Positions 1 to 64,000 of a DNA stretch of 64,000 bases are shown piece by piece. Origin of the DNA: Chaetoderma sp. LZ-2023a (lineage: Eukaryota > Mollusca > Caudofoveata > Chaetodermatida > Chaetodermatidae); the NCBI GenBank assembly GCA_034401795.1, contig CM067366.1, positions 67,540,014-67,604,013 on the forward strand, given 5' to 3'. The position numbers and the translations under genes were made by a program. The notes beneath the pieces were generated by a model. It was not told where the DNA came from, ran no database searches, and saw only the letters and a list, made by a program, of their open reading frames with translations. Numbering within the stretch: position 1 is the stretch's first letter; every line of letters starts with the position of its first letter.

Positions 1-150
1 CGAGCTCTGTGGTTGCAAAACCACAATTCTGGTTGATGAGGCTTTCTCACTGTTTATAAACAGCACAATTTATCAATGGAAACAACCACTTGTCAGTACT
101 ACATCGGTCTTCACCAAGGGGAAGTTGATGACAGCGACAAGGATCTCAAG
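1..150 (+). CDS. Possible internal exon at window edge
   Basis: Reading from base 2, the frame is open from the window edge to a donor-like AAG/GTCAGT at 150/151, encoding 49 codons plus two bases with no recognisable domain. Those two bases (AG) would join the first base of the exon at 2408 to give a serine codon, so its phase fits the RS-rich exon downstream. A competing reading uses an acceptor-like TTTATAAACAG ending at 63 and gives a 29-codon, phase-0 exon (64-150) in another frame; that frame would meet TAG at 2408. Splice-site fit and phase are the only support. Function unknown. Confidence 0.3.
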
Positions 151-1560
151 GTCAGTCTTGTCAATGTGTTGTTTGTTATTGTCATGTGACCCTTTATTTT
201 AATATGGTGATGATACGTGACTACGTGTTATATGTGGTTCTTTCTTGAGAGTATACGAAAATGAAGCTTTTCATCCGATGTCCCATAGTACTTTGGCACT
301 AGTATGTAGAGAGCGCATGGGATATTGAGGTCATTGTCTCCCTCAAAAGAAAAGGGGGGTGGGGTTCGTGAGGGTACGCATATTACATATGGTCATCTCT
401 CAGCCATTGGTAGTGTTATCCGATGTTCAATTCATTTCCTGGTTGTGTTCCCACACAATTCTCAGAAGTTAGTACCTTTAGCGTAGAAAAGCGCATAGAG
501 AAGAGCTGGTCTTTTGACCTCGCTTCCCTCCCGCTGAAGTCACTGACGAATTCTGGCAATTTCAAAGAGTGTTAGGGGGAGGTAAGTCTACTCTTGAAGT
601 GAAATAAATGAAATCATGGATTTCTTTTTTCACAAGAGTGTTGATACGTACCTCCCTAACACAGACCCAGCCTCTCCGCCCCACAGAGGCTCGGTCTTCA
701 GGCGTACTTAGTTGCAATGTGCCTGCCAATACATTAGTCAGAGGAAGCGTCAGTGCACATGCACGAGGTTGGGCTGGCATCCGCCGGACTGTCAACTGAC
801 TACCTGCCCAGTAGGGGAACCGTACTTTTTAATCTGAGTTTTTATTTGAATGATAGTCAATATTTGGGAATATCAAAGAGTGTTAGGGAGGTAAGTATCA
901 ACTCTCGTGAATAAAGTAATATGTGATTTTGTTTATTTCATGAAAACTAGGTCATCCAGGATGACCACTGTTGGATGAACACTGAAGCTTCTGGCCAATC
1001 AAGTTCCCTTGAACAAACTTGGCTCAGTTGTTGCCCTAGATGATCTTTCATGAGTTTTGTATTGATCCCCTGAGCGCATTCAAAGATTTTTAAAGACGTA
1101 TCTAAAAATTGGCCAAAATCCAAGATGTCCAAATTGGTTGATCATCTACATTTTAACAAACTTGGATCTCGATCCCTAAGGATGCTTAATGCCAAATATA
1201 ATTGAAATTGGCCCAGATTCTTGAAAGTGTCAACATTGAAATCACCATACCCAAAACCATATATAAAACAAATCTCGGCTTCAAAATCCATTAAATATAA
1301 TAATCCAATAAGGCCGCCAAACACCCTACATTTTGATTGGTCCATGGTGGCCATGTTTTTTACATAATATCAACTTCCTGTGAACAAAGTTTAATGGCCC
1401 TTGGCGCCTAATCCTCTCAAATTTCAGTCCGATCCATTCAGCGGTCCTGGAGAAGCCATTTTCACAAAAACTAGGTCATGCAAAATGGCCGCCAAAGCAT
1501 TAGGTCAATCAAGTTCTCTTGAACAAACTTGGTTCAGCTGTTTCCCTAGATGATCTTTCA
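151..1560. other. Non-coding stretch with dispersed repeats
   Basis: No convincing gene is seen. A short motif GTGTTAGGGAGGTA occurs near 571 and 871 and inverted near 650, so the interval 638-897 may be a small inverted-repeat element. From about 945 to 1560 the sequence belongs to the 'AAGATGGCCGCC / TTGGCCAATC' dispersed repeat family that recurs at 13.7-16, 29.8-30.7, 39.2-40.0 and 44.5-45.1 kb. It would be intronic if the RS-rich gene begins upstream. Confidence 0.5.
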
Positions 1561-1572
1561 TAAGTTTTGTTG

Positions 1573-1772
1573 AATCTGCAGTGGTCTTGAGAAATGTTCA
1601 TTTGCAAATCAAAAAGACTATTTTTGAAGATTTACCACTGGAATGACTGGCTCGATAACTGATCCAACCATTCCAGTGGCAAATTTTCAAAGATAGTCTT
1701 CTCTTGGTCTGCAAATTGACATTTTCTATGAGAAAATTCAAATTTTCTTGAACAGATTTGAGGGTTAAAGGA
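1573..1772. repeat. Palindromic TTAA-type MITE, family A
   Basis: First of more than twenty copies. The family is a near-complete palindrome: arms read GTCCATTTGCAG, CCAAGAGAAGACTATTTTT, GAAAATTTACCACTGGAATG, ACTGGCTCG, then the inverse. Intact copies end in TTAACCCTTTAA and TTAAAGGGTTAA, so a TTAA target duplication with CCC/GGG termini suggests mobilisation by a piggyBac-like transposase; none is encoded here. This copy has lost its left TTAA end. Confidence 0.8.
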
Positions 1773-1962
1773 TTACTTAATAAATGTTCTGCCGAATATT
1801 TTGAACATAATTGGTTTGGAAAACTGCTGCCGTTGTTCAAGAGAATGTTTTTTATTTTGCTTTGGAAACATTATTTTGTAGCTGTTTTGTAATATCCAGT
1901 TTATTTCAATGCTAACTTATCAACAATCAGCTCATCACACTCAGGGGAGAGTTGCATTACCA

Positions 1963-2172
1963 TTAACCCGCTACCCCTCAAAGTTGTACAAAAATTTGTA
2001 AATTTTCTAATAGAAAATGTCCATTTGCAGATCAAGAGATTTTTTTTTTTAATTTACCGCTGGAATAACTGGCACCATTATTGAGCCAGTCATTCCAGTG
2101 GTAAATTAAAAAAAAAAACCCATTTCTCTTGGTCTGAAAATGGAAAATTCTCAAGTTTTGGCCGGCTTGAGA
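1963..2172. repeat. Family A palindromic MITE
   Basis: Left end TTAACCCG is present. Both arms carry a T-tract/A-tract in place of the usual TATTTTTGAAAA segment, so the change is shared by the two arms of this one copy. The right end is degraded. Confidence 0.8.
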
Positions 2173-2194
2173 TTTATATAGTTAGTTACTGACC

Positions 2195-2382
2195 CATCAT
2201 TCCAGTTGTAAGTTTTTAAAAGTATTTGCGCAGCCCTGCAGGTTCTCAGTCCTCAAGACCACTATGGAAACCATTAATGGGCACCGATAACCGAGCCAGT
2301 CATTCCAGTGTTAAATTTTCAAAAATAGTCTTCTCTTGGTTTGCAAATGTAAATTTCATGAACAAATTTGATGGTTAAAGAG
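2195..2382. repeat. Two half-copies of family A MITE
   Basis: A degraded arm (about 2195-2270) and a second arm (about 2285-2382) ending in GATGGTTAAAG lie just upstream of the acceptor of the RS-rich exon, so the exon's branch-point and pyrimidine tract are close to or partly inside transposon-derived sequence. Confidence 0.6.
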
Positions 2383-2407
2383 TTATGTTGTGTATTGTAT
2401 GTTGCAG

Positions 2408-3851
2408 TAGATCACAAACGAAGACATCTACATCTGCTAAACCATCTCGTCACAAACAGGGAACAGAGGATTCCAAGAGGTCCCCATCTTCAGAGTCTTC
2501 ATTCTCTTCTGATGATTCCAAATCACCTCGGTCAGCATCATACAGATCAATTTCAGGTTCACATACTTCCAGATCAAGGTCATTAAGTACAGGATCAAGT
2601 TATTCTAGATCCACTTCAGGAACATCTGTCTCCAAATCAAGATTACAATCAAATAACAGGTCACGGTCAAGGTCGGAGGATGAAAGAGCACGATTAAAAT
2701 CCAAGCGGAAGATGCCGTCAAAACCTGGTACAAAGTCAAGATTACAATCAAATAACAGGTCGAGGTCAGAGGATGAAAGAGTACGATTAAAGTCCAACCA
2801 GAAGTTGCTGTCAAAATCTGATGCTAGCTCACACCAAAGATCAAAAAGCAGGTCACAGTCACCTTCAAGCAGGTCACGGTCACATTCTGATTACTCACGG
2901 TCATCACTTTCATCAGAGTCTTGTAATGAAATTTCTGATGAAGAATGCCATTCGGAATTAAGTTCATCACATACTGATTCAGGAGGCAGATCACGGTCAT
3001 CTAATTTGAAAGCAACAAGTACCTCATTAACTCATGATTCTGTAGATTCTTTCATAACATCAGATGACAATAAGAATGAGGAAAACATATCAGTCAGTAA
3101 TCGTAACAAAGAAACAGCAAATCACCCGATAAAACAAGACAGGAGATCTAAGAAAAGAACAAAAATTACACCACGTTTAGGCGGAAATGGTCGCTCTAAG
3201 CTAAGTCCACATCTTGGACAAGCTACACAAGATGGTAACCAAAGAAACCAGGAACAGGCTACACAATATAGTGACCAAGAAGAGTCTGTAGACCATACTG
3301 AACGGGAACCAGCGGAACAACACGCTGACCAGGAGCATGCCAAACAAAGAAGAACTGAAGAATTAGCTATACATAGCAGCAAAGAAGAAGATGACGTTTA
3401 TAGCAACCAATTTCAAGCTGTAAAAGACGATGATAATAGCAACCAAGAACAAACGTCATGTGCCGAAAATCACATCAAACAGGAACAAGCAGATCAAACA
3501 GAAATCCATGATGACCATAAACCAGTTGTACAAGAAGGATGGCTCAGCAACAGAGAGCAAGAACATGGTGAAGAACAAATTACCCTTGACACACCTATGC
3601 CTCATAGTAACAATGAAGATAGTATACAACTAGAAGAAATGATAGACGATAGTAATCAAGGAAAGCATGAACATGTCCAGCATTGTAAGCAAGAAGATGA
3701 AGAGGTTATTGAGGATACAGAGGCGGAGACAGCTAAGGTTGTCACACCTAGAAGAAAGCAAGCAGTACGTGTTGCTAAAGTGAAACAGCCAATGATCCAG
3801 GAAGAGCACAATGATGAGTCATCGTCTAACCAGGATCAAGGTAGATGTTGA
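2408..3851 (+). CDS. Terminal exon of RS-rich, Q/E-rich protein
   Basis: An open frame of 480 residues follows an acceptor (TTGTATGTTGCAG/T) and ends at a TGA at 3849-3851. I treat it as a 3'-terminal exon because the upstream in-frame ATG (2385) lies in sequence that looks like a pyrimidine tract and MITE debris. The first half is serine/arginine-rich with many SRS, RSRS and SESS runs and an internal duplication: a segment containing SRLQSNNRSRS, EDER and RLKS occurs twice (about 2636-2700 and 2735-2795). The second half is glutamine/glutamate/aspartate-rich with NQEQ-like repeats, and the tail holds a basic TPRRKQAVRVAKVKQP stretch. Such RS content is typical of nuclear splicing or chromatin-associated proteins, but no folded domain is visible and I cannot name it. 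Confidence 0.65.
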
Positions 3852-3879
3852 TGATACACATATAGTGGATCTGGAACGA

Positions 3880-3995
3880 GGTCCCATTTCATATCACTTT
3901 TATCAACCGAGTTTACAATCGTCACGTTGCACGAGCTTTAACAAGTGCAATGTGATAATTTTTGACATGGTTGATGAGTGATATGAATTGGGACC
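3880..3995. repeat. Small imperfect hairpin
   Basis: GTCCCATTTCATATCACT near 3881 is matched in inverse by AGTGATATGAATTGGGAC near 3976. The hairpin lies in the presumed 3' UTR of the RS-rich gene. Confidence 0.5.
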
Positions 3996-4045
3996 GAGTT
4001 AGAGATTCTATTTGTCATATAAGCTGATATTTTAGCAAAGTATCC

Positions 4046-4051
4046 AATAAA
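4046..4051 (+). promoter_or_regulatory. Candidate poly(A) signal for RS-rich gene
   Basis: AATAAA lies about 195 bases after the stop codon of the RS-rich exon and is the first canonical hexamer after it. No cleavage site can be confirmed. Confidence 0.35.
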
Positions 4052-4059
4052 GGCAATCC

Positions 4060-5440
4060 ATGTAACTTGTTTCAAAGCATCACATCTGACCAATGCGCCA
4101 CAAAATATAATAATAAACAAAACTTCATTATCTTGGACTTAAAATTACTTTTAATCCAACTTAAAATATCCATGTCTATCATGAAAATTTACCAATGTAT
4201 TCCATACCTAGATACCTGAATATATATTACAAAATTTAAATCAACAGCATAACATATCCCATGGTGTTTACCTATTTGCCTTCATCATCGCTAGGAGGCA
4301 CTTGGGCCTCTGGGATTTTATGCGTTATCTAACCAATCAAAATATGTCTTACGTGTTATCTAACCAATGAAAATCCTTTGTTGAATATTACACGTGTGTT
4401 CATAATTGAGAAATATAGAGCAGGTTGAAAGTATTATTTATATGATAAATCATGGTACCTGTCTATTAAGGACCTCTGCTTGTGGGAACAAAAGATGCTA
4501 GTTCAGTAAGATGGGTGGTTGAAAGACAACTCATCTTAATGATCCACCATCAATTGGCCCTTGCAGCTATTTATCATAGCCAATAAGTTGTATTAAAGCT
4601 GTCATAAGATATTAAACTAGGGTCAAGTTCGACTGTGGAACAATTGTTAGATATTGTCAACTGGATCCCAGTCCAACTCGAAATAGTTAACTAGCTAGTT
4701 AACTATAGTCGACCGAGCACCCAAGCACTGTTCAGAATTGTTAGTGCAAAATTTGTTGGAAATTTAAAATGGCGGACACCTTCACTTGCCACGAATAATT
4801 TGCATATGATTTTATAAATATTTCACTAAATAACTTAGGTTTTATGAAATTATACCTTCCTATTGTATGTCAATCTTCCCAAGGCCCATTTCCATCCCAA
4901 TTTAGCTTATATGGACGCATTTTGATGTCTTAGCAGACAAAAATAACCCATTTTCATAGCCCATCAAAACAGACGACAGAAAGGGTTAATCAAGAATGAT
5001 ACCTGGCTCCAAATTTTCTGCAATAGTAAGTCAATCGGGAATCGTGTACCAATGAACTATAGTTAACTATCCAGCATTCGGCTGGGCAAAGCAACAGCAC
5101 ATGTTCAGCAAACTGACTATGATTAACCATTCGAACTTGACTTAGATTGCACAGTTGATGACGTGTCTGCGCAAATCCCCACATTTAATTTTATCTTTTA
5201 ACTCCACCCCCTGGGGCCAGAGACAGATGTGAATGTTCTCTTCCAGTCTCCAATCATATTGGGAACTCAGATACCAAATTTGTTTGAATTCTGTCCACTA
5301 GTTTTTGAGGAGTTCAGCTACAATCAATTTCTTGACTCTATGAATGTAACGGAACTTCTCCGAAACCATTGGACAGAATTCAACCAAATTTGGTATGTAA
5401 GTGGGCTAAGTACATGTATGCTTCTGTTTGTCCATATCTT
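4060..5440. other. Non-coding, no gene recognised
   Basis: AT-rich sequence without a supported exon, RNA gene or full repeat. Reading frames present are short and lack splice-site or domain support. Confidence 0.5.
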
Positions 5441-5444
5441 TCAG

Positions 5445-5660
5445 TGGCTGTCCTTCAGAGTGTAGGTGTATCTGGTCAGTACATGGTCAAGTTTGCATCA
5501 AGCCTCGAGTCCAATGTCAAGTCTGCTCAATTGCTCAACAGTGCGCACAGTCAACCTCAGTATATTGGATCACATGGTGGTGATTTAATCTGTGTGCCAG
5601 AGGAAAGACATGAAACTGCTGGGAAGAATGATAACAAATTTGTCATTGCCCTTCATGATA
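5445..5660 (+). CDS. Candidate isolated internal exon
   Basis: A 216-base interval runs between a good acceptor (TCCATATCTTTCAG) and a good donor (GATA/GTAAGAG). Its phase is 1 at both ends, so it is symmetrical and could be skipped without frame loss. Its open frame includes the segments VGVSGQYMVKF and SQPQYIGSHGGDL, which read like globular protein rather than repeat. No neighbouring exon is found within the window and no family is recognised. It could be a real exon of an otherwise unseen gene or a chance frame. Confidence 0.3.
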
Positions 5661-5763
5661 GTAAGAGGTATATTATTAAACCTGTTATAATTACCCCTTT
5701 TCCAATCCACTTCATGCCTGTTTCAACTCTGAAAAATGTGTGCAGTTAGTGAGCTTAGCCAAA

Positions 5764-5765
<2 letters not shown>

Positions 5766-5839
<74 letters not shown>
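5766..5839. repeat. (CTA)n microsatellite
   Basis: About 24 uninterrupted CTA/ACT trinucleotide units follow 'AAATACTACTACT'. Confidence 0.95.
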
Positions 5840-6091
5840 GCGGTGAAAGAGGATTATGATTTGTCTCCTTTACAAGACTTAGAATGTTAAGAGTTTTTCA
5901 GTAGACATTTGATTCATCAAGGCGGTATACTAGTTTAAGAAATCCTTCTCGCAACACTTCCACACTTTGTGTGTGATATGTGGAAAAACTAGAGCTCAAC
6001 ACGCAGGATGCAGTCCATCTAGTATATGACAACTGACCTATATTAAATGAGCATCTGTGCTTAGTGACCACACTTAATCATTTAGTGATGA

Positions 6092-6314
6092 GACCGGCCA
6101 AAGCCGGCCTCCTTAGTGGTCTACAGGAATGCTCATGTGCAGACCAAGAGAAGACTAATTTTTGAAAATTTACAACTGGAATGACTGGCCCCATTATCGG
6201 GCCAGTCATTTCAGTTGTAAATTTTCAAAAATTAGTCTTTTCTTGGCATGCAAATGGACATTCAAACAGCAAATATTAAAATTTTCAGGAATAAATTTAG
6301 TCACTAAAGGGTTA
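6092..6314. repeat. Family A palindromic MITE
   Basis: Well-preserved copy ending in TAAAGGGTTAA. Both arms have the variant ACAACTGG / TCAGTTGT and a GGCCCC / GGGGCC-type centre, so the substitutions are shared by the two arms rather than by other copies. Confidence 0.85.
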
Positions 6315-6509
6315 AATGATCCATACTGTGTCCGTTATAGACAGGATTTACTGTGTGACTATATAAAATAGTACCCCTACTCTCACATGTGACTAGTGCG
6401 ATGGATTGTATAGATTGGTGTACTCCTTTACATACCATTTCCCTGGGGCACTGCATATCATATGAAATGGAAAGGAATTTTGATCTTTCAGTGCTTTAAG
6501 ATTTAATAA

Positions 6510-6695
6510 TTTACTGCTCAATCCGGCCTTTGCAGTGTTCTTAATGGATGTACATTTGCAGGCAGAGATTATTTGGTTAATTTTAGCACTGAAATGATTG
6601 GCTTTGTAAACCTTAAAAAAATTGTATTTTCTTAACCTACAAATGGCGTCACTAAGGATTTCCTTGACAAATCTTGACCATTTAATGATTAAACA
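6510..6695. repeat. Degenerate family A-like palindrome
   Basis: Recognisable only from fragments such as TGTACATTTGCAGGC, TAGCACTGAAATGATTGGCTT and a terminal TTGACCATTTAATG. The arms no longer pair well. Confidence 0.45.
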
Positions 6696-6795
6696 ACAAA
6701 GCAAATTCTGAATTCAAGCACTTTTAAAACATTCAGGAGAAAAGTTAGTCAACTAGTCTGTATTGACAATAAAACAGGATTCAAGGTACTATCTT

Positions 6796-7010
6796 TTAAC
6801 CCTTCAAACTCTGATGTCAAAATTGTTAATTTTCATATTAAATTAAAAGATGAACTGGTGTTAATTTTTCTACAAATTTGGTGGAAAATGGTGCTGTTGT
6901 AGACAGTAACATCATCTACCAAAATTGTTGAAAAATGTACCATATGTACGCCAGTATCACTTATATTGACACAGTAAAAGATAGAATATTGACATCAGTG
7001 TTGTAAGGGT
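6796..7010. repeat. Palindromic MITE, family C
   Basis: A second palindrome family: outer TTAACCCTT with CTCTGATGTCAA, inner ATTAACA/GATGAACTGGTG, then TTTTTCAACAAATTTGGTGG and a loop around GCTGTTGTAGACAGTAAC, then the inverse. Other copies lie at 23862, 28585, 32885 and, diverged, 63761. Confidence 0.75.
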
Positions 7011-7074
7011 CAAGATTAAATTGTTTTCTTTTGACGAGCTTTCACACATAAATGTGCTTCATTAATTTCAATGC

Positions 7075-7300
7075 AGCAGCAAAGTAACAGGTGAAAAGCA
7101 CAGGGGATAGACCATCTCCCTGTGGGGAGCCGATTGATGTCTCAGACTTCACTGTATGGACTCATACTCTCAGCTTGGTGTCTGCAAGTAGTAGTCTCAC
7201 TAGTCTTTGCTCATTTTCATTGCAACTGGCCTGGCATAGTACATCTAGGATCTTTAAGCTTTTAATTGTCTAAAGCTTGTGACATGTCAATGCCCATTTA
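7075..7300 (-). pseudogene. Non-LTR reverse transcriptase relic
   Basis: Reading the minus strand with frame changes reveals GIDMSQA followed by LVRLLLADTKLRV and GSPQGDGLSPVLFTCYF. These match the order of RT motifs in non-LTR retrotransposons: the palm DMSxAFD block and the 'PQG.xLSP.LF' block. Frameshifts and stops separate the pieces and the FADD box is not found, so this is a short dead fragment. Confidence 0.6.
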
Positions 7301-7561
7301 GTGGAAATCATATGTAGCATAACAAAAATATGCCAGTGTGACCTCAGTGTGACCTACTTTTCACGCTTCGCCCACAGCTACCGAGATTCTATCGCCCTTG
7401 TTATTAGCACTCAAGATTAGCTATGAAACTGGGTTTTGTTAAATAATTGGTTATTGAATTAAGGGTATATATATGTATATATATATTTGTATTTGTGTAT
7501 GCTTATATTCATGTGCATAGCTGTATAAGTATGTCTGGTGACCTTTGTTTCTACTTCGAAT

Positions 7562-7717
7562 AATACTTACCAGATGTACTATTATGATAATGTCTATTAT
7601 CTAGTCTGGCTCAAAATAAACAATTAAAACTCTACACTCTCCTGGTCCTGCCCATACTGTGTCCGGGAATTACCATAGCCCCAGGTACCGAGTCAATTCC
7701 CAATCACAGTCAGATTT
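7562..7717 (+). repeat. DIRS left inverted terminal repeat
   Basis: Starts AATACTTACCAGATG and runs to CAATCACAGTCAGATT. It is inverted, with few mismatches, at 9175-9336. Confidence 0.9.
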
Positions 7718-8040
7718 GTCTATTTTGCTCTCCATGCTAGTCGTGTTTTTTTGTGCTCATTAAAATTCGCAATTTCAACGGAGTTAGCGGTTTTCTGGTT
7801 TATTCATTGCTGGAAGGATGGAAGAAAAAGGAAAATCATCTCAGGGGCAGGTTGTATCAATCTAGAATTTATACATTCGTGCCGTAATGAATGATTGAAT
7901 TTTCCTTAAATTGGCACATTGTTCTAAAATGGTAGCCATTGTTGGAGTTGGTCCGGTACCCTTAACTGTTTAAGCATTATGCGGGTACTCGGTTAATTTC
8001 TCTTGCAACTCGGTTCCTTCCAAGATGGATGCGCTCTTAG

Positions 8041-8529
8041 GCGAGAAGGAGAAGCGAGATTCATGCGCTATCTGCCGAGCAAGACCGTGTTGTCGTCACG
8101 GGTGAAGGTTTAAGACTACTTCCACATCTTTGTTTCCTGGCAAAGAATCAGTCACTTAAATATCCAGGTCAACTGATCAATTTGCCAAGTTTAGTTAGAC
8201 ATGACCCAAACTCTTCTGTTTGGTGTCCTGTCAGATGTCTGAAAATGTATAAAAAACATACTGAGGAGTGGAGAGATGACCCGAAATCTCTATGGTTATG
8301 TCTCAAAGCTCCTCATTTGCGCGCCTCGAAAGATACTATTTCTCGTTGGATAGTTGATGCTATTCAGATGTCGCATAAAATTGCTACAGGAAAGCAGATT
8401 GATCGTGCGAACGCCCATCAGGTCCGAGCATTTGCAGCAGCATCGACCCTTTTTAAGGGTGTCTCATTAGAGGAGGTGATGTCTGTAGCACAATGGCATG
8501 CCGAGTCATCATTCACTGATTTCTAGCTT
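8041..8529 (+). pseudogene. Tyrosine recombinase, C-terminal catalytic fragment
   Basis: Open from just after a TAG at about 8037 to a TAG at 8524-8526. It preserves RRSEIHALSAEQDR, with the box-I arginine, then WCPVRCLK and NAHQVRAFAA (the H-x-x-R motif), and ends at WHAESSFTDF. It is clearly related to the minus-strand recombinase at 45281-46039, where the same place reads FTDYYMRD. Here the first tyrosine codon has become TTC (Phe) and the second TAG (stop), so the nucleophile is gone and the enzyme must be inactive. In the family this protein recombines circular or linear cDNA into the genome. The N-terminal half of the recombinase is deleted. Confidence 0.85.
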
Positions 8530-9010
8530 CGCGACATCTCCAGCGCACTTAATCCGGTAGCCGTCACCAATTTGTCGAACCTTAGTTAAGCCACATCCGA
8601 CCACTATTTCACAAACATCGCACTACTTATCCTCTCAAACAGACATTAGACTCATTCCAATTTGAAAACTTAGTCAATATACTGTTATTTTTTCAAAATT
8701 AGAAGTTGTAGCTTCTTTACACTCTACTGGACTGCCCTAGTGGAGACTTGGGGCTGACACGGGTCTGGTGCGTGTTGCATCCCCTATTTTCGACAGCCCT
8801 CTGGATTTTGTGCAGACAAAAGAGGGGGGGGGGGGTTGCGTGGTCTATACCATGGAAGTTTAGCACTCTATGAGTCAGATAGCAGAACCTAAGCATATGC
8901 CAGGGTTCTAGTCTCTTCACAACCTTCTCTGTTGGATGGTTGATGAGTGCTGGTTTGAGCCTCACCTCCTCCCATCGGTATTTCCTGGCTGTTGAAATCC
9001 AGAGTTTATC

Positions 9011-9105
9011 ATAATAGTACATCTGGTAAGTATTATTTGAAGTAGAATCAAAAAAGCATCCGCTTTTGTTTCTACGAGAATTCTTAATACTTACCAGATG
9101 TACTA
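9011..9105 (+). repeat. DIRS internal complementary region
   Basis: The first half (ending ATTATTTGAAGTAGA) is the reverse complement of the left terminus. The second half (AATCAAAAAAGCATCCGC onward to CTTACCAGATGTACT) is the reverse complement of the right terminus. Juxtaposition of both termini in complement is the hallmark template used by DIRS-group elements to make a circular intermediate. Confidence 0.85.
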
Positions 9106-9174
9106 TGGCCCTGCCACAGCCGCCCCGCTGAGGTGAGGCTGAGCTGCTTTCGCTGTTTGTCAAGGCAAATATAA

Positions 9175-9336
9175 GACGAATCTGACTGTGATTGGGAATT
9201 GACTCGGTACCTGGGGCTATGGTAATTCCCGGACACAGTATGGGCAGGACCAGGAGAGTGCGGAGTTTTAATTGTTTATTTTGATCTAGACTAGATAATA
9301 GACATTATCATAATAGTACATCTGGTAAGTATTAGG
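9175..9336 (-). repeat. DIRS right inverted terminal repeat
   Basis: Reverse complement of 7562-7717, running from AATCTGACTGTGATTGGG to CATCTGGTAAGTATT. The right-specific outer extension continues to about 9374. Confidence 0.9.
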
Positions 9337-9374
9337 AATTCTCGTAGAAACAAAAGCGGATGCTTTTTTGATTC

Positions 9375-10375
9375 CTTGACATCTATAGGCTATAAATAAA
9401 TTTATTAGATATTTGTTTTTCAGACCAGACTTTTATACAGAGGATCATCACATTACACTGCGAGACAATAGCAATGAAGACGCTGCATTCTTCAAGCTTA
9501 AATTTGCACGGATTCTGTCTGACTAAACAGCAGCCATATGAGAAACACCCACATACGCAGTGAACATGATGGGATAATAACTATGTCATGGGCGCGTATC
9601 TGGAGCTAGTGATATTTGGCTCCAGCTCACAAGCATCAAGTGAACATTTAAAAATATAAATGATCTCATTTGTAGAGGTGATATTTTATAGAAAGTGTCT
9701 GAGGTTTTTATCAAAATAACCAACCAAAGTGACAATTAAAGACTCGCATTCACACCAAAATACTTTAAAATAAAATTAAGATTATCTACTTTTTAGAAGC
9801 TTAAATTATGTAGTTCGATGTAATGAAACGAAATAAATCTTAGCATATGATGATCTCATTCCATATAAATTATTATAATTATTTTAGTTGTGAAGTTGAA
9901 TTAGTGACACGTGTATCTTTATGTGAAGTTTCTTCTCCGTCAAAGAGAATGAAGACGACAATCAACCTGTGAATTGGCTAACAGGATTTTGATTGTCATA
10001 AGTTTTCCGTAGTTTATTTGCATTACAATGTTCTCTTAAATAATCTTTTCAACCATACAGACCTGATACAGCAAATTATGTACGATGTTGAATATTTTGA
10101 AATTGATTTGACTCGAACCTTTTGCTGCTGCAGCAATGGCATCCAGTCAAGTTATTTTCAAGATTTTAAACACATCTGTCACTTTAACTTGGATATGCTG
10201 GGATTTCACTGTTGAATGGCCTAAAATGCTATTAAAGTAACCTACAATACCCATCATATTTTTAATTTATTGTCATTTAGATATTTAAGCTGTAGTAATA
10301 CACATTAGAATTATATTTTTAATTAATTTGGTATTTTCCTCAATCCAATGCTGAGGCAAAAGCAACTATGCACTC
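9375..10375. other. Non-coding, no gene recognised
   Basis: AT-rich sequence. The longest plus frame (10018-10215) has no recognisable motif. Nothing else is supported. Confidence 0.5.
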
Positions 10376-10481
10376 AGGAAAGCTGTTGAATATTTTGTAA
10401 CTAATATGACTGGAAGCTGTTGCTGCCATAGGCAGCAACAGCTTCCAGTCAAATTATTTTCAAAATATTCAACAGAATATT
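10376..10481. repeat. Palindromic repeat, family B
   Basis: Consensus arms are GCTGTTGAATATTTTG, AAACTAATTTGACTGG and AAGCTGTTGCTGCC, followed by the inverse. This copy is one of the most complete, with only a four-base centre between GCTGTTGCTGCC and GGCAGCAACAGC, so single-stranded DNA or RNA would fold into one long hairpin. Confidence 0.85.
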
Positions 10482-10904
10482 CTATACGTTATAAAGAAAT
10501 GTTTATTTCTGTCATGTAGTGGTTAGTTATAGTAGCTGTATTTTACTTTATTGAAAATGTACAATAAGCGGCTTACTGTGATAAGAGCTCAGGATTTTGA
10601 CATTATTTAGATAAAATTATTATTTACAATTATTTTATTGCTTCATATATGTAAATTTATTTATCAGATATCTAATATATAGAATACATTATAGAAAATA
10701 CAATCTTACACGTCTGCGTCATTTCTTGAGATGGAGGGATCGGGTAATCTTGCTCACTGATAGTCTTGCGCGATTACGTGATTAAATCTAAAATCACGAT
10801 TATTTTTTAAATCTTGAATTTATATGATTAAAAATGAAATAATCAAATAATCATGAATAATTACACTGCATAAAATATTTCAAAATCTACTTTTTTATTT
10901 ACAT

Positions 10905-11075
10905 TTTGCTCAGCGAATGCATATCCATTTGCAGGCCAAGAGAAGACTATTTTTGAAAATGTATCATTGGAATGCCTGTCTAGATGCTCGAGCCAGGCAT
11001 TCCAGTGATACATTTTCAAAATTAGTCTTCTCTTGGCCTGCAAATGGACATTTCTAAACACCATTGCAGCTTTCA
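10905..11075. repeat. Family A palindromic MITE core
   Basis: Both arms share the variants TATCATTGG / CCAGTGATA and ATGCCTG / CAGGCAT relative to other copies. The TTAA ends are absent. Confidence 0.8.
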
Positions 11076-11539
11076 TCATTGATATACCTTTGTTATATGG
11101 GTGTAATTTGTAACCAGGCAGATTAATCGAGTAATCACGATTATTCTTAAATAATCGATCACGATCACTCAATTTAATAACCGCGCAAGCCTACTCACTG
11201 ATGTGATAAGAGTAAATGTTATTCAGTAGAACAAGGTCCATGCAATCTCATTAGCTGCAGGTTTCAGATTTTTTTCCCAAATTTTTTTTATTTTATAGAT
11301 TTTTTCAGATCACCCGGTCAGAGCCAAATCGGACCAGTAATTTCTGGGATATCCACAGATCCAGAATTTGGTCCATTCCTCATCATGGTTCTTTTATCCA
11401 GATCACGGCTAAAGTCTGGCAATCCTGTACACATTACCTTGTTTGCGTTAGCATCTGAGTATCAGTAGTAGAGATGTGCGTCCATACGTGCGTCTTTATG
11501 CCATATATTTACTACTTAGGACTAGTGAGTAAAAACAAT

Positions 11540-11908
11540 GGCCCTTTCCATTTTTAGCCATACCCCGCCCATTACTAGCTAAGCTCCACCCACACCTCGT
11601 CGTGTTGGGATTGATCGATCCCCGAATGCCCTAGCTATCAATTTCCTGAAAACTATACAGGGAAGCTGTTGAATATTTTGTAACTAATTTGACTGCAACA
11701 GCGCCCAGTCAAATTAGTTTCAAAATATTCAACAGAATATTTATTAAATGGTAAAAGCAAACAATTTGTACAACAACGCATAGACCGTCTTCAAATATGC
11801 GTTCGTGACATACTTATCGACGTCATTCATTATGATGTCATTGTACATACACATCATGCAGTTCATTATGATGTCATATGATGGGTGGGTACGCTGGAAA
11901 GGTGAATT
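11540..11908. repeat. Composite repeat B+ (family B with conserved flanks)
   Basis: The family B palindrome (11666-11743) sits inside a larger unit starting CCCTTTCCATTTTTAGCC, with 'AAGCTCCACCCACACC' and 'GATCGATC', and ending in a region with repeated 'ATTATGATGTCAT' and a terminal CTGGAAAGG. CCTTTCC/GGAAAGG may be short terminal inverted repeats. Similar units lie at 22845, 32242 and 35181. Confidence 0.7.
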
Positions 11909-12289
11909 GTCATTTGCATTCATTTACCTCACGTTTTGGGCTGTAATCACCACATGATGACCCAAAAAGTTGTGTACGCAAACGCTGAACTCAACGCGTA
12001 CGCAAACACGTTAATGGGCATAACCCTATTCAATTGAATAGAAAATGATTTTAAACACAAACACGCTAATGGACACTGTCCTAGTAGGACATGGCAATTT
12101 ATTAAGCTGCTACCCACAGGTAACAAGAGCCATCAGAAGACGGCATATTCCCCCGGATCCAAACATTTAAGATAAACATACATCAAGAGTGGACATACAT
12201 GTAATGTTAATTGTAAAGGACAATATTTTAGAAAAACTAATCAATGAAAAATTAAATCCTGACACTTCATCTCACCTTAAAGAAAGATA

Positions 12290-13062
12290 GATTTGTAAGT
12301 GCAGGTTCAATTCCGTTCAACTATTATTCCCGGACAAGGGAATTTTGATGAAGTTTTTCAAGGGAGATAGCTCAGGAAAATATGGATGATATACAGACGC
12401 ATGGATGTACAGGCATATGGATAGCACATGCACATCTTCAAGTGGTAACGAGAACCCTTACCATGTTACAAAAGAATCACAGCTAAACTGTAGTTGTTTT
12501 GACAAGAAATGATTGATACAGCAGTTCATGTATTGACTTAAAGATATTTAAAGGGGGATAACTCTGTAATGAATACTTTTTTGGCTGTGAAAAAAGCACA
12601 TGCACATCTGCACATGATACTGATAATGTCGACAAAATTTAAAGTTAATCCATTGAGACCTCTAGGAGTTGCGTTGACAAGAAATGATTGTCAGAAATGG
12701 ATGGACTGACAGATGGACACATATATTTTGGGCAGATGGATGGATGTACAGGTATATGGATAGCACATGCACACCTTCATGTGGTAATGATAACACTTAC
12801 TAAGTTTCAAAAGAATCGGAGCTAAACTGTAGGAGTTGCGTTGACAAGAAATGATTGGCATTGCATGTGTCGGCTTTAAGATATTTAAAGGGGGATAACT
12901 TTGTAATGAAAAATTTTTCAGTCGCGAAAAAAACACATGCGCATCTGCACATGATACTGATGATGTGGACAAAATTTTTAATTAATCCATTGAGACCTCT
13001 AGGAATTGCGTTGACAAGACAGGGACGGACGGACGGACGGACGGACATGCTGATCGCTATAC
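12290..13062. repeat. Diverged tandem units ending in (GGAC)n
   Basis: Two units about 338 bases apart share GGATGGATGTACAGG, AGCACATGCACA, AAAGGGGGATAACT and GTTGCGTTGACAAGA. The second ends in a GGAC tetranucleotide run at 13020-13046. Next comes a 'GGGCCTGTCTCGCTCACCTGG' type end near 13105, which links this block to the dispersed repeat family seen at 43.4 kb. Confidence 0.7.
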
Positions 13063-13366
13063 ACCCACCCCGTCTTCCAGACCGGGGGGGGATAACAAAA
13101 GGACAGATGGGCCTGTCTCGCTCACCTGGAAGTTAGGCATTTCAACTCGAAAAGGCATCGCCTATAAGAACCGTATGGTTTGAGCTGAGCAGACATGCTA
13201 AATGTGCTACGTACTGTGCTAAAAAAGAGCAGGACTGGGTACACTGAGGATCATGAAGAACCTAAGGATGCTGGCCGAGAACAAAACACAGGGACCAAAG
13301 AAGAACTGCTGCTGATGCAGGTTACTTACTGTACAATCAATGCATAACACTACCAGTGGTAGCATG

Positions 13367-13599
13367 TAACCCTTTAACACTCATATCAGACAAAAATACC
13401 TTCAGCAGTGGTCTTAAGAAATGTCTATTTGTAGACAAGAGAAGACTATTTTTGAAAATTTAATGAAATGACCGGCTCGATAACTGGGCCAGTAATTTCA
13501 GTGGTAAATTTTCTAAGATGCTCTTCATAGTCTGCAAATGGACATTTTCAGTGAGAAAATTGAAATTTTCTTGAACAAATTCGATGGTTAAATTGTTAA
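13367..13599. repeat. Family A palindromic MITE
   Basis: Left end TAACCCTTTAACACTC and right end GATGGTTAAATTGTTAA are both present. The centre is GGCTCGATAACTGGGCC. A 45-base arm fragment of the same family lies at 13695-13745. Confidence 0.8.
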
Positions 13600-13749
13600 T
13601 AACAGTCTATCACTATCACTACCAAATGACAAGGAAAAAAGTTACGGAGATCATGCGGAGCCAGTTATGTGACAGCTAAGTCAAACACGAATTGTGTTTA
13701 CGTTATCTTGAGAAACGTCCATTTGCAGGCCAAGAGACTTTTGAGCTCA

Positions 13750-15960
13750 GAGTGCCTTTATGCCATGGCAACCATCCGTCCGTCGTCCATCTGTTAACTT
13801 TTCCTTTAAACGACTTCTTCACACGAACCACTTGCCCGATTTCCAGTATATTTGGCCGGAAACATCCTTAGGGTATAGGGATTCAAGTTTGTTCAAACGA
13901 AGCCGATCGGCCCTTTTGGATTTTGTCTTTAAAAATCTCCGAAACTGCTTGGGGAATTGATTCAAAACTCATGAAATATCATCTAGGGCAAGAGGTGAAC
14001 TAAGTTTGTTTCAAGGGAACTTGATTGGCCAAAAAGGTTCAGTGGCCATCCTGGTTTTCATGAAAACCACTTCTCCAGAACCACTGAAGGGATCAGGCCG
14101 AAATTTGGGAGATATGCTTATAGAGACTAAGGGCCATTAGAGTTTGTACAAGGGAAGTTAATCCGTCAAAAAACATGGCCGCCGTTGGCCAATCAAAATG
14201 TAGCATGTTTGGCGGCCATATTGGATTTATTTATTTTGAGGCTGAAATTGTTTTCATACAGGTTTTGGGGTATTCTGATTTCAAATTTGCCATTTTCAAA
14301 ACTGTCTGATAAATGGTGGCGGTCACCTTGGATCATTTTCCCACCAAAAGCTCTCATACTAAAGCAATGGGGAATTTAAAATGTCTTCTTGATAACCATT
14401 GGGCCGATTTCAATTATACTTCGCAGGAACAATCCTTAGGGCACAGAGATTCAGGTTTGTTCAAATGAACACAATCCATATTGGATTTTGACCAATTTTT
14501 TTTAATATCTTTAAAAATCTTCTCCGAAACCGCTTGGGGCATTGATTCAAAATTCATGAAATAAGATCTAGGGGAAAATCTGAAACAAGTTTGTTCAAGG
14601 GAACTTGATTGGCGAAATAGTTTGGCGGCTATCTTGGATGATCTAGTTTTCGCGAAAACGACTTCTCCAGAACCGATAAACGGATCAGGCGGAAATTTGG
14701 CAGATATGATTAGGGACTATGGGCCATTAAAGTTTGTTCAAGGGAAGTTAATGCATCAAAAAACATGGCTGCCATGGGCCAATCAAAATGTAGTGTTTGG
14801 TGGCCATATTGGATTTTTTTATTTGATGGATTTTGAGGCTGAAATAAGTGGCAGGAATCATTCTTAATGCATAAGGATCCAACTTTGTTCAAAGGAAGCG
14901 GATCGGCTAATTTGGCCATCTTGGATTTTGGCGTCTTTAAAAATCTTTTCCGAAATCATTTCAGCGATCGATTCAACAAGAGCTGAACAAAATTTGTTAA
15001 AGGGAACTTGACTGGCCAAATCGTTCCGCGGCCCTCTTGGATGACCTAGTTTTCGAGACAATTTCTTCAGAACTGCTGACCAAATTAGGCCCAAATGTGG
15101 GAGATATCATTTGGGCCTAAGGACAATTAAAGTTTGTTCAAGGGAAGTTGATGGGTAAAAAACATAGCCGCCCTGCTTCGGCTGCCATTTTAGATTTTTT
15201 TATTTGATTGATTTTCAAGCCAAATTTGCTTTTTTATAGGTTTTTGAGTATACTGATTTCAAATTTAACACTCGAAACTGTCGGATAAATGGTTTGTCGG
15301 CCATCTTTGATCCTTTTCCCACCGAAAGCTCCCATACCATATACAAGCAATGGGAAATTTAAAATGTCTTCTCGAGAAGCACTGGACTGATTTCAAGTAT
15401 ATTTGGCAGGAAACATTCTTAGGGCATAGAGATCCATGTTTGTTCAAACAAAGCCGATTGGCCAATTTGGCCTGCGGCGATCTTGAATCTTAGCCACTTT
15501 TTATAAACGTCTAAAAATCTTCGAAACCATTTGGGGGATTGATTTCAAACTCATGAAATATCATCTAGGGCAAGAGGTCAACCAAGTTTGTTCAAGGGAA
15601 TTTGATTGGCCAAATGTTTTGGTGGCCATCTTGGATGACTGAGCTTTCACGAAAACGATTTCTCCAGAACCACTGGACGGGTCAGGACAAAATTTAGGCG
15701 ATATGATTAGGGACTAAAGCCCAGTAGAGTTTGTTCCATGGAGATATATCAAAACAACATGTCTGCCATGAATCAATCAAAATTTTGTTTTTTTTTGGTG
15801 GAAATCTGTTATTTTATATGTATTTCTGATAAAATCATAAAAAGACAACTTATTAACCCCTGGGCCAATTTTAGTAAAACTTGCCTAAAAACTTCTTCAC
15901 AGAAATTTGATGGCACGGGTGTTTGGGAGCCACATTTGTGGCAAATAGACCATTGGAACT
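13750..15960 (+). repeat. Tandem diverged 'AAGATGGCCGCC'-type repeat units
   Basis: At least four units of roughly 430-570 bases follow one another. Landmarks such as 'ACATCCTTAGGG', 'GGCAGGAA.CATTCTTA' and 'GTTTGTTCAAGGGAA' recur near 13860, 14420, 14850 and 15400. Between them lie CCAATCAAAATGTA and GGTGGCCATATTGGATTTTT. Reading frames inside are short and not conserved between units, so I regard the family as non-coding. Confidence 0.7.
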
Positions 15961-15984
15961 AAGGAATGCCACCGATGCATCACC

Positions 15985-16500
15985 ATTGCTGTTGTGTGCC
16001 AATCATATGACCCATGCATAAGTCAAGTCCTGAATTCTTGTCCATATTGCTGAGCTTACCCAGCTTGGAATTGAAATATCCACACATGAACGGGTGCCAT
16101 CTGGCTGGGATAGTAATGGCGGCGCTCAGTTCTGCATAGTAGAAATCCAATATTGATGGATTCTCTGGGTTTTTTCAGTAGTTTGGCCATATGCATTGAC
16201 TATGCGAAACTTACTGGTGTGTTTTCACGTTGGTATAGTCAGGTCGACGAATGAAATGCCATCAGAGACGTATCCAAACCAATGACATGGTCCAATTACG
16301 AAGCCCAAAACCCAGGTATGTGGCCTGATTTTGCTCCAAGAGTACTAGCATGTGGCCTGTCTAAAGTTGCTGCTCTATGAGGGCAGCTACTTTAGTCTCG
16401 TGAATGCATGTATTATTAATCTCATAATAGTGTTCACAGTCTGCGCCAATGGTTTGCCTCATCAATCAGACCGCTTACATTCCATGTAGCGATGGTCTCG
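15985..16500 (-). pseudogene. Non-LTR retrotransposon endonuclease relic
   Basis: On the minus strand the piece IATWNVSGLID (about 16457-16495) matches the start of an apurinic-type endonuclease. FRIVNAYGQTT follows at about 16200 and FYYAELSAAI then GYFNSKLGK at 16055-16130, the last corresponding to the family's 'GDFNA.LG' block with Asp replaced by Tyr. Frameshifts and stops break the reading between blocks. RT is not seen next to it, so the copy is truncated and inactive. Confidence 0.6.
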
Positions 16501-16774
16501 CGTTGTCTGAGGATGTCGAAAACAGTCTCCCTGTGGATCAAAGGTGTGTGTTGGTGGATTATAAACAAAGTATTCAAATCATTCATGGGAACTTATCAAG
16601 TTTATTAGCAGAATATGTACATTAACTGTTACATAAGAGGTTATTGGTCCACCAAAGGCCATTTACAGAACATAATGAAAAGCCTAACAATAGTAGCAGT
16701 ACATGTAATTTATTTCCTCCCCCCCATGTAAGTTTGTCGGTTTAGTTGTCAAGATCTTCCAAACATGGCTTCTG

Positions 16775-16975
16775 CACTGGTGTTAGGGAACATCCATTTG
16801 TAGGCCAGGATAACGCTTTAGAAAGCAAGCTACTGTACAGACCGGCTTGATTACTTACATGCATATGTAGCCATTTATTCCAATGTTAAGTTTTCTAAAA
16901 CATTCTCTTGGCCTGCAAATGGACATGTCTATGAGAAGATTTAATTTTCTTAACTAATTTTGTCCATTAACTGTC
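16775..16975. repeat. Degenerate family A MITE
   Basis: GAACATCCATTTGTAGGCC near 16790 and TTGGCCTGCAAATGGACAT near 16908 are the outer arms. The inner arms have decayed. Confidence 0.6.
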
Positions 16976-17900
16976 TCCACCAACAACTTTCTGTCAAACT
17001 GGTTTAAAAATATTTAGCATGTCCAAAGATATACTCTCTGGAATAGGGTGTCTGCAAAAACTCAGCAGTCAGTCGGTTAAATGATTAAATATCCGTTGTT
17101 GTCATCAACATTGTTCAAACAATAGTTATTGACTTCTTAAATTCGCTAACAGGTATAACAGAATTGATCACAATATTTGATTTCACGTATAAACAAATTC
17201 AATTGTGATCCAGTCCTATAATACACCATTAGATTTCCAATGTTTTGTAAATTAGTCACATATACATGAAGGTATCTTAGTGAAAACATAACGCACAGAC
17301 AATGAGAAACATAACTCAACATGCCAAAATTTCTTATGAAGAAAGGTCCACTGGATTAATAAACTGTACATAAGCTCAACCAACTAGGCCAAAAGGATGA
17401 TGATATCAATAGATGAGAGCGCATAGTTTAGAATGGTCTTCCACAACCCAAATTGCTAGACTTTTGTGACGTATTTTTTTATGTTTTGCCACACCATGTG
17501 TAGTTCGGATCGACCGGTCGGATACCGGCTGTATCCAGCTGAGCTGGGTACGCGGCCCCCGTTCTGGAATCGTTTCCTGAACACGCCCCTCTGGGTAGAG
17601 CCATAAGCGTATATAGGCCTATGGGAGAGATAGCGTGTCAAAAAACGTTTAAGTTTGTTAAAACGTATGATGCGCATGCAAGCGCCAGGACGCTGTTTAT
17701 ATGGAGCGCATAGTTACGACCTAGATAGGATGCCGCTTTTAGTGTACCGAGATGGTACCCTGTAATCCTTATTGATTGCCTGTTCCCATTAAATCTGGCA
17801 TTAATCAAGACCAGAATTTAACAGGCTTTCTAAATATGTAAACCATTTCAAAATCGGTTGAGAAATGGCCGAGTTATCCAGGGAAAACTCTTCTTGATTA
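16976..17900. other. Non-coding upstream of promoter
   Basis: No exon is supported. The phrase 'GAGCGCATAGTT' occurs at 17418 and 17704. The region leads into the promoter cluster at 17918-18061. Confidence 0.4.
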
Positions 17901-17917
17901 TCTTCAAGATATTGCCG

Positions 17918-17925
17918 TGACGTCA
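17918..17925. promoter_or_regulatory. CRE palindrome TGACGTCA
   Basis: A perfect cAMP-response/ATF site 137 bases upstream of the TATA box. A one-mismatch version, TGACATCA, lies at 18040-18047. Confidence 0.6.
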
Positions 17926-17946
17926 TAACCATGTGGACGCAAAAAC

Positions 17947-17969
17947 TTCTAGAATGTTCTAGAACGTTC
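17947..17969. promoter_or_regulatory. Five-pentamer heat-shock element
   Basis: TTC and GAA blocks alternate at perfect five-base spacing (TTCnnGAAnnTTCnnGAAnnTTC) with no mismatch. This is the canonical binding array for trimeric heat-shock factor. It lies about 90 bases upstream of the TATA box, a usual distance for inducible promoters. Confidence 0.75.
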
Positions 17970-17996
17970 AACTACGCTATTATTAGCTGCTCGCTG

Positions 17997-18061
17997 ATTG
18001 GCTGTTGCTCGAACGATGATTGGATAGAGCCTGTGCCTGTGACATCACGAGGAGTATAAAA
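17997..18061 (+). promoter_or_regulatory. Core promoter: two inverted CCAAT boxes and TATA box
   Basis: ATTGG occurs at 17997-18001 and 18019-18023, and TATAAAA at 18055-18061. With the CRE and heat-shock array this makes a compact Pol II promoter reading rightward, with initiation expected near 18085-18095. No coding sequence of known function follows directly, so it may belong to a retroelement LTR or a non-coding leader. Confidence 0.65.
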
Positions 18062-18089
18062 GGAGAAGCGATCCAGTGATCGAGAGCAT

Positions 18090-20209
18090 CCTCGGCCAGG
18101 GGCCGAACAGGTTGGATCTGTACCAGCTACTACAAGCGCAACAGACAATACATGTCTTCCTTCGCTGTCGGGGTTTTATCCCGTAGCATGCAGTTCTCCA
18201 AACCACCGCACTAAAACAATTTTGTAACGCCCCATTTACGGGAGTAATTTGGAACTTCTGATAATTGTTCACGAATACCAACAGCTACATTCGGAACACA
18301 AATTTGAGGTGAGGCCTTTACGGCCTGAATATGTGTCTACAGATGTAGCGGCAGGATGTTCTTTGATAGATGACTCGCCGGATCTGCCGGCCACGCCTAA
18401 AAATGGTATTTCAATCGTTGCCGCACTTACATCGTGTCAGTTCTTTCGACTTTCGACCACAGCAAGTAAACTCTGCCCGGTGCGTCTTCAGAGCTGGTTG
18501 ACGTACCCAGCACCGTAAGCTTTGTTTTGTATCTTCGTTTGCCTCTGACAACCCCCGCTTGTGACGGGTTGTTTACACCTTCCATCCGTGCCATCGGTGT
18601 ACGGGAACTTTCTTCACCACATAGTACTATCGTATCTTTTACTGACTGCTTGTTAGACATTCTATTAGGCCTACAGCGCTAAGCGATGCACTCCCTCCAT
18701 GAGTGCTCTTGCGGAAGTCTTGTTTGCGGAAAACAGCTTGCAGGAACCAACCTTCGGGTACGTTCCAGCTTCCGGAGAGCGCATCATTTCACGTCGACTA
18801 CGGATGAACGTATCAATTTCAGTAACACAGTAGCCTAACTTAGGAATGACTACCAGGTATTCAAGTAACTATACTTCACAGTTTAATTATTTCTCTATAT
18901 AGGTTTTGTTAATTATATTGTATCCGCAAAAACGGTCCCGATGACTAAAAGGAACCGTAACGGTCTTAGGACCGATAGTTATAATTTCTGTATTTGTTGA
19001 TAATTATTATCATTTTCCTCAATGTGTTGCTAACACACTATAGTAGGTTCGTTAACCTGTACTAAAATATATATCTTAATCATTTGACACTGTATTGTTT
19101 GTTCTGGTTAGATTATGTATATATATGGCCAGTGGCCATCCGTTCATATGTTTTGCTTATTCATAGAAAATATAGGACTGCAGTGCATGTAGGAAACACT
19201 ATACAGCAACACTTATATATGCAGCACTTTCTCCCGCCACCAACAATTTTTCACTGAGGTCGCTGTCCGTGTTATAACTCTGTTTAGCCTGGCATGCTAC
19301 CGACTAAACCTTTTCTATACAGCTCGATAGTATAGGTTCAAAACGATTAGACACTGTCTTCATTACATACTGTGTAATATTTTCTTCTTCTCTTCCGGTA
19401 GTGCGATAATCTAGCCCCGCACTCCGGTAAGACTCATAAGTAAGATTTTGTCTCTCTTCGTGCTCCACTCAGCCTTGTGGCTTCTTAATTGTTTGGATGT
19501 CCCTATCCGCACCATGGGCTGATCAGACTCTGGGAAACTATTGGGGTTTCTGAGCGGTGATGGCTAGGGTGTGGTGTCACATACACATTCCCGTGTATCT
19601 TCAGATACTTAGTAATTAGCACTTAAGCCAATGTAGGAAAGCACTGCGAAAACACACGTTTTAATTAATATTTTATTTACTGAACAATCCTCCCGCAACG
19701 CAGTGCAAAACTGGGCAACTTGTATATAAACCTAACGATAGGTAAAACGGTTAGTTCCAGAGGACCCGGTGACGGGCGAGATACGTATTCCCACCAACTT
19801 CCATTAAAATGTCTGGGCATGATATTTAGATCTGCCACGCCCTTGCGGGAAGGACATTTACGGTGGGTATTCGTGTCTCTTACCCCCACCATAACGATAG
19901 AACAATGGTCTAATAATGCTTTCGTGAAATGTAACCCATGTCTTGTAATGTTTTATGTGGTTACGGGGCGGGATGTCTGGATTCTTATCCAGTTCGGAGA
20001 TCTTGCTACGTAACATGTATGAGCGCTGTCTTTAGTATTGATGTCTTGGGGCATCTGTTCTCCGTGACAGCCATGTCTAATAGCTAGGTAGATATCAGCC
20101 AGTTACGGCCTAAAATAATTCTTGTTCTGAAAACAACAAACAGGAATTAAGCAAAGCAGAAGGCCCGCATAAATAAAGCGGCAACTACTAATTCAGCATA
20201 CCAAGAATC
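18090..20209 (+). other. Probable transcribed leader, no gene recognised
   Basis: The sequence downstream of the promoter is less AT-rich than its surroundings and has several small frames, for example 18249-18518, none with a recognisable domain. It may be the leader or LTR of a retroelement whose body lies at 20.8-21.45 kb. No matching second LTR is seen in this window. Confidence 0.35.
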
Positions 20210-20572
20210 ACATAAGACGGTAGAACACCTCAATCAGAAGATGCCTACCATCATCTCTCGAGGCCAGAGCAAGTGACCATTTTTCGTCTCAGAACTGGAC
20301 ACAACAGACTAAACCAACACATGTACAGGCGGTTCCACCTTACGACATCGCCCGCTTGTCCTTGTGGAGAAGCAGAACAGACCACAGAGCACATACTTCA
20401 ATGTTGCAGTATGTATCAGCTGCTGAGAGAAGAGATCTGGCCTTTGTCAACCTCTATTCTTGAAAAGCTGTATGGGCCTGTGGAAGAACTGCAGAAAACC
20501 ACAGATTTCATCTTGAGAACGGCTCTCCAAGTGTGATACCAGCGATCGAAAAGAAGAAGACATAAGACGGTA
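20210..20572 (+). mobile_element. Short retroposed unit with 13-bp target duplication
   Basis: The insert 20223-20559 is flanked by ACATAAGACGGTA at 20210-20222 and 20560-20572. Its 3' end is a GAAAAGAAGAAG tail, so it shows the marks of target-primed reverse transcription. The content is the C-terminal end of a non-LTR polyprotein. A second copy with nearly the same 5' start is at 56832-57161 on the other strand. Confidence 0.85.
20273..20536 (+). CDS. C-terminal fragment of non-LTR polyprotein
   Basis: An intact frame of 87 residues begins MTIFRLRTGHNRLNQH, carries SPACPCGEAEQTTEHILQCC and ends at DFILRTALQV. The LRTGH block and the C-x-C-G...H...C motif are those found after the RNase H or RT region of non-LTR retrotransposons, probably a nucleic-acid-binding knuckle. 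No RT is encoded, so alone it is not an active enzyme; the frame also opens further upstream to about 20225. Whether the small protein is ever made is unknown, but the related copy at 56862 keeps the same frame despite a nine-base in-frame deletion. Confidence 0.7.
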   Translation: MTIFRLRTGHNRLNQHMYRRFHLTTSPACPCGEAEQTTEHILQCCSMYQLLREEIWPLSTSILEKLYGPVEELQKTTDFILRTALQV

Positions 20573-20749
20573 ACGAGGGAATCCATCGGAAATCCCCCGT
20601 CCCATCTTCATGTAAAACACTACGCACCCCTATAGTCATAATATCATTAGGTATGGTCTTTTCTCTCTAAAGCATTTTTGATTGAAATATTAGTGGGCCC
20701 ATTTTTGCCTACTATTCTTATCCCGCTTTAAGCAGTGGCGACACCTTCC

Positions 20750-21178
20750 CAAAACGGAGGCCCGCGCGAGGCACTTGCCTCTCACAAGGATTCACCGATG
20801 ACAGTCCATGCCAGGATAATACTCCTCACCCATCCTTGCACTAGTAGTGCCCGCGTGAGGCACATCACCTTTCGTCTGAAATAACCTTCTTCCTTTCAGC
20901 TTAGAGGTATAATAACTTATATTAAGTTAAATAGTTAAGTCTCGTGTACGGGAGCCTCACTTGCGGGGATACCTCTGCGGACCTACGGGTCTGTGTGGTA
21001 CTTCCGGGAGCCCCATGTTTAGAAGTTCATCTACCTGCCTCTATGTCTCGTATTTTCGTATGCTCTTATTGTAGTTTTATCTAGCATGTTTTTAATTGTT
21101 TAGGTAAACTCATTGTATAGACTTATATTTTTAGGTCAACAAATCAAATCTTGTAAATCCATAGATCACGAAATTGCT
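20750..21178 (+). repeat. Leader homologous to 62674-62950 (inverted)
   Basis: Shared blocks include GCGTGAGGCACATCACCTTTCG, TTATATTAAGTT, GGGGATACCTCTG and GTGGTACTTCCGGGAG, each with a diverged counterpart on the minus strand at 62.7-62.95 kb. GAGGCACTTGCCTC at about 20767 is a perfect short palindrome. A TATATTTTTAG acceptor-like site precedes the reading frame at 21179. Confidence 0.5.
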
Positions 21179-21448
21179 ATGGACAGGCATACTGGTGACA
21201 CAAGCTCGTGGGATGAGACAGTTGTGTTTACTCTTCGCGACAATGGTCGCACGGCCACACCGGAACGATTGAGTTCCACCGGCCTTAGGAGCCGGTTTTT
21301 GTTTCCTGCAGGGCAGTCTCGTACAAGGTCCGTCACCCCGAGACCGGATGCTAACCAGCGTCATCACTCGTCGTGCACTTGCGGCGCAGCGAGTCGACAT
21401 GATACACCGGAACAGCCCGACACTACCCGGCGAGCTACACATGCCTAG
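21179..21448 (+). CDS. Small ORF, element-associated, unknown function
   Basis: Encodes 89 residues starting MDRHTGDTSSWDETVVF, with a serine/arginine-rich middle (SRTRSVTPR) and a CTCGAASR motif near the end. Its relative on the minus strand at 62320-62673 begins MDLVDRHTSDTNSEDET and has CTCNAMER at the same place. Conservation of start, spacing and the C-x-C site between two diverged copies suggests it was once coding. The flanking leader is conserved too, so both probably belong to one kind of retroelement, perhaps the start of a gag-like protein. No named family is recognised. Confidence 0.45.
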   Translation: MDRHTGDTSSWDETVVFTLRDNGRTATPERLSSTGLRSRFLFPAGQSRTRSVTPRPDANQRHHSSCTCGAASRHDTPEQPDTTRRATHA

Positions 21449-21581
21449 CATACAAGTAGCTCTATATATAAAGTTGTGCCACTAAAACGTAATAGTCTAG
21501 TGAATGAAAATTGAAACATGATATTATTATTGCGCTGTCTTCAGACAAATGACATGATTTTAGTGACAGATCAGATGTGAA

Positions 21582-21813
21582 TGAACCATTTAATCTTTAC
21601 ATTTGTTCAAGAAAATTACAATTTTTTCATAGAAAATGTCTATTTGCAGACTAAGAGATTACGTTTTAACCTTTACCCCTGGAATGAATCGCTCGGTTAC
21701 CGAGTCATTCCAGCGGCAAATTGTCAAACATATGCTCTTGGTCTGCAAATGGACATTTCTCGGGACCAGTGCAGAAGCCAACTTTGACCAGCTTGAGTGT
21801 TAAAAGGGTTAAT
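21582..21813. repeat. Family A palindromic MITE
   Basis: Ends GAACCATTTAATC and TTAAAAGGGTTAA. Centre CGCTCGGTTACCGAGTC. Confidence 0.8.
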
Positions 21814-21898
21814 TAACGAAGATTAGTTGATGACTAAATAGAGGATCTTAAACAAGTTACCATTGCTTATCAAACTTATCACACAAGTTTAATACAAC

Positions 21899-22055
21899 AT
21901 TTAAAGGTAGTACCTTTTAAGCCTAACTTAGTTTACTTTGACAATCTTTTACACACAAAAGTGCTTCATTAAACCTGATGAGGTACATTTATGTGCGAAA
22001 GCCTTTCAAAATAAACGACATTCGTCTTAAAAGGTACCACCTTTGAATCACGTTT
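21899..22055. repeat. Imperfect inverted repeat
   Basis: TTTAAAGGTAGTACCTTTTAAG at the left is inverted as CTTAAAAGGTACCACCTTTGAA at the right. ACACACAAAAGTGCTTCATTAA inside resembles CACATAAATGTGCTTCATTAA at 7045. Confidence 0.55.
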
Positions 22056-22541
22056 TTATTGTCTATAAACCCTAACATGACTACCCAACCTTCCTACACG
22101 TTGAGTAGGATCTCCGTTGGAATAAGTTCCAAATGAGATCGTACTAAACGAGTGTGATAAATCTGATATGAAATTGCGATGAGTTTGAGATTCTATTTTA
22201 TCACCTAAGGCCTAAGCGATAAAAAATAATTTTCACACTGATTTGGGGGTAAGCTTATTATCTTACATTTTTACATATTGTTTATCACTGTAAAGCTCCA
22301 TTACTGAGAGTTCTGGATCAATGTGCAACAAAGTATAGAGACAGTAGCAGCATTTTATTCTTCCAGGTTTGAAATTATTTATAGATGCGACTTCCAAGCT
22401 TTTCATCTTACCAGCATCGTTATGTAATCGACACTAAGCAACAATGTGTGTAGAAATAGGCAACATTGGGAGTAGGAATACATCTCTAGCTACGTATATC
22501 ACATGTGACTGTGACATAGTACTGCAATGATATGTAATGGT

Positions 22542-22782
22542 CTAACCCTTTTACTGGGCAATATTTGTCAAGAAAGTTTCAATTCTCTCATAAAAGATGA
22601 TCATTTGCAGACCAAGAGAAGACTATTTTTTAATATTTACCACTGGAGTGACTGGCTCGGTTATCGAGCCAGTCATTCCAGTGGTAAATTTTCAAAGATA
22701 GTCTTCTCTTGGTCTGCAAATGATCATTTCTCAAGATTCATACAGTGTCCGGTTTTGGCCGGCTTGACCAGTAAAGGGGTAA
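22542..22782. repeat. Family A palindromic MITE, near-perfect
   Basis: One of the best-preserved copies. Arms of about 80 bases meet at GGCTCGGTTATCGAGCC. Outer ends TAACCCTTTTACTGG and CCAGTAAAGGGGTAA. Here ATGATCATTTGCAG replaces the usual ATGTCCATTTGCAG, and the right arm carries the matching GCAAATGATCAT. Confidence 0.9.
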
Positions 22783-22844
22783 TGAATGTCATGCTATGGA
22801 ATAAGTTTCCTTGCGTGACAAAAACAATGGAGGAATCCGGTATT

Positions 22845-23190
22845 AGCTATTGACAATCCATCTCTAGCCAAGCTTCACCCACACTGACCGTGTTGGGATC
22901 GATCCCTGAACTCCCTGACTATCAATTTCCATAAAACTATACAGGTAAGCTGTTAAACATTTTGAAAATAATTTGACTGGCTGCTGTTGCTGCCATGACC
23001 CCAGTCAAATTAATTTCAAAATATTTAACAGCATGTTTATTAAATAGTAGAAATACAATTCGTACAACAATGCTTAGTCCGTCATCAATTAAGTGTTCGT
23101 GACAAACTTAGCTACGTCATTCATGACGTAATTGATTATGACATCATCATACAGTCATGTAGTTGATTATGACGTCATATGGGTAAACTG
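22845..23190. repeat. Composite repeat B+
   Basis: Contains family B palindrome arms at 22949-23034, the 'CTTCACCCACACTG' block upstream and 'GATTATGACGTCAT' blocks downstream. The right GGAAAGG end is missing. Confidence 0.65.
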
Positions 23191-23861
23191 GGTCCATCTT
23201 TTGAGAAATGTAAATATAACAATCCTCATACTAAAGTTCCTGGCATGAAAAGTACATCACAAATAACTTACAGAATATTACTTCATTTACAGTAACTTGA
23301 TGGTTTCAGATTACAAATTATAATTAAAATTTAATTAATTATACAGATTATTAGTATACGTGAATTTAATTCAGTATTTACGCAATATACACATACTTTT
23401 GTTATTGAAGAGGCCTTGTAAATGTACACAATAACAGAATGGCTTGTATTATGGAAACAAAAAATTCTGCCACACCACTTAATCAAAACAGTAGCTTAGT
23501 ATAGTTATATATATATATATACATATATATATACATGTTCATCCCATTGAATTATTTTTATTAATAACTTGATTGATAATATAAAATATGATGACAATAA
23601 ATATATGCAAAGCATGCAGCAGCATGCTGTTCATTGAGTCGAATAATATTTTAACCCTTGTACTGCTGCAGAACTGAGTGACCATTATACAGTTCAATTC
23701 AAAATAGTATCTGGTGAATTTTAAGATTGTTACCGCTGGAAGGTGCTTTAGAGAGCTGGTGTCTATGCAGCAGTATAAAGGTTAAACATAAAATTAATGT
23801 TGTATATATAAATATACATGTACCATAACCTGGGAGCATAGAAACATGATCTTTATAGTCA

Positions 23862-24062
23862 CATTAAAACAATCTGATGTCAAATTCAAAATTTTCAAAT
23901 TAGATTAACAAATGAACTGGTGCTCATTTTTCAACAAGTTTGGTGGAAGATGTTGCTGTCCTAGAGCAACATCGTCCACTGAAATTGTTGAAAAATGAAC
24001 ACCCATTGTTTCTTTATTATTAAAACTGGAAAGGATATTGACATCTGAGTGGCAAAGGTTAA
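23862..24062. repeat. Family C palindromic MITE
   Basis: CTGATGTCAAATTC at left, GAACTGGTGCTCATTTTTC within, centre GCTGTCCTAGAGCAACA, and TTGACATCTGAGTGGC before GGTTAA at right. Confidence 0.75.
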
Positions 24063-24305
24063 CCTGACGGTGGAGGAGAGCATGGGCAGAATACACATTC
24101 CATGTGTCTTCATCTTTAGATTAGGACTGCCCGCTACGACAATTCTAAATTATATCTAATTATATATCTAAATAGTATATTAATAGTTAAAATTAAGATA
24201 AAACCCAGATAAACAACAAAATTACAAAATCAACTAAAATGTACACAATCTAGATGTACAAATTAATAACAAATTACCGGTATTACCGTTTCTAACTACT
24301 AAAAT

Positions 24306-24530
24306 TTAACCATTTCATACTAAAATTTGGTCCAGAAAATTTCTTATAGAAAATATCAATTTGCTGGCCAAGTGAGGACTGTTTTCAAAAATTACCACTA
24401 GAATGTCTGGCTGGATAATCGGGCCAGTCATTCCAGTGGTAAATTTTCAGTCTCTTCTTGGACAGCAAATGGACATTAGAAAAGACCACGGCAAAGGCTG
24501 CTTTGATCAAGTTGACCTTTACTGGGTTAA
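24306..24530. repeat. Family A palindromic MITE
   Basis: Ends TTAACCATTTCATAC and ACTGGGTTAA. Arms are partly decayed (24360-24475). Confidence 0.75.
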
Positions 24531-24702
24531 TTTTCCAAGAACTGGTGGAGGTTATATGTAGCTGGGATACATTTGTGATCAATATTGTTAAACACTGTTG
24601 GTGTCACACTGACATACACATCACCAGCATTCTCAAAATGAGTACCCGCTATCATGATATATAGAACATTGAAGCCAGTCGACGTACTAAGCACTATAAA
24701 AT

Positions 24703-24928
24703 TTAACCCTATAATGGTTAAGCTGGCTAAAAGCAACCTCTGTAGCGGTCTTGAGCAATGTCCATTTGCAGGCCAAGAAACTATTTTTTTTAATTTACCA
24801 CTGGAATGCCTGGCTGGATAACCGAGTGGTAAATGAAAAAAAAAATAGTCCTCTCTTGGCCCGAAAATGGACAATCAATAAGCAAATATTTTTATATGCT
24901 TGACCGAATTTGACCATTAAATGGTTAA
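24703..24928. repeat. Family A palindromic MITE
   Basis: Ends TTAACCCTATAATGG and CCATTAAATGGTTAA. Both arms carry a homopolymer variant (T-tract with matching A-tract); the centre has lost part of one arm. Confidence 0.8.
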
Positions 24929-25045
24929 GCCATATAGACCAAAAACGACGAGTTCCACATGTTCGGAATATCCGTTTTAATATTTTGAAACTAATTTGAC
25001 AGGGGGCTGTTGTTGCCAAGATCGCAGGTTCCAGTCAAATTAGTT

Positions 25046-25280
25046 TTAAACCTTTAATGGTCAAGTTTGGTCAAGATCTAAACATTTATTTATTCAATGT
25101 CCATTTGCAGACCAAGAGGACTACGTTTGAAAATTTAACACTGGAATGGCTGCTGGCTCGGTTATCATGCCAGTCATTCCAGTGGTAAATTAAAAAAAAG
25201 TCTTCTCTTGGTCTACAAATGGACATTCCTCAAGACCACTGCAGAGGCCGGTTTTGGCTGGCTTGACAATTAAAGGGTTA
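25046..25280. repeat. Family A palindromic MITE beside half of family B
   Basis: Ends TAAACCTTTAATGG and AATTAAAGGGTTA. It abuts a family B arm pair at 24975-25045 (GTTTTAATATTTTG ... CAGTCAAATTAGTTTTAAA), which it seems to have interrupted, since family B's TTCAA reappears after it near 25283. Confidence 0.75.
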
Positions 25281-25700
25281 AAATATTCAATAGCTTTCTA
25301 GATAATTGTCTTGAAATTGAGATACTGGTATCTAAAGAGTTAACTACTAATATAGATCTATGGTATTTATACACGGTGACATACTAAAAGTAAAATGGTA
25401 GCACAAAAAAATAATTTGGTGACAAAATAATTGTACAGTACGATATAGTTAATCCTATAATTAAAATGTTGTTATTGAAACATGCGTGTTCACAGGCATC
25501 AATGATACTGCTGAATAGTCACACCTGTCAATACAGACCAGCTGATATTTGAAAGCAACAATATCGTGAACCTTAAACATGTCAGAGTTCTCCAAGATAA
25601 TTACAATTTTTGGCTTAGTCAATGTTTATTTGAAAGATAAGACTATTTATGAAAATTTACCAGTCGTTCTAGTAATAAAATTTCAAAGATAGTCTTCTCT

Positions 25701-26255
25701 GGATTTCAATACAACTTATAGCGGTTATCCACAATGCAGAGATGCGAATATTGTGACTACCTATTGAACCCATCATCAAGCTGTTAACCCTTTAAGGCTC
25801 ATATCAGCCAAAAACGGCTTCTGTAGTGGTCTTGATAAATGTCCATTTGTAGACCCAAGAGAAAACTATTTTTTGGGCATGCATTTCTTGAAGAGCACTT
25901 CAAAGGGTGGTTTTGGCTTGAACATTAAATCATTATTCCTTTAACACTCAAATTTGTTCAAGAAAATTTAAATTTCCCCATTGAAATTGTCCATTTGCAG
26001 ACCAGGAAAAGGCTATTTTTTTAATTTACCAATAGAATGACTGGCTCTTATAAAGCCAGTCATTCCAGTGGTAGATTTACAAAAAAATAGTTTTCTCTTG
26101 GGTCTACAAATGGACATTTATCAAGACCACTACAGAAGCCGTTTTTGGCTGATATGAGCGTTAAAGGGTTAACAGCTTGATGATGGGTTCAATAAGTAGT
26201 CATAATATTCGCATCTCTGCATTGTGGATAACCGCTCTAAGTTGTATTGAAATCC
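25701..26255. repeat. Large palindrome containing family A MITE
   Basis: Arms 25701-25874 and 26082-26255 are reverse complements with very few mismatches. Each arm includes about 90 bases of unrelated flank (GGATTTCAATACAACTTA, CAATGCAGAGATGCG, GATGATGGGTT) plus the outer part of a MITE. Between them lie a second MITE core (25975-26105) and a diverged 'TTGGCTTGAACATTAAATC' junction. The inversion therefore extends beyond the MITE's own TTAA ends. Confidence 0.85.
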
Positions 26256-26666
26256 AAAGGTGTTGTTCATATACGGCCAATGAAAAACATTAACCTAATT
26301 GAATTATGATGGTGCCAACACCTGAAAAGGTAGAATTCCACAGTCTCACGTTTCTACAGGCGAGACAAAAATGCTCTTTTCAGACCCTGTAAATGAACAT
26401 TCACTAAGTAAAGATTTCAATTTTCTTCACCAATTTTGACGTTAATTTATAACAGGTCCATGCTTATACCTATATTATAATCGTGCAGATAATGATAAGT
26501 ACATTTGCATTAAATACTTAGTCAGTACATAAAATGAATCAACATTATATATATAATTAAATGTACACAGAGCAGTACAGGACATGCCAGTTTTAATAAA
26601 TAGCGATTGTCTTCTTATTAATCTTGTCATGATTACAAATTATAAAGCTCTTCCATCTTCTCAATT

Positions 26667-26900
26667 TACCCTTTAATGCTAAAATCTTAAATGGTAAAAT
26701 TTAGTCAAGCAAATCTAAATATTTCTGAGTATTGAATGTCCATTTGCAAGCCAAGAGGAGACTATTTTTGATAATTTATCAGTTATTGAGCCAGTCATTC
26801 CAGTGATAAATTTTCAAAAATAATTTCTTGGTCTACAAATGAACATTTTCTACGACCAAAACTAAATCTTCTTGAACAAATTTGAGTGTCAAAGCTTTAA
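26667..26900. repeat. Family A palindromic MITE
   Basis: Left end TTTACCCTTTAATGC and right end GTCAAAGCTTTAA. The left inner arm has a deletion across ACCACTGGAATG. Confidence 0.7.
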
Positions 26901-27044
26901 TGAAAACACAAATAATTATCCACACTGACTACCGTAACTAACCATTAACCTTTTCTACACAAGTCGAATTTAGTAGAAGTGATAACCATTTGCATATACA
27001 TTTAATCACATTAAGAGAATATGTGCCAAAGTCTATTCCATTTT

Positions 27045-27372
27045 CTGTGATGTTAATGTTTTGACAATAATTTGACTAAAATGTTTCGGGACCACAGCAA
27101 TGGCAAATTATTGTCAAAATACACAACAGCTTTCTCGTATAGCTTTGTTTGTTGACATAGACATTATGCAACCACACTGAATATCTAAGCCAGCAGCTTG
27201 GAAGCACGAGACATTACCATCACTGTCTCCACCATTAACTCTAACACTTACACACCAGGAACAATTTACTTATGTGTAACAAATTTGTTGAATATTTTGA
27301 AAGCAATTTGACTGGACGCTATCGCTGTGCAGCAACAGGTTCCAATGAAATTAGTTTCTTAATATTCAAGTT
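27045..27372. repeat. Two family B palindromes
   Basis: Copies at about 27045-27130 (ATAATTTGACTAAA ... GCAAATTATTGTCAAAAT) and 27287-27372 (GTTGAATATTTTGAAAG ... GAAATTAGTTTC). Both are diverged from consensus. Confidence 0.6.
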
Positions 27373-27569
27373 TTCCAGTGTATGTGTCTTGAAATTGAAA
27401 CACTGATTAAAAGCGATAAAAACACGTCAATGCTGTGACTGAAAGGTGACAGAGCAACAGCCTTTAACAACATACGTGCTAAAATTTACATAAGTTTTCA
27501 TGTGAAGACGAAATAAATTATGGAAGCAGGCAAATTAGCGGTAGGGACACGGGGTACATAATTGCATTG

Positions 27570-27700
27570 TTAACACTTTAATGGTCAAGTCAGCCAAAAA
27601 CGGTCTATGTTAGAGTCTTGTGGAATGTCCATTTACAGGCCAAGATAATACAACTGAAATCAGTGGCTCGATAACAGAGCCAGTCATTCCAGTAATAAAT
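27570..27700. repeat. Partial family A MITE
   Basis: Left end TTAACACTTTAATGGTC and the centre GGCTCGATAACAGAGCC remain. The right half is lost. Confidence 0.6.
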
Positions 27701-27779
27701 TTAACACAAGAGTTAAACTCAACAAATGTCCACAGGCATACTTGTTTGAGGAATGCTAAATGTGAACAGTTTGTCTTTG

Positions 27780-28325
27780 ATAAATGACACTTCCGTCTAT
27801 CCCTAAAACATCTGCTGAACAAAAAACTGTGAGTGTAGCTTCAAAACTTTTGGCGATCTGAATCGGACAAGAAAGTTTTGACAAATTTTAGCTTTTCAAG
27901 GGAGATAACCATGGCGAATATGGGTGGATTGTGTCGAAAGGAAATCATGATACTTCGTCTATCCTTAACACATCTACTGGGAAAAAATTGTGAGTGTAGG
28001 TTCAAAACTCTTCAAGATATGGCTCGGACAAGAAAGTTTTGACAAATTTGAGCTTTTCAGGAGAGATCGGGCAAATATGGCCTGATTTTACTGCTGAAAA
28101 AAAAATTATAAGTAGGTTCAAATCTTTTCAAGATGTTCTCCGGACAAGACAATTTTGACAAATTTTACCTTATCAGGGGAGGTAAGCTGGCCAAATATGG
28201 CCAGATTTTGCCGAAACAAAATCATTGCACTTCGTCTATCTCTAACACATCTGCTGGAAAAGAAATTCTGAGTGTAGGTTCAAAACTCTTCAAGATCTGC
28301 TCCAGACAAATCAGATAGACAGACG
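27780..28325. repeat. Four diverged tandem units ('GGGAGATAAC' type)
   Basis: Units with GTGAGTGTAGGTTCAAAAC, CTCGGACAAGAAAGTTTTGAC and AGCTTTTCAAGGGAGATAAC recur about every 140-160 bases, ending in GACAGACGGATG. Short frames inside are not conserved. Confidence 0.75.
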
Positions 28326-28408
28326 GATGCATGCACGGATGGACGGCGAGCGCCATCACATAATACGACGACGCTTACACGGGCATATACAAATTGTATA
28401 CCCGTGTC

Positions 28409-28476
28409 CTGTAAATGGTCATTCAATCGGCAGATATTTAAATTTTCTTGACAAAATTTGACCATTAAAGGGTTAA
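28409..28476. repeat. Right half of family A MITE
   Basis: CCTGTAAATGGTCATTC to ACCATTAAAGGGTTAA. Only one arm is present. Confidence 0.6.
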
Positions 28477-28584
28477 TTAGACAATGTACAGACAAACATT
28501 AAATATAATATACCATACAAGATGTAAACTAGAAGATACTCCAGATCATTAACTGTACACACTGTGACCCTATGTCTAACTCTC

Positions 28585-28792
28585 CTTAATCCTTAGCACT
28601 CTGATGTCAATATTCTATCTTTTATTGTGTCAATAGCAAAAGAAACTCGCATACAGTTTTCGATAATTTTGGTCAACAATGTTACACCAGCAACCTCGTT
28701 GCTGTCGTAAACCTTGTCCACCAAATTTGTTGAAAAATTAACACGAGTTCATCTTTTAATTTAATTTTTACATCAGAGCGGTAACGGTTAAC
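28585..28792. repeat. Family C palindromic MITE
   Basis: AATCCTTAGCACTCTGATGTC at left and ACATCAGAGCGGTAACGGTTAA at right. The centre GTTGCTGTCG separates the arms. It lies just beyond the 3' end of the zinc-finger coding sequence. Confidence 0.75.
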
Positions 28793-29073
28793 CCTTTCAG
28801 TGATGATGTTTCAAGGCAACAATACAGGAAAACTTAAATACTTGCAAATTAATGACTTGCCCTAGACACACACCCTGGACAGCAATGGCTTCCAGTCGAA
28901 TTAATTTCGCAATATTCAACAGATTAAGTTACATAGTGTAAAGAATAATTTTTGCAGGATTTGTTGTTGAAAGGGTTAAAGGAGTTGTTTGTACATGTAT
29001 AGAAGGGTTAATATTTGTGTAATTGTATTCAACATTACAGTTCTTAAATGTTTGTCTATGTGAAGAAGCTCGA

Positions 29074-29304
29074 CTAATTGACGACCATTTCCGCAACATC
29101 ACTGACAATTTCGCCAGTCGCATCAATTCTTACAGTGATCTCTTCATTAACTTGCTGCTCCTCAAGGTAAGCTAGCTCTCCTTGGTCTGGTGCATGTACA
29201 ATAATAATAGTCTCCGCACCACCTTCTGTCTGGAGCGTCGTAATGGTCTGCCCTTCAGACAGAGCCTGGGCAGTCTCAGAGTCCACCACTGTAGCCATCT
29301 GCAT
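29074..29304 (-). CDS. Zinc-finger/AT-hook protein, terminal coding exon
   Basis: Follows the acceptor TTTGTTTTCCAG at phase 0 and encodes 76 residues, MQMATVVDSETAQAL to VSDVAEMVVN, then TAG. It is rich in T, I, V, E and Q with segments such as ETIIIVHAPDQGE, resembling acidic/glutamine activation-type tails of animal zinc-finger regulators, though that role is inference. No AATAAA is obvious close downstream. Confidence 0.85.
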   Translation of the reverse strand: MQMATVVDSETAQALSEGQTITTLQTEGGAETIIIVHAPDQGELAYLEEQQVNEEITVRIDATGEIVSDVAEMVVN

Positions 29305-29375
29305 CTGGAAAACAAACAAAACATTTACATGTACCTATTACTGCTCTTGAATATCTGTCAGCCTTTTGATAAAAC

Positions 29376-30720
29376 AAGGGGTCTCTATCGCTTACCTGGA
29401 ACATGTGGCACATTGCCATTTCAATTGCATTGCCATATATGTAGAACCACAACAAGAATAATGTATATGTACTACCAAATTTCGCTAAAATCGGTACAGC
29501 AGTTCCCGAGGCGATATTTCCAATTTTCCCGTTTTTCTATTGCTCATGATATCACGATCTCGTAACCAGTACGAATCTTGCTATTATTAGAAAACAAAAT
29601 GATTATAACACGATCAAATTTGTTTATTTCAACCTGTAAAACCACTTTTCAAACAAGTAAAAAAGAAAATTTCTTCATGATTTTGTCTTAGTTGTTATCA
29701 GACATGGGGAAATTGATGGAAAATAAACCCACAATTTTGAAAAGAAATTGTAAAAAATTTATTTTCATATTTGCGCAGGATTTTTAATTTCCATTCGATA
29801 TCGATATCATACACAAAGTAAAACATGATATCGCAAGCACTGAGCACAACCATAGATTTTTGCGGCCAAAAATCCAAGATGACCGCCAATCCGCTTTTTC
29901 CGCCAGTTTCGATACTGGCAAATTTGAAATCAGCATATCCAAAAACTTACAAAACCAATTTCGGCTTCAGAGTCTATCAAATAAAAAATCAATATGGTTG
30001 CCAAACACGCTATATTTTGATTGGTCCATGGTGGCTAAGTTTTTTTAACTTCCTTTGAACCCAGCTTAATGGCCCTAATCATATTTCCCAAATTTCAGTG
30101 CGATCCATTCAGCAGTTCTGGAGAAGTCACAAAAACTAAGTCATCCAAGATGGCCACCAAAACATTTGGCTAATCAAATTCCCTGGAACAAACTTGGTTC
30201 AACTGTTACAAGTGGAAATTTTAAAACGGCATAGACAAACTTATATAAAACCTATTTCGGCTTCAAAATCAATCAAATAAAAAAAAATACTATTTGGCCA
30301 CCAAACATGCTACATGTTTATTGGTTCACGATGGCCATGTTTTTTTACCTATCAACTTCCCTTGAACAAACTTTAGTGGCCATTAGTCCCTAATCATATC
30401 TCCCAAATTTCGGCCCCATCCTTTCAGCAGTGCTGGAGAAGTCATTTTCATGAAAAGTAGGTCATCCAAGATGGCCGCTGAAGCATTTGGCCAATCAAGT
30501 TCCCTGGAACAAACTTGGTTCAGCTCTTGCCCTAGACATGCTAGATGATATTTCGTGAGTTTTGAATAAATCCCCAAGTGGTTCGGAGATTTTAAAGGCG
30601 TTTCCAAAAATCAACCAAAACCTGTATCAAAGATGGCTGCCGACCAAATTGGCCAATCGGCTTCCTTTGAGCAAACTCAGATCTCTATGCCCTAAGGTCA
30701 GGATGCTTCTTACCATATTG
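29376..30720. repeat. Dispersed 'GGCC'-family repeat in last intron
   Basis: Begins at a terminus-like GGTCTCTATCGCTTACCTGG at about 29380. From about 29840 it carries the minus-orientation 'AAGATGGCC...', 'GGCTTC.AAATCAATCAAATAAAA', 'TTGATTGGTCCATGGTGGC' modules. No coding content is supported. Confidence 0.65.
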
Positions 30721-30892
30721 TTAACGGCTGATAAATTGGTTTAGCTGTTGTATAAGGAAAACAGTTGCTATACATGATAAATAGCTTCAGCTAACGATAT
30801 AGCAAAGCCTGTTACTCACTTGACTAGCTATACATGCATGTATTTATCCATTGAAATTAGTGTCTCAATTTCATGACAATTATACAGGAACG

Positions 30893-31176
30893 CTGTTGAA
30901 TATTTTTTAGACTAATGTGACTGGAACATGTTGCTGCCAACAGCTTCCAGTTAAACTACTTTCAAAATATTTAACAGATTATATTTTACATCATAGGAAT
31001 TTGTCATTTCCATTCTGTAGTGTTAATGACAAATCCTTGAAAAAGTAAATTCTTTAAAATGTATTGTGCACTTTCTGTAGAAAATTTTGAAATTAATATT
31101 ACTGGAAGTCGTTCCTGCCCAATATGCCTAAGGCAGCAACGGCTTCGTCATATTAATTTCAAAATATTAAACAGCT
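30893..31176. repeat. Two family B palindromes
   Basis: Copies at 30893-30978 (TGTTGAATATTTTTTAGAC ... TTCAAAATATTTAACAG) and 31079-31176 (ATTTTGAAATTAATATTACTGG ... centre GCCTAAGGCAGC). The second lies about 80 bases downstream of the exon 3 donor. Confidence 0.7.
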
Positions 31177-31256
31177 TTCCCTGTCTGTTTGCCCTGAGAT
31201 TGAGATACTAGGGATTTATGGGTGAAAGGGTTAAAAGATGACTGATAGACACCTAC

Positions 31257-31348
31257 CCCAGGATTAGCAGCGTAGAATGCAGCAGCATCCACCTGCTGCA
31301 CTGTAGTCAGGTCACCTTCCTCCATCTCCTCTTCATCATCTTCATCAG
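31257..31348 (-). CDS. Zinc-finger/AT-hook protein, coding exon 3
   Basis: A 92-base exon from an acceptor TTTTGATTGAAG/CT to a donor CCTGGG/GTAGGT. With the one base carried from exon 2 it encodes 31 residues, beginning PDEDDEEEMEEGDL and ending FYAANPG. Acidic, no domain. The acceptor's pyrimidine tract is weak but it is the only AG that keeps the frame. Confidence 0.8.
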
Positions 31349-31715
31349 CTTCAATCAAAATATAATAAGGTTCTTAGACTCATTACAGGTAAATTTATGA
31401 CAAAAAACAATAATAACAAATTATCCATGCATCTGCAAAAGTTCTAAATCTGGAAAATTAGAAGAATAGCATGATAAGAAAACAAGACTCTGGTTATTTT
31501 AAAATTTACGAGTGGCAGATGCAGAATGATTTTGATCCCTTCGATCTCTGTAAATGGCATGGTGTCATCAAGTTGGACTCAAACAAAACGTTCTCATACA
31601 ACATGTACGAGGTTGAAATTAATACACGCCTACTAGCCATAGGATATTACATATTGACCACGGCCAAATTGTTTGTGACTGACCAGCCCAGTGTACTAAA
31701 AACAAATTCATATTT

Positions 31716-31935
31716 CAACCCTTTAATGGTAAAGGCAGCCAAAAATGGACTCTGTACTGACCTTTAGAAACGTCTCTTTGGAGACAAGACTATTTTTGAA
31801 AATTTACCACTGAAATGACTGGCACGTTAATCGAGCCAGTCATTAGTGGTAAATCTTCTAAAATAATCTCTTGTCGCCAAATGGATATTTTCTGGGAGAA
31901 ATTTCACCAAATTTTGTCATACTAAACATAATCGA
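31716..31935. repeat. Family A palindromic MITE
   Basis: Left end AACCCTTTAATGGTAAAG. The centre reads GGCACGTTAATCGAGCC; the right end is degraded. Confidence 0.75.
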
Positions 31936-32109
31936 ATAAAACGCACTGACAGTATAAGTGCTAAAAGTAATAGCCTTCCAAGTAAGGGATAGTAATTAAT
32001 TAATAGGACTAATAATAGAATCTAGTGATCACTAGTCCTGTTGGTTAGTGGCTCATCCAGCGTACATGTAATTTCAACACCTGTAATAGTTAGATTGTTT
32101 CACCATCTT

Positions 32110-32240
32110 TAGCCTTTTAATGGTCAAGCTGGCCAACAATGGCTTCTTTAGAACTGCATTTGTCTTGAAAATGTCAATTTGCAAACCGAGAACTTTTTTT
32201 TATGTATTACTAGAATGATAGGCCCGATGGCCAGGCCAGT
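32110..32240. repeat. Half family A MITE
   Basis: AGCCTTTTAATGGTCAAGC to GGCCCGATGGCCAGGCC, truncated by the B+ unit that starts at 32242. Confidence 0.55.
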
Positions 32241-32241
32241 A

Positions 32242-32643
32242 ATGGACCTTTCCGGTTTTAGCTATGCCCCACCCATCTCTAGCTAAGCTCCACCCACACC
32301 TCGCTCATGTTGGGATCGATCGATCTCTAAACACCCTGACTATCAATTCCCAAAAAACTACACAGGTAAGCTGTTGAATATTTTGAAACTAATTTGACTG
32401 GGTGCTGTTGCTGTTTAGCCCAGTCAAATTAGTTTCAAAATATTCAACAGCATGTTTATTAAATAGCAAAGAATTACAAAGACATGCAATTCATACGACG
32501 TGTCGGACCATTTGAGATTTGGTGACGGTCTAAATGGAACCCTTTGTGATGTAATGATTATGACGTTATCATACACACGCTGAGCTGATTATGACATCAT
32601 ACGAGGTCAGATGATGGATGGATACACTGGAAAGGTGAATTAC
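32242..32643. repeat. Composite repeat B+ (most complete)
   Basis: Runs from TGGACCTTTCCGGTTTTAGC to GGATACACTGGAAAGG. The internal palindrome (32364-32452) is near-perfect around GTGCTGTTGCTGTTTAGC. It may have inserted into the family A copy whose right half continues at 32655-32722. Confidence 0.75.
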
Positions 32644-32884
32644 AGTAATCTTGGGTCTGCAAATGGGCAATTTCTATAAAAATTTGAAATTTTCTTGACC
32701 AAATTTGATCATTAAAGGATTAAGACAAGACTCTTCAGTCCAAACATCTTTGCGTCTACAGACACCAAATTCAAATTATTAACCACTTACACTGTTTAGC
32801 CACTGCCTTACAAGTGACTAATTTTCCAAGAACGTGTCTAATTACCTTCAAAATACATGTATATTACAGCACACTTATGAGGGC

Positions 32885-33072
32885 TAACCCTTTAACCCTT
32901 ATCACTTTGGTGTCGAAATTTTAAATTTTCAAACTAAATTAACAGATGAACTGGTGTTCATTCTTCAACAAATTTGGTGGGAGATGGTGGTCGTAGACAG
33001 CAACATCTTCCAGCAAAATTGTTGAAAAATGTACACCAGTTTCTGTGGTATTGACATCAGAGTGGTATGGGT
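32885..33072. repeat. Family C palindromic MITE
   Basis: TTTAACCCTTATCACTTTGG to GACATCAGAGTGG. It abuts, end to end, a family A MITE that begins at 33071. Confidence 0.75.
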
Positions 33073-33299
33073 TAATCGTCAAGTCAGCCAAAACTGGCCT
33101 CTGCAGTGGTCTTGAGGAATGATCCTTTGCCGGACAAGAGAAAAATTATTTTGAAAATTTATCACTGGAATGACTGATTCAATAATTGAGCCAGTCATTC
33201 CAGTGATAAATTTTCAAAAAATTGCCTTATCTTGGCCTACAAATAGGCATACATTGAGAAAAATAAGTTTTTCATAAATCTTGACCATTAAATGGTTAA
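33071..33299. repeat. Family A palindromic MITE
   Basis: Ends GTTAATCGTCAAG and TTAAATGGTTAA. Both arms have ATCACTGG / CCAGTGAT. Confidence 0.8.
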
Positions 33300-33419
33300 A
33301 GTAACATCAGCTTTCAAGAGAGCTTAGTTTTCAAACATACATGTAGTCGTGACGTTACTTAGGGTTGCCTTGGAATTGAGGTGATATAAGTTTGTGGATC
33401 AACGGGTTCCAGGGAAGGT

Positions 33420-33620
33420 GTATTGCAAGCAAAAACTTCCAAACAAATTAAACTTGCAGGCAAGGAGAAATCTTTTTTTTTTTTAATTTACCACTGGAAT
33501 GGTTGGCTCGATTCTCGAGCCAGCCATTCCAGTGGTATATTTTCAAAAATAGCTTTCAAACAGACATTCACTGGGCAGAATAGTTAATTTTCTTGACAAA
33601 TATTGAGCAGTAAGTGAGTA
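33420..33620. repeat. Family A palindromic MITE just 5' of exon 2 donor side
   Basis: A T16-type tract replaces part of the left arm, and the inner arms share a variant (ATGGTTGGCTCG with CGAGCCAGCCAT). It lies about 35 bases from the exon 2 splice donor. Confidence 0.75.
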
Positions 33621-33652
33621 ATGGTGTTAATAAGATATGGTGTGAGACTTAC

Positions 33653-33776
33653 GAGCAGCTCGGCGGATGATGATACCCGGGTTTATGCCATCCTCTTCCT
33701 CGTAATACTCTTCATACTCCTGCATCTCCTCCATAGGTGTCTTGAAAACTACATGCTCTCCCTGCGACACATGCAC
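33653..33776 (-). CDS. Zinc-finger/AT-hook protein, coding exon 2
   Basis: Bounded by CAG/GTGCATGTG and GCTGCTC/GTAAGT. It adds 41 residues plus one base, opening VHVSQGEHVV: its second residue, His1025, supplies the missing ligand of finger 8 (H-x4-H). The rest is acidic (EEMQEYEEYYEEEDG) and ends with a short basic RRAA. Completion of the finger is strong internal evidence for the splice. Some plus-strand frames overlap it but are shadows. Confidence 0.85.
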
Positions 33777-33779
33777 CTG

Positions 33780-34835
33780 AGCGCAAATGGAGAAATTATG
33801 TAAACTACACAGATTTTATGCAGAAAATTAAAAAAAATGTACAACAATTTCTCAAAAAGCGATGAACTCACAAATTAGTATTTCCTTGCTACTCGCTAGA
33901 CTACGTTGAACTTTTCGATTGTTCCTTACTTTTCAAATAATAACTGGAACTGTTCACTTTATAGGGGTCTTAATTATTTCACATAGAACAGAGCACACAC
34001 TTGACCGCAGAGCAGGTAGTAGCAGCAACATCATTAATTGGTTCCTACTCCAGTGACATATACAGTATATAGCTGCTTTATTCCAATAATTCCGATATTT
34101 GTTTTTTTATTGCCAGTGGTTATACATGTAGGTTGATTAGGATATATGTAAAGCTTTCATTTAACAGCCTTTTTATTAGTTCTCTGGCACGCCTCGTTCA
34201 CGCCGCCCCCACCCACCCCACCCCCAACCACCCGCTTCGTTTTTCTTGCTGCTGCTAGACACCCGACTTTGACTTGTTGAATACTTTGAAAACAATTTGA
34301 CTGAAAGTTGTTGGTGGCTTAGCAATGAACAAATTTCAGTTAAATTGTTTTCAAAATATTTAGCTGGTCCAGAGATATAACTCAACATGTAATATGTTGT
34401 CTGCAAAAACTCAGCTGTCAGAGGGTTGCGGGTTAAAGAACCAGTCGTATCGCCCTCCCACTACGCTCTCGTATTGAGTCCTGTGCTTGCATGCTTTTCA
34501 TGTCTGCGTTAAGTTCACAAAACTTCATAAATGAGATCAGTCAACTACCGCTCAATAAAATTGCCTGGTTATTATCATCCTACTAATATATGCCCAATCA
34601 CATCGCTTGACAATCGTGTCTCGCGAGCTCTCCCTCGATACTGGCACGAAGCCACGCCTCTATTTTTAGATTGACGTAGGTAGAAATCTGATTGGCTGCC
34701 TCCAGCCCACTAGCGTAATGTTACTTCACCACATGGCGAAGCGATGTGAGTGGGCGTATGTTAGTACGATGGTCATATCGCTGAACACCTTGCATTCAAA
34801 CACCCAATAATTCATCTTTTACATGCAATGATTGC
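33780..34835. other. Intronic sequence with one family B copy
   Basis: Contains a pyrimidine-rich block (34195-34235) and a family B variant at 34277-34364 (GTTGAATACTTTGAAAAC ... GTTTTCAAAATATTTAGC). The remainder shows no gene. Confidence 0.5.
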
Positions 34836-34838
34836 CTA

Positions 34839-35020
34839 TTAACCCTTTAACACTCAACTTGGGTTCTGTAGTGGTCTTGGAATATGTCCATTTGCAGATG
34901 AAGATTTTTTTTTTAATTTACCATTGGAATGACTGGCTCGATAACCATCTCTTCATCTGCAAATGGACATTTTCAATGGGAAAATTGAAATTTTCATGAA
35001 CAAATTTGAGAGATAATTCA
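34839..35020. repeat. Family A palindromic MITE, internal deletion
   Basis: Left end TTAACCCTTTAACACTC. The right inner arm is missing, so GATAACCATCTCTTCATC joins directly to the outer arm. Confidence 0.65.
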
Positions 35021-35180
35021 TCGTGTGTGTGAAAATTAACATTATTCAAAGGTAATGTATATTTCGTTGAATATTTTACAATTATAATGGTACTGAAATA
35101 AAGATCAACAAGTTCTAATCACATTAGTTTCAAAATACATGTACATGTATTCAAAGTTTCCTTCATAGGTGCCTGGAAAG

Positions 35181-35470
35181 GGACCTTTCCCGTTTTAGCT
35201 ATGCCCCGCCCATCTCTATCTAAGCTCCACCCACAGCACGCTCGTGTTGTGATCGATCGATCTCTGAACTCCCTGACTATCAATTTCCAGAAAACTATGC
35301 ATGTAAGCTGTTTAATATTTTGAAACTAATTCGACTGGGTGCTGTTGCTGCCTCTTTTGATGGATTATTTGGAATCATTCATGACATCATGATTATGACA
35401 TCAGTCAACACATCACTTAGTTGATTATGACATCATATGATGGATGGATACTCTGGAAAGGTGAATTGCA
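35181..35470. repeat. Composite repeat B+, internal deletion
   Basis: Starts GGACCTTTCCCGTTTTAGC and ends ACTCTGGAAAGGTGAATTG. One arm of the family B hairpin is deleted after GGGTGCTGTTGCTGCC. Confidence 0.65.
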
Positions 35471-35589
35471 GCAGTGGAAATCCAATGGTTATAGGTTTAA
35501 TGTGCCACCCAGGTATCTGTGAAATTTTCTTTTCCTCCAGATTGCAATTATCTCATGTGATCATGTTTGTAGGGCTCGCTTGCTAAGTT

Positions 35590-35811
35590 TTAACCCTCAA
35601 ATTTGTTTAAGAAAATTTAAAATATCCATTTGCATACCAAGACTGAAGCGATTATTTTGAAAACTTTATCAGTAGAATGACTGGCTCTTTTATTGAGCTA
35701 GTCATTCAAGTGATAAATTAAAAAAAATAGTCTTCTCTTAGTCTGCAAATGGACATTTCACAAGACCATACCAAAGGCCATTTTCGGGCCGGCTTAAGTG
35801 ATAAATGGGTT
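35590..35811. repeat. Family A palindromic MITE
   Basis: Left end TTTAACCCTCAAATTTG, centre GGCTCTTTTATTGAGCTAG, right end GATAAATGGGTTA. Confidence 0.8.
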
Positions 35812-36031
35812 ACGCTTTAATGATCAAAAGCCGGCCTCTGTAGTGATCTTGAGGAATATCCATTTACAAGCAAGACAAGAAGCCTACTTTTGAAAGTTTA
35901 CCACTGGAATGACTGGCTCGGTTATCGATCCAGTCATTCCAGTGGTAAATTTTCTAAAATAGTCTTGGCCTGCAAAAGGACATTTAGTACGAACAATTTT
36001 TGGGGACAAATATTGACAATTAAAGGGTTAA
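35812..36031. repeat. Family A palindromic MITE at exon 1 donor
   Basis: Runs CGCTTTAATGATC to AATTAAAGGGTTAA and ends only 11 bases from the donor of the zinc-finger exon, so it occupies the very start of intron 1. It also supplies the 35 spurious codons that would follow if the intron were read through. Confidence 0.85.
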
Positions 36032-36041
36032 TTTCACATAC

Positions 36042-39000
36042 CTTGCCAATGTGCTCCAGTAGTTGTTTCTTTCGCTTGAAAGTCTCCTTGCACAGATCAC
36101 ACTGGTACGGAGACAACTTCTTATGAACAAGCTGGATGTGAGACATCAAATTTGATTTATTATTGAATGTGCGCCCACAATCGCCACACTTATGAGGCTT
36201 TTCACCAGTGTGGATCAACATATGCCGATCGACATGGTACTTCTTAGTAAATCGTTTTTCACACACCGAGCAAATGAAGATCTTTTGATTTGGAGATTTC
36301 CAGCCCTCGTGTACACGCTTTGTGTGGCCAATAAGAGCGCCAAGTGTTTTGAAAGCTGAGTTGCATACACTACATAGATATTGCCGGCTGTGCAAATGCA
36401 TCCCTTTAATATGTGTGTTAAGATTTCCCCGGAACGCAGAACTATAATCGCAGTGTGGACATTGATAAGGACGTCGACCAGAATGCACAGTACGCATATG
36501 TGAGCTCATGCCAGTTTTAAGGACGACTTTTTGACAGATGGGGCACGGTATCTGTAGGCGATTGACCTGATGTGATTCTAAATGGCGCTTCATATGCTTT
36601 GTAATTCTGCCACATTGCTGACACTGATCACCTTCTTCATTGCAACCTGTCGCCGATACTTTCATGATGCGTTCACGCCAGCGTGCATTACGCATTTCTT
36701 CCTCATAGTCAGGTTCATGCCTATGCTTTGCTTTGATATGCTTCACCAGAAGAACAAAGGCTTTATCACAGAACGGGCATTTTAATGCTTCTTCTGCACT
36801 ACGTTTTCGTCTCCTTATTTCTGCGTCATCAAAAAGTCCAAGCTCACCCTTCTTCTTACGCTTTCTATATTCATTAGCGAAATCTTCAGGATCATCTTTC
36901 ACAGCTATATCCTCCTGACCCAATGGAGCAAACTTCTTTTTCTTCAAACGAGGATCAGTTTGTGTCTGCACCGACCGCCTGCCTTCCCATTCACCAACAA
37001 TCTCAACTTCAACAAATGGCGGTGGTGGTAGAGTAGGCAGAAGTGGTGTCTGTGTGCCATCAAATGTTACCATTGTTGGTTTTACGCCATCATCAGGTGA
37101 CTGAAAGTCAGACATACTTTCTGCAGCCTTTTGAGGTGTAGAAAATTCTCCATGCTGCTGCTTGTGTTGAGCTTTGTCAGATGTGAGACGATCATCATCA
37201 ATCATATCAATGCTGTAAATATCACACGCTTGAGATGGTTGCTCATTAGTATCCACTTTGGTCAATTTAGAGGACTGTACCGGTGCTGAATTCTCAGTGA
37301 TTTTCAGTGGAGATGATGAAACAACAACATTCTCAACACTGGCTATCTTTTTCTCAGTGACCTCTTGCAGTTGAACAGACTCTGCAAATGATACTCTTGC
37401 CCGCTTGCGTGTGACGTATCCTGGACCTTCATCATGTGATGTGGTAGCAAGTTTCTCAGAACTATCCAAGCCGGTGTCAGCACTAACAATGCTTTCCGTC
37501 TTTCTCTTAGTTCCTTTAACTGGTGTTGAAAACGACTCATATAAATCTTCATCAAATTCAAAAGTTGACTGCCTTTCTAAAAGAACTTGTCTTTCATTAG
37601 CATCTATCTCTGCTTCCAGTTTTGCACTTCTATCTTGAGAGGTACCTGATGTGTCTTGCATTGCTGCAACCCGACCACGAGTATTGCGCTTCTTCGGACT
37701 AGGAGTTATAGAAATACTGAATTCTCCCTCATCATCTATTTCTTGAACAGTTCCTTTTGCAGCCTGCCTCTTTGATGTTGCCTTATCTACAGCGCTGGCT
37801 TTTGAACCACGGTTTACTGCATGCCACTCTACTTCATCGCCTCCACCTTTTTCATTTTTAGCTCGTGTAGGGCGCCCTCTACGCCTTGGTGTTGTTATAG
37901 CCTCAGCCACAACATCCTCTAGCTCAGCATTGTCATCTCCTACAGATTGCTGAATATTTTCTGATCTTTTGGGTCTTCCTCTGCCCTTCTTTATCGTGAA
38001 TACTCGCTGTATGTCGTCTTCATAATTATCAGCAGCAGCGCCTTTGTTAGATTTCTCACCATCAGCCTGTCTTTTTCGTCTGCCAGAGGGTTTATTATTA
38101 GCATCTAAAGTGTCATTTGCCTTTTCTTTCTCGGGCTCAATCTTTGCTGCTCTTCCTCTCCTGGGGCTAGATAATGCACTGCTTCCCAAACTCTTTGCAT
38201 CTTTTTTTTTTGGAGATGGGGTTGCATTTTTCTTCTGGGAATGTTCAGGTTCGATTACAGGTGGGTCATTAGACTCTGCTACTACCTTTGTTCGTCTGCC
38301 TCGTCTCGGTGTCTCATTCACTACTTTCTTTGGCAATGCAGGTGCAGATGCCGCCACTGTCTCCTTAGTCAGTACAGGTGGAGCTTCCAAGTCATCTTGT
38401 TCGATATCATCTCCTGCATTTTCATCGCTGTCTATAGCTTTACCATTCGCATCCGATTCCATATCACCATTTTCTGTCATCATAGCTGAATCAATAACGC
38501 TTGCCTGGTCAGTAGCATCAGTTGGCTGTTCATCTGTTATGTCCACCATTGTTGCATTTGGTTCCGTTGATGTTCCAGTTGAATACATGTCCTTCTCATT
38601 CATAATGTCTACAGAATGCTCTATCTCTTGTGCTAATTGTTGGCTGGTGCTGTCATCTATAAGTTCTGGAATATCATCGACTTCTCCATTCTCTTTCACA
38701 CTGTTAGCATTATTTTCTGGCACAAGATCTGGAGGGGGTACACTCTCTCCTCGTTGACTTCCACTAACATCAGCTACCTCTTCAAGTACTGGCATTCCGG
38801 TTTCAACTCCTACTATTGCCTTGAGATCATTCTCTGCGATTGCTACACCTTCACCTAGTACTTCACTAGGCAGCTCTTGTGTTTCCTCCTGAACATCCGA
38901 TGCAAGCATCTGTCCATTGGTTTCATCTGCTGCAATAATTTCTTCAGCATCCATATACTCTACACCCTCTTCTGCAATTTCTTCTGAACCATCATTTGCT

Positions 39001-39110
39001 TCGAGTGACATTCCATCCTTGGAGATGACAATTCGCTGACCATCTGGGGTAATAAGACTACCATCTGCCAACTGTTGAACAACAAGTTCCTGATCTTCGC
39101 CTGTATCCAT
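36042..39110 (-). CDS. Zinc-finger/AT-hook protein, coding exon 1 (residues 1-1023)
   Basis: The first 250 residues are acidic, starting MDTGEDQELVVQQLADGS. Four AT-hooks follow at about residues 268-274 (PRRGRRTK), 316-323 (PRRGRAAK), 374-382 (KKGRGRPKR) and 408-416 (PRRRGRPTR). A low-complexity, basic/acidic linker leads to C2H2 fingers at about 778-796, 830-847, 856-876, 884-905, 913-934, 947-967, 975-996 and 1004 onward. Finger 6 is joined to 7 by the classic HTGEKPHKC linker; fingers 1 and 2 are short and atypical. The exon ends at a donor AAG/GTATGT after LEHIGK, leaving finger 8 without its second histidine. AT-hooks bind the minor groove of AT-rich DNA and C2H2 arrays read specific sites; both inferences rest on motif families. 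Reading on past the donor runs into a MITE. Confidence 0.9.
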
Positions 39111-39169
39111 TGTCTATCTACAAATAGAAAAGAGCAAATGCTGGCCTGAATATTTCTGTAAACAAAGGG

Positions 39170-40050
39170 ACCATTGATCGCTCACCTGGCACTATTAGCC
39201 ACTGGGACAACTGAACAAAACGAGATGAGCACTGGACAAATTTGCCAATCTAATTTCTCTGAAGGTTTAGCAAAGTTTATTCAAATTGGCCCAGTGGTTA
39301 ATGACACCTAGTCGTTTATTTGATTTTCTCAGAAAATCTAAGATGTGCACCATATATACGCTATATTTTGATTATCGACAGCGGCCATGGGTTTTTTACG
39401 CGTCAGGTTTTCAGGGAGAAACTTTAATGGCCCTTAATTAATAATCATATCATCCAAATTTCAGCACGATCTGTTTAGTCGTCCCACCAGTGTTGCTTCA
39501 GATGACAGTTCATGAGTTTTGAATCTCCCAAGGGGTTTCAGATTTTTAGATATTAAAAAAATTTGCCAAAATCCAAGATGGCCGTTGGCCAAATTGGGCG
39601 ATCGGCTTTCTATGAACAACCTTGAATCTCTCTGCCCTAAAGATTCTTCCTGCCAAACATAATTTAAATCGGCCTAGTGATTCTCGAGATATTTTTAATT
39701 TCCTATTGCTTTGGCATAGGAGCTTTTGGCAGGAAAAGGATCCAAGATGGCCGCCAAACTGTTTACCCGACAGTTTCCAAAATCAAAATTTGATATCGGC
39801 ATACCGAGACCTATATAAACCAATTTCAGCCATCAAATAAAAAAAATCCAATATGGCCGCCAAACATGCTACATTTTGATTGGTCCACAAATTCCTTTAA
39901 ACAAACTTTAATGACCCTTAGTCGCCGATCATATCTCCCAAATTTCAGCTCGATACAGTAAGAGGTTCTGGAGAGTTTTTATAGGTCATCCAATATGGCC
40001 AGCAAACCAAATCACCAACTTTGGGCGTTAACCGCCAAAATCCATAAGAA
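39170..40050. repeat. Dispersed 'GGCC'-family repeat upstream of zinc-finger gene
   Basis: Begins GGGACCATTGATCGCTCACCTGG and contains GGCCATGGGTTTTTTAC, AATCCAAGATGGCC and CAAACATGCTACATTTTGATTGG. It lies upstream of the zinc-finger coding start, so the non-coding first exon and promoter must be in or beyond it. Confidence 0.65.
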
Positions 40051-40132
40051 CATAGAAAAAACGGAAACTTTTACAATGTGACAAAAAACGTGACGACGAG
40101 GGTTTGCAATCTGATTATCTCTGATTGGTCTT

Positions 40133-40326
40133 GTTAAGCTTTAACAATCATATCAGCCAAAAATGGCTTCTACAGTGGTCTTCAGAAATGTCCATTTGTA
40201 GACCAAGAGGAGACTATTTTTGAAAATTTACCACTGGAATGACTGGCTCAATGACCGAGCCAATCATTCCAGTGGTAAATTTTCCAAAAGAGTCTTCTCT
40301 TGATCTCAAAATGGACACTTTCTATG
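40133..40326. repeat. Family A palindromic MITE
   Basis: Left end TTAAGCTTTAACAATC, centre GGCTCAATGACCGAGCC. The right end is cut by, or merges into, the left inverted arm that begins at about 40327. Confidence 0.75.
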
Positions 40327-41890
40327 ATTTATGGCGAAGAAGTAATGGCATATGACCCCTCAAAAAAATCTAACCAATTCTGACGGTGGGAAATATATAA
40401 TTTTAGTTGTTATAACCTGCACTCTTTTGCGCCGCGTTTATTACTCATTTAATGAGCGTGCACATTGCGCTTGTTACCTCAGAATTTAAATCGCTCACTT
40501 TTCCTTTATTCTTCCCTATATCCTATTTTTAAACTGGCACGCTTATTTAGTGTTATGTTAGGTGTAAATCTATGCTTTAGAACATTGATTTGTACAGCAG
40601 TTACTAAAATATCTGCCGTGCTACCAGATTTCAAATTCTCTTCTTACACGCTACTTGTAGAGTAAACCCTGTCTATCTTGTCTAGGAGTACCACAAACGG
40701 ATACTTTAAAAGTTCTACTGATATACTCAGCTTATATTTATGTCATTTCCTTCTGTCATTTTCCTCTTCTTTGGATATTCCGCCGTTAGTAGGAGTATCA
40801 GGATCAAGTTATTAAATTATGATATAATATAGCAATCTATGATGACGTAAACTTAGCTGGGTGTGATAGGTGATAATCGAACATACTTTTGGTATATTAT
40901 TCATTAATACATACAATTCTCGTTTTTGCCTGAATGTAATGTATTTACGTATACCAAGACATACATTTTTCATATAAATGTAGGCAATTTGGATCGTACA
41001 TGTGTGTGCCTGATTTAAATTTCTTTTTCAATAATGACATTTTAAGCAATTATATAAATTTTATTTCTGTAGCTCACAGGTTTTCAGCTATAGTGAGAGC
41101 TACAAAAACAAACACCATCACCGCCGCTGTCTCAGTGTTGCATTCTACATATTATACGGTTCATGGTTTTTATTTGATTAAGCAGCGATAAACCCCTTCC
41201 CATGAACTAATGTAACACATCTATGACCAAACAGAATAACACAATCAACCTTTAGATGGCATAATAATCAAATCAAATTTGAACCATGAGTGTTTAATGT
41301 TCGTTTAAATACCATGATACACTCCTTTCACTTAAATGTAATGTACTAGGGGTGGTATACAGCCAAATATGGTTGAGTGGATACATCCATATAATGACCA
41401 CTTGTCGACCGACGACCAGGCAATGTGGAGTGCTGTAGAGCATGCCATCAGAAAGCTTGGTGTTATGAGGAAGCTCTTGGGAACCACATGACGATTATAC
41501 TCAAAGATCCTGAGAACTGTCTATACACGTGCAGTACAATCTGTGTTGGAGTATGACTCAATCACGTGGAACAATGTGTCAAAGACGAACAAATCAAATC
41601 TAGACAAGGTGCAAAATTACTCCTATATCCATGAAATGGAATACGGCCAACATCCAACCACTGGAAACCTGACGGGAGAAACTAATTTCTGATACAGGGT
41701 GAAAATATCAAGCGACTCATGGATCACCCTCTCCAAATGAAGTTTCAGGCTCAAACAAAGAGCTGACTGAAGCAACAGAGCCAGATTAGCTGAAGAAATG
41801 TCAGGAGATTGTAAGTGTTGTCTAAATAATCCAGATCGCTGTGAGATTCTGACACACCAGGTGTGGTCTCCAGAGCCACTCAGTGCCGGA
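40327..41890 (+). repeat. Left arm of long inverted repeat
   Basis: GATTTATGGCGAAGAAG opens an arm of roughly 1.56 kb that reappears inverted at 51470-53050 with about one difference in ten bases. Matching landmarks include TTACTAAAATATCTGCC, GAGTATCAGGATCAAGTTAT, GGTGGTATACAGCC and ATTCTGACACACCAGG. The inner part includes the end of a non-LTR reverse transcriptase (see next entry). Confidence 0.8.
41380..41700 (+). pseudogene. Non-LTR RT C-terminal relic in left arm
   Basis: The plus strand reads, with frame changes, RKLGVMRKLL, KILRTVYTRAVQSVLEYDS and TWNNVSKTNKSNLDKVQN. This is the order of the post-RT 'R.LG..R.L', 'IY...V.P.LEY....W' and 'L..VQ' blocks of non-LTR retrotransposons. The arm on the other side keeps NLDYRLIWNPHIEEMKALS at 51660-51700 (minus). 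Both are dead. Confidence 0.6.
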
Positions 41891-42139
41891 AAGAGGACCA
41901 GCACTCCAGCACTCACTGGAAAACAGCCACACACAAAGCCCTGGCACAGAGCCATAAGAGACAGTGGGTCTTCAGCAATCACATAGGAATACCTTCTGAA
42001 ACCATCTCTGTATGCAGTGGGTCCCTCCAACCTCAAAAGTGGAAATAATTGCCCTCCAAGTAGCAGCTGACCACCTGAGGGGGGATCCCGGACGCCCTCC
42101 CATATTGAATGTCAAGGTCACTGAGCAGTACAGGCTGAA

Positions 42140-42456
42140 GGGTTGTGAAATTCCATGCATCAATGATCAGAATTGCCAACATATCATACTTCAGTGGTAA
42201 CAAATCCTGTTTCTGAGAAGAAATATCATTTTCCAGCATTAAGAATTTGTAAATTATTGTCTTTCAGTGCTTAGAATTGACAACATATCAGCTGTCCTCA
42301 TTCACAATTGGTAAATGTCATCTTTCAGGCATTAGGTTTGACAAAAGGTCATCTCTCATGGTATGACATTTGTGGAATTCTATGCATCACTGATCAGAAT
42401 TAGCAACATATTATCCTTCAATGTTCAGACATGGTAACAAATCCTGTTTGAGGGTA
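42140..42456 (+). repeat. 237-bp satellite, left of DIRS insertion
   Basis: One partial and one full unit (42220-42456). The unit contains ATATCATTTTCCAGC, TGTCTTTCAGTGCTTAGAATTG, CATTCACAATTGGTAAATG, TCCATGCATC.ATGATCAGAAT and GGTAACAAATCCTGTTT. It continues at 50881 after the DIRS element in the same orientation. Confidence 0.85.
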
Positions 42457-42746
42457 GAATGAAGGAAATTTCAATTTCCCTTTCTCCGAGATTTAACAAT
42501 ACTCACCATTCTATTACTTCTGATACAAGCTAACCTGGATAGCTGGGCCCTAGGACTATAGACTTAGTAAGCTTTACCGACTCCTGGAACCGGGTACTCG
42601 GCTCACAACTGCCGAGTACCCGTTTGCCATGAAGCTCATATTGTTTGCATAGCCACCAAACAAGAGATACCCATGGCTTGCCTCCATGGGGCTGGGAGGC
42701 TGGGTCCGTAATAGAATTGTGAGTATTGTTAGATCTCGGAGAAAGG
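42457..42746 (-). mobile_element. Older DIRS terminal remnant
   Basis: This 290-base block is a diverged copy of the 3' end of the adjacent element: outer GAATGAAGGAAATTTCAATT, inverted-terminal-repeat sequence (42489-42640) and half of an internal complementary region ending at GAGAAAGGGAA. The younger element joins it at a GAA (TTC on the minus strand), so it appears to have integrated into the older copy's complementary region. Confidence 0.75.
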
Positions 42747-42787
42747 GAATGAAGGAAATTTCAATTTCCCTTTCTCCGAGATCTAAC

Positions 42788-42930
42788 AATACTCACCATT
42801 CTATTACTTCTGATATACAGCTGGCCCTGACAGCTGGCTCTAGGACTATAGACTTAGAAAGCTTTACCGACTCCTTGGAACCGGGTACTCGGCTCCCAAC
42901 TGCCGAGTACCCGTCTACCATAGAGCTCAT
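42788..42930 (+). repeat. DIRS right inverted terminal repeat
   Basis: Begins AATACTCACCATTCTATTAC and runs to CATAGAGCTCAT. Its inverse at 50728-50870 has only a handful of differences. Confidence 0.9.
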
Positions 42931-43007
42931 ATTGTTTGCATAGCCACCAAACAAGAGAAACCCATGGCTTGCCTCAGTGGGGCTGGGAGGCTGGGTCCGT
43001 AATAGAA

Positions 43008-43085
43008 TGGTGAGTATTGTTAGATCTCAGAGAAAGGGAAATTTAAATTTCCTTCATTCTCCTTCGATCAATACTCACCATTCTA
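43008..43085. repeat. DIRS internal complementary region
   Basis: GGTGAGTATTGTTAGATCTC is the same as the right-terminal sequence, while TTCTCCTTCGATCAATACTC is the left terminus, joined through AAATTTAAATTTCCTTCA. It is the complement of the two ends placed side by side, the same design as at 9011-9105. Confidence 0.85.
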
Positions 43086-43424
43086 TTACTTCTGATATAC
43101 ACCAGATTTGGTCAGTAACCTGGTGGGAAGGGGCAAGCCATAACTGCTACTTTTGCCCCTTGGAGAAAGAGCTAGACTTAAACTTGACTAATGGAGACCT
43201 AAAAGGACCATCAAGTTAACGGAACCGAATCACATTCGAATCACTTCCCCCCCCCCCCTTTTTTTTCTCCTAAGAAAAGGGAGAGAACTCACGAACATGT
43301 ATCTCGCCTGAAACACAAATATGCCAAGAGGGTTAACCGCTCTTTGCATATACAAATGTATTATCCTGGGAATGAGAATGAATATATAAGATGAATGAAC
43401 ATGATATATAGACATAATACAAAC

Positions 43425-45098
43425 AAGAGGCCCAATGGGCCTGTATCGCTCACCTGGAACATTGGCATATCAAACTAATGTTACTTAAGTTTTACATCTA
43501 TCGGTGTCACTTCCAATGACTTTCAGTCAAATGATTAGTTTTCGAGATATTGACAACAATCTCTGGACTGTTTTTTTTTGCATTAGTGATTTTGAACAAT
43601 GTTTAAGTGAAAATAGATGATATCAGTGCTAACAACAGCTGGTTTCTTAACTGTCTCACTGATGCAAGCCAGTGCAGCCAATAATTTCAATTTTCAAAAG
43701 CTCTTGACTTGTTGAATATTTTGAAAACAATTCGACTGAAAGTTGTTGGTGGCTTAGCCATCAACAACTTTCAGTCCAATTGTTTTCAAAATATTTATCA
43801 CGTTCAGAGATATAACCTTTGGAATATGTTGTCTGCAAAAACTCAGTCAGACGCTTACTAGAGGTTTAAATACAATTTGAAGAAAATGGTCTCTAAAGGC
43901 AGGTAGGTGGTCTTTATAGCAGGTTATTCCCCATCACCACACAATCCATTTAACACATGCACATCTGGTTGAATCACCGAGTTAGCAGCAGGGGTAGGGT
44001 GAGCTGGAGTTGATTTAGAAAATAATTTGACTGAAAGTCATTGCTGCCTTAGGCAGCAACAACTTGCATTGCTGCCAAAGGCAGCAACAAATTTCAATCA
44101 AATACATTTCAAATATATTTAAGAGCATAGATGTCAGAGCACATAATACATATCTTAAATATTTCTGCAATATTGGAAAGGTTAATCTGTTAATTGGAAT
44201 TTAATATCTAGTTTGGCAATAAAATCTGACATGGTGATAAGACGGTGGGAACAAACCATTTGAACGTGAGACACCAAATATTTAAGGAGTGATAACTCTG
44301 GCATTTGCTGTCCTATCAGTTTCATTTTCACAACACAGATATTAGATGCCGTCATTAACATTGTGACCAAGTTTGGTGTCAATCCGTCAAGAAAAACAAA
44401 ATGAGCCGTCATTGTTGGTGACGGACAAACAGATGGATATACATACAGAAGACAGATAGGGTTATCGCTATACGATAGCTGACTGACAAGCAAGCGGAGT
44501 TAAGAAAACCAATTTCAGCTTCACAATCCATCAAATAAAAAAATTGAATATGGCAGCCAAACACGCTAAAATTTGATTGGTCCACGGCGGCCATGTTTTT
44601 TACCTATCAACTTCCCATGAACAAACTTTAATGGCCCTTAGTCCATAATCATATCCCCAAAATTTCAGCCCCATCCGTTCAGCGGGTCTGCAGAATAAGT
44701 CATTTTTACGAAAACTAAGTCATCCAAGATGGCCGCCGAACCATTTGGCCAATCAAGTTCCTTCGAACAAACTTGGTTCAGCTCTTGCCCTATATGATAT
44801 TTTGAGAGTTTTGAATCAATCCACCAAGCGGTTTCGGAGAAGATTTTTAAAGCCATTTCCTAAAATCGGCCAAAATCCAAGATGGCCACCGGGCAAATCG
44901 GCTTTGTTTGAACAAACTTGGATCCCTATGCCCTAAGGATACTTCCTGCCAAATATAATTGAAATCGGCCCAGTGGTTAGTGAGAAGAAGTCGTTTAAAG
45001 GAAAAAGTTGACGGACGGACGGACAGACGGACGCCGGACAGACGCCGGACGGTCGCCATGGCATAAGCTCACTTGGCCATTCTGGCCAGGTGAGCTAA
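43425..45098. mobile_element. Nested dispersed repeat inside DIRS 3' region
   Basis: Starts AAGAGGCCCAATGGGCC and TATCGCTCACCTGG, ends TGGCCAGGTGAGCTAAAA, so the ends carry a short inverted match (CACCTGG / CCAGGTG). Inside are two family B variants (43706-43800 and 44018-44120), 'AAGATGGCCGCC' modules (44490-44960) and a GGACGGACGGACAGACGG run near 45010. It separates the recombinase gene from the complementary region, and the DIRS sequence resumes on either side. No open frame of interest. Confidence 0.7.
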
Positions 45099-45280
45099 AA
45101 ACTCTCAATCTTGAATTACCTCATGATAAATGGATTCCAGACGTAGCGCCTCCAACCATTCACTTGTCCGGCCATCAGTGACACAATCTGGTTGTCATCC
45201 TCTCGCTCGACCATGTCTGCTTCTTAATTCTTTCTTACAAATGTCAAAAAAGGGAGAAGAGCAGTGTGGTCGCTTAACTA

Positions 45281-46039
45281 TCATTTCAAAACAGCTAAAG
45301 CGAGTGGATTGGCTGAGTCTGACATATCCCTCATATAGTAATCCGTGAATGAGGACTCACAATGCCATTGTGCAACGGCCATGATGTCCTCTAACGGAAC
45401 ACCATTGTAAAGGGCGGTTGAGGCGGCTATTCCTCTAACATCGTGTGCTCTTATGCATTGCACCTTGTGCCCATACGCCATCTCATGGGTAGTCTGAATG
45501 CATTCGACTACCCAATGAGAGATAGAATCCATGGATGCGGCGCCATATGGCTTCTTATGGCAGATCCACAGATGTCTATCATTCGACCATAACGAGTCTG
45601 TCCGTTTTCTGTACTGGACCGGGCACCAGACACTGGCATCACGATCAAACCTTGTTAGTTTTGGTATAATGATCGGTTTGCCGGGATATCTCAAAGATTG
45701 ATTCTTTGACATAAACTCTGCTCTTGGCAGAAGACGCAGACCCTCTCCGGAGACAATAAATCGGTCCCTCTCTGCTGAAAGTGCATGGATCTCACTGCAC
45801 CTTCTAGCTGAGGAAGCTTCCAATAGAAAGACCGCCTTTAGAGTCAAATGCTTTAGACTAGCCGAACGCAACGGTTCGAAAGGGTGCTTGGCCAGTACAT
45901 TAAGCACTAAAGATAGACTCCAGGCTGGAATGACTACCGGTTGTCTCGGTCGGAGATTGCTCATTCCCTTCACAATCACATTTAACTGGGCCACCTCTGG
46001 ACTATCCCTGTTGGCTAGACAAGGGATAACTGATGCCAA
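45281..46039 (-). CDS. Tyrosine recombinase catalytic domain (DIRS)
   Basis: 252 residues. The catalytic set of the tyrosine recombinase/integrase fold is present: Arg in SSARRCSEIHALS, the H-x-x-R in RAHDVRGIAAS, the conserved WHCESSFTD and the nucleophile region DYYMRD. This enzyme would cut and rejoin DNA through a phosphotyrosine link to integrate the circular DNA copy. The frame starts inside the gene: upstream coding (about 46045-46110, blocks such as ANFLCELFFSRL) is in another frame, so an indel separates this from the N-terminal half. The related fragment at 8041-8526 has lost the tyrosines. Confidence 0.9.
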   Translation of the reverse strand: MASVIPCLANRDSPEVAQLNVIVKGMSNLRPRQPVVIPAWSLSLVLNVLAKHPFEPLRSASLKHLTLKAVFLLEASSARRCSEIHALSAERDRFIVSGEGLRLLPRAEFMSKNQSLRYPGKPIIIPKLTRFDRDASVWCPVQYRKRTDSLWSNDRHLWICHKKPYGAASMDSISHWVVECIQTTHEMAYGHKVQCIRAHDVRGIAASTALYNGVPLEDIMAVAQWHCESSFTDYYMRDMSDSANPLALAVLK

Positions 46040-46107
46040 AGCTGACTTGTATCCAGCAATTGTGACGGGAGCTAGTCGTGAAAAGAACAGCTCACAGAGA
46101 AAGTTTG

Positions 46108-46629
46108 CTATTTGCTGAATAGTGGATTGAAAGGTATCAATACCCTTTTCTTCACACCAGTCTGCAAATCTGTTAACCTTGTTGTTATATGACTTGAAGG
46201 TTGACCGCCTTCTCGCAGCTGCGATGAAATCTGCAGCTTGTCAAGAAAAGCCTTCCGACGTGGAACGTTGTTTGATAACATCCACGCAGTCAATTTGAAC
46301 ATTTCGGGACGCTCGTGTAGGAAGCGTCCCTTGGCCTGGGAGATTATGTTCGGAATCTCGGGTAACTGCACTGGGTTTTCCACCAGCAGATCTAGAAGTT
46401 CCATGAACCACACCCTGCTGGGCCAAAACGGCGCTATTAGCAGGACCAGGCACGGTTCCTCCCTGATCTTCACCAATACCTTCGGTAGAAGAATGGTGGG
46501 TGGGTACGCGTAAGCGTGCATCCCTCTCCAGGTTATCGCCAGAGCGTCTGTATCGACGGCATTTGGATCTGGAATCGGCGAGACATAAGTCATGATTTGA
46601 GCATTTCCCCTTGTGGCGAACAAGTCCAC
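46108..46629 (-). pseudogene. RNase H tail and recombinase N-terminal region (DIRS)
   Basis: Starts at DLFATRGNAQIMTYVS, the 'DLFAT' block that in DIRS and related elements follows RNase H, continues ITWRGMHAYAYPP and PFWPSRVWFMELL, then enters the recombinase N-terminal region. It is in the same frame as the RNase H segment above, separated from it by a single TGA at about 46660. A frameshift near 46160 diverts it, giving the spurious end at 46108. Inactive as it stands. Confidence 0.75.
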
Positions 46630-46659
46630 GTTGGGTTTGCCCCAATGCTCGAAGATCCT

Positions 46660-47189
46660 TCATAGAGCTGGAGGGTTGAGGGACCATTCTGTTGGCAGAA
46701 TTCTCTGTCTGAGAGACAATGCATCCACCAGAATGTTCAATCGGCCAGGAATGTGAGCTGCTTTCAAAACAACCGAGTAATTCCTGCACCATTGAATCAA
46801 GTGCCACACTTTGATACACAGTGTGGGTGACTTGGTCCCGCCTTGGCGATTCATGTATGATACTACCATCAAATTGTCCGACCGTATCAATATCACCTTG
46901 CCCCTGATCATTGGAAGAAATTCTTCCAATGCCAGTTCCACTGCCATCATTTCCAACAGATTGATATGCAGCTGGCTCTCCTGGAGAGTCCATGTGCCCG
47001 AGACCTGGTGTTCTCCCAGGCAGGCCCCCCCCTACCCTCCAGCGATGCATCCGTGTACACAGAGAGCTGGGGGTGGGGTAGGTGCAGCGAAACCCCTACT
47101 TCTGATGCTTTTTCCACCATACAAGATGCGACATTATTGGCTCCAAAACTGGCACCAGTTTTGACAGGGGTTCTGTTCTCTGTTTCCAC
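46660..47189 (-). pseudogene. RNase H domain (DIRS), frameshifted
   Basis: The first acidic block SVYTDASLEG is at about 47050-47080. ELALEEF, RSDNLMVVSYMNRQGG and HIPGRLNILVDALS (46690-46950) supply the other carboxylates, so all four catalytic positions (D, E, D, D) are visible. A frame change falls in a run of eight G (minus strand) near 47025. Another separates the domain from RT near 47098, where RT ends with TAG. RNase H would remove the RNA template during cDNA synthesis. Confidence 0.85.
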
Positions 47190-48196
47190 AGAGACATCAG
47201 ATACAACTGGATAGGTCTCCGCATCAGAGCAGCGTACGGGATAACCTGCTCCGTGGAGACCATCATGCCCAGCATCTGAAGAAACCGCATCGCCTGAATG
47301 TGGTTTCCCAATCGAAAACTCTTGAGGATGGCTAACAGAGACACCACTCTGGGCTCTGACGGGTAAACCCTGCCCTCCTCGAGACCGAATCTCATCCCTA
47401 AATAAACGAAATGTTGAGTGGGTGTCAACTCGGATTTCTCCTTGTTGACTATCCAGCCTAGATCTGAAAGTAACTTCAGAGTCAGGTCAGTATCCGCCTC
47501 TAACCTGCCTGCCGTGTCTGCCTTGATCAGCCAATCGTCTATGTAGCTGTGTAGCACCACGTTCTCTTTTCTGAGAAACGCTGTCACCGCAAGGACCACT
47601 CTTGTGAAAACCCTTGGAGCTGTCGACAGGCCGAATGGGAGGACAATAAACTCCCATACTTGATTCTGAAACGCAAATCTCAGAAACCTGTGACAACTCC
47701 TGTTCATTAGAATGTGGAAATATGCATCTTTCAGATCGATCGACACGCACCACATTCCCTTCCTCAATCCTGCCATTACCGACCTCGGCGTATGGATAAA
47801 CCAATTTAATGGCTTGAGATTGAGTATGGGTCTCCATCTCCCTGTGCTCTTGGGAACAAGGAACATATTTGAATAGAAGCCTGGAGTGTTCTGGTTTGCT
47901 GGTTTTATTGCTCCCTTCAGAAGCAAACCTGACACTTCGTTCTGAATGGCTTCTAACTTGTATGGTTCCCTTGGTACGGGTGTCCAGACAGGTGCCAAAG
48001 ACAGATTCTGTGGTGGAAAGTCCCACAACTCCGGCATGTATCCCTGGGATAACCATTCCTGGACCAGACTGTCTGACGTCACACCTCGCCAAGCCTCAAC
48101 GAAACGCATGAGCCTTCCACCCACTATAGACGCCTCATGGGTTGTCCGGCTCGCAGTCCGCTCCCCCCCCTCTCTTAACGAGAGAGAGAGAACCAT
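47096..48196 (-). CDS. Reverse transcriptase (DIRS)
   Basis: 366 uninterrupted residues covering the polymerase. Motifs run in order: WRPILNLKPLN, SIDLKDAYFHI (first catalytic Asp), LPFGLSTAPRVFT, HSYIDDWLI (catalytic DD in a YIDD box), VNKEKSELTPTQ and FVYLGM. The 'LPFGLSTAPR' plus YIDDWLI combination, followed by RNase H and a tyrosine recombinase rather than an integrase, is typical of DIRS-group elements. It would copy element RNA into DNA. The start at 48196 overlaps the region after gag (stop at 48218); true initiation may use a frameshift or internal start. This is the best-preserved protein of the element. Confidence 0.92.
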   Translation of the reverse strand: MVLSLSLREGGERTASRTTHEASIVGGRLMRFVEAWRGVTSDSLVQEWLSQGYMPELWDFPPQNLSLAPVWTPVPREPYKLEAIQNEVSGLLLKGAIKPANQNTPGFYSNMFLVPKSTGRWRPILNLKPLNWFIHTPRSVMAGLRKGMWCVSIDLKDAYFHILMNRSCHRFLRFAFQNQVWEFIVLPFGLSTAPRVFTRVVLAVTAFLRKENVVLHSYIDDWLIKADTAGRLEADTDLTLKLLSDLGWIVNKEKSELTPTQHFVYLGMRFGLEEGRVYPSEPRVVSLLAILKSFRLGNHIQAMRFLQMLGMMVSTEQVIPYAALMRRPIQLYLMSLWKQRTEPLSKLVPVLEPIMSHLVWWKKHQK

Positions 48197-48217
48197 TTCG
48201 GTCTTGGCTCAGCTGGT

Positions 48218-49689
48218 CTAACTGGCACCGCCGTTTCTGTCACACAGGTGCGGTCCAGGCGGATACTTTCCGCCCTTTGAGGACTTATCCTTCCCCTTCC
48301 CATTCCCGCCTCTAGGGCGATCAGGAGCAACATTGGGGAGGGTAGGGGCCTCCACAACCTTCCTGGCTTTCTTCGGCGGCGGCTGAGAAGCAGCAGCCGC
48401 ACTAGACTTAGCTTTCGCCTTGCCTTTATACTTCTTCTGCTTCTTGGAAGGTTGCACGGTCAGCGGCTTCCCTACAGCCCCTAGTGCGTGCGCTTTCCGC
48501 ACCAGCTCTAGCTGTAGGTTCACCGCCAACCAATTCTGTGCAATGCTAGCCGTGTCCTCTAAGATGGCCCGCGCCTGGCCACCGAAGATGCTAGGGCCTG
48601 TCAGGGGCGTCCCAAGAAGACGCTCCCTGACGGCCGTAGCCGGACGCATATGGTCAAGAACCATTTGCCTCCTGGACTTCGTAACACGCGCCTGCACCCT
48701 TGCCAGTGCGTCCATAGACAGCACCAGGCCATCATTGACGCACGAAAGCGCCACAGGTGGCCTGCCCCCGCTTCAGCCCACACCGACTGAAGAAGGCGAT
48801 AAGAATGGTTGACAGCACTCATGGCTGCCCTCACACCCTCATCGCAAAGGGACAGGACTTCCTCGTGGTGTCCCTGGGATTTGTCCACCAGTGGCGGGGC
48901 GGGGCCACCCGCTCCAGCACTGTGGACACCCAGAACCCATCGGTCATCCTCGGTAACCGACGGTACAATACCATACCTGTCGTATTCCCCCCGTGGAATA
49001 CGACACCTCACCCGCACCTCCCTGGAGGCCGCAGGGCGCTGGCCCTTGGTCATGAGTTGCTTACTATAAATAGCCTCTAGCAACTCAATAAACCGTGGAT
49101 CCAGTCCAATGGACGGAATCGACCTCCATATTCTCCACCCGTGGCATCACAGGCCGCAGCAACCTCTCCTCCCCGGCCTCCTCATCTTCAGACCCCGAAG
49201 AGTCGTCACTAGATGAGGAAAGCGTGGAGCCGTCCTGGCGGACGGCTCCCATGCCTGACGGACGGCTCCCATGCCTGACGGACCGGCCACCGCTACTGGA
49301 CCACTCGGAGGTGGCCGCAGAGAGACAGAACCCGTCAGGCCAGAGCCCGACGGGACTGCCAGGGGGCCGTACGAGACGGCTCCCTCGGCGACCAGTCCAG
49401 AACCCCGTCCAAGGACAGGGTCCGAACCAAGCATGGGGAGAGACTGCCCAACAACTTTCGGCAGCAGGGACGACACCAGCGTCAGCAGAACGCTATGCAG
49501 AAAGCCCTGCATAGCCGGACCAAACCACGCCGGCGGTGCCATCTCCGCCACCTCCAGCTGAAGACGTGGAGCGCCCCCAAGGGCCGAAACGGACGCTCCA
49601 CGATTTAATTTCGGTCCGCCTGACCTCGCGTCAGACCCAGCCAAGTCCTTCTGGGCAAGGAACTTCATTATCATATCAACGGACCACAC
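48218..49689 (-). pseudogene. Gag-like protein (DIRS), three frame breaks
   Basis: Successive pieces in different frames: 49689-49281 (proline/glycine-rich), 49240-49105 with a strongly acidic SSSSDDSSGSEDEEAGEE block, 49083-48765 (FIELLEAIYSKQLM to YRLLQSVWAEAGA) and 48754-48218. The last ends in a lysine-rich tail (KKQKKYKGKAKAK, PPPKKARK, GGNGKGKDKSSKGG), probably the RNA-binding end. A direct 20-base tandem duplication at 49241-49280 causes the first shift; single-base changes near 49110 and 48760 cause the others. Such proteins package element RNA. Confidence 0.7.
49241..49280. repeat. 20-bp tandem duplication in gag
   Basis: GACGGCTCCCATGCCTGACG occurs twice back to back with no mismatch. 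Twenty is not a multiple of three, so it breaks the gag frame. Confidence 0.95.
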
Positions 49690-50727
49690 TGCACATATAT
49701 TACACCTATTGTCAAGGTTACATAACGTACACCGAAAGCAGACATGGGCCTTAAACAGGACCCGGACGAACTTGTGGCACTCATCACATGATGGCGGGGC
49801 TGGCTTGGCCTATAAATAAGCACAAACCTACAATAAGCAAGCGGAACGAGACAAAGATGGAAGGCAGACTTCAAATATATTGACCATAAATTAACTGCAA
49901 CCCTCCCGCACCCCACCCCGCAACGTTACAGCAAAGATCGCATTGATTATGACGACAAGAACGAAGCGGGCATAAATACACCCATAAACTGATCCTCAAG
50001 GATGTATCACGGAACCAGGAATCATATCGCATAGCATTCGGGGTATATTTACCAATAAATATAAATTATACTCCTAGCGAAAGCCAAAACGATATGTGAA
50101 GAAACAACAAAATGAAACAAACTGCTGTAGCACACGGTAAAACCGCAGGCCACACATCTTATTCAAGAATTTTGAAACCACCGATCATTGCAAACAGATC
50201 GTGATAACACACAAAACTTGAAATTCCAAAGTTTTCTGGTACCATTTTAGTACGCAGCACCTAGAATAAGATGCGCGAATTAATGAAAAATTTTCTTCAC
50301 ATAAACATCCGAGCAACACAGGTGTGACGTCACCCGCTCGGATCTTACGGAGAACGACGTCAGCCGATATTCGTGTTAAAAATACCGTAGCAAACACCTA
50401 TTTTCATATCTGCCGATCGCCTGTTGGGGTTTAAAGAAGGCGATCATCCTGCATATTTCGTTGTTAACACACGTCCCATCTTCTTAGGGGTTAGAAATTG
50501 GAACATGCGACACAGACACAATTTTAGAGACCTAAGTCTTTTAACTATGGAATAATAAGGAAATATACAACCTGGTTATCATCGGCGGTATCCATATTAA
50601 TCCAAATATCCTTGTAGAAACGCACTAGCTATCACAATAAACCACAGACAAAAAGACTTAGATTTAATTTCTCAAGATCTTTCCAACTGCAAAAGCATGT
50701 ATTTCTCTTGTTGCTATGCAAACAAGA
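49690..50727 (-). other. DIRS 5' untranslated region
   Basis: About 1 kb between the left inverted repeat and the gag frame. No coding sequence or named promoter motif is convincing. Confidence 0.5.
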
Positions 50728-50870
50728 ATGAGCTCTATGGTAGACGGGTACTCGGCAGTTGGGAGCCGAGTACCCGGTTCCAAGGAGTCGGTAAAGCTTT
50801 CTAAGTCTATAGTCCTAGAGCCAGCTGTCAGGGCCAGCTGTATATCAGAAGTAACAGAATGGTGAGTATT
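50728..50870 (-). repeat. DIRS left inverted terminal repeat
   Basis: ATGAGCTCTATGGTAGACGG to GGTGAGTATT, inverse of 42788-42930. The left-specific extension GATCGAAGGAGAA runs to 50883. Confidence 0.9.
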
Positions 50871-50880
50871 GATCGAAGGA

Positions 50881-51468
50881 GAAATATCATTTTTCAGCAA
50901 TAAAAATTGCTAAATTATTGACTTTCAGTGTTTAGAATTGACAACAGATCAACTTTCCCCACTCACAATTGGTAAATGTTATGTTACAGGGGTTAGATTT
51001 GGCAAATGGTCATCTCTCATGTCATGAAATTTGTGACATTCCATGCATCAATAATCAAAATTGGCAACATAGCATCCTTCAGTGTTTAGAAGCGGTAACA
51101 AATCCTGTTTCAGGGTAGAATGTCATTTTTCAGCACTAAGAATTGGTACATTTTTGTCTTTCCATGCTTAGAATTGACAACAGATCAACTTTCCTCACTC
51201 ACAATTGGTAACGGTCATCTTTCACGCATTAGCTTTGACAAACGGTCATCTCATGGCATGGCATTTGTGAAATTCCATGCATTAATGATCAGAATTGGCA
51301 ACACATCATCCTTCAGTTTTCAGATGTGGTAACAAATCCTGTTTCAGAGTAGAAATATCATTTTTCAGCGCTAAGAATTTGTAAATTATTGTCTTTCAGT
51401 GCTTAGAACTGAAACATTCTAACAGATCAGCTTTCCTCACTCACAATTGGTAAATCTCATCTTTCAGG
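50881..51468 (+). repeat. 237-bp satellite, right of DIRS insertion
   Basis: Units start at 50881, 51118 and 51352 (lengths 237 and 234, the last cut at about 51468). The intact junction GAGTAGAAATATCATTTTTC at 51348 shows what the insertion site looked like before the DIRS element arrived. Confidence 0.9.
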
Positions 51469-51560
51469 GGTGGCTCTGAAGTCCACACCTGGTGTGTCAG
51501 AATCTCAGTGATCTGGATTGGCTGGACCACACACATTCGTGGTAAAAACATCTGATTGTA

Positions 51561-51785
51561 CTACATATATATACTGTTCTCAGGATCTTGGAATATGACC
51601 CCATGTGGTTTCCTCATGATACCAACCTTTCTGATGGACAACGCCTTCATCTCTTCAATATGTGGGTTCCATATCAGGCGGTAGTCTAGATTGATGCTAA
51701 AAAGGTCAGTATGCTGTTCTGTGGCAAGGTACTCTCTCCAAGCATGAGTGAGAACTGCGATGCTGGATACGGTATTTGACTCCAT
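51561..51785 (-). pseudogene. Non-LTR RT thumb relic in right arm
   Basis: Minus strand: DLFSINLDYRLIWNPHIEEM and KALSIRKVGIMRK match the 'LG...D..L.W..HI..' block that follows the RT catalytic core. Truncated on both sides. Confidence 0.55.
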
Positions 51786-52012
51786 TGAGTTCTAGCCCCC
51801 AATCTTATGTCCATTGTAGTAGCTTATTCACTCCTGTATTCTAAAGCCTGCTTCGACGGAATGCTCTGCAGCACTCCAGATTGCCAGGATGCCAGTCGAC
51901 AAGTGTCTCAACCATGTTCGGCTGTATACCACTCCAAGTACGTTACATTTAAGTGAAAGGTTTTGTATCAGGATATTTAAACGCACATTAAACACTGTCA
52001 TGGTTCAAATTT

Positions 52013-52255
52013 GATTTGATTGTTATGCAATCTAACATTTGATTGTTATGCAATCTAACATTTGATTGTTATGCAATCTAACATTTGATTGTTATGCAAT
52101 CTAACATTTGATTGTTATGCAATCTAGCATTCGATTGTTATGCAATCTAACATTTGATTGTTATGCAATCTAACATTTGATTGTTATGCAATCTAACATT
52201 TGATTGTTATGCAATCTAACATTTGATTGTTATGCAATCTAACATTTGATTGTGT
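52013..52255. repeat. 23-bp minisatellite
   Basis: About ten contiguous units of CTAACATTTGATTGTTATGCAAT, nearly identical; one unit reads CTAGCATTCG. The left arm has only about one recognisable unit at the equivalent place, so the array expanded after the arms separated. Confidence 0.95.
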
Positions 52256-53601
52256 TGTTCTGTGTGGCCGTATACGTGCTGCCCTAGTTCATGAGGGGTC
52301 CCTCGCCGCTTAATCAAATAAAACCCATGAGCATTATAATATGTAGAGTGCAGCACTGAGACAGTTGCAGTGATAGTGCTTGTTTTTGTAGCTTTCAAAC
52401 CAGCTACAGACCGGGTAAGCGCCCTATATAAAATATTTCTTAAGATATCATAATTGAAAAATGATTTTAATTCAGGCATAGACATGTACGCTCCAATTGG
52501 TGTGGATTATCACCTACCACACCAAGCTAAGTTTACATCACCATAGATTTCTACATTATGACATAATTTAATAACTTGATCCTGATACTCCTACTAATGG
52601 CAGAATATCTGAAGACGAAAACAACACGAGGAAATGACAGAAATCTAAACTCAGTACATCAGTAGAACTTTTAAAGTATCCGCTTGTGGTTCTCTTAGTC
52701 AAGATACACGGGGTCTATCCTACAACTAACACGTAAGGGAATTCAAAATCAGGTAGCATGGCAGATATTTTAGTAACTGCTGTACAAATGAACATTCATA
52801 GAGCATAGATTTACACCTAACATAACACTAAATACGCGAGCCAGTTTAAAGATAGGATATAGGGGAGCATAAAGGAAGAGATAGCAATTTAAATTCTGCG
52901 CTGATGACCGTAAGGGCAACGTGCGTGCTCGTTAAATCGGTAATAAACGAGACGCAAGAGTGCGGGTTATAACAAATAAAATTATGTATTTCCCACCGTC
53001 AGAATTGGCTAGATCTTTTTGGGTAATATGCCATTGCTTCTTCGCCATAAATCTACTGACAGAAATTCTATTGCAATTTTGCCCGGGTGCACCTATATTT
53101 TTTCTTAGATTGACGGGACTATGACTACAGTCCAGCGTAATATGTTCACTGTATCTCTTTGATGAATGGACGGATGGAAAAAGCAGTGATTATTATATGC
53201 TTCCCCAAAGTTTTTCTGGTTTTCCTAGACTGTGGCTTTGGAAAGCAAGCTGTTCAGAGAAAATCGCAGATGGCAGGCCCCCAAATCAGGTGTCTGTCAG
53301 CATCTACTATCTTGGAATGTGAGAAATTTTAATTTAGGAGACCAAATAACATGCATAAATTTGCCACCAAAATAGATAAAGTATGAAAGTTTGAAATGGC
53401 CACCCAAATGCTCAAATTCTATTCGTCGCTGACAGGCATCACCAACAGCTCCCAGCCAAATTACTTTCAAAATATTCAACAAAATATTACATTCCTGTTC
53501 ATAAGGAATTTGTCGTGCCTGGCGCTAAGAGACCATGGGTATTCAAAACATGCTTTCACACAAAAGCTGTGGTCTTTACATACATTACATATTAGCTGTA
53601 T

Positions 53602-53904
53602 TTAACCACAGGCCTTTGAATTTTTGTCCATCCATCCCTCTACCACATATTCCCCCTACTATATATAATATACACAAGGTGTGAAACCTTCATCTGTGGG
53701 CACCATTGTCAGAAACCTTATTGGATGGTTTGTTGTCAAAATCCGCTGACATCATGGTTCTGACTACAAACCAACCAATCAGCTTTCTGACAATGGTGCC
53801 CACAGACGAAGGTTTCATACCTTGTGTATATTATATAATATATAGTAGGGGGGATATGTGGTAGAGGGATGGATGGACCAAAATTCAAAGGCCTGTGATT
53901 TAAC
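53602..53904. repeat. 300-bp foldback element
   Basis: Arms of about 150 bases, starting TTAACCACAGGCCTTTGAA and ending GGCCTGTGATTTAA, pair almost completely, including ATATATAATATACACAAGG and GGCACCATTGTCAGAAA. The centre lies around 53745. TTAA-like bases at both ends suggest a MITE unrelated to families A to C. Confidence 0.85.
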
Positions 53905-54942
53905 CAGGTTTGAGAATTGAAATCTGTCTCTCAAAACAAGTGGTCCTTCAATGCAGGTTTCTTTAATATCAGGTTTAAACATTAAATAATATTAATTGGC
54001 AACACATTAACTATATTTTTTAATTTGATATACTTTGGCAACTAAATGTAAGTTATGTGAACCCAACATTCCACTATTTCATGTGATGTCACGCTGACAT
54101 TCGCCAGACTGGGGATAATGATGGCCGCCATATTTGAATTTTTTTTAGATAAGGAATAAAGACAAACAACTGTTTATCAAATCTATCACAATTAGCCATT
54201 CTAGAGCTGTTGACGTTATTCTAGAATGGGGGGAAGATTACTACTATCGCTGGAGAACTAAACCAAAATAATTGTCGCCCTTGGATCAGTTTAACAAGGG
54301 CAGAAAACCACGCCATATTTTTACATAATCGACATTTTTCTAGCCTGGTTACTTCCCATTAACATCATTCACAACGGACAATCTGGTGTTTCTTTATCAT
54401 ATTATGCTACCAAACTTACCATTAAGTGTCTAAATTCTATGTAGAAATATGTCTGGTCTTCCCCTGCCAGAAATGCATTCAGAAAAGTACTCTTTAAATT
54501 TATCAATAATTTACATGATGGAACAGAAAAGCCGAGCAGGAGGAAGATTACCCACAATGCAATTTTCTAAACGCGTACGTCATTACTGTTAAAGCGGGTC
54601 TGAACGGTTTTTTAATAAAGAAAATTCATGTTTTCAAGTCAAAGAAAATGTAGAATCAGACATATTTCATTGGATTTTGTGGGTGCTGCCACTAATTGAA
54701 TGCGTAGTATTTGTCTAATCCGAATTTTTAAATTTATAAAATACTTTCTTTAGGGGAGATTGGTGTACGATGCGTCGCGGGGCTCAGTGGATTACAGATG
54801 GAAGACATTGCTTCCCAAAGTGGCGGTGCCTTCCAATCCGATTGCGCTCGGAGTGCTTAGCGGAGCACTTCTCACTAATTAACATGTTAACTTACTGTCT
54901 TGATCTGGAGGCATGCCAACTTCTTTTAGCCATTATTAATCC

Positions 54943-54994
<52 letters not shown>

Positions 54995-55590
54995 TATAAT
55001 AGATGAGCTCCCCCCCCCCCCATCCCTCTCCCACCCTCCATCCCTTTATGTTCATGAATGTAATTGTCCTGTTTTACTGTTGTATCCTACATGCATGTAC
55101 CTACTGTTCATATAGTATCACGTAATATATTTTTGTTTATGTTACATCCTATTATATATGTCATAATATATTTTGCAATTATTGTTTATATTTTAGGATT
55201 CCACCACTTCATAGGCTTGCCTTTGGTGGACTGCCTGTTGTAATCTCTGATACTGACGACTAAATACGAAAATAAATAATCTTTAATCTTGAATCTTAAC
55301 TGTATAGTGGGATCCATTTCTATAGCTATATCCGCCCATTTCTAGCCAAACTCTCCCCACTTTTTCCGCATTTAGGAATCAATTTATATATTTTGAATCC
55401 TGAATACACAAAATCTTGATAAGTCTGTAAATATTGTTCATGATAGATGTATATCTGCAATTTATGGTCTGAAACGTCACATAACACAGACGAGATTACG
55501 GGACTAATAACATACGTACATGTACATCTAGACAGTGTTTAAATATAATTATAGTCCTAGACGTACACTTAGTAGAAGACAATTTACAAT
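53905..55590. other. Non-coding, microsatellite-bearing
   Basis: No gene is supported. A plus frame at 54770-55006 only reads through the ATA microsatellite (54947-54994). A poly-C run lies at 55010-55020. Confidence 0.5.
54947..54994. repeat. (ATA)n microsatellite
   Basis: About sixteen uninterrupted ATA units. Confidence 0.95.
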
Positions 55591-55593
55591 AGG

Positions 55594-56015
55594 GCCATTC
55601 CGTATTAAATCACCCAATAAAAATATGATTCTAAACCTCACCATCTCCAATTTACTTCAAAATTGGTTTACTTGGTTTTTGGCCAGAAAATCCAAAATCT
55701 CAAGTTTGAGCTCAATCGGACAAACGGTTCCTGAGATATGGCCCATTGATTTCTTAACAATTTTGACCAAAATGGGTATGGTTACCAAACTACAAATAGC
55801 CATAACTCCTGACCAAATGGTCCAATCTTAACAAACAAAGTATCATAAGAAAGGGGAAATACACGAGGATTCAAAATCTGCCATGATTTTAACCATTTGG
55901 GTGACTCTGGGGGTGATGACCTTTTGACATAAATTTTGACCTTAAAATTGACCTTGTGGATCACGTGACCGTGAGATCACAAATGATGTAAATTACAGCC
56001 TGGTATGATACCTAC
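55594..56015 (+). repeat. Transposon terminal inverted repeat, left
   Basis: Its counterpart is 58983-59365. The right copy lacks about 35 bases around GACCTTTTGACATAAATTTTG. Confidence 0.85.
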
Positions 56016-56320
56016 AATATATATATAAAAAACTAGAGGTGTATTATTTTTTGTCTGTCAGTAATATCAAGTTAAAATATGTACACACCTGCTGCTGATG
56101 ACTCAAGACTCTATCTAAAATGCACTGATTTCAGGCATGTAGCACCAGAACATGCGCACATATCCATCGAGTACTATTAACGTTTAAATAGGCAGCTTAC
56201 ATGTATTGACTCGTATCACCTATTAAGACTATTCATAATCAAACTCCCAGTTTGGACACACTTTAGAAATTTGGACTAGGTCATTTTGACAGAAAGTTTA
56301 TTTCCTTGATGAGGATAATG

Positions 56321-58736
56321 TCAGTGATGGGGTGTTGAAGACACAATGAATATCCTATCCACTTGTGATGGCCAGTGAAATTGTCTCGATGGTCCATTTG
56401 GATGCACAAAATTGATATGATAATCGTCATACTCCTCTGATACTTCCTCTACCATACCTATCCATGGCAGATCATCATACATGCAACAAACAAAGTTCTC
56501 ATCCGTTATTTCCAGGAGAATCTGCAACAAACCCCCAACATTTGAACCTAACACATCAGCATCAGTGATTTGGACTTCTTCAGGAGTAGACTGTGCACTC
56601 AGTTTGAAGACTTCCAGCGTTGATTGTGAAACGGGGACAAAACAATGGGAATTCTGGGTGCCTTTCACAGTTTTGGCAGACTTGAATCTCATCTGCAGTT
56701 GCTCTTAACAAGCATCAACATAATCCTGCTTTACATGAAGGAAATGTATACCGGGTGTATTCTTCAAGGTTGTCTTTAGTTACAAGTCTCTTGACTGTGC
56801 CACCAATGCCACCACAAGCACTTTTACCATGTCTTCTTCTTCTTCTTTTCGATCGCTGGTGTCACACTTGGAGAGCCGTTCTCAAGATGAAATCTGTGGT
56901 TTTCAGCAGTTCTTCCACAGGCCCATACAGCTTTTCAAGAAAAGAGGTTGACAAAGGCCAGATCTCTTCTCTCAGCAGCTGATGTGTACTGCAACATTGA
57001 AGTATGTGCTCTGTGATCTGTTCTGCTTCTCCACAAGGACAAGCGGGCGATGCCGTAAGGTGGAACATGTGTTGGTTTAGTCTGTTATGTCCAGTTCTGA
57101 GACGAAAAATGGTCACTTGCTCTGGCCTTGAGAGATGATGGCAGGTATCTTCTGATTGAGGACTTTTACCATGTGAGGTGGCAAAAAAGTTCCATTCACT
57201 GTCGAATTCAAAGTCTTCTTTGTGGTAGCATAAGTTGATGAAGTTATTCCTGTTTTTATATTGGCCTCTGCAGCCATCTCTGAAGTAATGAATTTTCTCA
57301 ACTTTGGGTAATATAGATTTTATGTAGGCAATGGTATCTTTCAGGAATGCATAAATAGTCACGGCGGTGTGAACTTTGCCGTCACTTATAACACACATAT
57401 GTTAATGTGCTCAAGGCTTCCATCAACCAAACGATAGTATGCCACAAAGTGGTGGAGAGTCGCTTGCACACTTTCCCAATGAAGGTTTGGATTTTATCTT
57501 GTACTACAAATTAATAATTTTTGGCAAAGTCACCTTGTAAAATTATTACTTTCCTTGATGTCACAGAGGATTTCAGATTTCATGTAAGCACCTTGGGACC
57601 GTGCAGTAAAACTGTGGTGTGTTAATTAAAAAATTTGATTTAGCTAGTCATCCTTTGATTCTACATCTGTCACTAGTTTGGTATGATCAGCACAAACCCA
57701 TTGTTGATATGTCACCTCGTCCACATCGGCTAAATCATCACATTGATGCAAAAAACCGACAATGCCCTAAAGGTCTGGGCAGGTGTTGCACTGCCCCATC
57801 ATACACGTTTCATTCTCAGTAGAACATACACAGTGGGACATAAGATCATGGACATTTACACTTAAACAGGAATCCACCATATGCTTTGGGTTCTGGTGGT
57901 ACTTGCAAACACAGACTGAGTGGGTGCCCGATGTCCCTGTTAAAACACACCATTTTGGTTGAAGAACTGTAAACGAAGAGGAACCGACCTTTTTATCTGG
58001 ATTTGCTTCATTCCACACTACATGCAGTTAATTTAAATTGCACAATACTAACCGCTTCTAATGTTCTTCTTTTTCCCCATCCTTATTACGGATATTGACT
58101 TTTCCCAATTTCTCGGACACATATGACTGTTCTCATCTGTTTGATAAAATTCACTATTTCATCTTTAAGTTCCATGGGCATGGATTTTCCCTTGTTTTTA
58201 TTGCATTGTCCTAATATTCCTTTCTCCTTTTTGATAGCACAGCTTTTCTTCACAAGATAGTTGGATGCTCCGAATTCATTCATTGTCCGTTCTATAGAGA
58301 CGGGCGAGACGGTCATTATTTGGACACGTAGAATGTTTGAATTTATCTTTTAACTCTTCCAGCATAGTACTGTGTAATTGTAAATTCTGCATGCACATTT
58401 ATGTCTATAAGTGAAGTGTTCTTTTCAGGTGAAGTACATATAACACTTATAGCCAGGTCGTTCGGTGCATCATTTTCAGACAAACTGACTTGCATTGTGT
58501 GATCCACTGGTCTCAACAGTCCGAGTTACTTGTACAAAAGTTGTTCTTGCTTTTATTAGGCAGATACAACACAGTTGTTCACCTGGTATCACATTAGGTA
58601 GTGGACTAACTAATGTGTCATAGACACTTAGTGTCAGGATTCGCAGTGATTTTGTCCTAGGTTTGATAGCCTGAGTATCAAAAGGATCACAACATTTTCT
58701 CTTATGGAAAGAACCTTTTAAGTAGCTCTTGCTCAT
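56321..58736 (-). pseudogene. Putative transposase of uncharacterised animal family, broken
   Basis: Pieces in order on the minus strand: 58736-58476 with KRKCCDPF and PGEQLCCICLIKA; 58316-58086 with ERTMNEFGASNYLVKKS and EKGILGQCNKNKGK; 58018-57767 with PKWCVLTGTSGTHSVCVC and CVCSTENETCMMGQCNTCP; 57500-57174 with MCVISDGKVHT, IHYFRDGCRGQYKNRNNF and WNFFATSHGK; 56831-56321 with GGIGGTVKR and MYDDLPWIGMVEEVSEEYDD then HPNGPSRQFHWP. Cys-rich segments look like zinc sites. The two SDG/RDG aspartates could belong to an RNase H-like DDE-type core. I recall similar unnamed proteins in many invertebrate genomes (memory, unverified). Frameshifts and stops join the pieces, and a retroposed unit splits the HGK codon region. 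Confidence 0.65.
56820..57173 (-). mobile_element. Second short retroposed unit, 12-bp target duplication
   Basis: Insert 56832-57161 flanked by ACTTTTACCATG at 56820-56831 and 57162-57173. Minus orientation: starts CCTCAATCAGAAGATACC, ends in GAAAAGAAGAAGAAGA. Removing it would restore continuity between the two parts of the host gene. Its frame keeps FRLRTGHNRLNQH, SPACPCGEAEQITEH and DFILRTALQV, with a nine-base in-frame deletion relative to the 20-kb copy. Confidence 0.9.
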
Positions 58737-58982
58737 GGTGACAACAAATTGCCTTAATATCTAAAAAATCAGGGAAAGCTGATCAGGATTTCTTTTGTTT
58801 AACTTCTGTAAGCATGCTGTATCGATATCTAATTAGTGGACCACCACTTCCTGTCCAGGGAGGCTAAAGTCAATTTCAGAAACCTCACACAAACAAGCTG
58901 AATTTGTAGCACCAGCAAATTGTAGTTCAAACATAGAACTCAGCGATATTACTGAAAAACAAAAAATAGTAAACCTTTTGGA

Positions 58983-59365
58983 GGGAACTTACCAGGCTGT
59001 AACTTACACCATTTGTGATCTCAAGGTCACATGATCCACAAGGTCATCCCTAGAATCACACAAATGGTTTAAAACATGTCTGATTTGAAATCCTTGTGTA
59101 TTTCCCTTTCTTATGCTACTTTGTTTGTCAAGATTGGCCCATTTGGTCAGGAGGTATGGCCATTTGTATTTTGGCAACCACGCTCCTTTTGGTCAAAATT
59201 GTTAAGAAATCAATGGCCCATATCTCGAAAAACCGTTCATCCGATTGAGCTAAAACTTGGGATTTTAGCTTTTTTCAGCCAAAACAAACATATAAACAAA
59301 TTTTTAAGTAAATATGGAGATGGTGAGGTTTAGCCCATTGGGTGACTTGACATGGAATGACCAAT
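58983..59365 (-). repeat. Transposon terminal inverted repeat, right
   Basis: Inverse of 55594-56015. The gene's start codon at 58736 is about 250 bases inside it, so the repeat probably carries the promoter. Confidence 0.85.
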
Positions 59366-59408
59366 TAAAATATTTACAGTGGATAGGGAAAGTGCTCATC
59401 TTGCTTCA

Positions 59409-59416
59409 TATTACAA

Positions 59417-59496
<80 letters not shown>

Positions 59497-59513
59497 CAAT
59501 GATAACAACAGTA

Positions 59514-59565
<52 letters not shown>
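59409..59565. repeat. (ATT)n microsatellite, likely retrotransposon tail
   Basis: Two long ATT/TTA runs (59417-59493 and 59515-59567) separated by ATCAATGATAACAACAG. On the minus strand it reads (AAT)n/(TAA)n and lies downstream of the RT relic at 59997-60887, as expected for the 3' tail of a non-LTR element of the I/Jockey kind. Confidence 0.85.
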
Positions 59566-59567
<2 letters not shown>

Positions 59568-59996
59568 CAACTGTTCTGGTGACCGGGTGCTTTCCTGATG
59601 GCAGATGCCATCGTCATCTTTATCATTTATCCTAATAATTTTCAATGAGGGTGTTTTTGATGATCTGTTTGTATGACTGTAGTGTGGTAATTTGTGTCCG
59701 TGTACTGATGTTTGTACTATCCCATAATTTTATTGTGATGTGAGGGCTTTTGTTGGGTTGTGGTTGTGTGTTTGTGTGTTTGTATGCTGTGTGTAGGTCA
59801 GTTTAGCTTCGTGTGTTGTTGGAATGTATGTCTGCATTGCTCAAGAAGATATTATTCAGAGATGGAGGTAAATTGACATTGTGTTAATCCCTTAACATAG
59901 AGTATAGCTGGACCTTTCCAATGTCCTCAAGTTTAAGATTTTTTCAGCCCTGAAGATATCTTGACCCCCCCCCCACCCCCAGTTTGTGCAAATAAT

Positions 59997-60887
59997 TTAA
60001 TAGATTACTTTTGTAGTGATTTTAGTTGTTTTTTTTTGTTTACTATCATATGTGTTAGTCCAGATAGCGTTACAATATGTGATATTAGGGAGTATCAGTG
60101 TGCTGTATAGAGTTTTTATAATGTCAGATGTTAGATATGGTCTGCGTATGATACCGATGCTTCTTACTACTTTTGACTTAACAGTTTCAATATGCTTTTC
60201 CCATGTCAAATTTGTGTCCAAATATACTCCAAGAAACTTTGCATGTTGAGCTTCATGTATTATCTGATTGTTTATAACAAGATTTGGAAGCACAGTTTCT
60301 TTTAATTTCTTACTTTTCGTGAATAATATATAATTTCTTTTGTCCACATTTAGCGATAGTTTGTTGGCTTTAAACCAGTCTATGATTTGTTGCATTTCAC
60401 GGTTTACATTTTTATATAGTGTTTTCATATCTTTGTGGCTGCAGAAAGCATTTGTGTCATCTGCAAATAATATTAGTGATAGGTGGTTACAGACATTGGG
60501 TAGCTCATTCATATACAGTAGAATTAACAGGGGCCCAAGAATTTAACCTTTAGTGGCGCCGCAGATTACATCTTTATTTGTTGAAGTGGCCCCAGAGAAC
60601 TGTACATATTGTACTCTTTTTAACAAGTAGTCGTGTATCCAGTTCAATGGGATGCCTCTGATACCATAATAGGAGAGTTTATTTAATAGTATAGTATGGT
60701 CGATGGTGTCAAAAGCCTTGGAAAGGTCCAGAAATATACCTAACATATGCTCATTATTCTGCAGGGAATCAGTTATTTTTTCAATCATGTCCACAATGGC
60801 ATGCATGGTAGAATGTTTTTCTCTGAAGCCATACTGAGATGTGTATATAATTGAGTGTTTATTAAGAAATGTAATTATCTCTACCAC
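59997..60887 (-). pseudogene. Non-LTR retrotransposon RT, 5'-truncated
   Basis: Minus strand: [32 protein letters not shown] (first catalytic Asp), then GATKG, a stop, ILGPLLILLYMNELPN, LILFADDTNAFC (catalytic FADD) and FLGVYLDTNLTWEKHI. This order is the non-LTR RT palm and thumb. One in-frame stop (60541-60543) at the 'PQG.ILGPLLF' position is the only interruption seen, so the copy is fairly young. No endonuclease is found: the element is cut at about 60890, where an opposed element begins. Confidence 0.85.
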
Positions 60888-60894
60888 TTTGTAT

Positions 60895-62040
60895 CATCTT
60901 TTCAAAGATCCTGGTGGATACCGTGGAAGGGAATGTATCTGACATATGGAGGCACAGCAGTATAAACTACATTTTTAAAAAGGGCAGCAATAGATTGGCT
61001 GGCAACTACAGACCCATCAGCCTAACTGCAATTTGAACTGAAATCCCTAGTTAGAGATAGCATAGTTGACTGCATGACTTCATACAATCTATTCTCGGAC
61101 CAGCAACATGGTGTCAGAAAAGGATGTTCCTACACAACACAGCTGCTGACAGTAATAGAAACGTGGACTGAGCTTCTGGACAAACAGGTTTGTATCAATG
61201 TATCAACTTGGATTCTAGTCTTCTTATCACACCAACATCTGTGTTAACGGAACATATTCACTGTAGGATGACATCATTAGTGGAGTCCCACAGGGCAGTG
61301 TCTTGGGATCCATCCTGTTTTTTATATACACCATTGACCTCCCGGATGTTAGATAATTAAATTAAACTATTTGCTGATGGTACCAAACTATTCCGTGAAA
61401 TTGCATCTATAGATTATTGCCATATGCTGCAAAAGGACATTGACGAGTGTCAACTCTGGTCAGAAGAACGGTTGCTAAAATTCCATCTGCAGAAATGTAA
61501 AGTAATGATGATAGGCAGAGGCCACCCTGAACACACTTACACTATATCTGAATCTGGAAAGCAACTGATAGAACTAGAATTGACGACATGTGAAAGGAAT
61601 CTTGGGGTCAACTTTGACGACAAGCTAAGCTTCCATAAACATCTTGAGATGACCGTTAACAAAGCCAACCAAGTAGTAGGCCTGATCAGACGATCCTTCC
61701 ACTATCTTGACAGAGAAATGTTTAGGCTACTAATCAAAGCCTGGGTGAGGCGACTACCTGAGTACACCAACACAATATGGAGCCCACGATTCAAGACTGA
61801 GGTAACCAAGATTGAAAATGTTCAGAGGAGAGCCACCAAACTGTTACCAGAACTGTATGACATAACATACGAAGGTAAACTCCGTCATCTAAAACTTCCT
61901 AGTCTTGCGTACCGCAGAATTAGAGGTGATATGATTGAGAGTTCTTACACAACCAGTACAACGTAGATCTTCAAGGACTGGTTCTAGAAGCGTTGACTAA
62001 AACATGCGGTCATAGCTATAAGCTTAAAAAGCAGCACTCA
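60895..62040 (+). pseudogene. Non-LTR retrotransposon RT relic, opposite strand
   Basis: Plus strand blocks: FKKGSSNRLAGNYRPISLT, FSDQQHGVRKGCSYTTQLLT, SGVPQGSVLGSILFFIYTID, LFADGTKLF and, from 61424, 180 open residues with ERLLKFHLQKCKVMMIGR, LGVNFDDKLSFHKHLE and RRATKLLPELYDITYE. The palm block with the first Asp is missing and the FADD box reads FADG, so the catalytic second aspartate is lost. The RT belongs to the Jockey/CR1-like group by motif style. It is distinct from the minus-strand element next to it. Confidence 0.8.
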
Positions 62041-62319
62041 AACACATCACAGCATTCCCCTACCTTCAGTAATAGAGTTATCAACAACTGTAACTCTTGT
62101 CGAGGAAGTTGTGTCAGCATCCACACTAAACTGCTTTAAACATCGACTACACAACTACTGGTCTGTGTATTTATATACAGTGAACCTTCCAGAAGTGCTC
62201 AAACTCCATTCACTTTAAGTGGCCAGACCAACAATCTTAAGAATACTGATACGGTGAGTCTGTCCTAACACTGTAAGTGATTACATCACCAACAATGCCT
62301 ATTATAAGGTGGTCGTGTC

Positions 62320-62673
62320 CTACCACTCTAAGTGCCTACCACATCCACAATGCCTATAACTACTCAGCCCAACTGAACTGATAAGGTAGGTAGGTCCTAC
62401 TGTAGGCTCCGGGCATGCATGCTGATCCGCTGGATACTCTCGTTCCATGGCATTGCAAGTACATGCCATGTTGGGACGAGGCTGTTCGCTAGCTGCAGAT
62501 CTTAGGGTTGCGGATCCGGGGTTACGTGTGTCTGGATTGTACAAAGGCCGACTTCTAGAGCTGGTGGAACGTTCATGTTCCAGTAGGGTCGTGTGACCAT
62601 CGCCGCGGAAGTTAAACCTCATGGTCTCATCTTCGCTGTTTGTGTCACTGGTGTGACGGTCCACTAAGTCCAT
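62320..62673 (-). CDS. Small ORF, relative of 21179-21448
   Basis: 117 residues starting MDLVDRHTSDTNSEDET, with SRSRPLYNPDTRNPGS in the middle and MACTCNAMEREYPAD near the end. An acceptor-like TTAATTATGTCCAG precedes the ATG by seven bases. Similarity to the 21-kb frame covers the first 85 or so residues. Unknown function; probably the start of a protein of a retroelement. Confidence 0.45.
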   Translation of the reverse strand: MDLVDRHTSDTNSEDETMRFNFRGDGHTTLLEHERSTSSRSRPLYNPDTRNPGSATLRSAASEQPRPNMACTCNAMEREYPADQHACPEPTVGPTYLISSVGLSSYRHCGCGRHLEW

Positions 62674-62950
62674 TTAGAGCCTGGACATAATTAAATATAA
62701 TCAATAAATACACGTAACACACAAACAATGGTACTCGTTTGCTGCAACAGGAGAGAAGTGAAGTACATAGGGTCAGGTTGACGACTAGTTATCATGGTCC
62801 TTTCCAGAGGTACCTCACGGATCATAATCCATGAGGCATCGCCACAAAGGAGGGCCCTAATGCGGCTACTTAGCAAGTTTAATATAAACTAAATTAGTCC
62901 CCTAACACAAACATTATTTGTTGCGAGAGGAAAGTGCCTCGTGCGCAGGG
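62674..62950 (-). repeat. Leader homologous to 20.83-21.18 kb
   Basis: The minus strand contains GCGCACGAGGCACTTTCC, AGTTTATATTAAAC, CGATGCCTCATGG and GTGAGGTACCTCTGG in the same order as the plus-strand copy. Confidence 0.5.
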
Positions 62951-63000
62951 GCGGACTGACCATAAGGGCATTTGGGCAATGCCCGGTGGGCTGGTGTTTC
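62945..63000 (+). repeat. Possible hAT-type terminal inverted repeat
   Basis: CAGGGGCGGACTGACC has the look of a hAT transposon end (CAG-G-GGCGG). The matching right end is not found in the remaining 1 kb, so it is a solo end or truncated copy. Confidence 0.3.
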
Positions 63001-63760
63001 ATGGTAACATGGGCTGGTAGGCTGGAAAAAAAATTTGTACCTGTAACTCTGTACAGATTCACGGTTTTGAGCACATGTTAGTGATGATGTTACTTGTTAC
63101 ATGTTAACTGTTGAACCAAGTTCTTCCCCATGATGGGATCACCCTGGAATGACCAGGTACCTCCTAATCGTCCAATATATCATCGCCACCTATAAGGCTA
63201 TACTGCTATGAATGAGGCTGTGAGCATAAGATATGGCATTACCACCTGTACCCCTACGAACGTGAGCATCAGTTATGGCATCAATTTGCCATTGGCGGGG
63301 TCGGGGTCGGGTGGGACCGTGGGGCATGGGGGCTGTAGCCCCCTCCCCTAGGATTCGGGAAACCTACATTTCAGGGCATGAAATTGAATTTTTCATCAAT
63401 TCATGTTTAGTGAGCAAATACGAGAACAAAATAAATTAATAACATTATAACAGTGTATCTTTAATTGTGGCGCTATGTGTACCTTTAATTGTGACTAAGC
63501 GACAATTACATAATATACATGTACATTGACATTGCTGTCTGTTTTGTCTATTTCCGCGAAATCTTGCACAGGAAACATGACTTCAAGGCGTGGCAAGGCC
63601 GCAAGGATACACATACTTTTGAGGCTGTCTGACTAACTCGACCAGCCAGTGTGCTTAGTCTGAGGTCGTGGCGTACAGTCGAGTATTGTTTCACGTATTC
63701 TATTATTCTATAACTATGCTTAAGCCTGAAAGAACTGTAAGAACAGTAGCACTAGTCAGA

Positions 63761-64000
63761 GTTAGCCCTTAGCACTCTGGAACTTCAAGATTTCACATTA
63801 AATTTCATTTCATCTTCTTAAAGCTGGTTTTAGTTTTAGTAGCAATGTTGCTGAAATAGCAACAGCCAACAGCTTTCACGCTTTCAGAGTTTCAGTAGCA
63901 AACTAGCAACTGCTTCCAAAATGACGTGAAAACGTACACCAACCTCTCTTTTCCGGATGCTATGAACATATAATTTTCGACATCAGTGTGCTAGGGGTTA
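63761..64000. repeat. Diverged family C-like palindrome, reaching window edge
   Basis: GTTAGCCCTTAGCACTCTGG at the left and CATCAGTGTGCTAGGGGTTA at the last base form matching ends. The interior keeps GCAATGTTGCTG and GCAACAGC but has diverged from the other copies. Confidence 0.6.

Follow-up and report, generated by a model that had tools for sequence, protein, structure and literature searches.

The window analyzed here, a stretch of 64,000 nucleotides from Chaetoderma sp. LZ-2023a (GCA_034401795.1, contig CM067366.1; genome of 2.44 Gb in 2753 contigs), contains a decayed DNA transposon at positions 55592–59363 (3772 bp), with borders set by 15 two-ended relatives. The joint explanation of the results is that this element likely moved by cut-and-paste, probably encoded a DDD transposase and most probably belonged to the Sola superfamily; to this explanation as a whole we assign a probability of roughly 0.8. 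That the family is a mobile DNA transposon with a gene of its own is almost certain and is established at the level of sequence. Membership of Sola, judged by likeness to the published description, is probable. The transposase, predicted to have a DDD, RNase H-like core, would use its Cys/His modules to bind the terminal inverted repeats (TIRs), cleave the element at its GGG ends and insert these ends into target DNA cut with a 4-bp stagger. Element ends, an insertion signature and candidate catalytic residues can now be given for genes that form a very abundant family unnamed in Pfam, and annotators could name such genes transposases instead of uncharacterized proteins.

Limits of the element and its inverted repeats

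The left TIR (55592–56017, plus strand; about 426 bp) begins with GGGCCATTCC, where most relatives carry GGGTCATTCC, and the right TIR (58978–59363, minus strand; about 386 bp) ends with GGAATGACCA, where relatives carry GGAATGACCC or AGAATGACCC. Both arms were located by BLAST and global alignment, and their borders were taken from the 15 two-ended relatives. The two arms were 78% identical over 392 columns by BLAST (E 2e-91), while global alignment gave 325 identical bases out of 379 aligned in 430 columns, with 27 transitions and 27 transversions. The two inverted repeats of about 400 bp described in the original prediction are accordingly real, and the extent that it gave, 55594–59365, was a near-match whose limits were shifted to the present ones by the two-ended relatives. 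No further copy of the TIR was detected elsewhere in the window by BLAST, and a 26-mer pattern derived from both ends matched only those two ends within the window at up to 3 mismatches.

The element is flanked by a decayed 4-bp target-site duplication, AATA on the left (55588–55591) and ATTA on the right (59364–59367), the two copies agreeing at 3 of 4 bases and the length of 4 bp being fixed from the relatives. An 8-bp duplication had the top score when the window copy was considered alone. This score was equalled by 22 of 500 random flank pairs, and the longer duplication was rejected given the 4 bp seen in relatives.

Copies of the family in the same genome

Searching the genome with the left TIR resulted in at least 41 matches, with 40 of 120 candidates scored. 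Twenty stretches were taken from chosen TIR matches, and as 10 of these were picked for two facing matches lying close together, the two-ended share is not that of a random sample. Both arms were present in 17 of the 20 stretches and both termini in 15, aligned at or no more than 3 bases from the termini. The remaining stretches, outside the two-ended count, had one arm (L065, L067 and L069), a second arm without its terminus (L066) or a second arm aligned from base 6 (L071). A core protein match lay between the arms in 12 of the 15 two-ended copies, among the matches listed; the three copies without one among those matches were a 641-bp miniature (L062) and two copies of roughly 2.4 kb each (L063 and L064).

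The element termini read 5'-GGGTCATTCC...GGAATGACCC-3', L056, L057 and L068 deviating from this at single bases. An exact 4-bp target-site duplication was observed in 12 of the 15 two-ended copies. L063 and L064 have identical flanks in opposite orientation and therefore represent one insertion that was duplicated, which leaves 11 of 14 independent insertions with an exact duplication. The original prediction of a DNA transposon with the TIRs as its ends had named a TIR search of the genome and derivation of the target-site duplication as checks, and it was borne out by both, as well as by the presence of the core between the arms. Its expectation of multi-copy homologues also agreed with what was found in this genome, where some homologues have long, intronless open frames and carry the same TIRs where both ends were examined. 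The opposing picture, that homologues would be single-copy, intron-containing and free of TIRs, or that the gene had entered a different element by chance, did not hold when examined in this single genome.

Related subfamilies and an empty site

The core protein gave 2023 candidates in the genome, of which 150 were scored, and the matches fell into identity groups near 80%, 63–70% and 49–61%; 13 of the matches listed lay in open frames of at least 800 aa. A divergent copy used as query gave 2109 candidates, again with 150 scored. Two other subfamilies, with about 55% and 64% core identity, were found to hold the gene between TIRs with GGGTCATTCC-type termini. A tree of 17 cores resolved two main groups, each with support of 100/99, while 9 of 14 inner branches stayed open.

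In the second subfamily, both two-ended elements (3031 and 3055 bp) had exact duplications, AGCT and GGCT, and the other loci showed a single end within the stretch examined. Elements of the third subfamily span 4830–4832 bp, with TIRs that align over 736 columns and intronless frames of 860–866 codons. Their termini are GGGTCATTCC, with one end of L073 reading GGGACATTCC. Compared with L073, L074 is 99.4% identical and L075 98.7%; L073 and L074 have exact duplications, TACT and CACT, and that of L075 is not exact. In ten further copies, both ends were sampled. Five of these had a right end that could be located, all 5 with an exact duplication, and in the other 5 it was altered or not found at the expected place, giving 7 of 8 exact 4-bp duplications for this subfamily overall. 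A 727-bp TIR query returned 230 candidates, and the 40 that were scored were all 98–100% identical. This subfamily has multiplied recently, and its near-identical copies with long open frames suggest that it was recently active. Across the three subfamilies, 20 independent exact duplications showed no evident consensus.

An empty-site query was made by joining the flanks of L073 directly, leaving out the element and keeping a single copy of the duplication. The joined flanks matched across the junction, at 90–91% identity, in all 40 places scored out of 4422 candidates, meaning that L073 inserted in a repeat whose empty form is common. Four empty sites were fetched and all were gapless at the junction. 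As read from the DNA, mobility is demonstrated by the empty site. The four sites have TGCC at the junction where the joined flanks have TACT; this difference, and the inexact duplication in 3 of the 15 window-family copies, are observations that count against the joint explanation. By eye, the open reading frames of the repeat that hosts L073 look like those of a DIRS-type retrotransposon.

The broken transposase gene

The transposase gene of the window copy lies on the minus strand at 56321–58795, with an approximate upper limit, as judged by comparison with relatives, and a degraded N-terminus. Pieces of one protein are found there in changing frames, and a frame-path estimate for 57162–58738 pointed to some 6 stop codons and 8 frame shifts. 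The score of this upstream part was reached by none of 200 shuffles, whereas that of the short downstream part was equalled by 54 of 200 (42 of 200 with stricter penalties). The upstream score was also reached by 72 of 320 other stretches of the window, true genes among them, and by itself the frame-path test is weak support for a gene. The broken gene was accepted as real because relatives match its core: the pieced core of the window was 77–83% identical to other genomic copies in the best group. The intronless, broken gene of about 2.4 kb in the original prediction thus stands as far as its pieces are concerned, with the exception of 56833–57161, which is a LINE insertion.

The start codon predicted for this gene was not supported by comparison with six related copies. 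At the position of the ATG at 58734–58736, 5 of the 6 relatives have ICCHHEQELL or a close variant of it in the frame that leads into the motif KRKCCDPF, and this frame continues open beyond that point in the upstream direction; L058, the remaining relative, gave no match to a KRKCCDPF-type motif. The ATG is out of the frame of the relatives and is probably not the start.

Conserved residues and protein modules

Conservation was evaluated in three alignments, A1 (11 rows), A2 (17 of 40 matched loci) and A3 (10 rows), whose members were picked for open frames and diversity and are in some cases partial. The Asp of the motif DFAENY was conserved in 15 of 17 sequences in A2 (Tyr in L081, gap in L032) and in all 10 in A3, that of DG in 17 of 17 and 10 of 10, and those of QD and CDG in all 17 sequences of A2. 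The Asp of SD was present in 16 of 17 in A2 (Gly in L032) and replaced by Asn in L025 of A1. The likeliest catalytic triad comprises the Asp residues of DFAENY, DG (within [ST]DG..xQYKN) and CDG (within HGKSxCDG), which in L073 are separated by 83 and 40 residues. These were preferred since a hydrophobic stretch precedes each of them, in keeping with the strands of a DDE/D core.

In the window copy, the candidate first catalytic Asp lies in GDFAKNY at 57529–57531 and the candidate second in RDGCRGQYKNR at 57276–57278, both on the minus strand. The candidate third site, HGKSACDGIGG in relatives, is at 56811–56813 on the same strand, where the window reads SACGG and hence has Gly. Conservation does not pick the triad, as at least five Asp residues are conserved and two of them, in QD and SD, are outside the preferred set. 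The SD and RDG residues named in the original prediction were indeed both conserved across the core sequences, and its list was incomplete in that the Asp of DFAENY had been missed. The SD residue may also be catalytic, being conserved to the same degree as that of DFAENY, and conservation does not decide the matter.

Upstream of the core is a Cys/His-rich module, PKWCV...HSVCVCKYHQN...C...C..C (57767–58027, minus strand). Nine of its Cys/His positions were conserved either in every one of the 10 rows of A3 or in 9 of them, with a gap in the remaining row, and the module is probably zinc-binding. The C-terminal part, YDxxPWIG...FHWP (56321–56704, minus strand), is similar in relatives and gave no match in Pfam. 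Its pattern, YDxxWxG...FMxPxGPxxxFxWP, possibly denotes a Tudor or SH3-like barrel, as judged by eye from the pattern alone. Structure predictions were run on two single, broken sequences from the window and were of low confidence (mean pLDDT 52 and 35), neither yielding a confident model of an RNase H-like core.

Superfamily placement

Searches of Pfam, NCBIfam, PHROGs and the solved structures of the PDB resulted in no convincing match for the window protein or its relatives. The Hermes DNA-binding domain of Pfam was hit below threshold in 1 of 17 cores (E 0.05), and other weak matches were scattered below the cut-offs. No relative was found in viral contigs searched by protein, alignment and patterns, where 13 loci from one scan were discarded as none looked related by translation or tblastn, nor in genome contigs searched by protein and by pattern, where the one pattern match was judged to be due to chance. 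Phage records gave 3 weak matches only, with E of 2 or more. A search of one bacterial genome and 299 genomes of its phylum gave no match; as Sola is reported from bacteria, this counts against that placement, but as a weak negative that had no positive control. Nothing on this transposon family was retrieved from the literature searched, whether by protein motifs, TIR sequences or related wording. Proteins with these motifs are presumably multi-copy in cnidarians and arthropods.

The founding paper on Sola, by Bao et al. in 2009, is said to distinguish three groups that differ in target preference. In a published description (PMC10741241), Sola elements have a DDD transposase, 4-bp target-site duplications, a length of mostly 2–9 kb and TIRs of 11–1124 bp, and their hosts include bacteria and animals. 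The present family resembles these elements in its exact 4-bp duplications, seen in 12 of 15, 7 of 8 and 2 of 2 copies of the three subfamilies, in its TIRs of 386–736 bp and in its elements of 3.0–4.8 kb. The animal host is likewise shared with that description, and the conserved Asp residues make a DDD transposase plausible. The open frame of about 860 codons is similar in length to the 888-aa transposase of a Sola2-type element from amoebozoans (PMC3627910). The AT-rich AWWT pattern given for the duplications of amoebozoan Sola2 elements, which need not define all of Sola2, fits 1 of the 20 independent exact duplications here, namely ATAT. The family had originally been called uncharacterized. 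This is true of Pfam, where nothing convincing was found, but the layout of the element agrees with what has been published on Sola; for that reason a new kind of transposon was not shown.

Among the alternatives, a superfamily outside all catalogued ones, characterized by Cys/His modules followed by a DDD core and a barrel-like domain, 4-bp duplications and GGGTCATTCC termini, is unlikely, though likelier than the others. Relatives with long frames lack a convincing Pfam match, six motif strings of the protein were absent from the 5.39 million papers searched, and the target duplications have no evident consensus, unlike AWWT. However, the duplications, TIRs and elements all have lengths inside the description of Sola in PMC10741241, Pfam may simply contain no model for Sola, and strings of this kind are rarely printed in papers. 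If the family did constitute a new superfamily, many nameless multi-copy genes of animals would be explained as transposases. PMC9587614 lists 20 superfamilies with DDD/E transposases and describes Kolobok elements as having 5'-RR...YY-3' termini and a TTAA duplication. Termini of the 5'-RR...YY-3' kind are also seen in this family, whereas the TTAA duplication of Kolobok and piggyBac was found in none of the 20 independent exact duplications.

An early leaning towards a Mutator-like element was based on the TIRs, which at hundreds of bases, together with zinc fingers, are typical of that group (PMC6446971). It was dropped because the duplication is 4 bp in three subfamilies, where 8–11 bp is given for Mutator-like elements in the same source. 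No match to the corresponding Pfam model was obtained, and the C/DxxH signature of MuDR and its kin, as given in PMC9587614, is by eye absent at the conserved CxH of the family, making this placement very improbable. Even less credence can be given to the capture of a host gene by an unrelated non-autonomous element with these TIRs, or to its insertion into one. Such an event would be in keeping with the window alone, which has a single pair of TIRs, but is at odds with the core lying between the TIRs in 12 of 15 two-ended copies, among the matches listed, and with the two other subfamilies that hold the gene between termini of the same type.

A LINE nested in the gene

The window copy of the transposon reads as dead on account of its broken frames, the change of one conserved Asp to Gly and the insertion of a LINE. 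The latter is a 5'-truncated 3' fragment that carries a (GAA)n tail and lies inside the transposase gene at 56833–57161 on the minus strand. It accounts for more than half of a 179-aa open reading frame. The fragment is bounded by a 13-bp direct repeat, ACATGGTAAAAGT, with the upstream copy of this target-site duplication at 57162–57174 and the downstream copy at 56820–56832 (both minus strand). In L054 and further relatives of the transposon, the LINE is absent and the alignment runs straight through the site. A 92% identical copy of the LINE is present elsewhere in the window at 20219–20573 and has a 13-bp flanking repeat of its own, ACATAAGACGGTA.

Relatives of the transposon in the same genome

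Short derivatives of the transposon exist, as a miniature element of 641 bp with the same ends as the window transposon family was found in another stretch of the genome (L062, positions 232–872), where it is flanked by an exact target-site duplication, TATA. One transposon insertion was found twice on contig C14, in two stretches (L063 and L064) separated by ~1 Mb. Since the same insertion and the same flanks are shared in opposite orientations, this indicates an inverted segmental duplication later than the insertion.

Other elements in the window

The LINE 3' fragment nested inside the transposase gene (56833–57161) and a second one at 20219–20573 are 92% identical. Their start points differ by at most about 5 bp; each is accompanied by a 13-bp duplication and ends in a tail rich in GAA. 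Both may originate from a short LINE-derived family rather than from random truncation. Pieces of a non-LTR reverse transcriptase (59997–60893), matching Pfam RVT_1 within 60543–60893, lie beside the transposon. RVT_1 was also matched within 47096–48208 of a DIRS-like retrotransposon (45281–49809), in which weak phage-integrase N-terminal matches, under the Pfam cut-off, fall within 45281–46240. An open frame of 1059 codons on the minus strand (35934–39113), with several C2H2 zinc fingers, looks like a gene of the host or a long exon.
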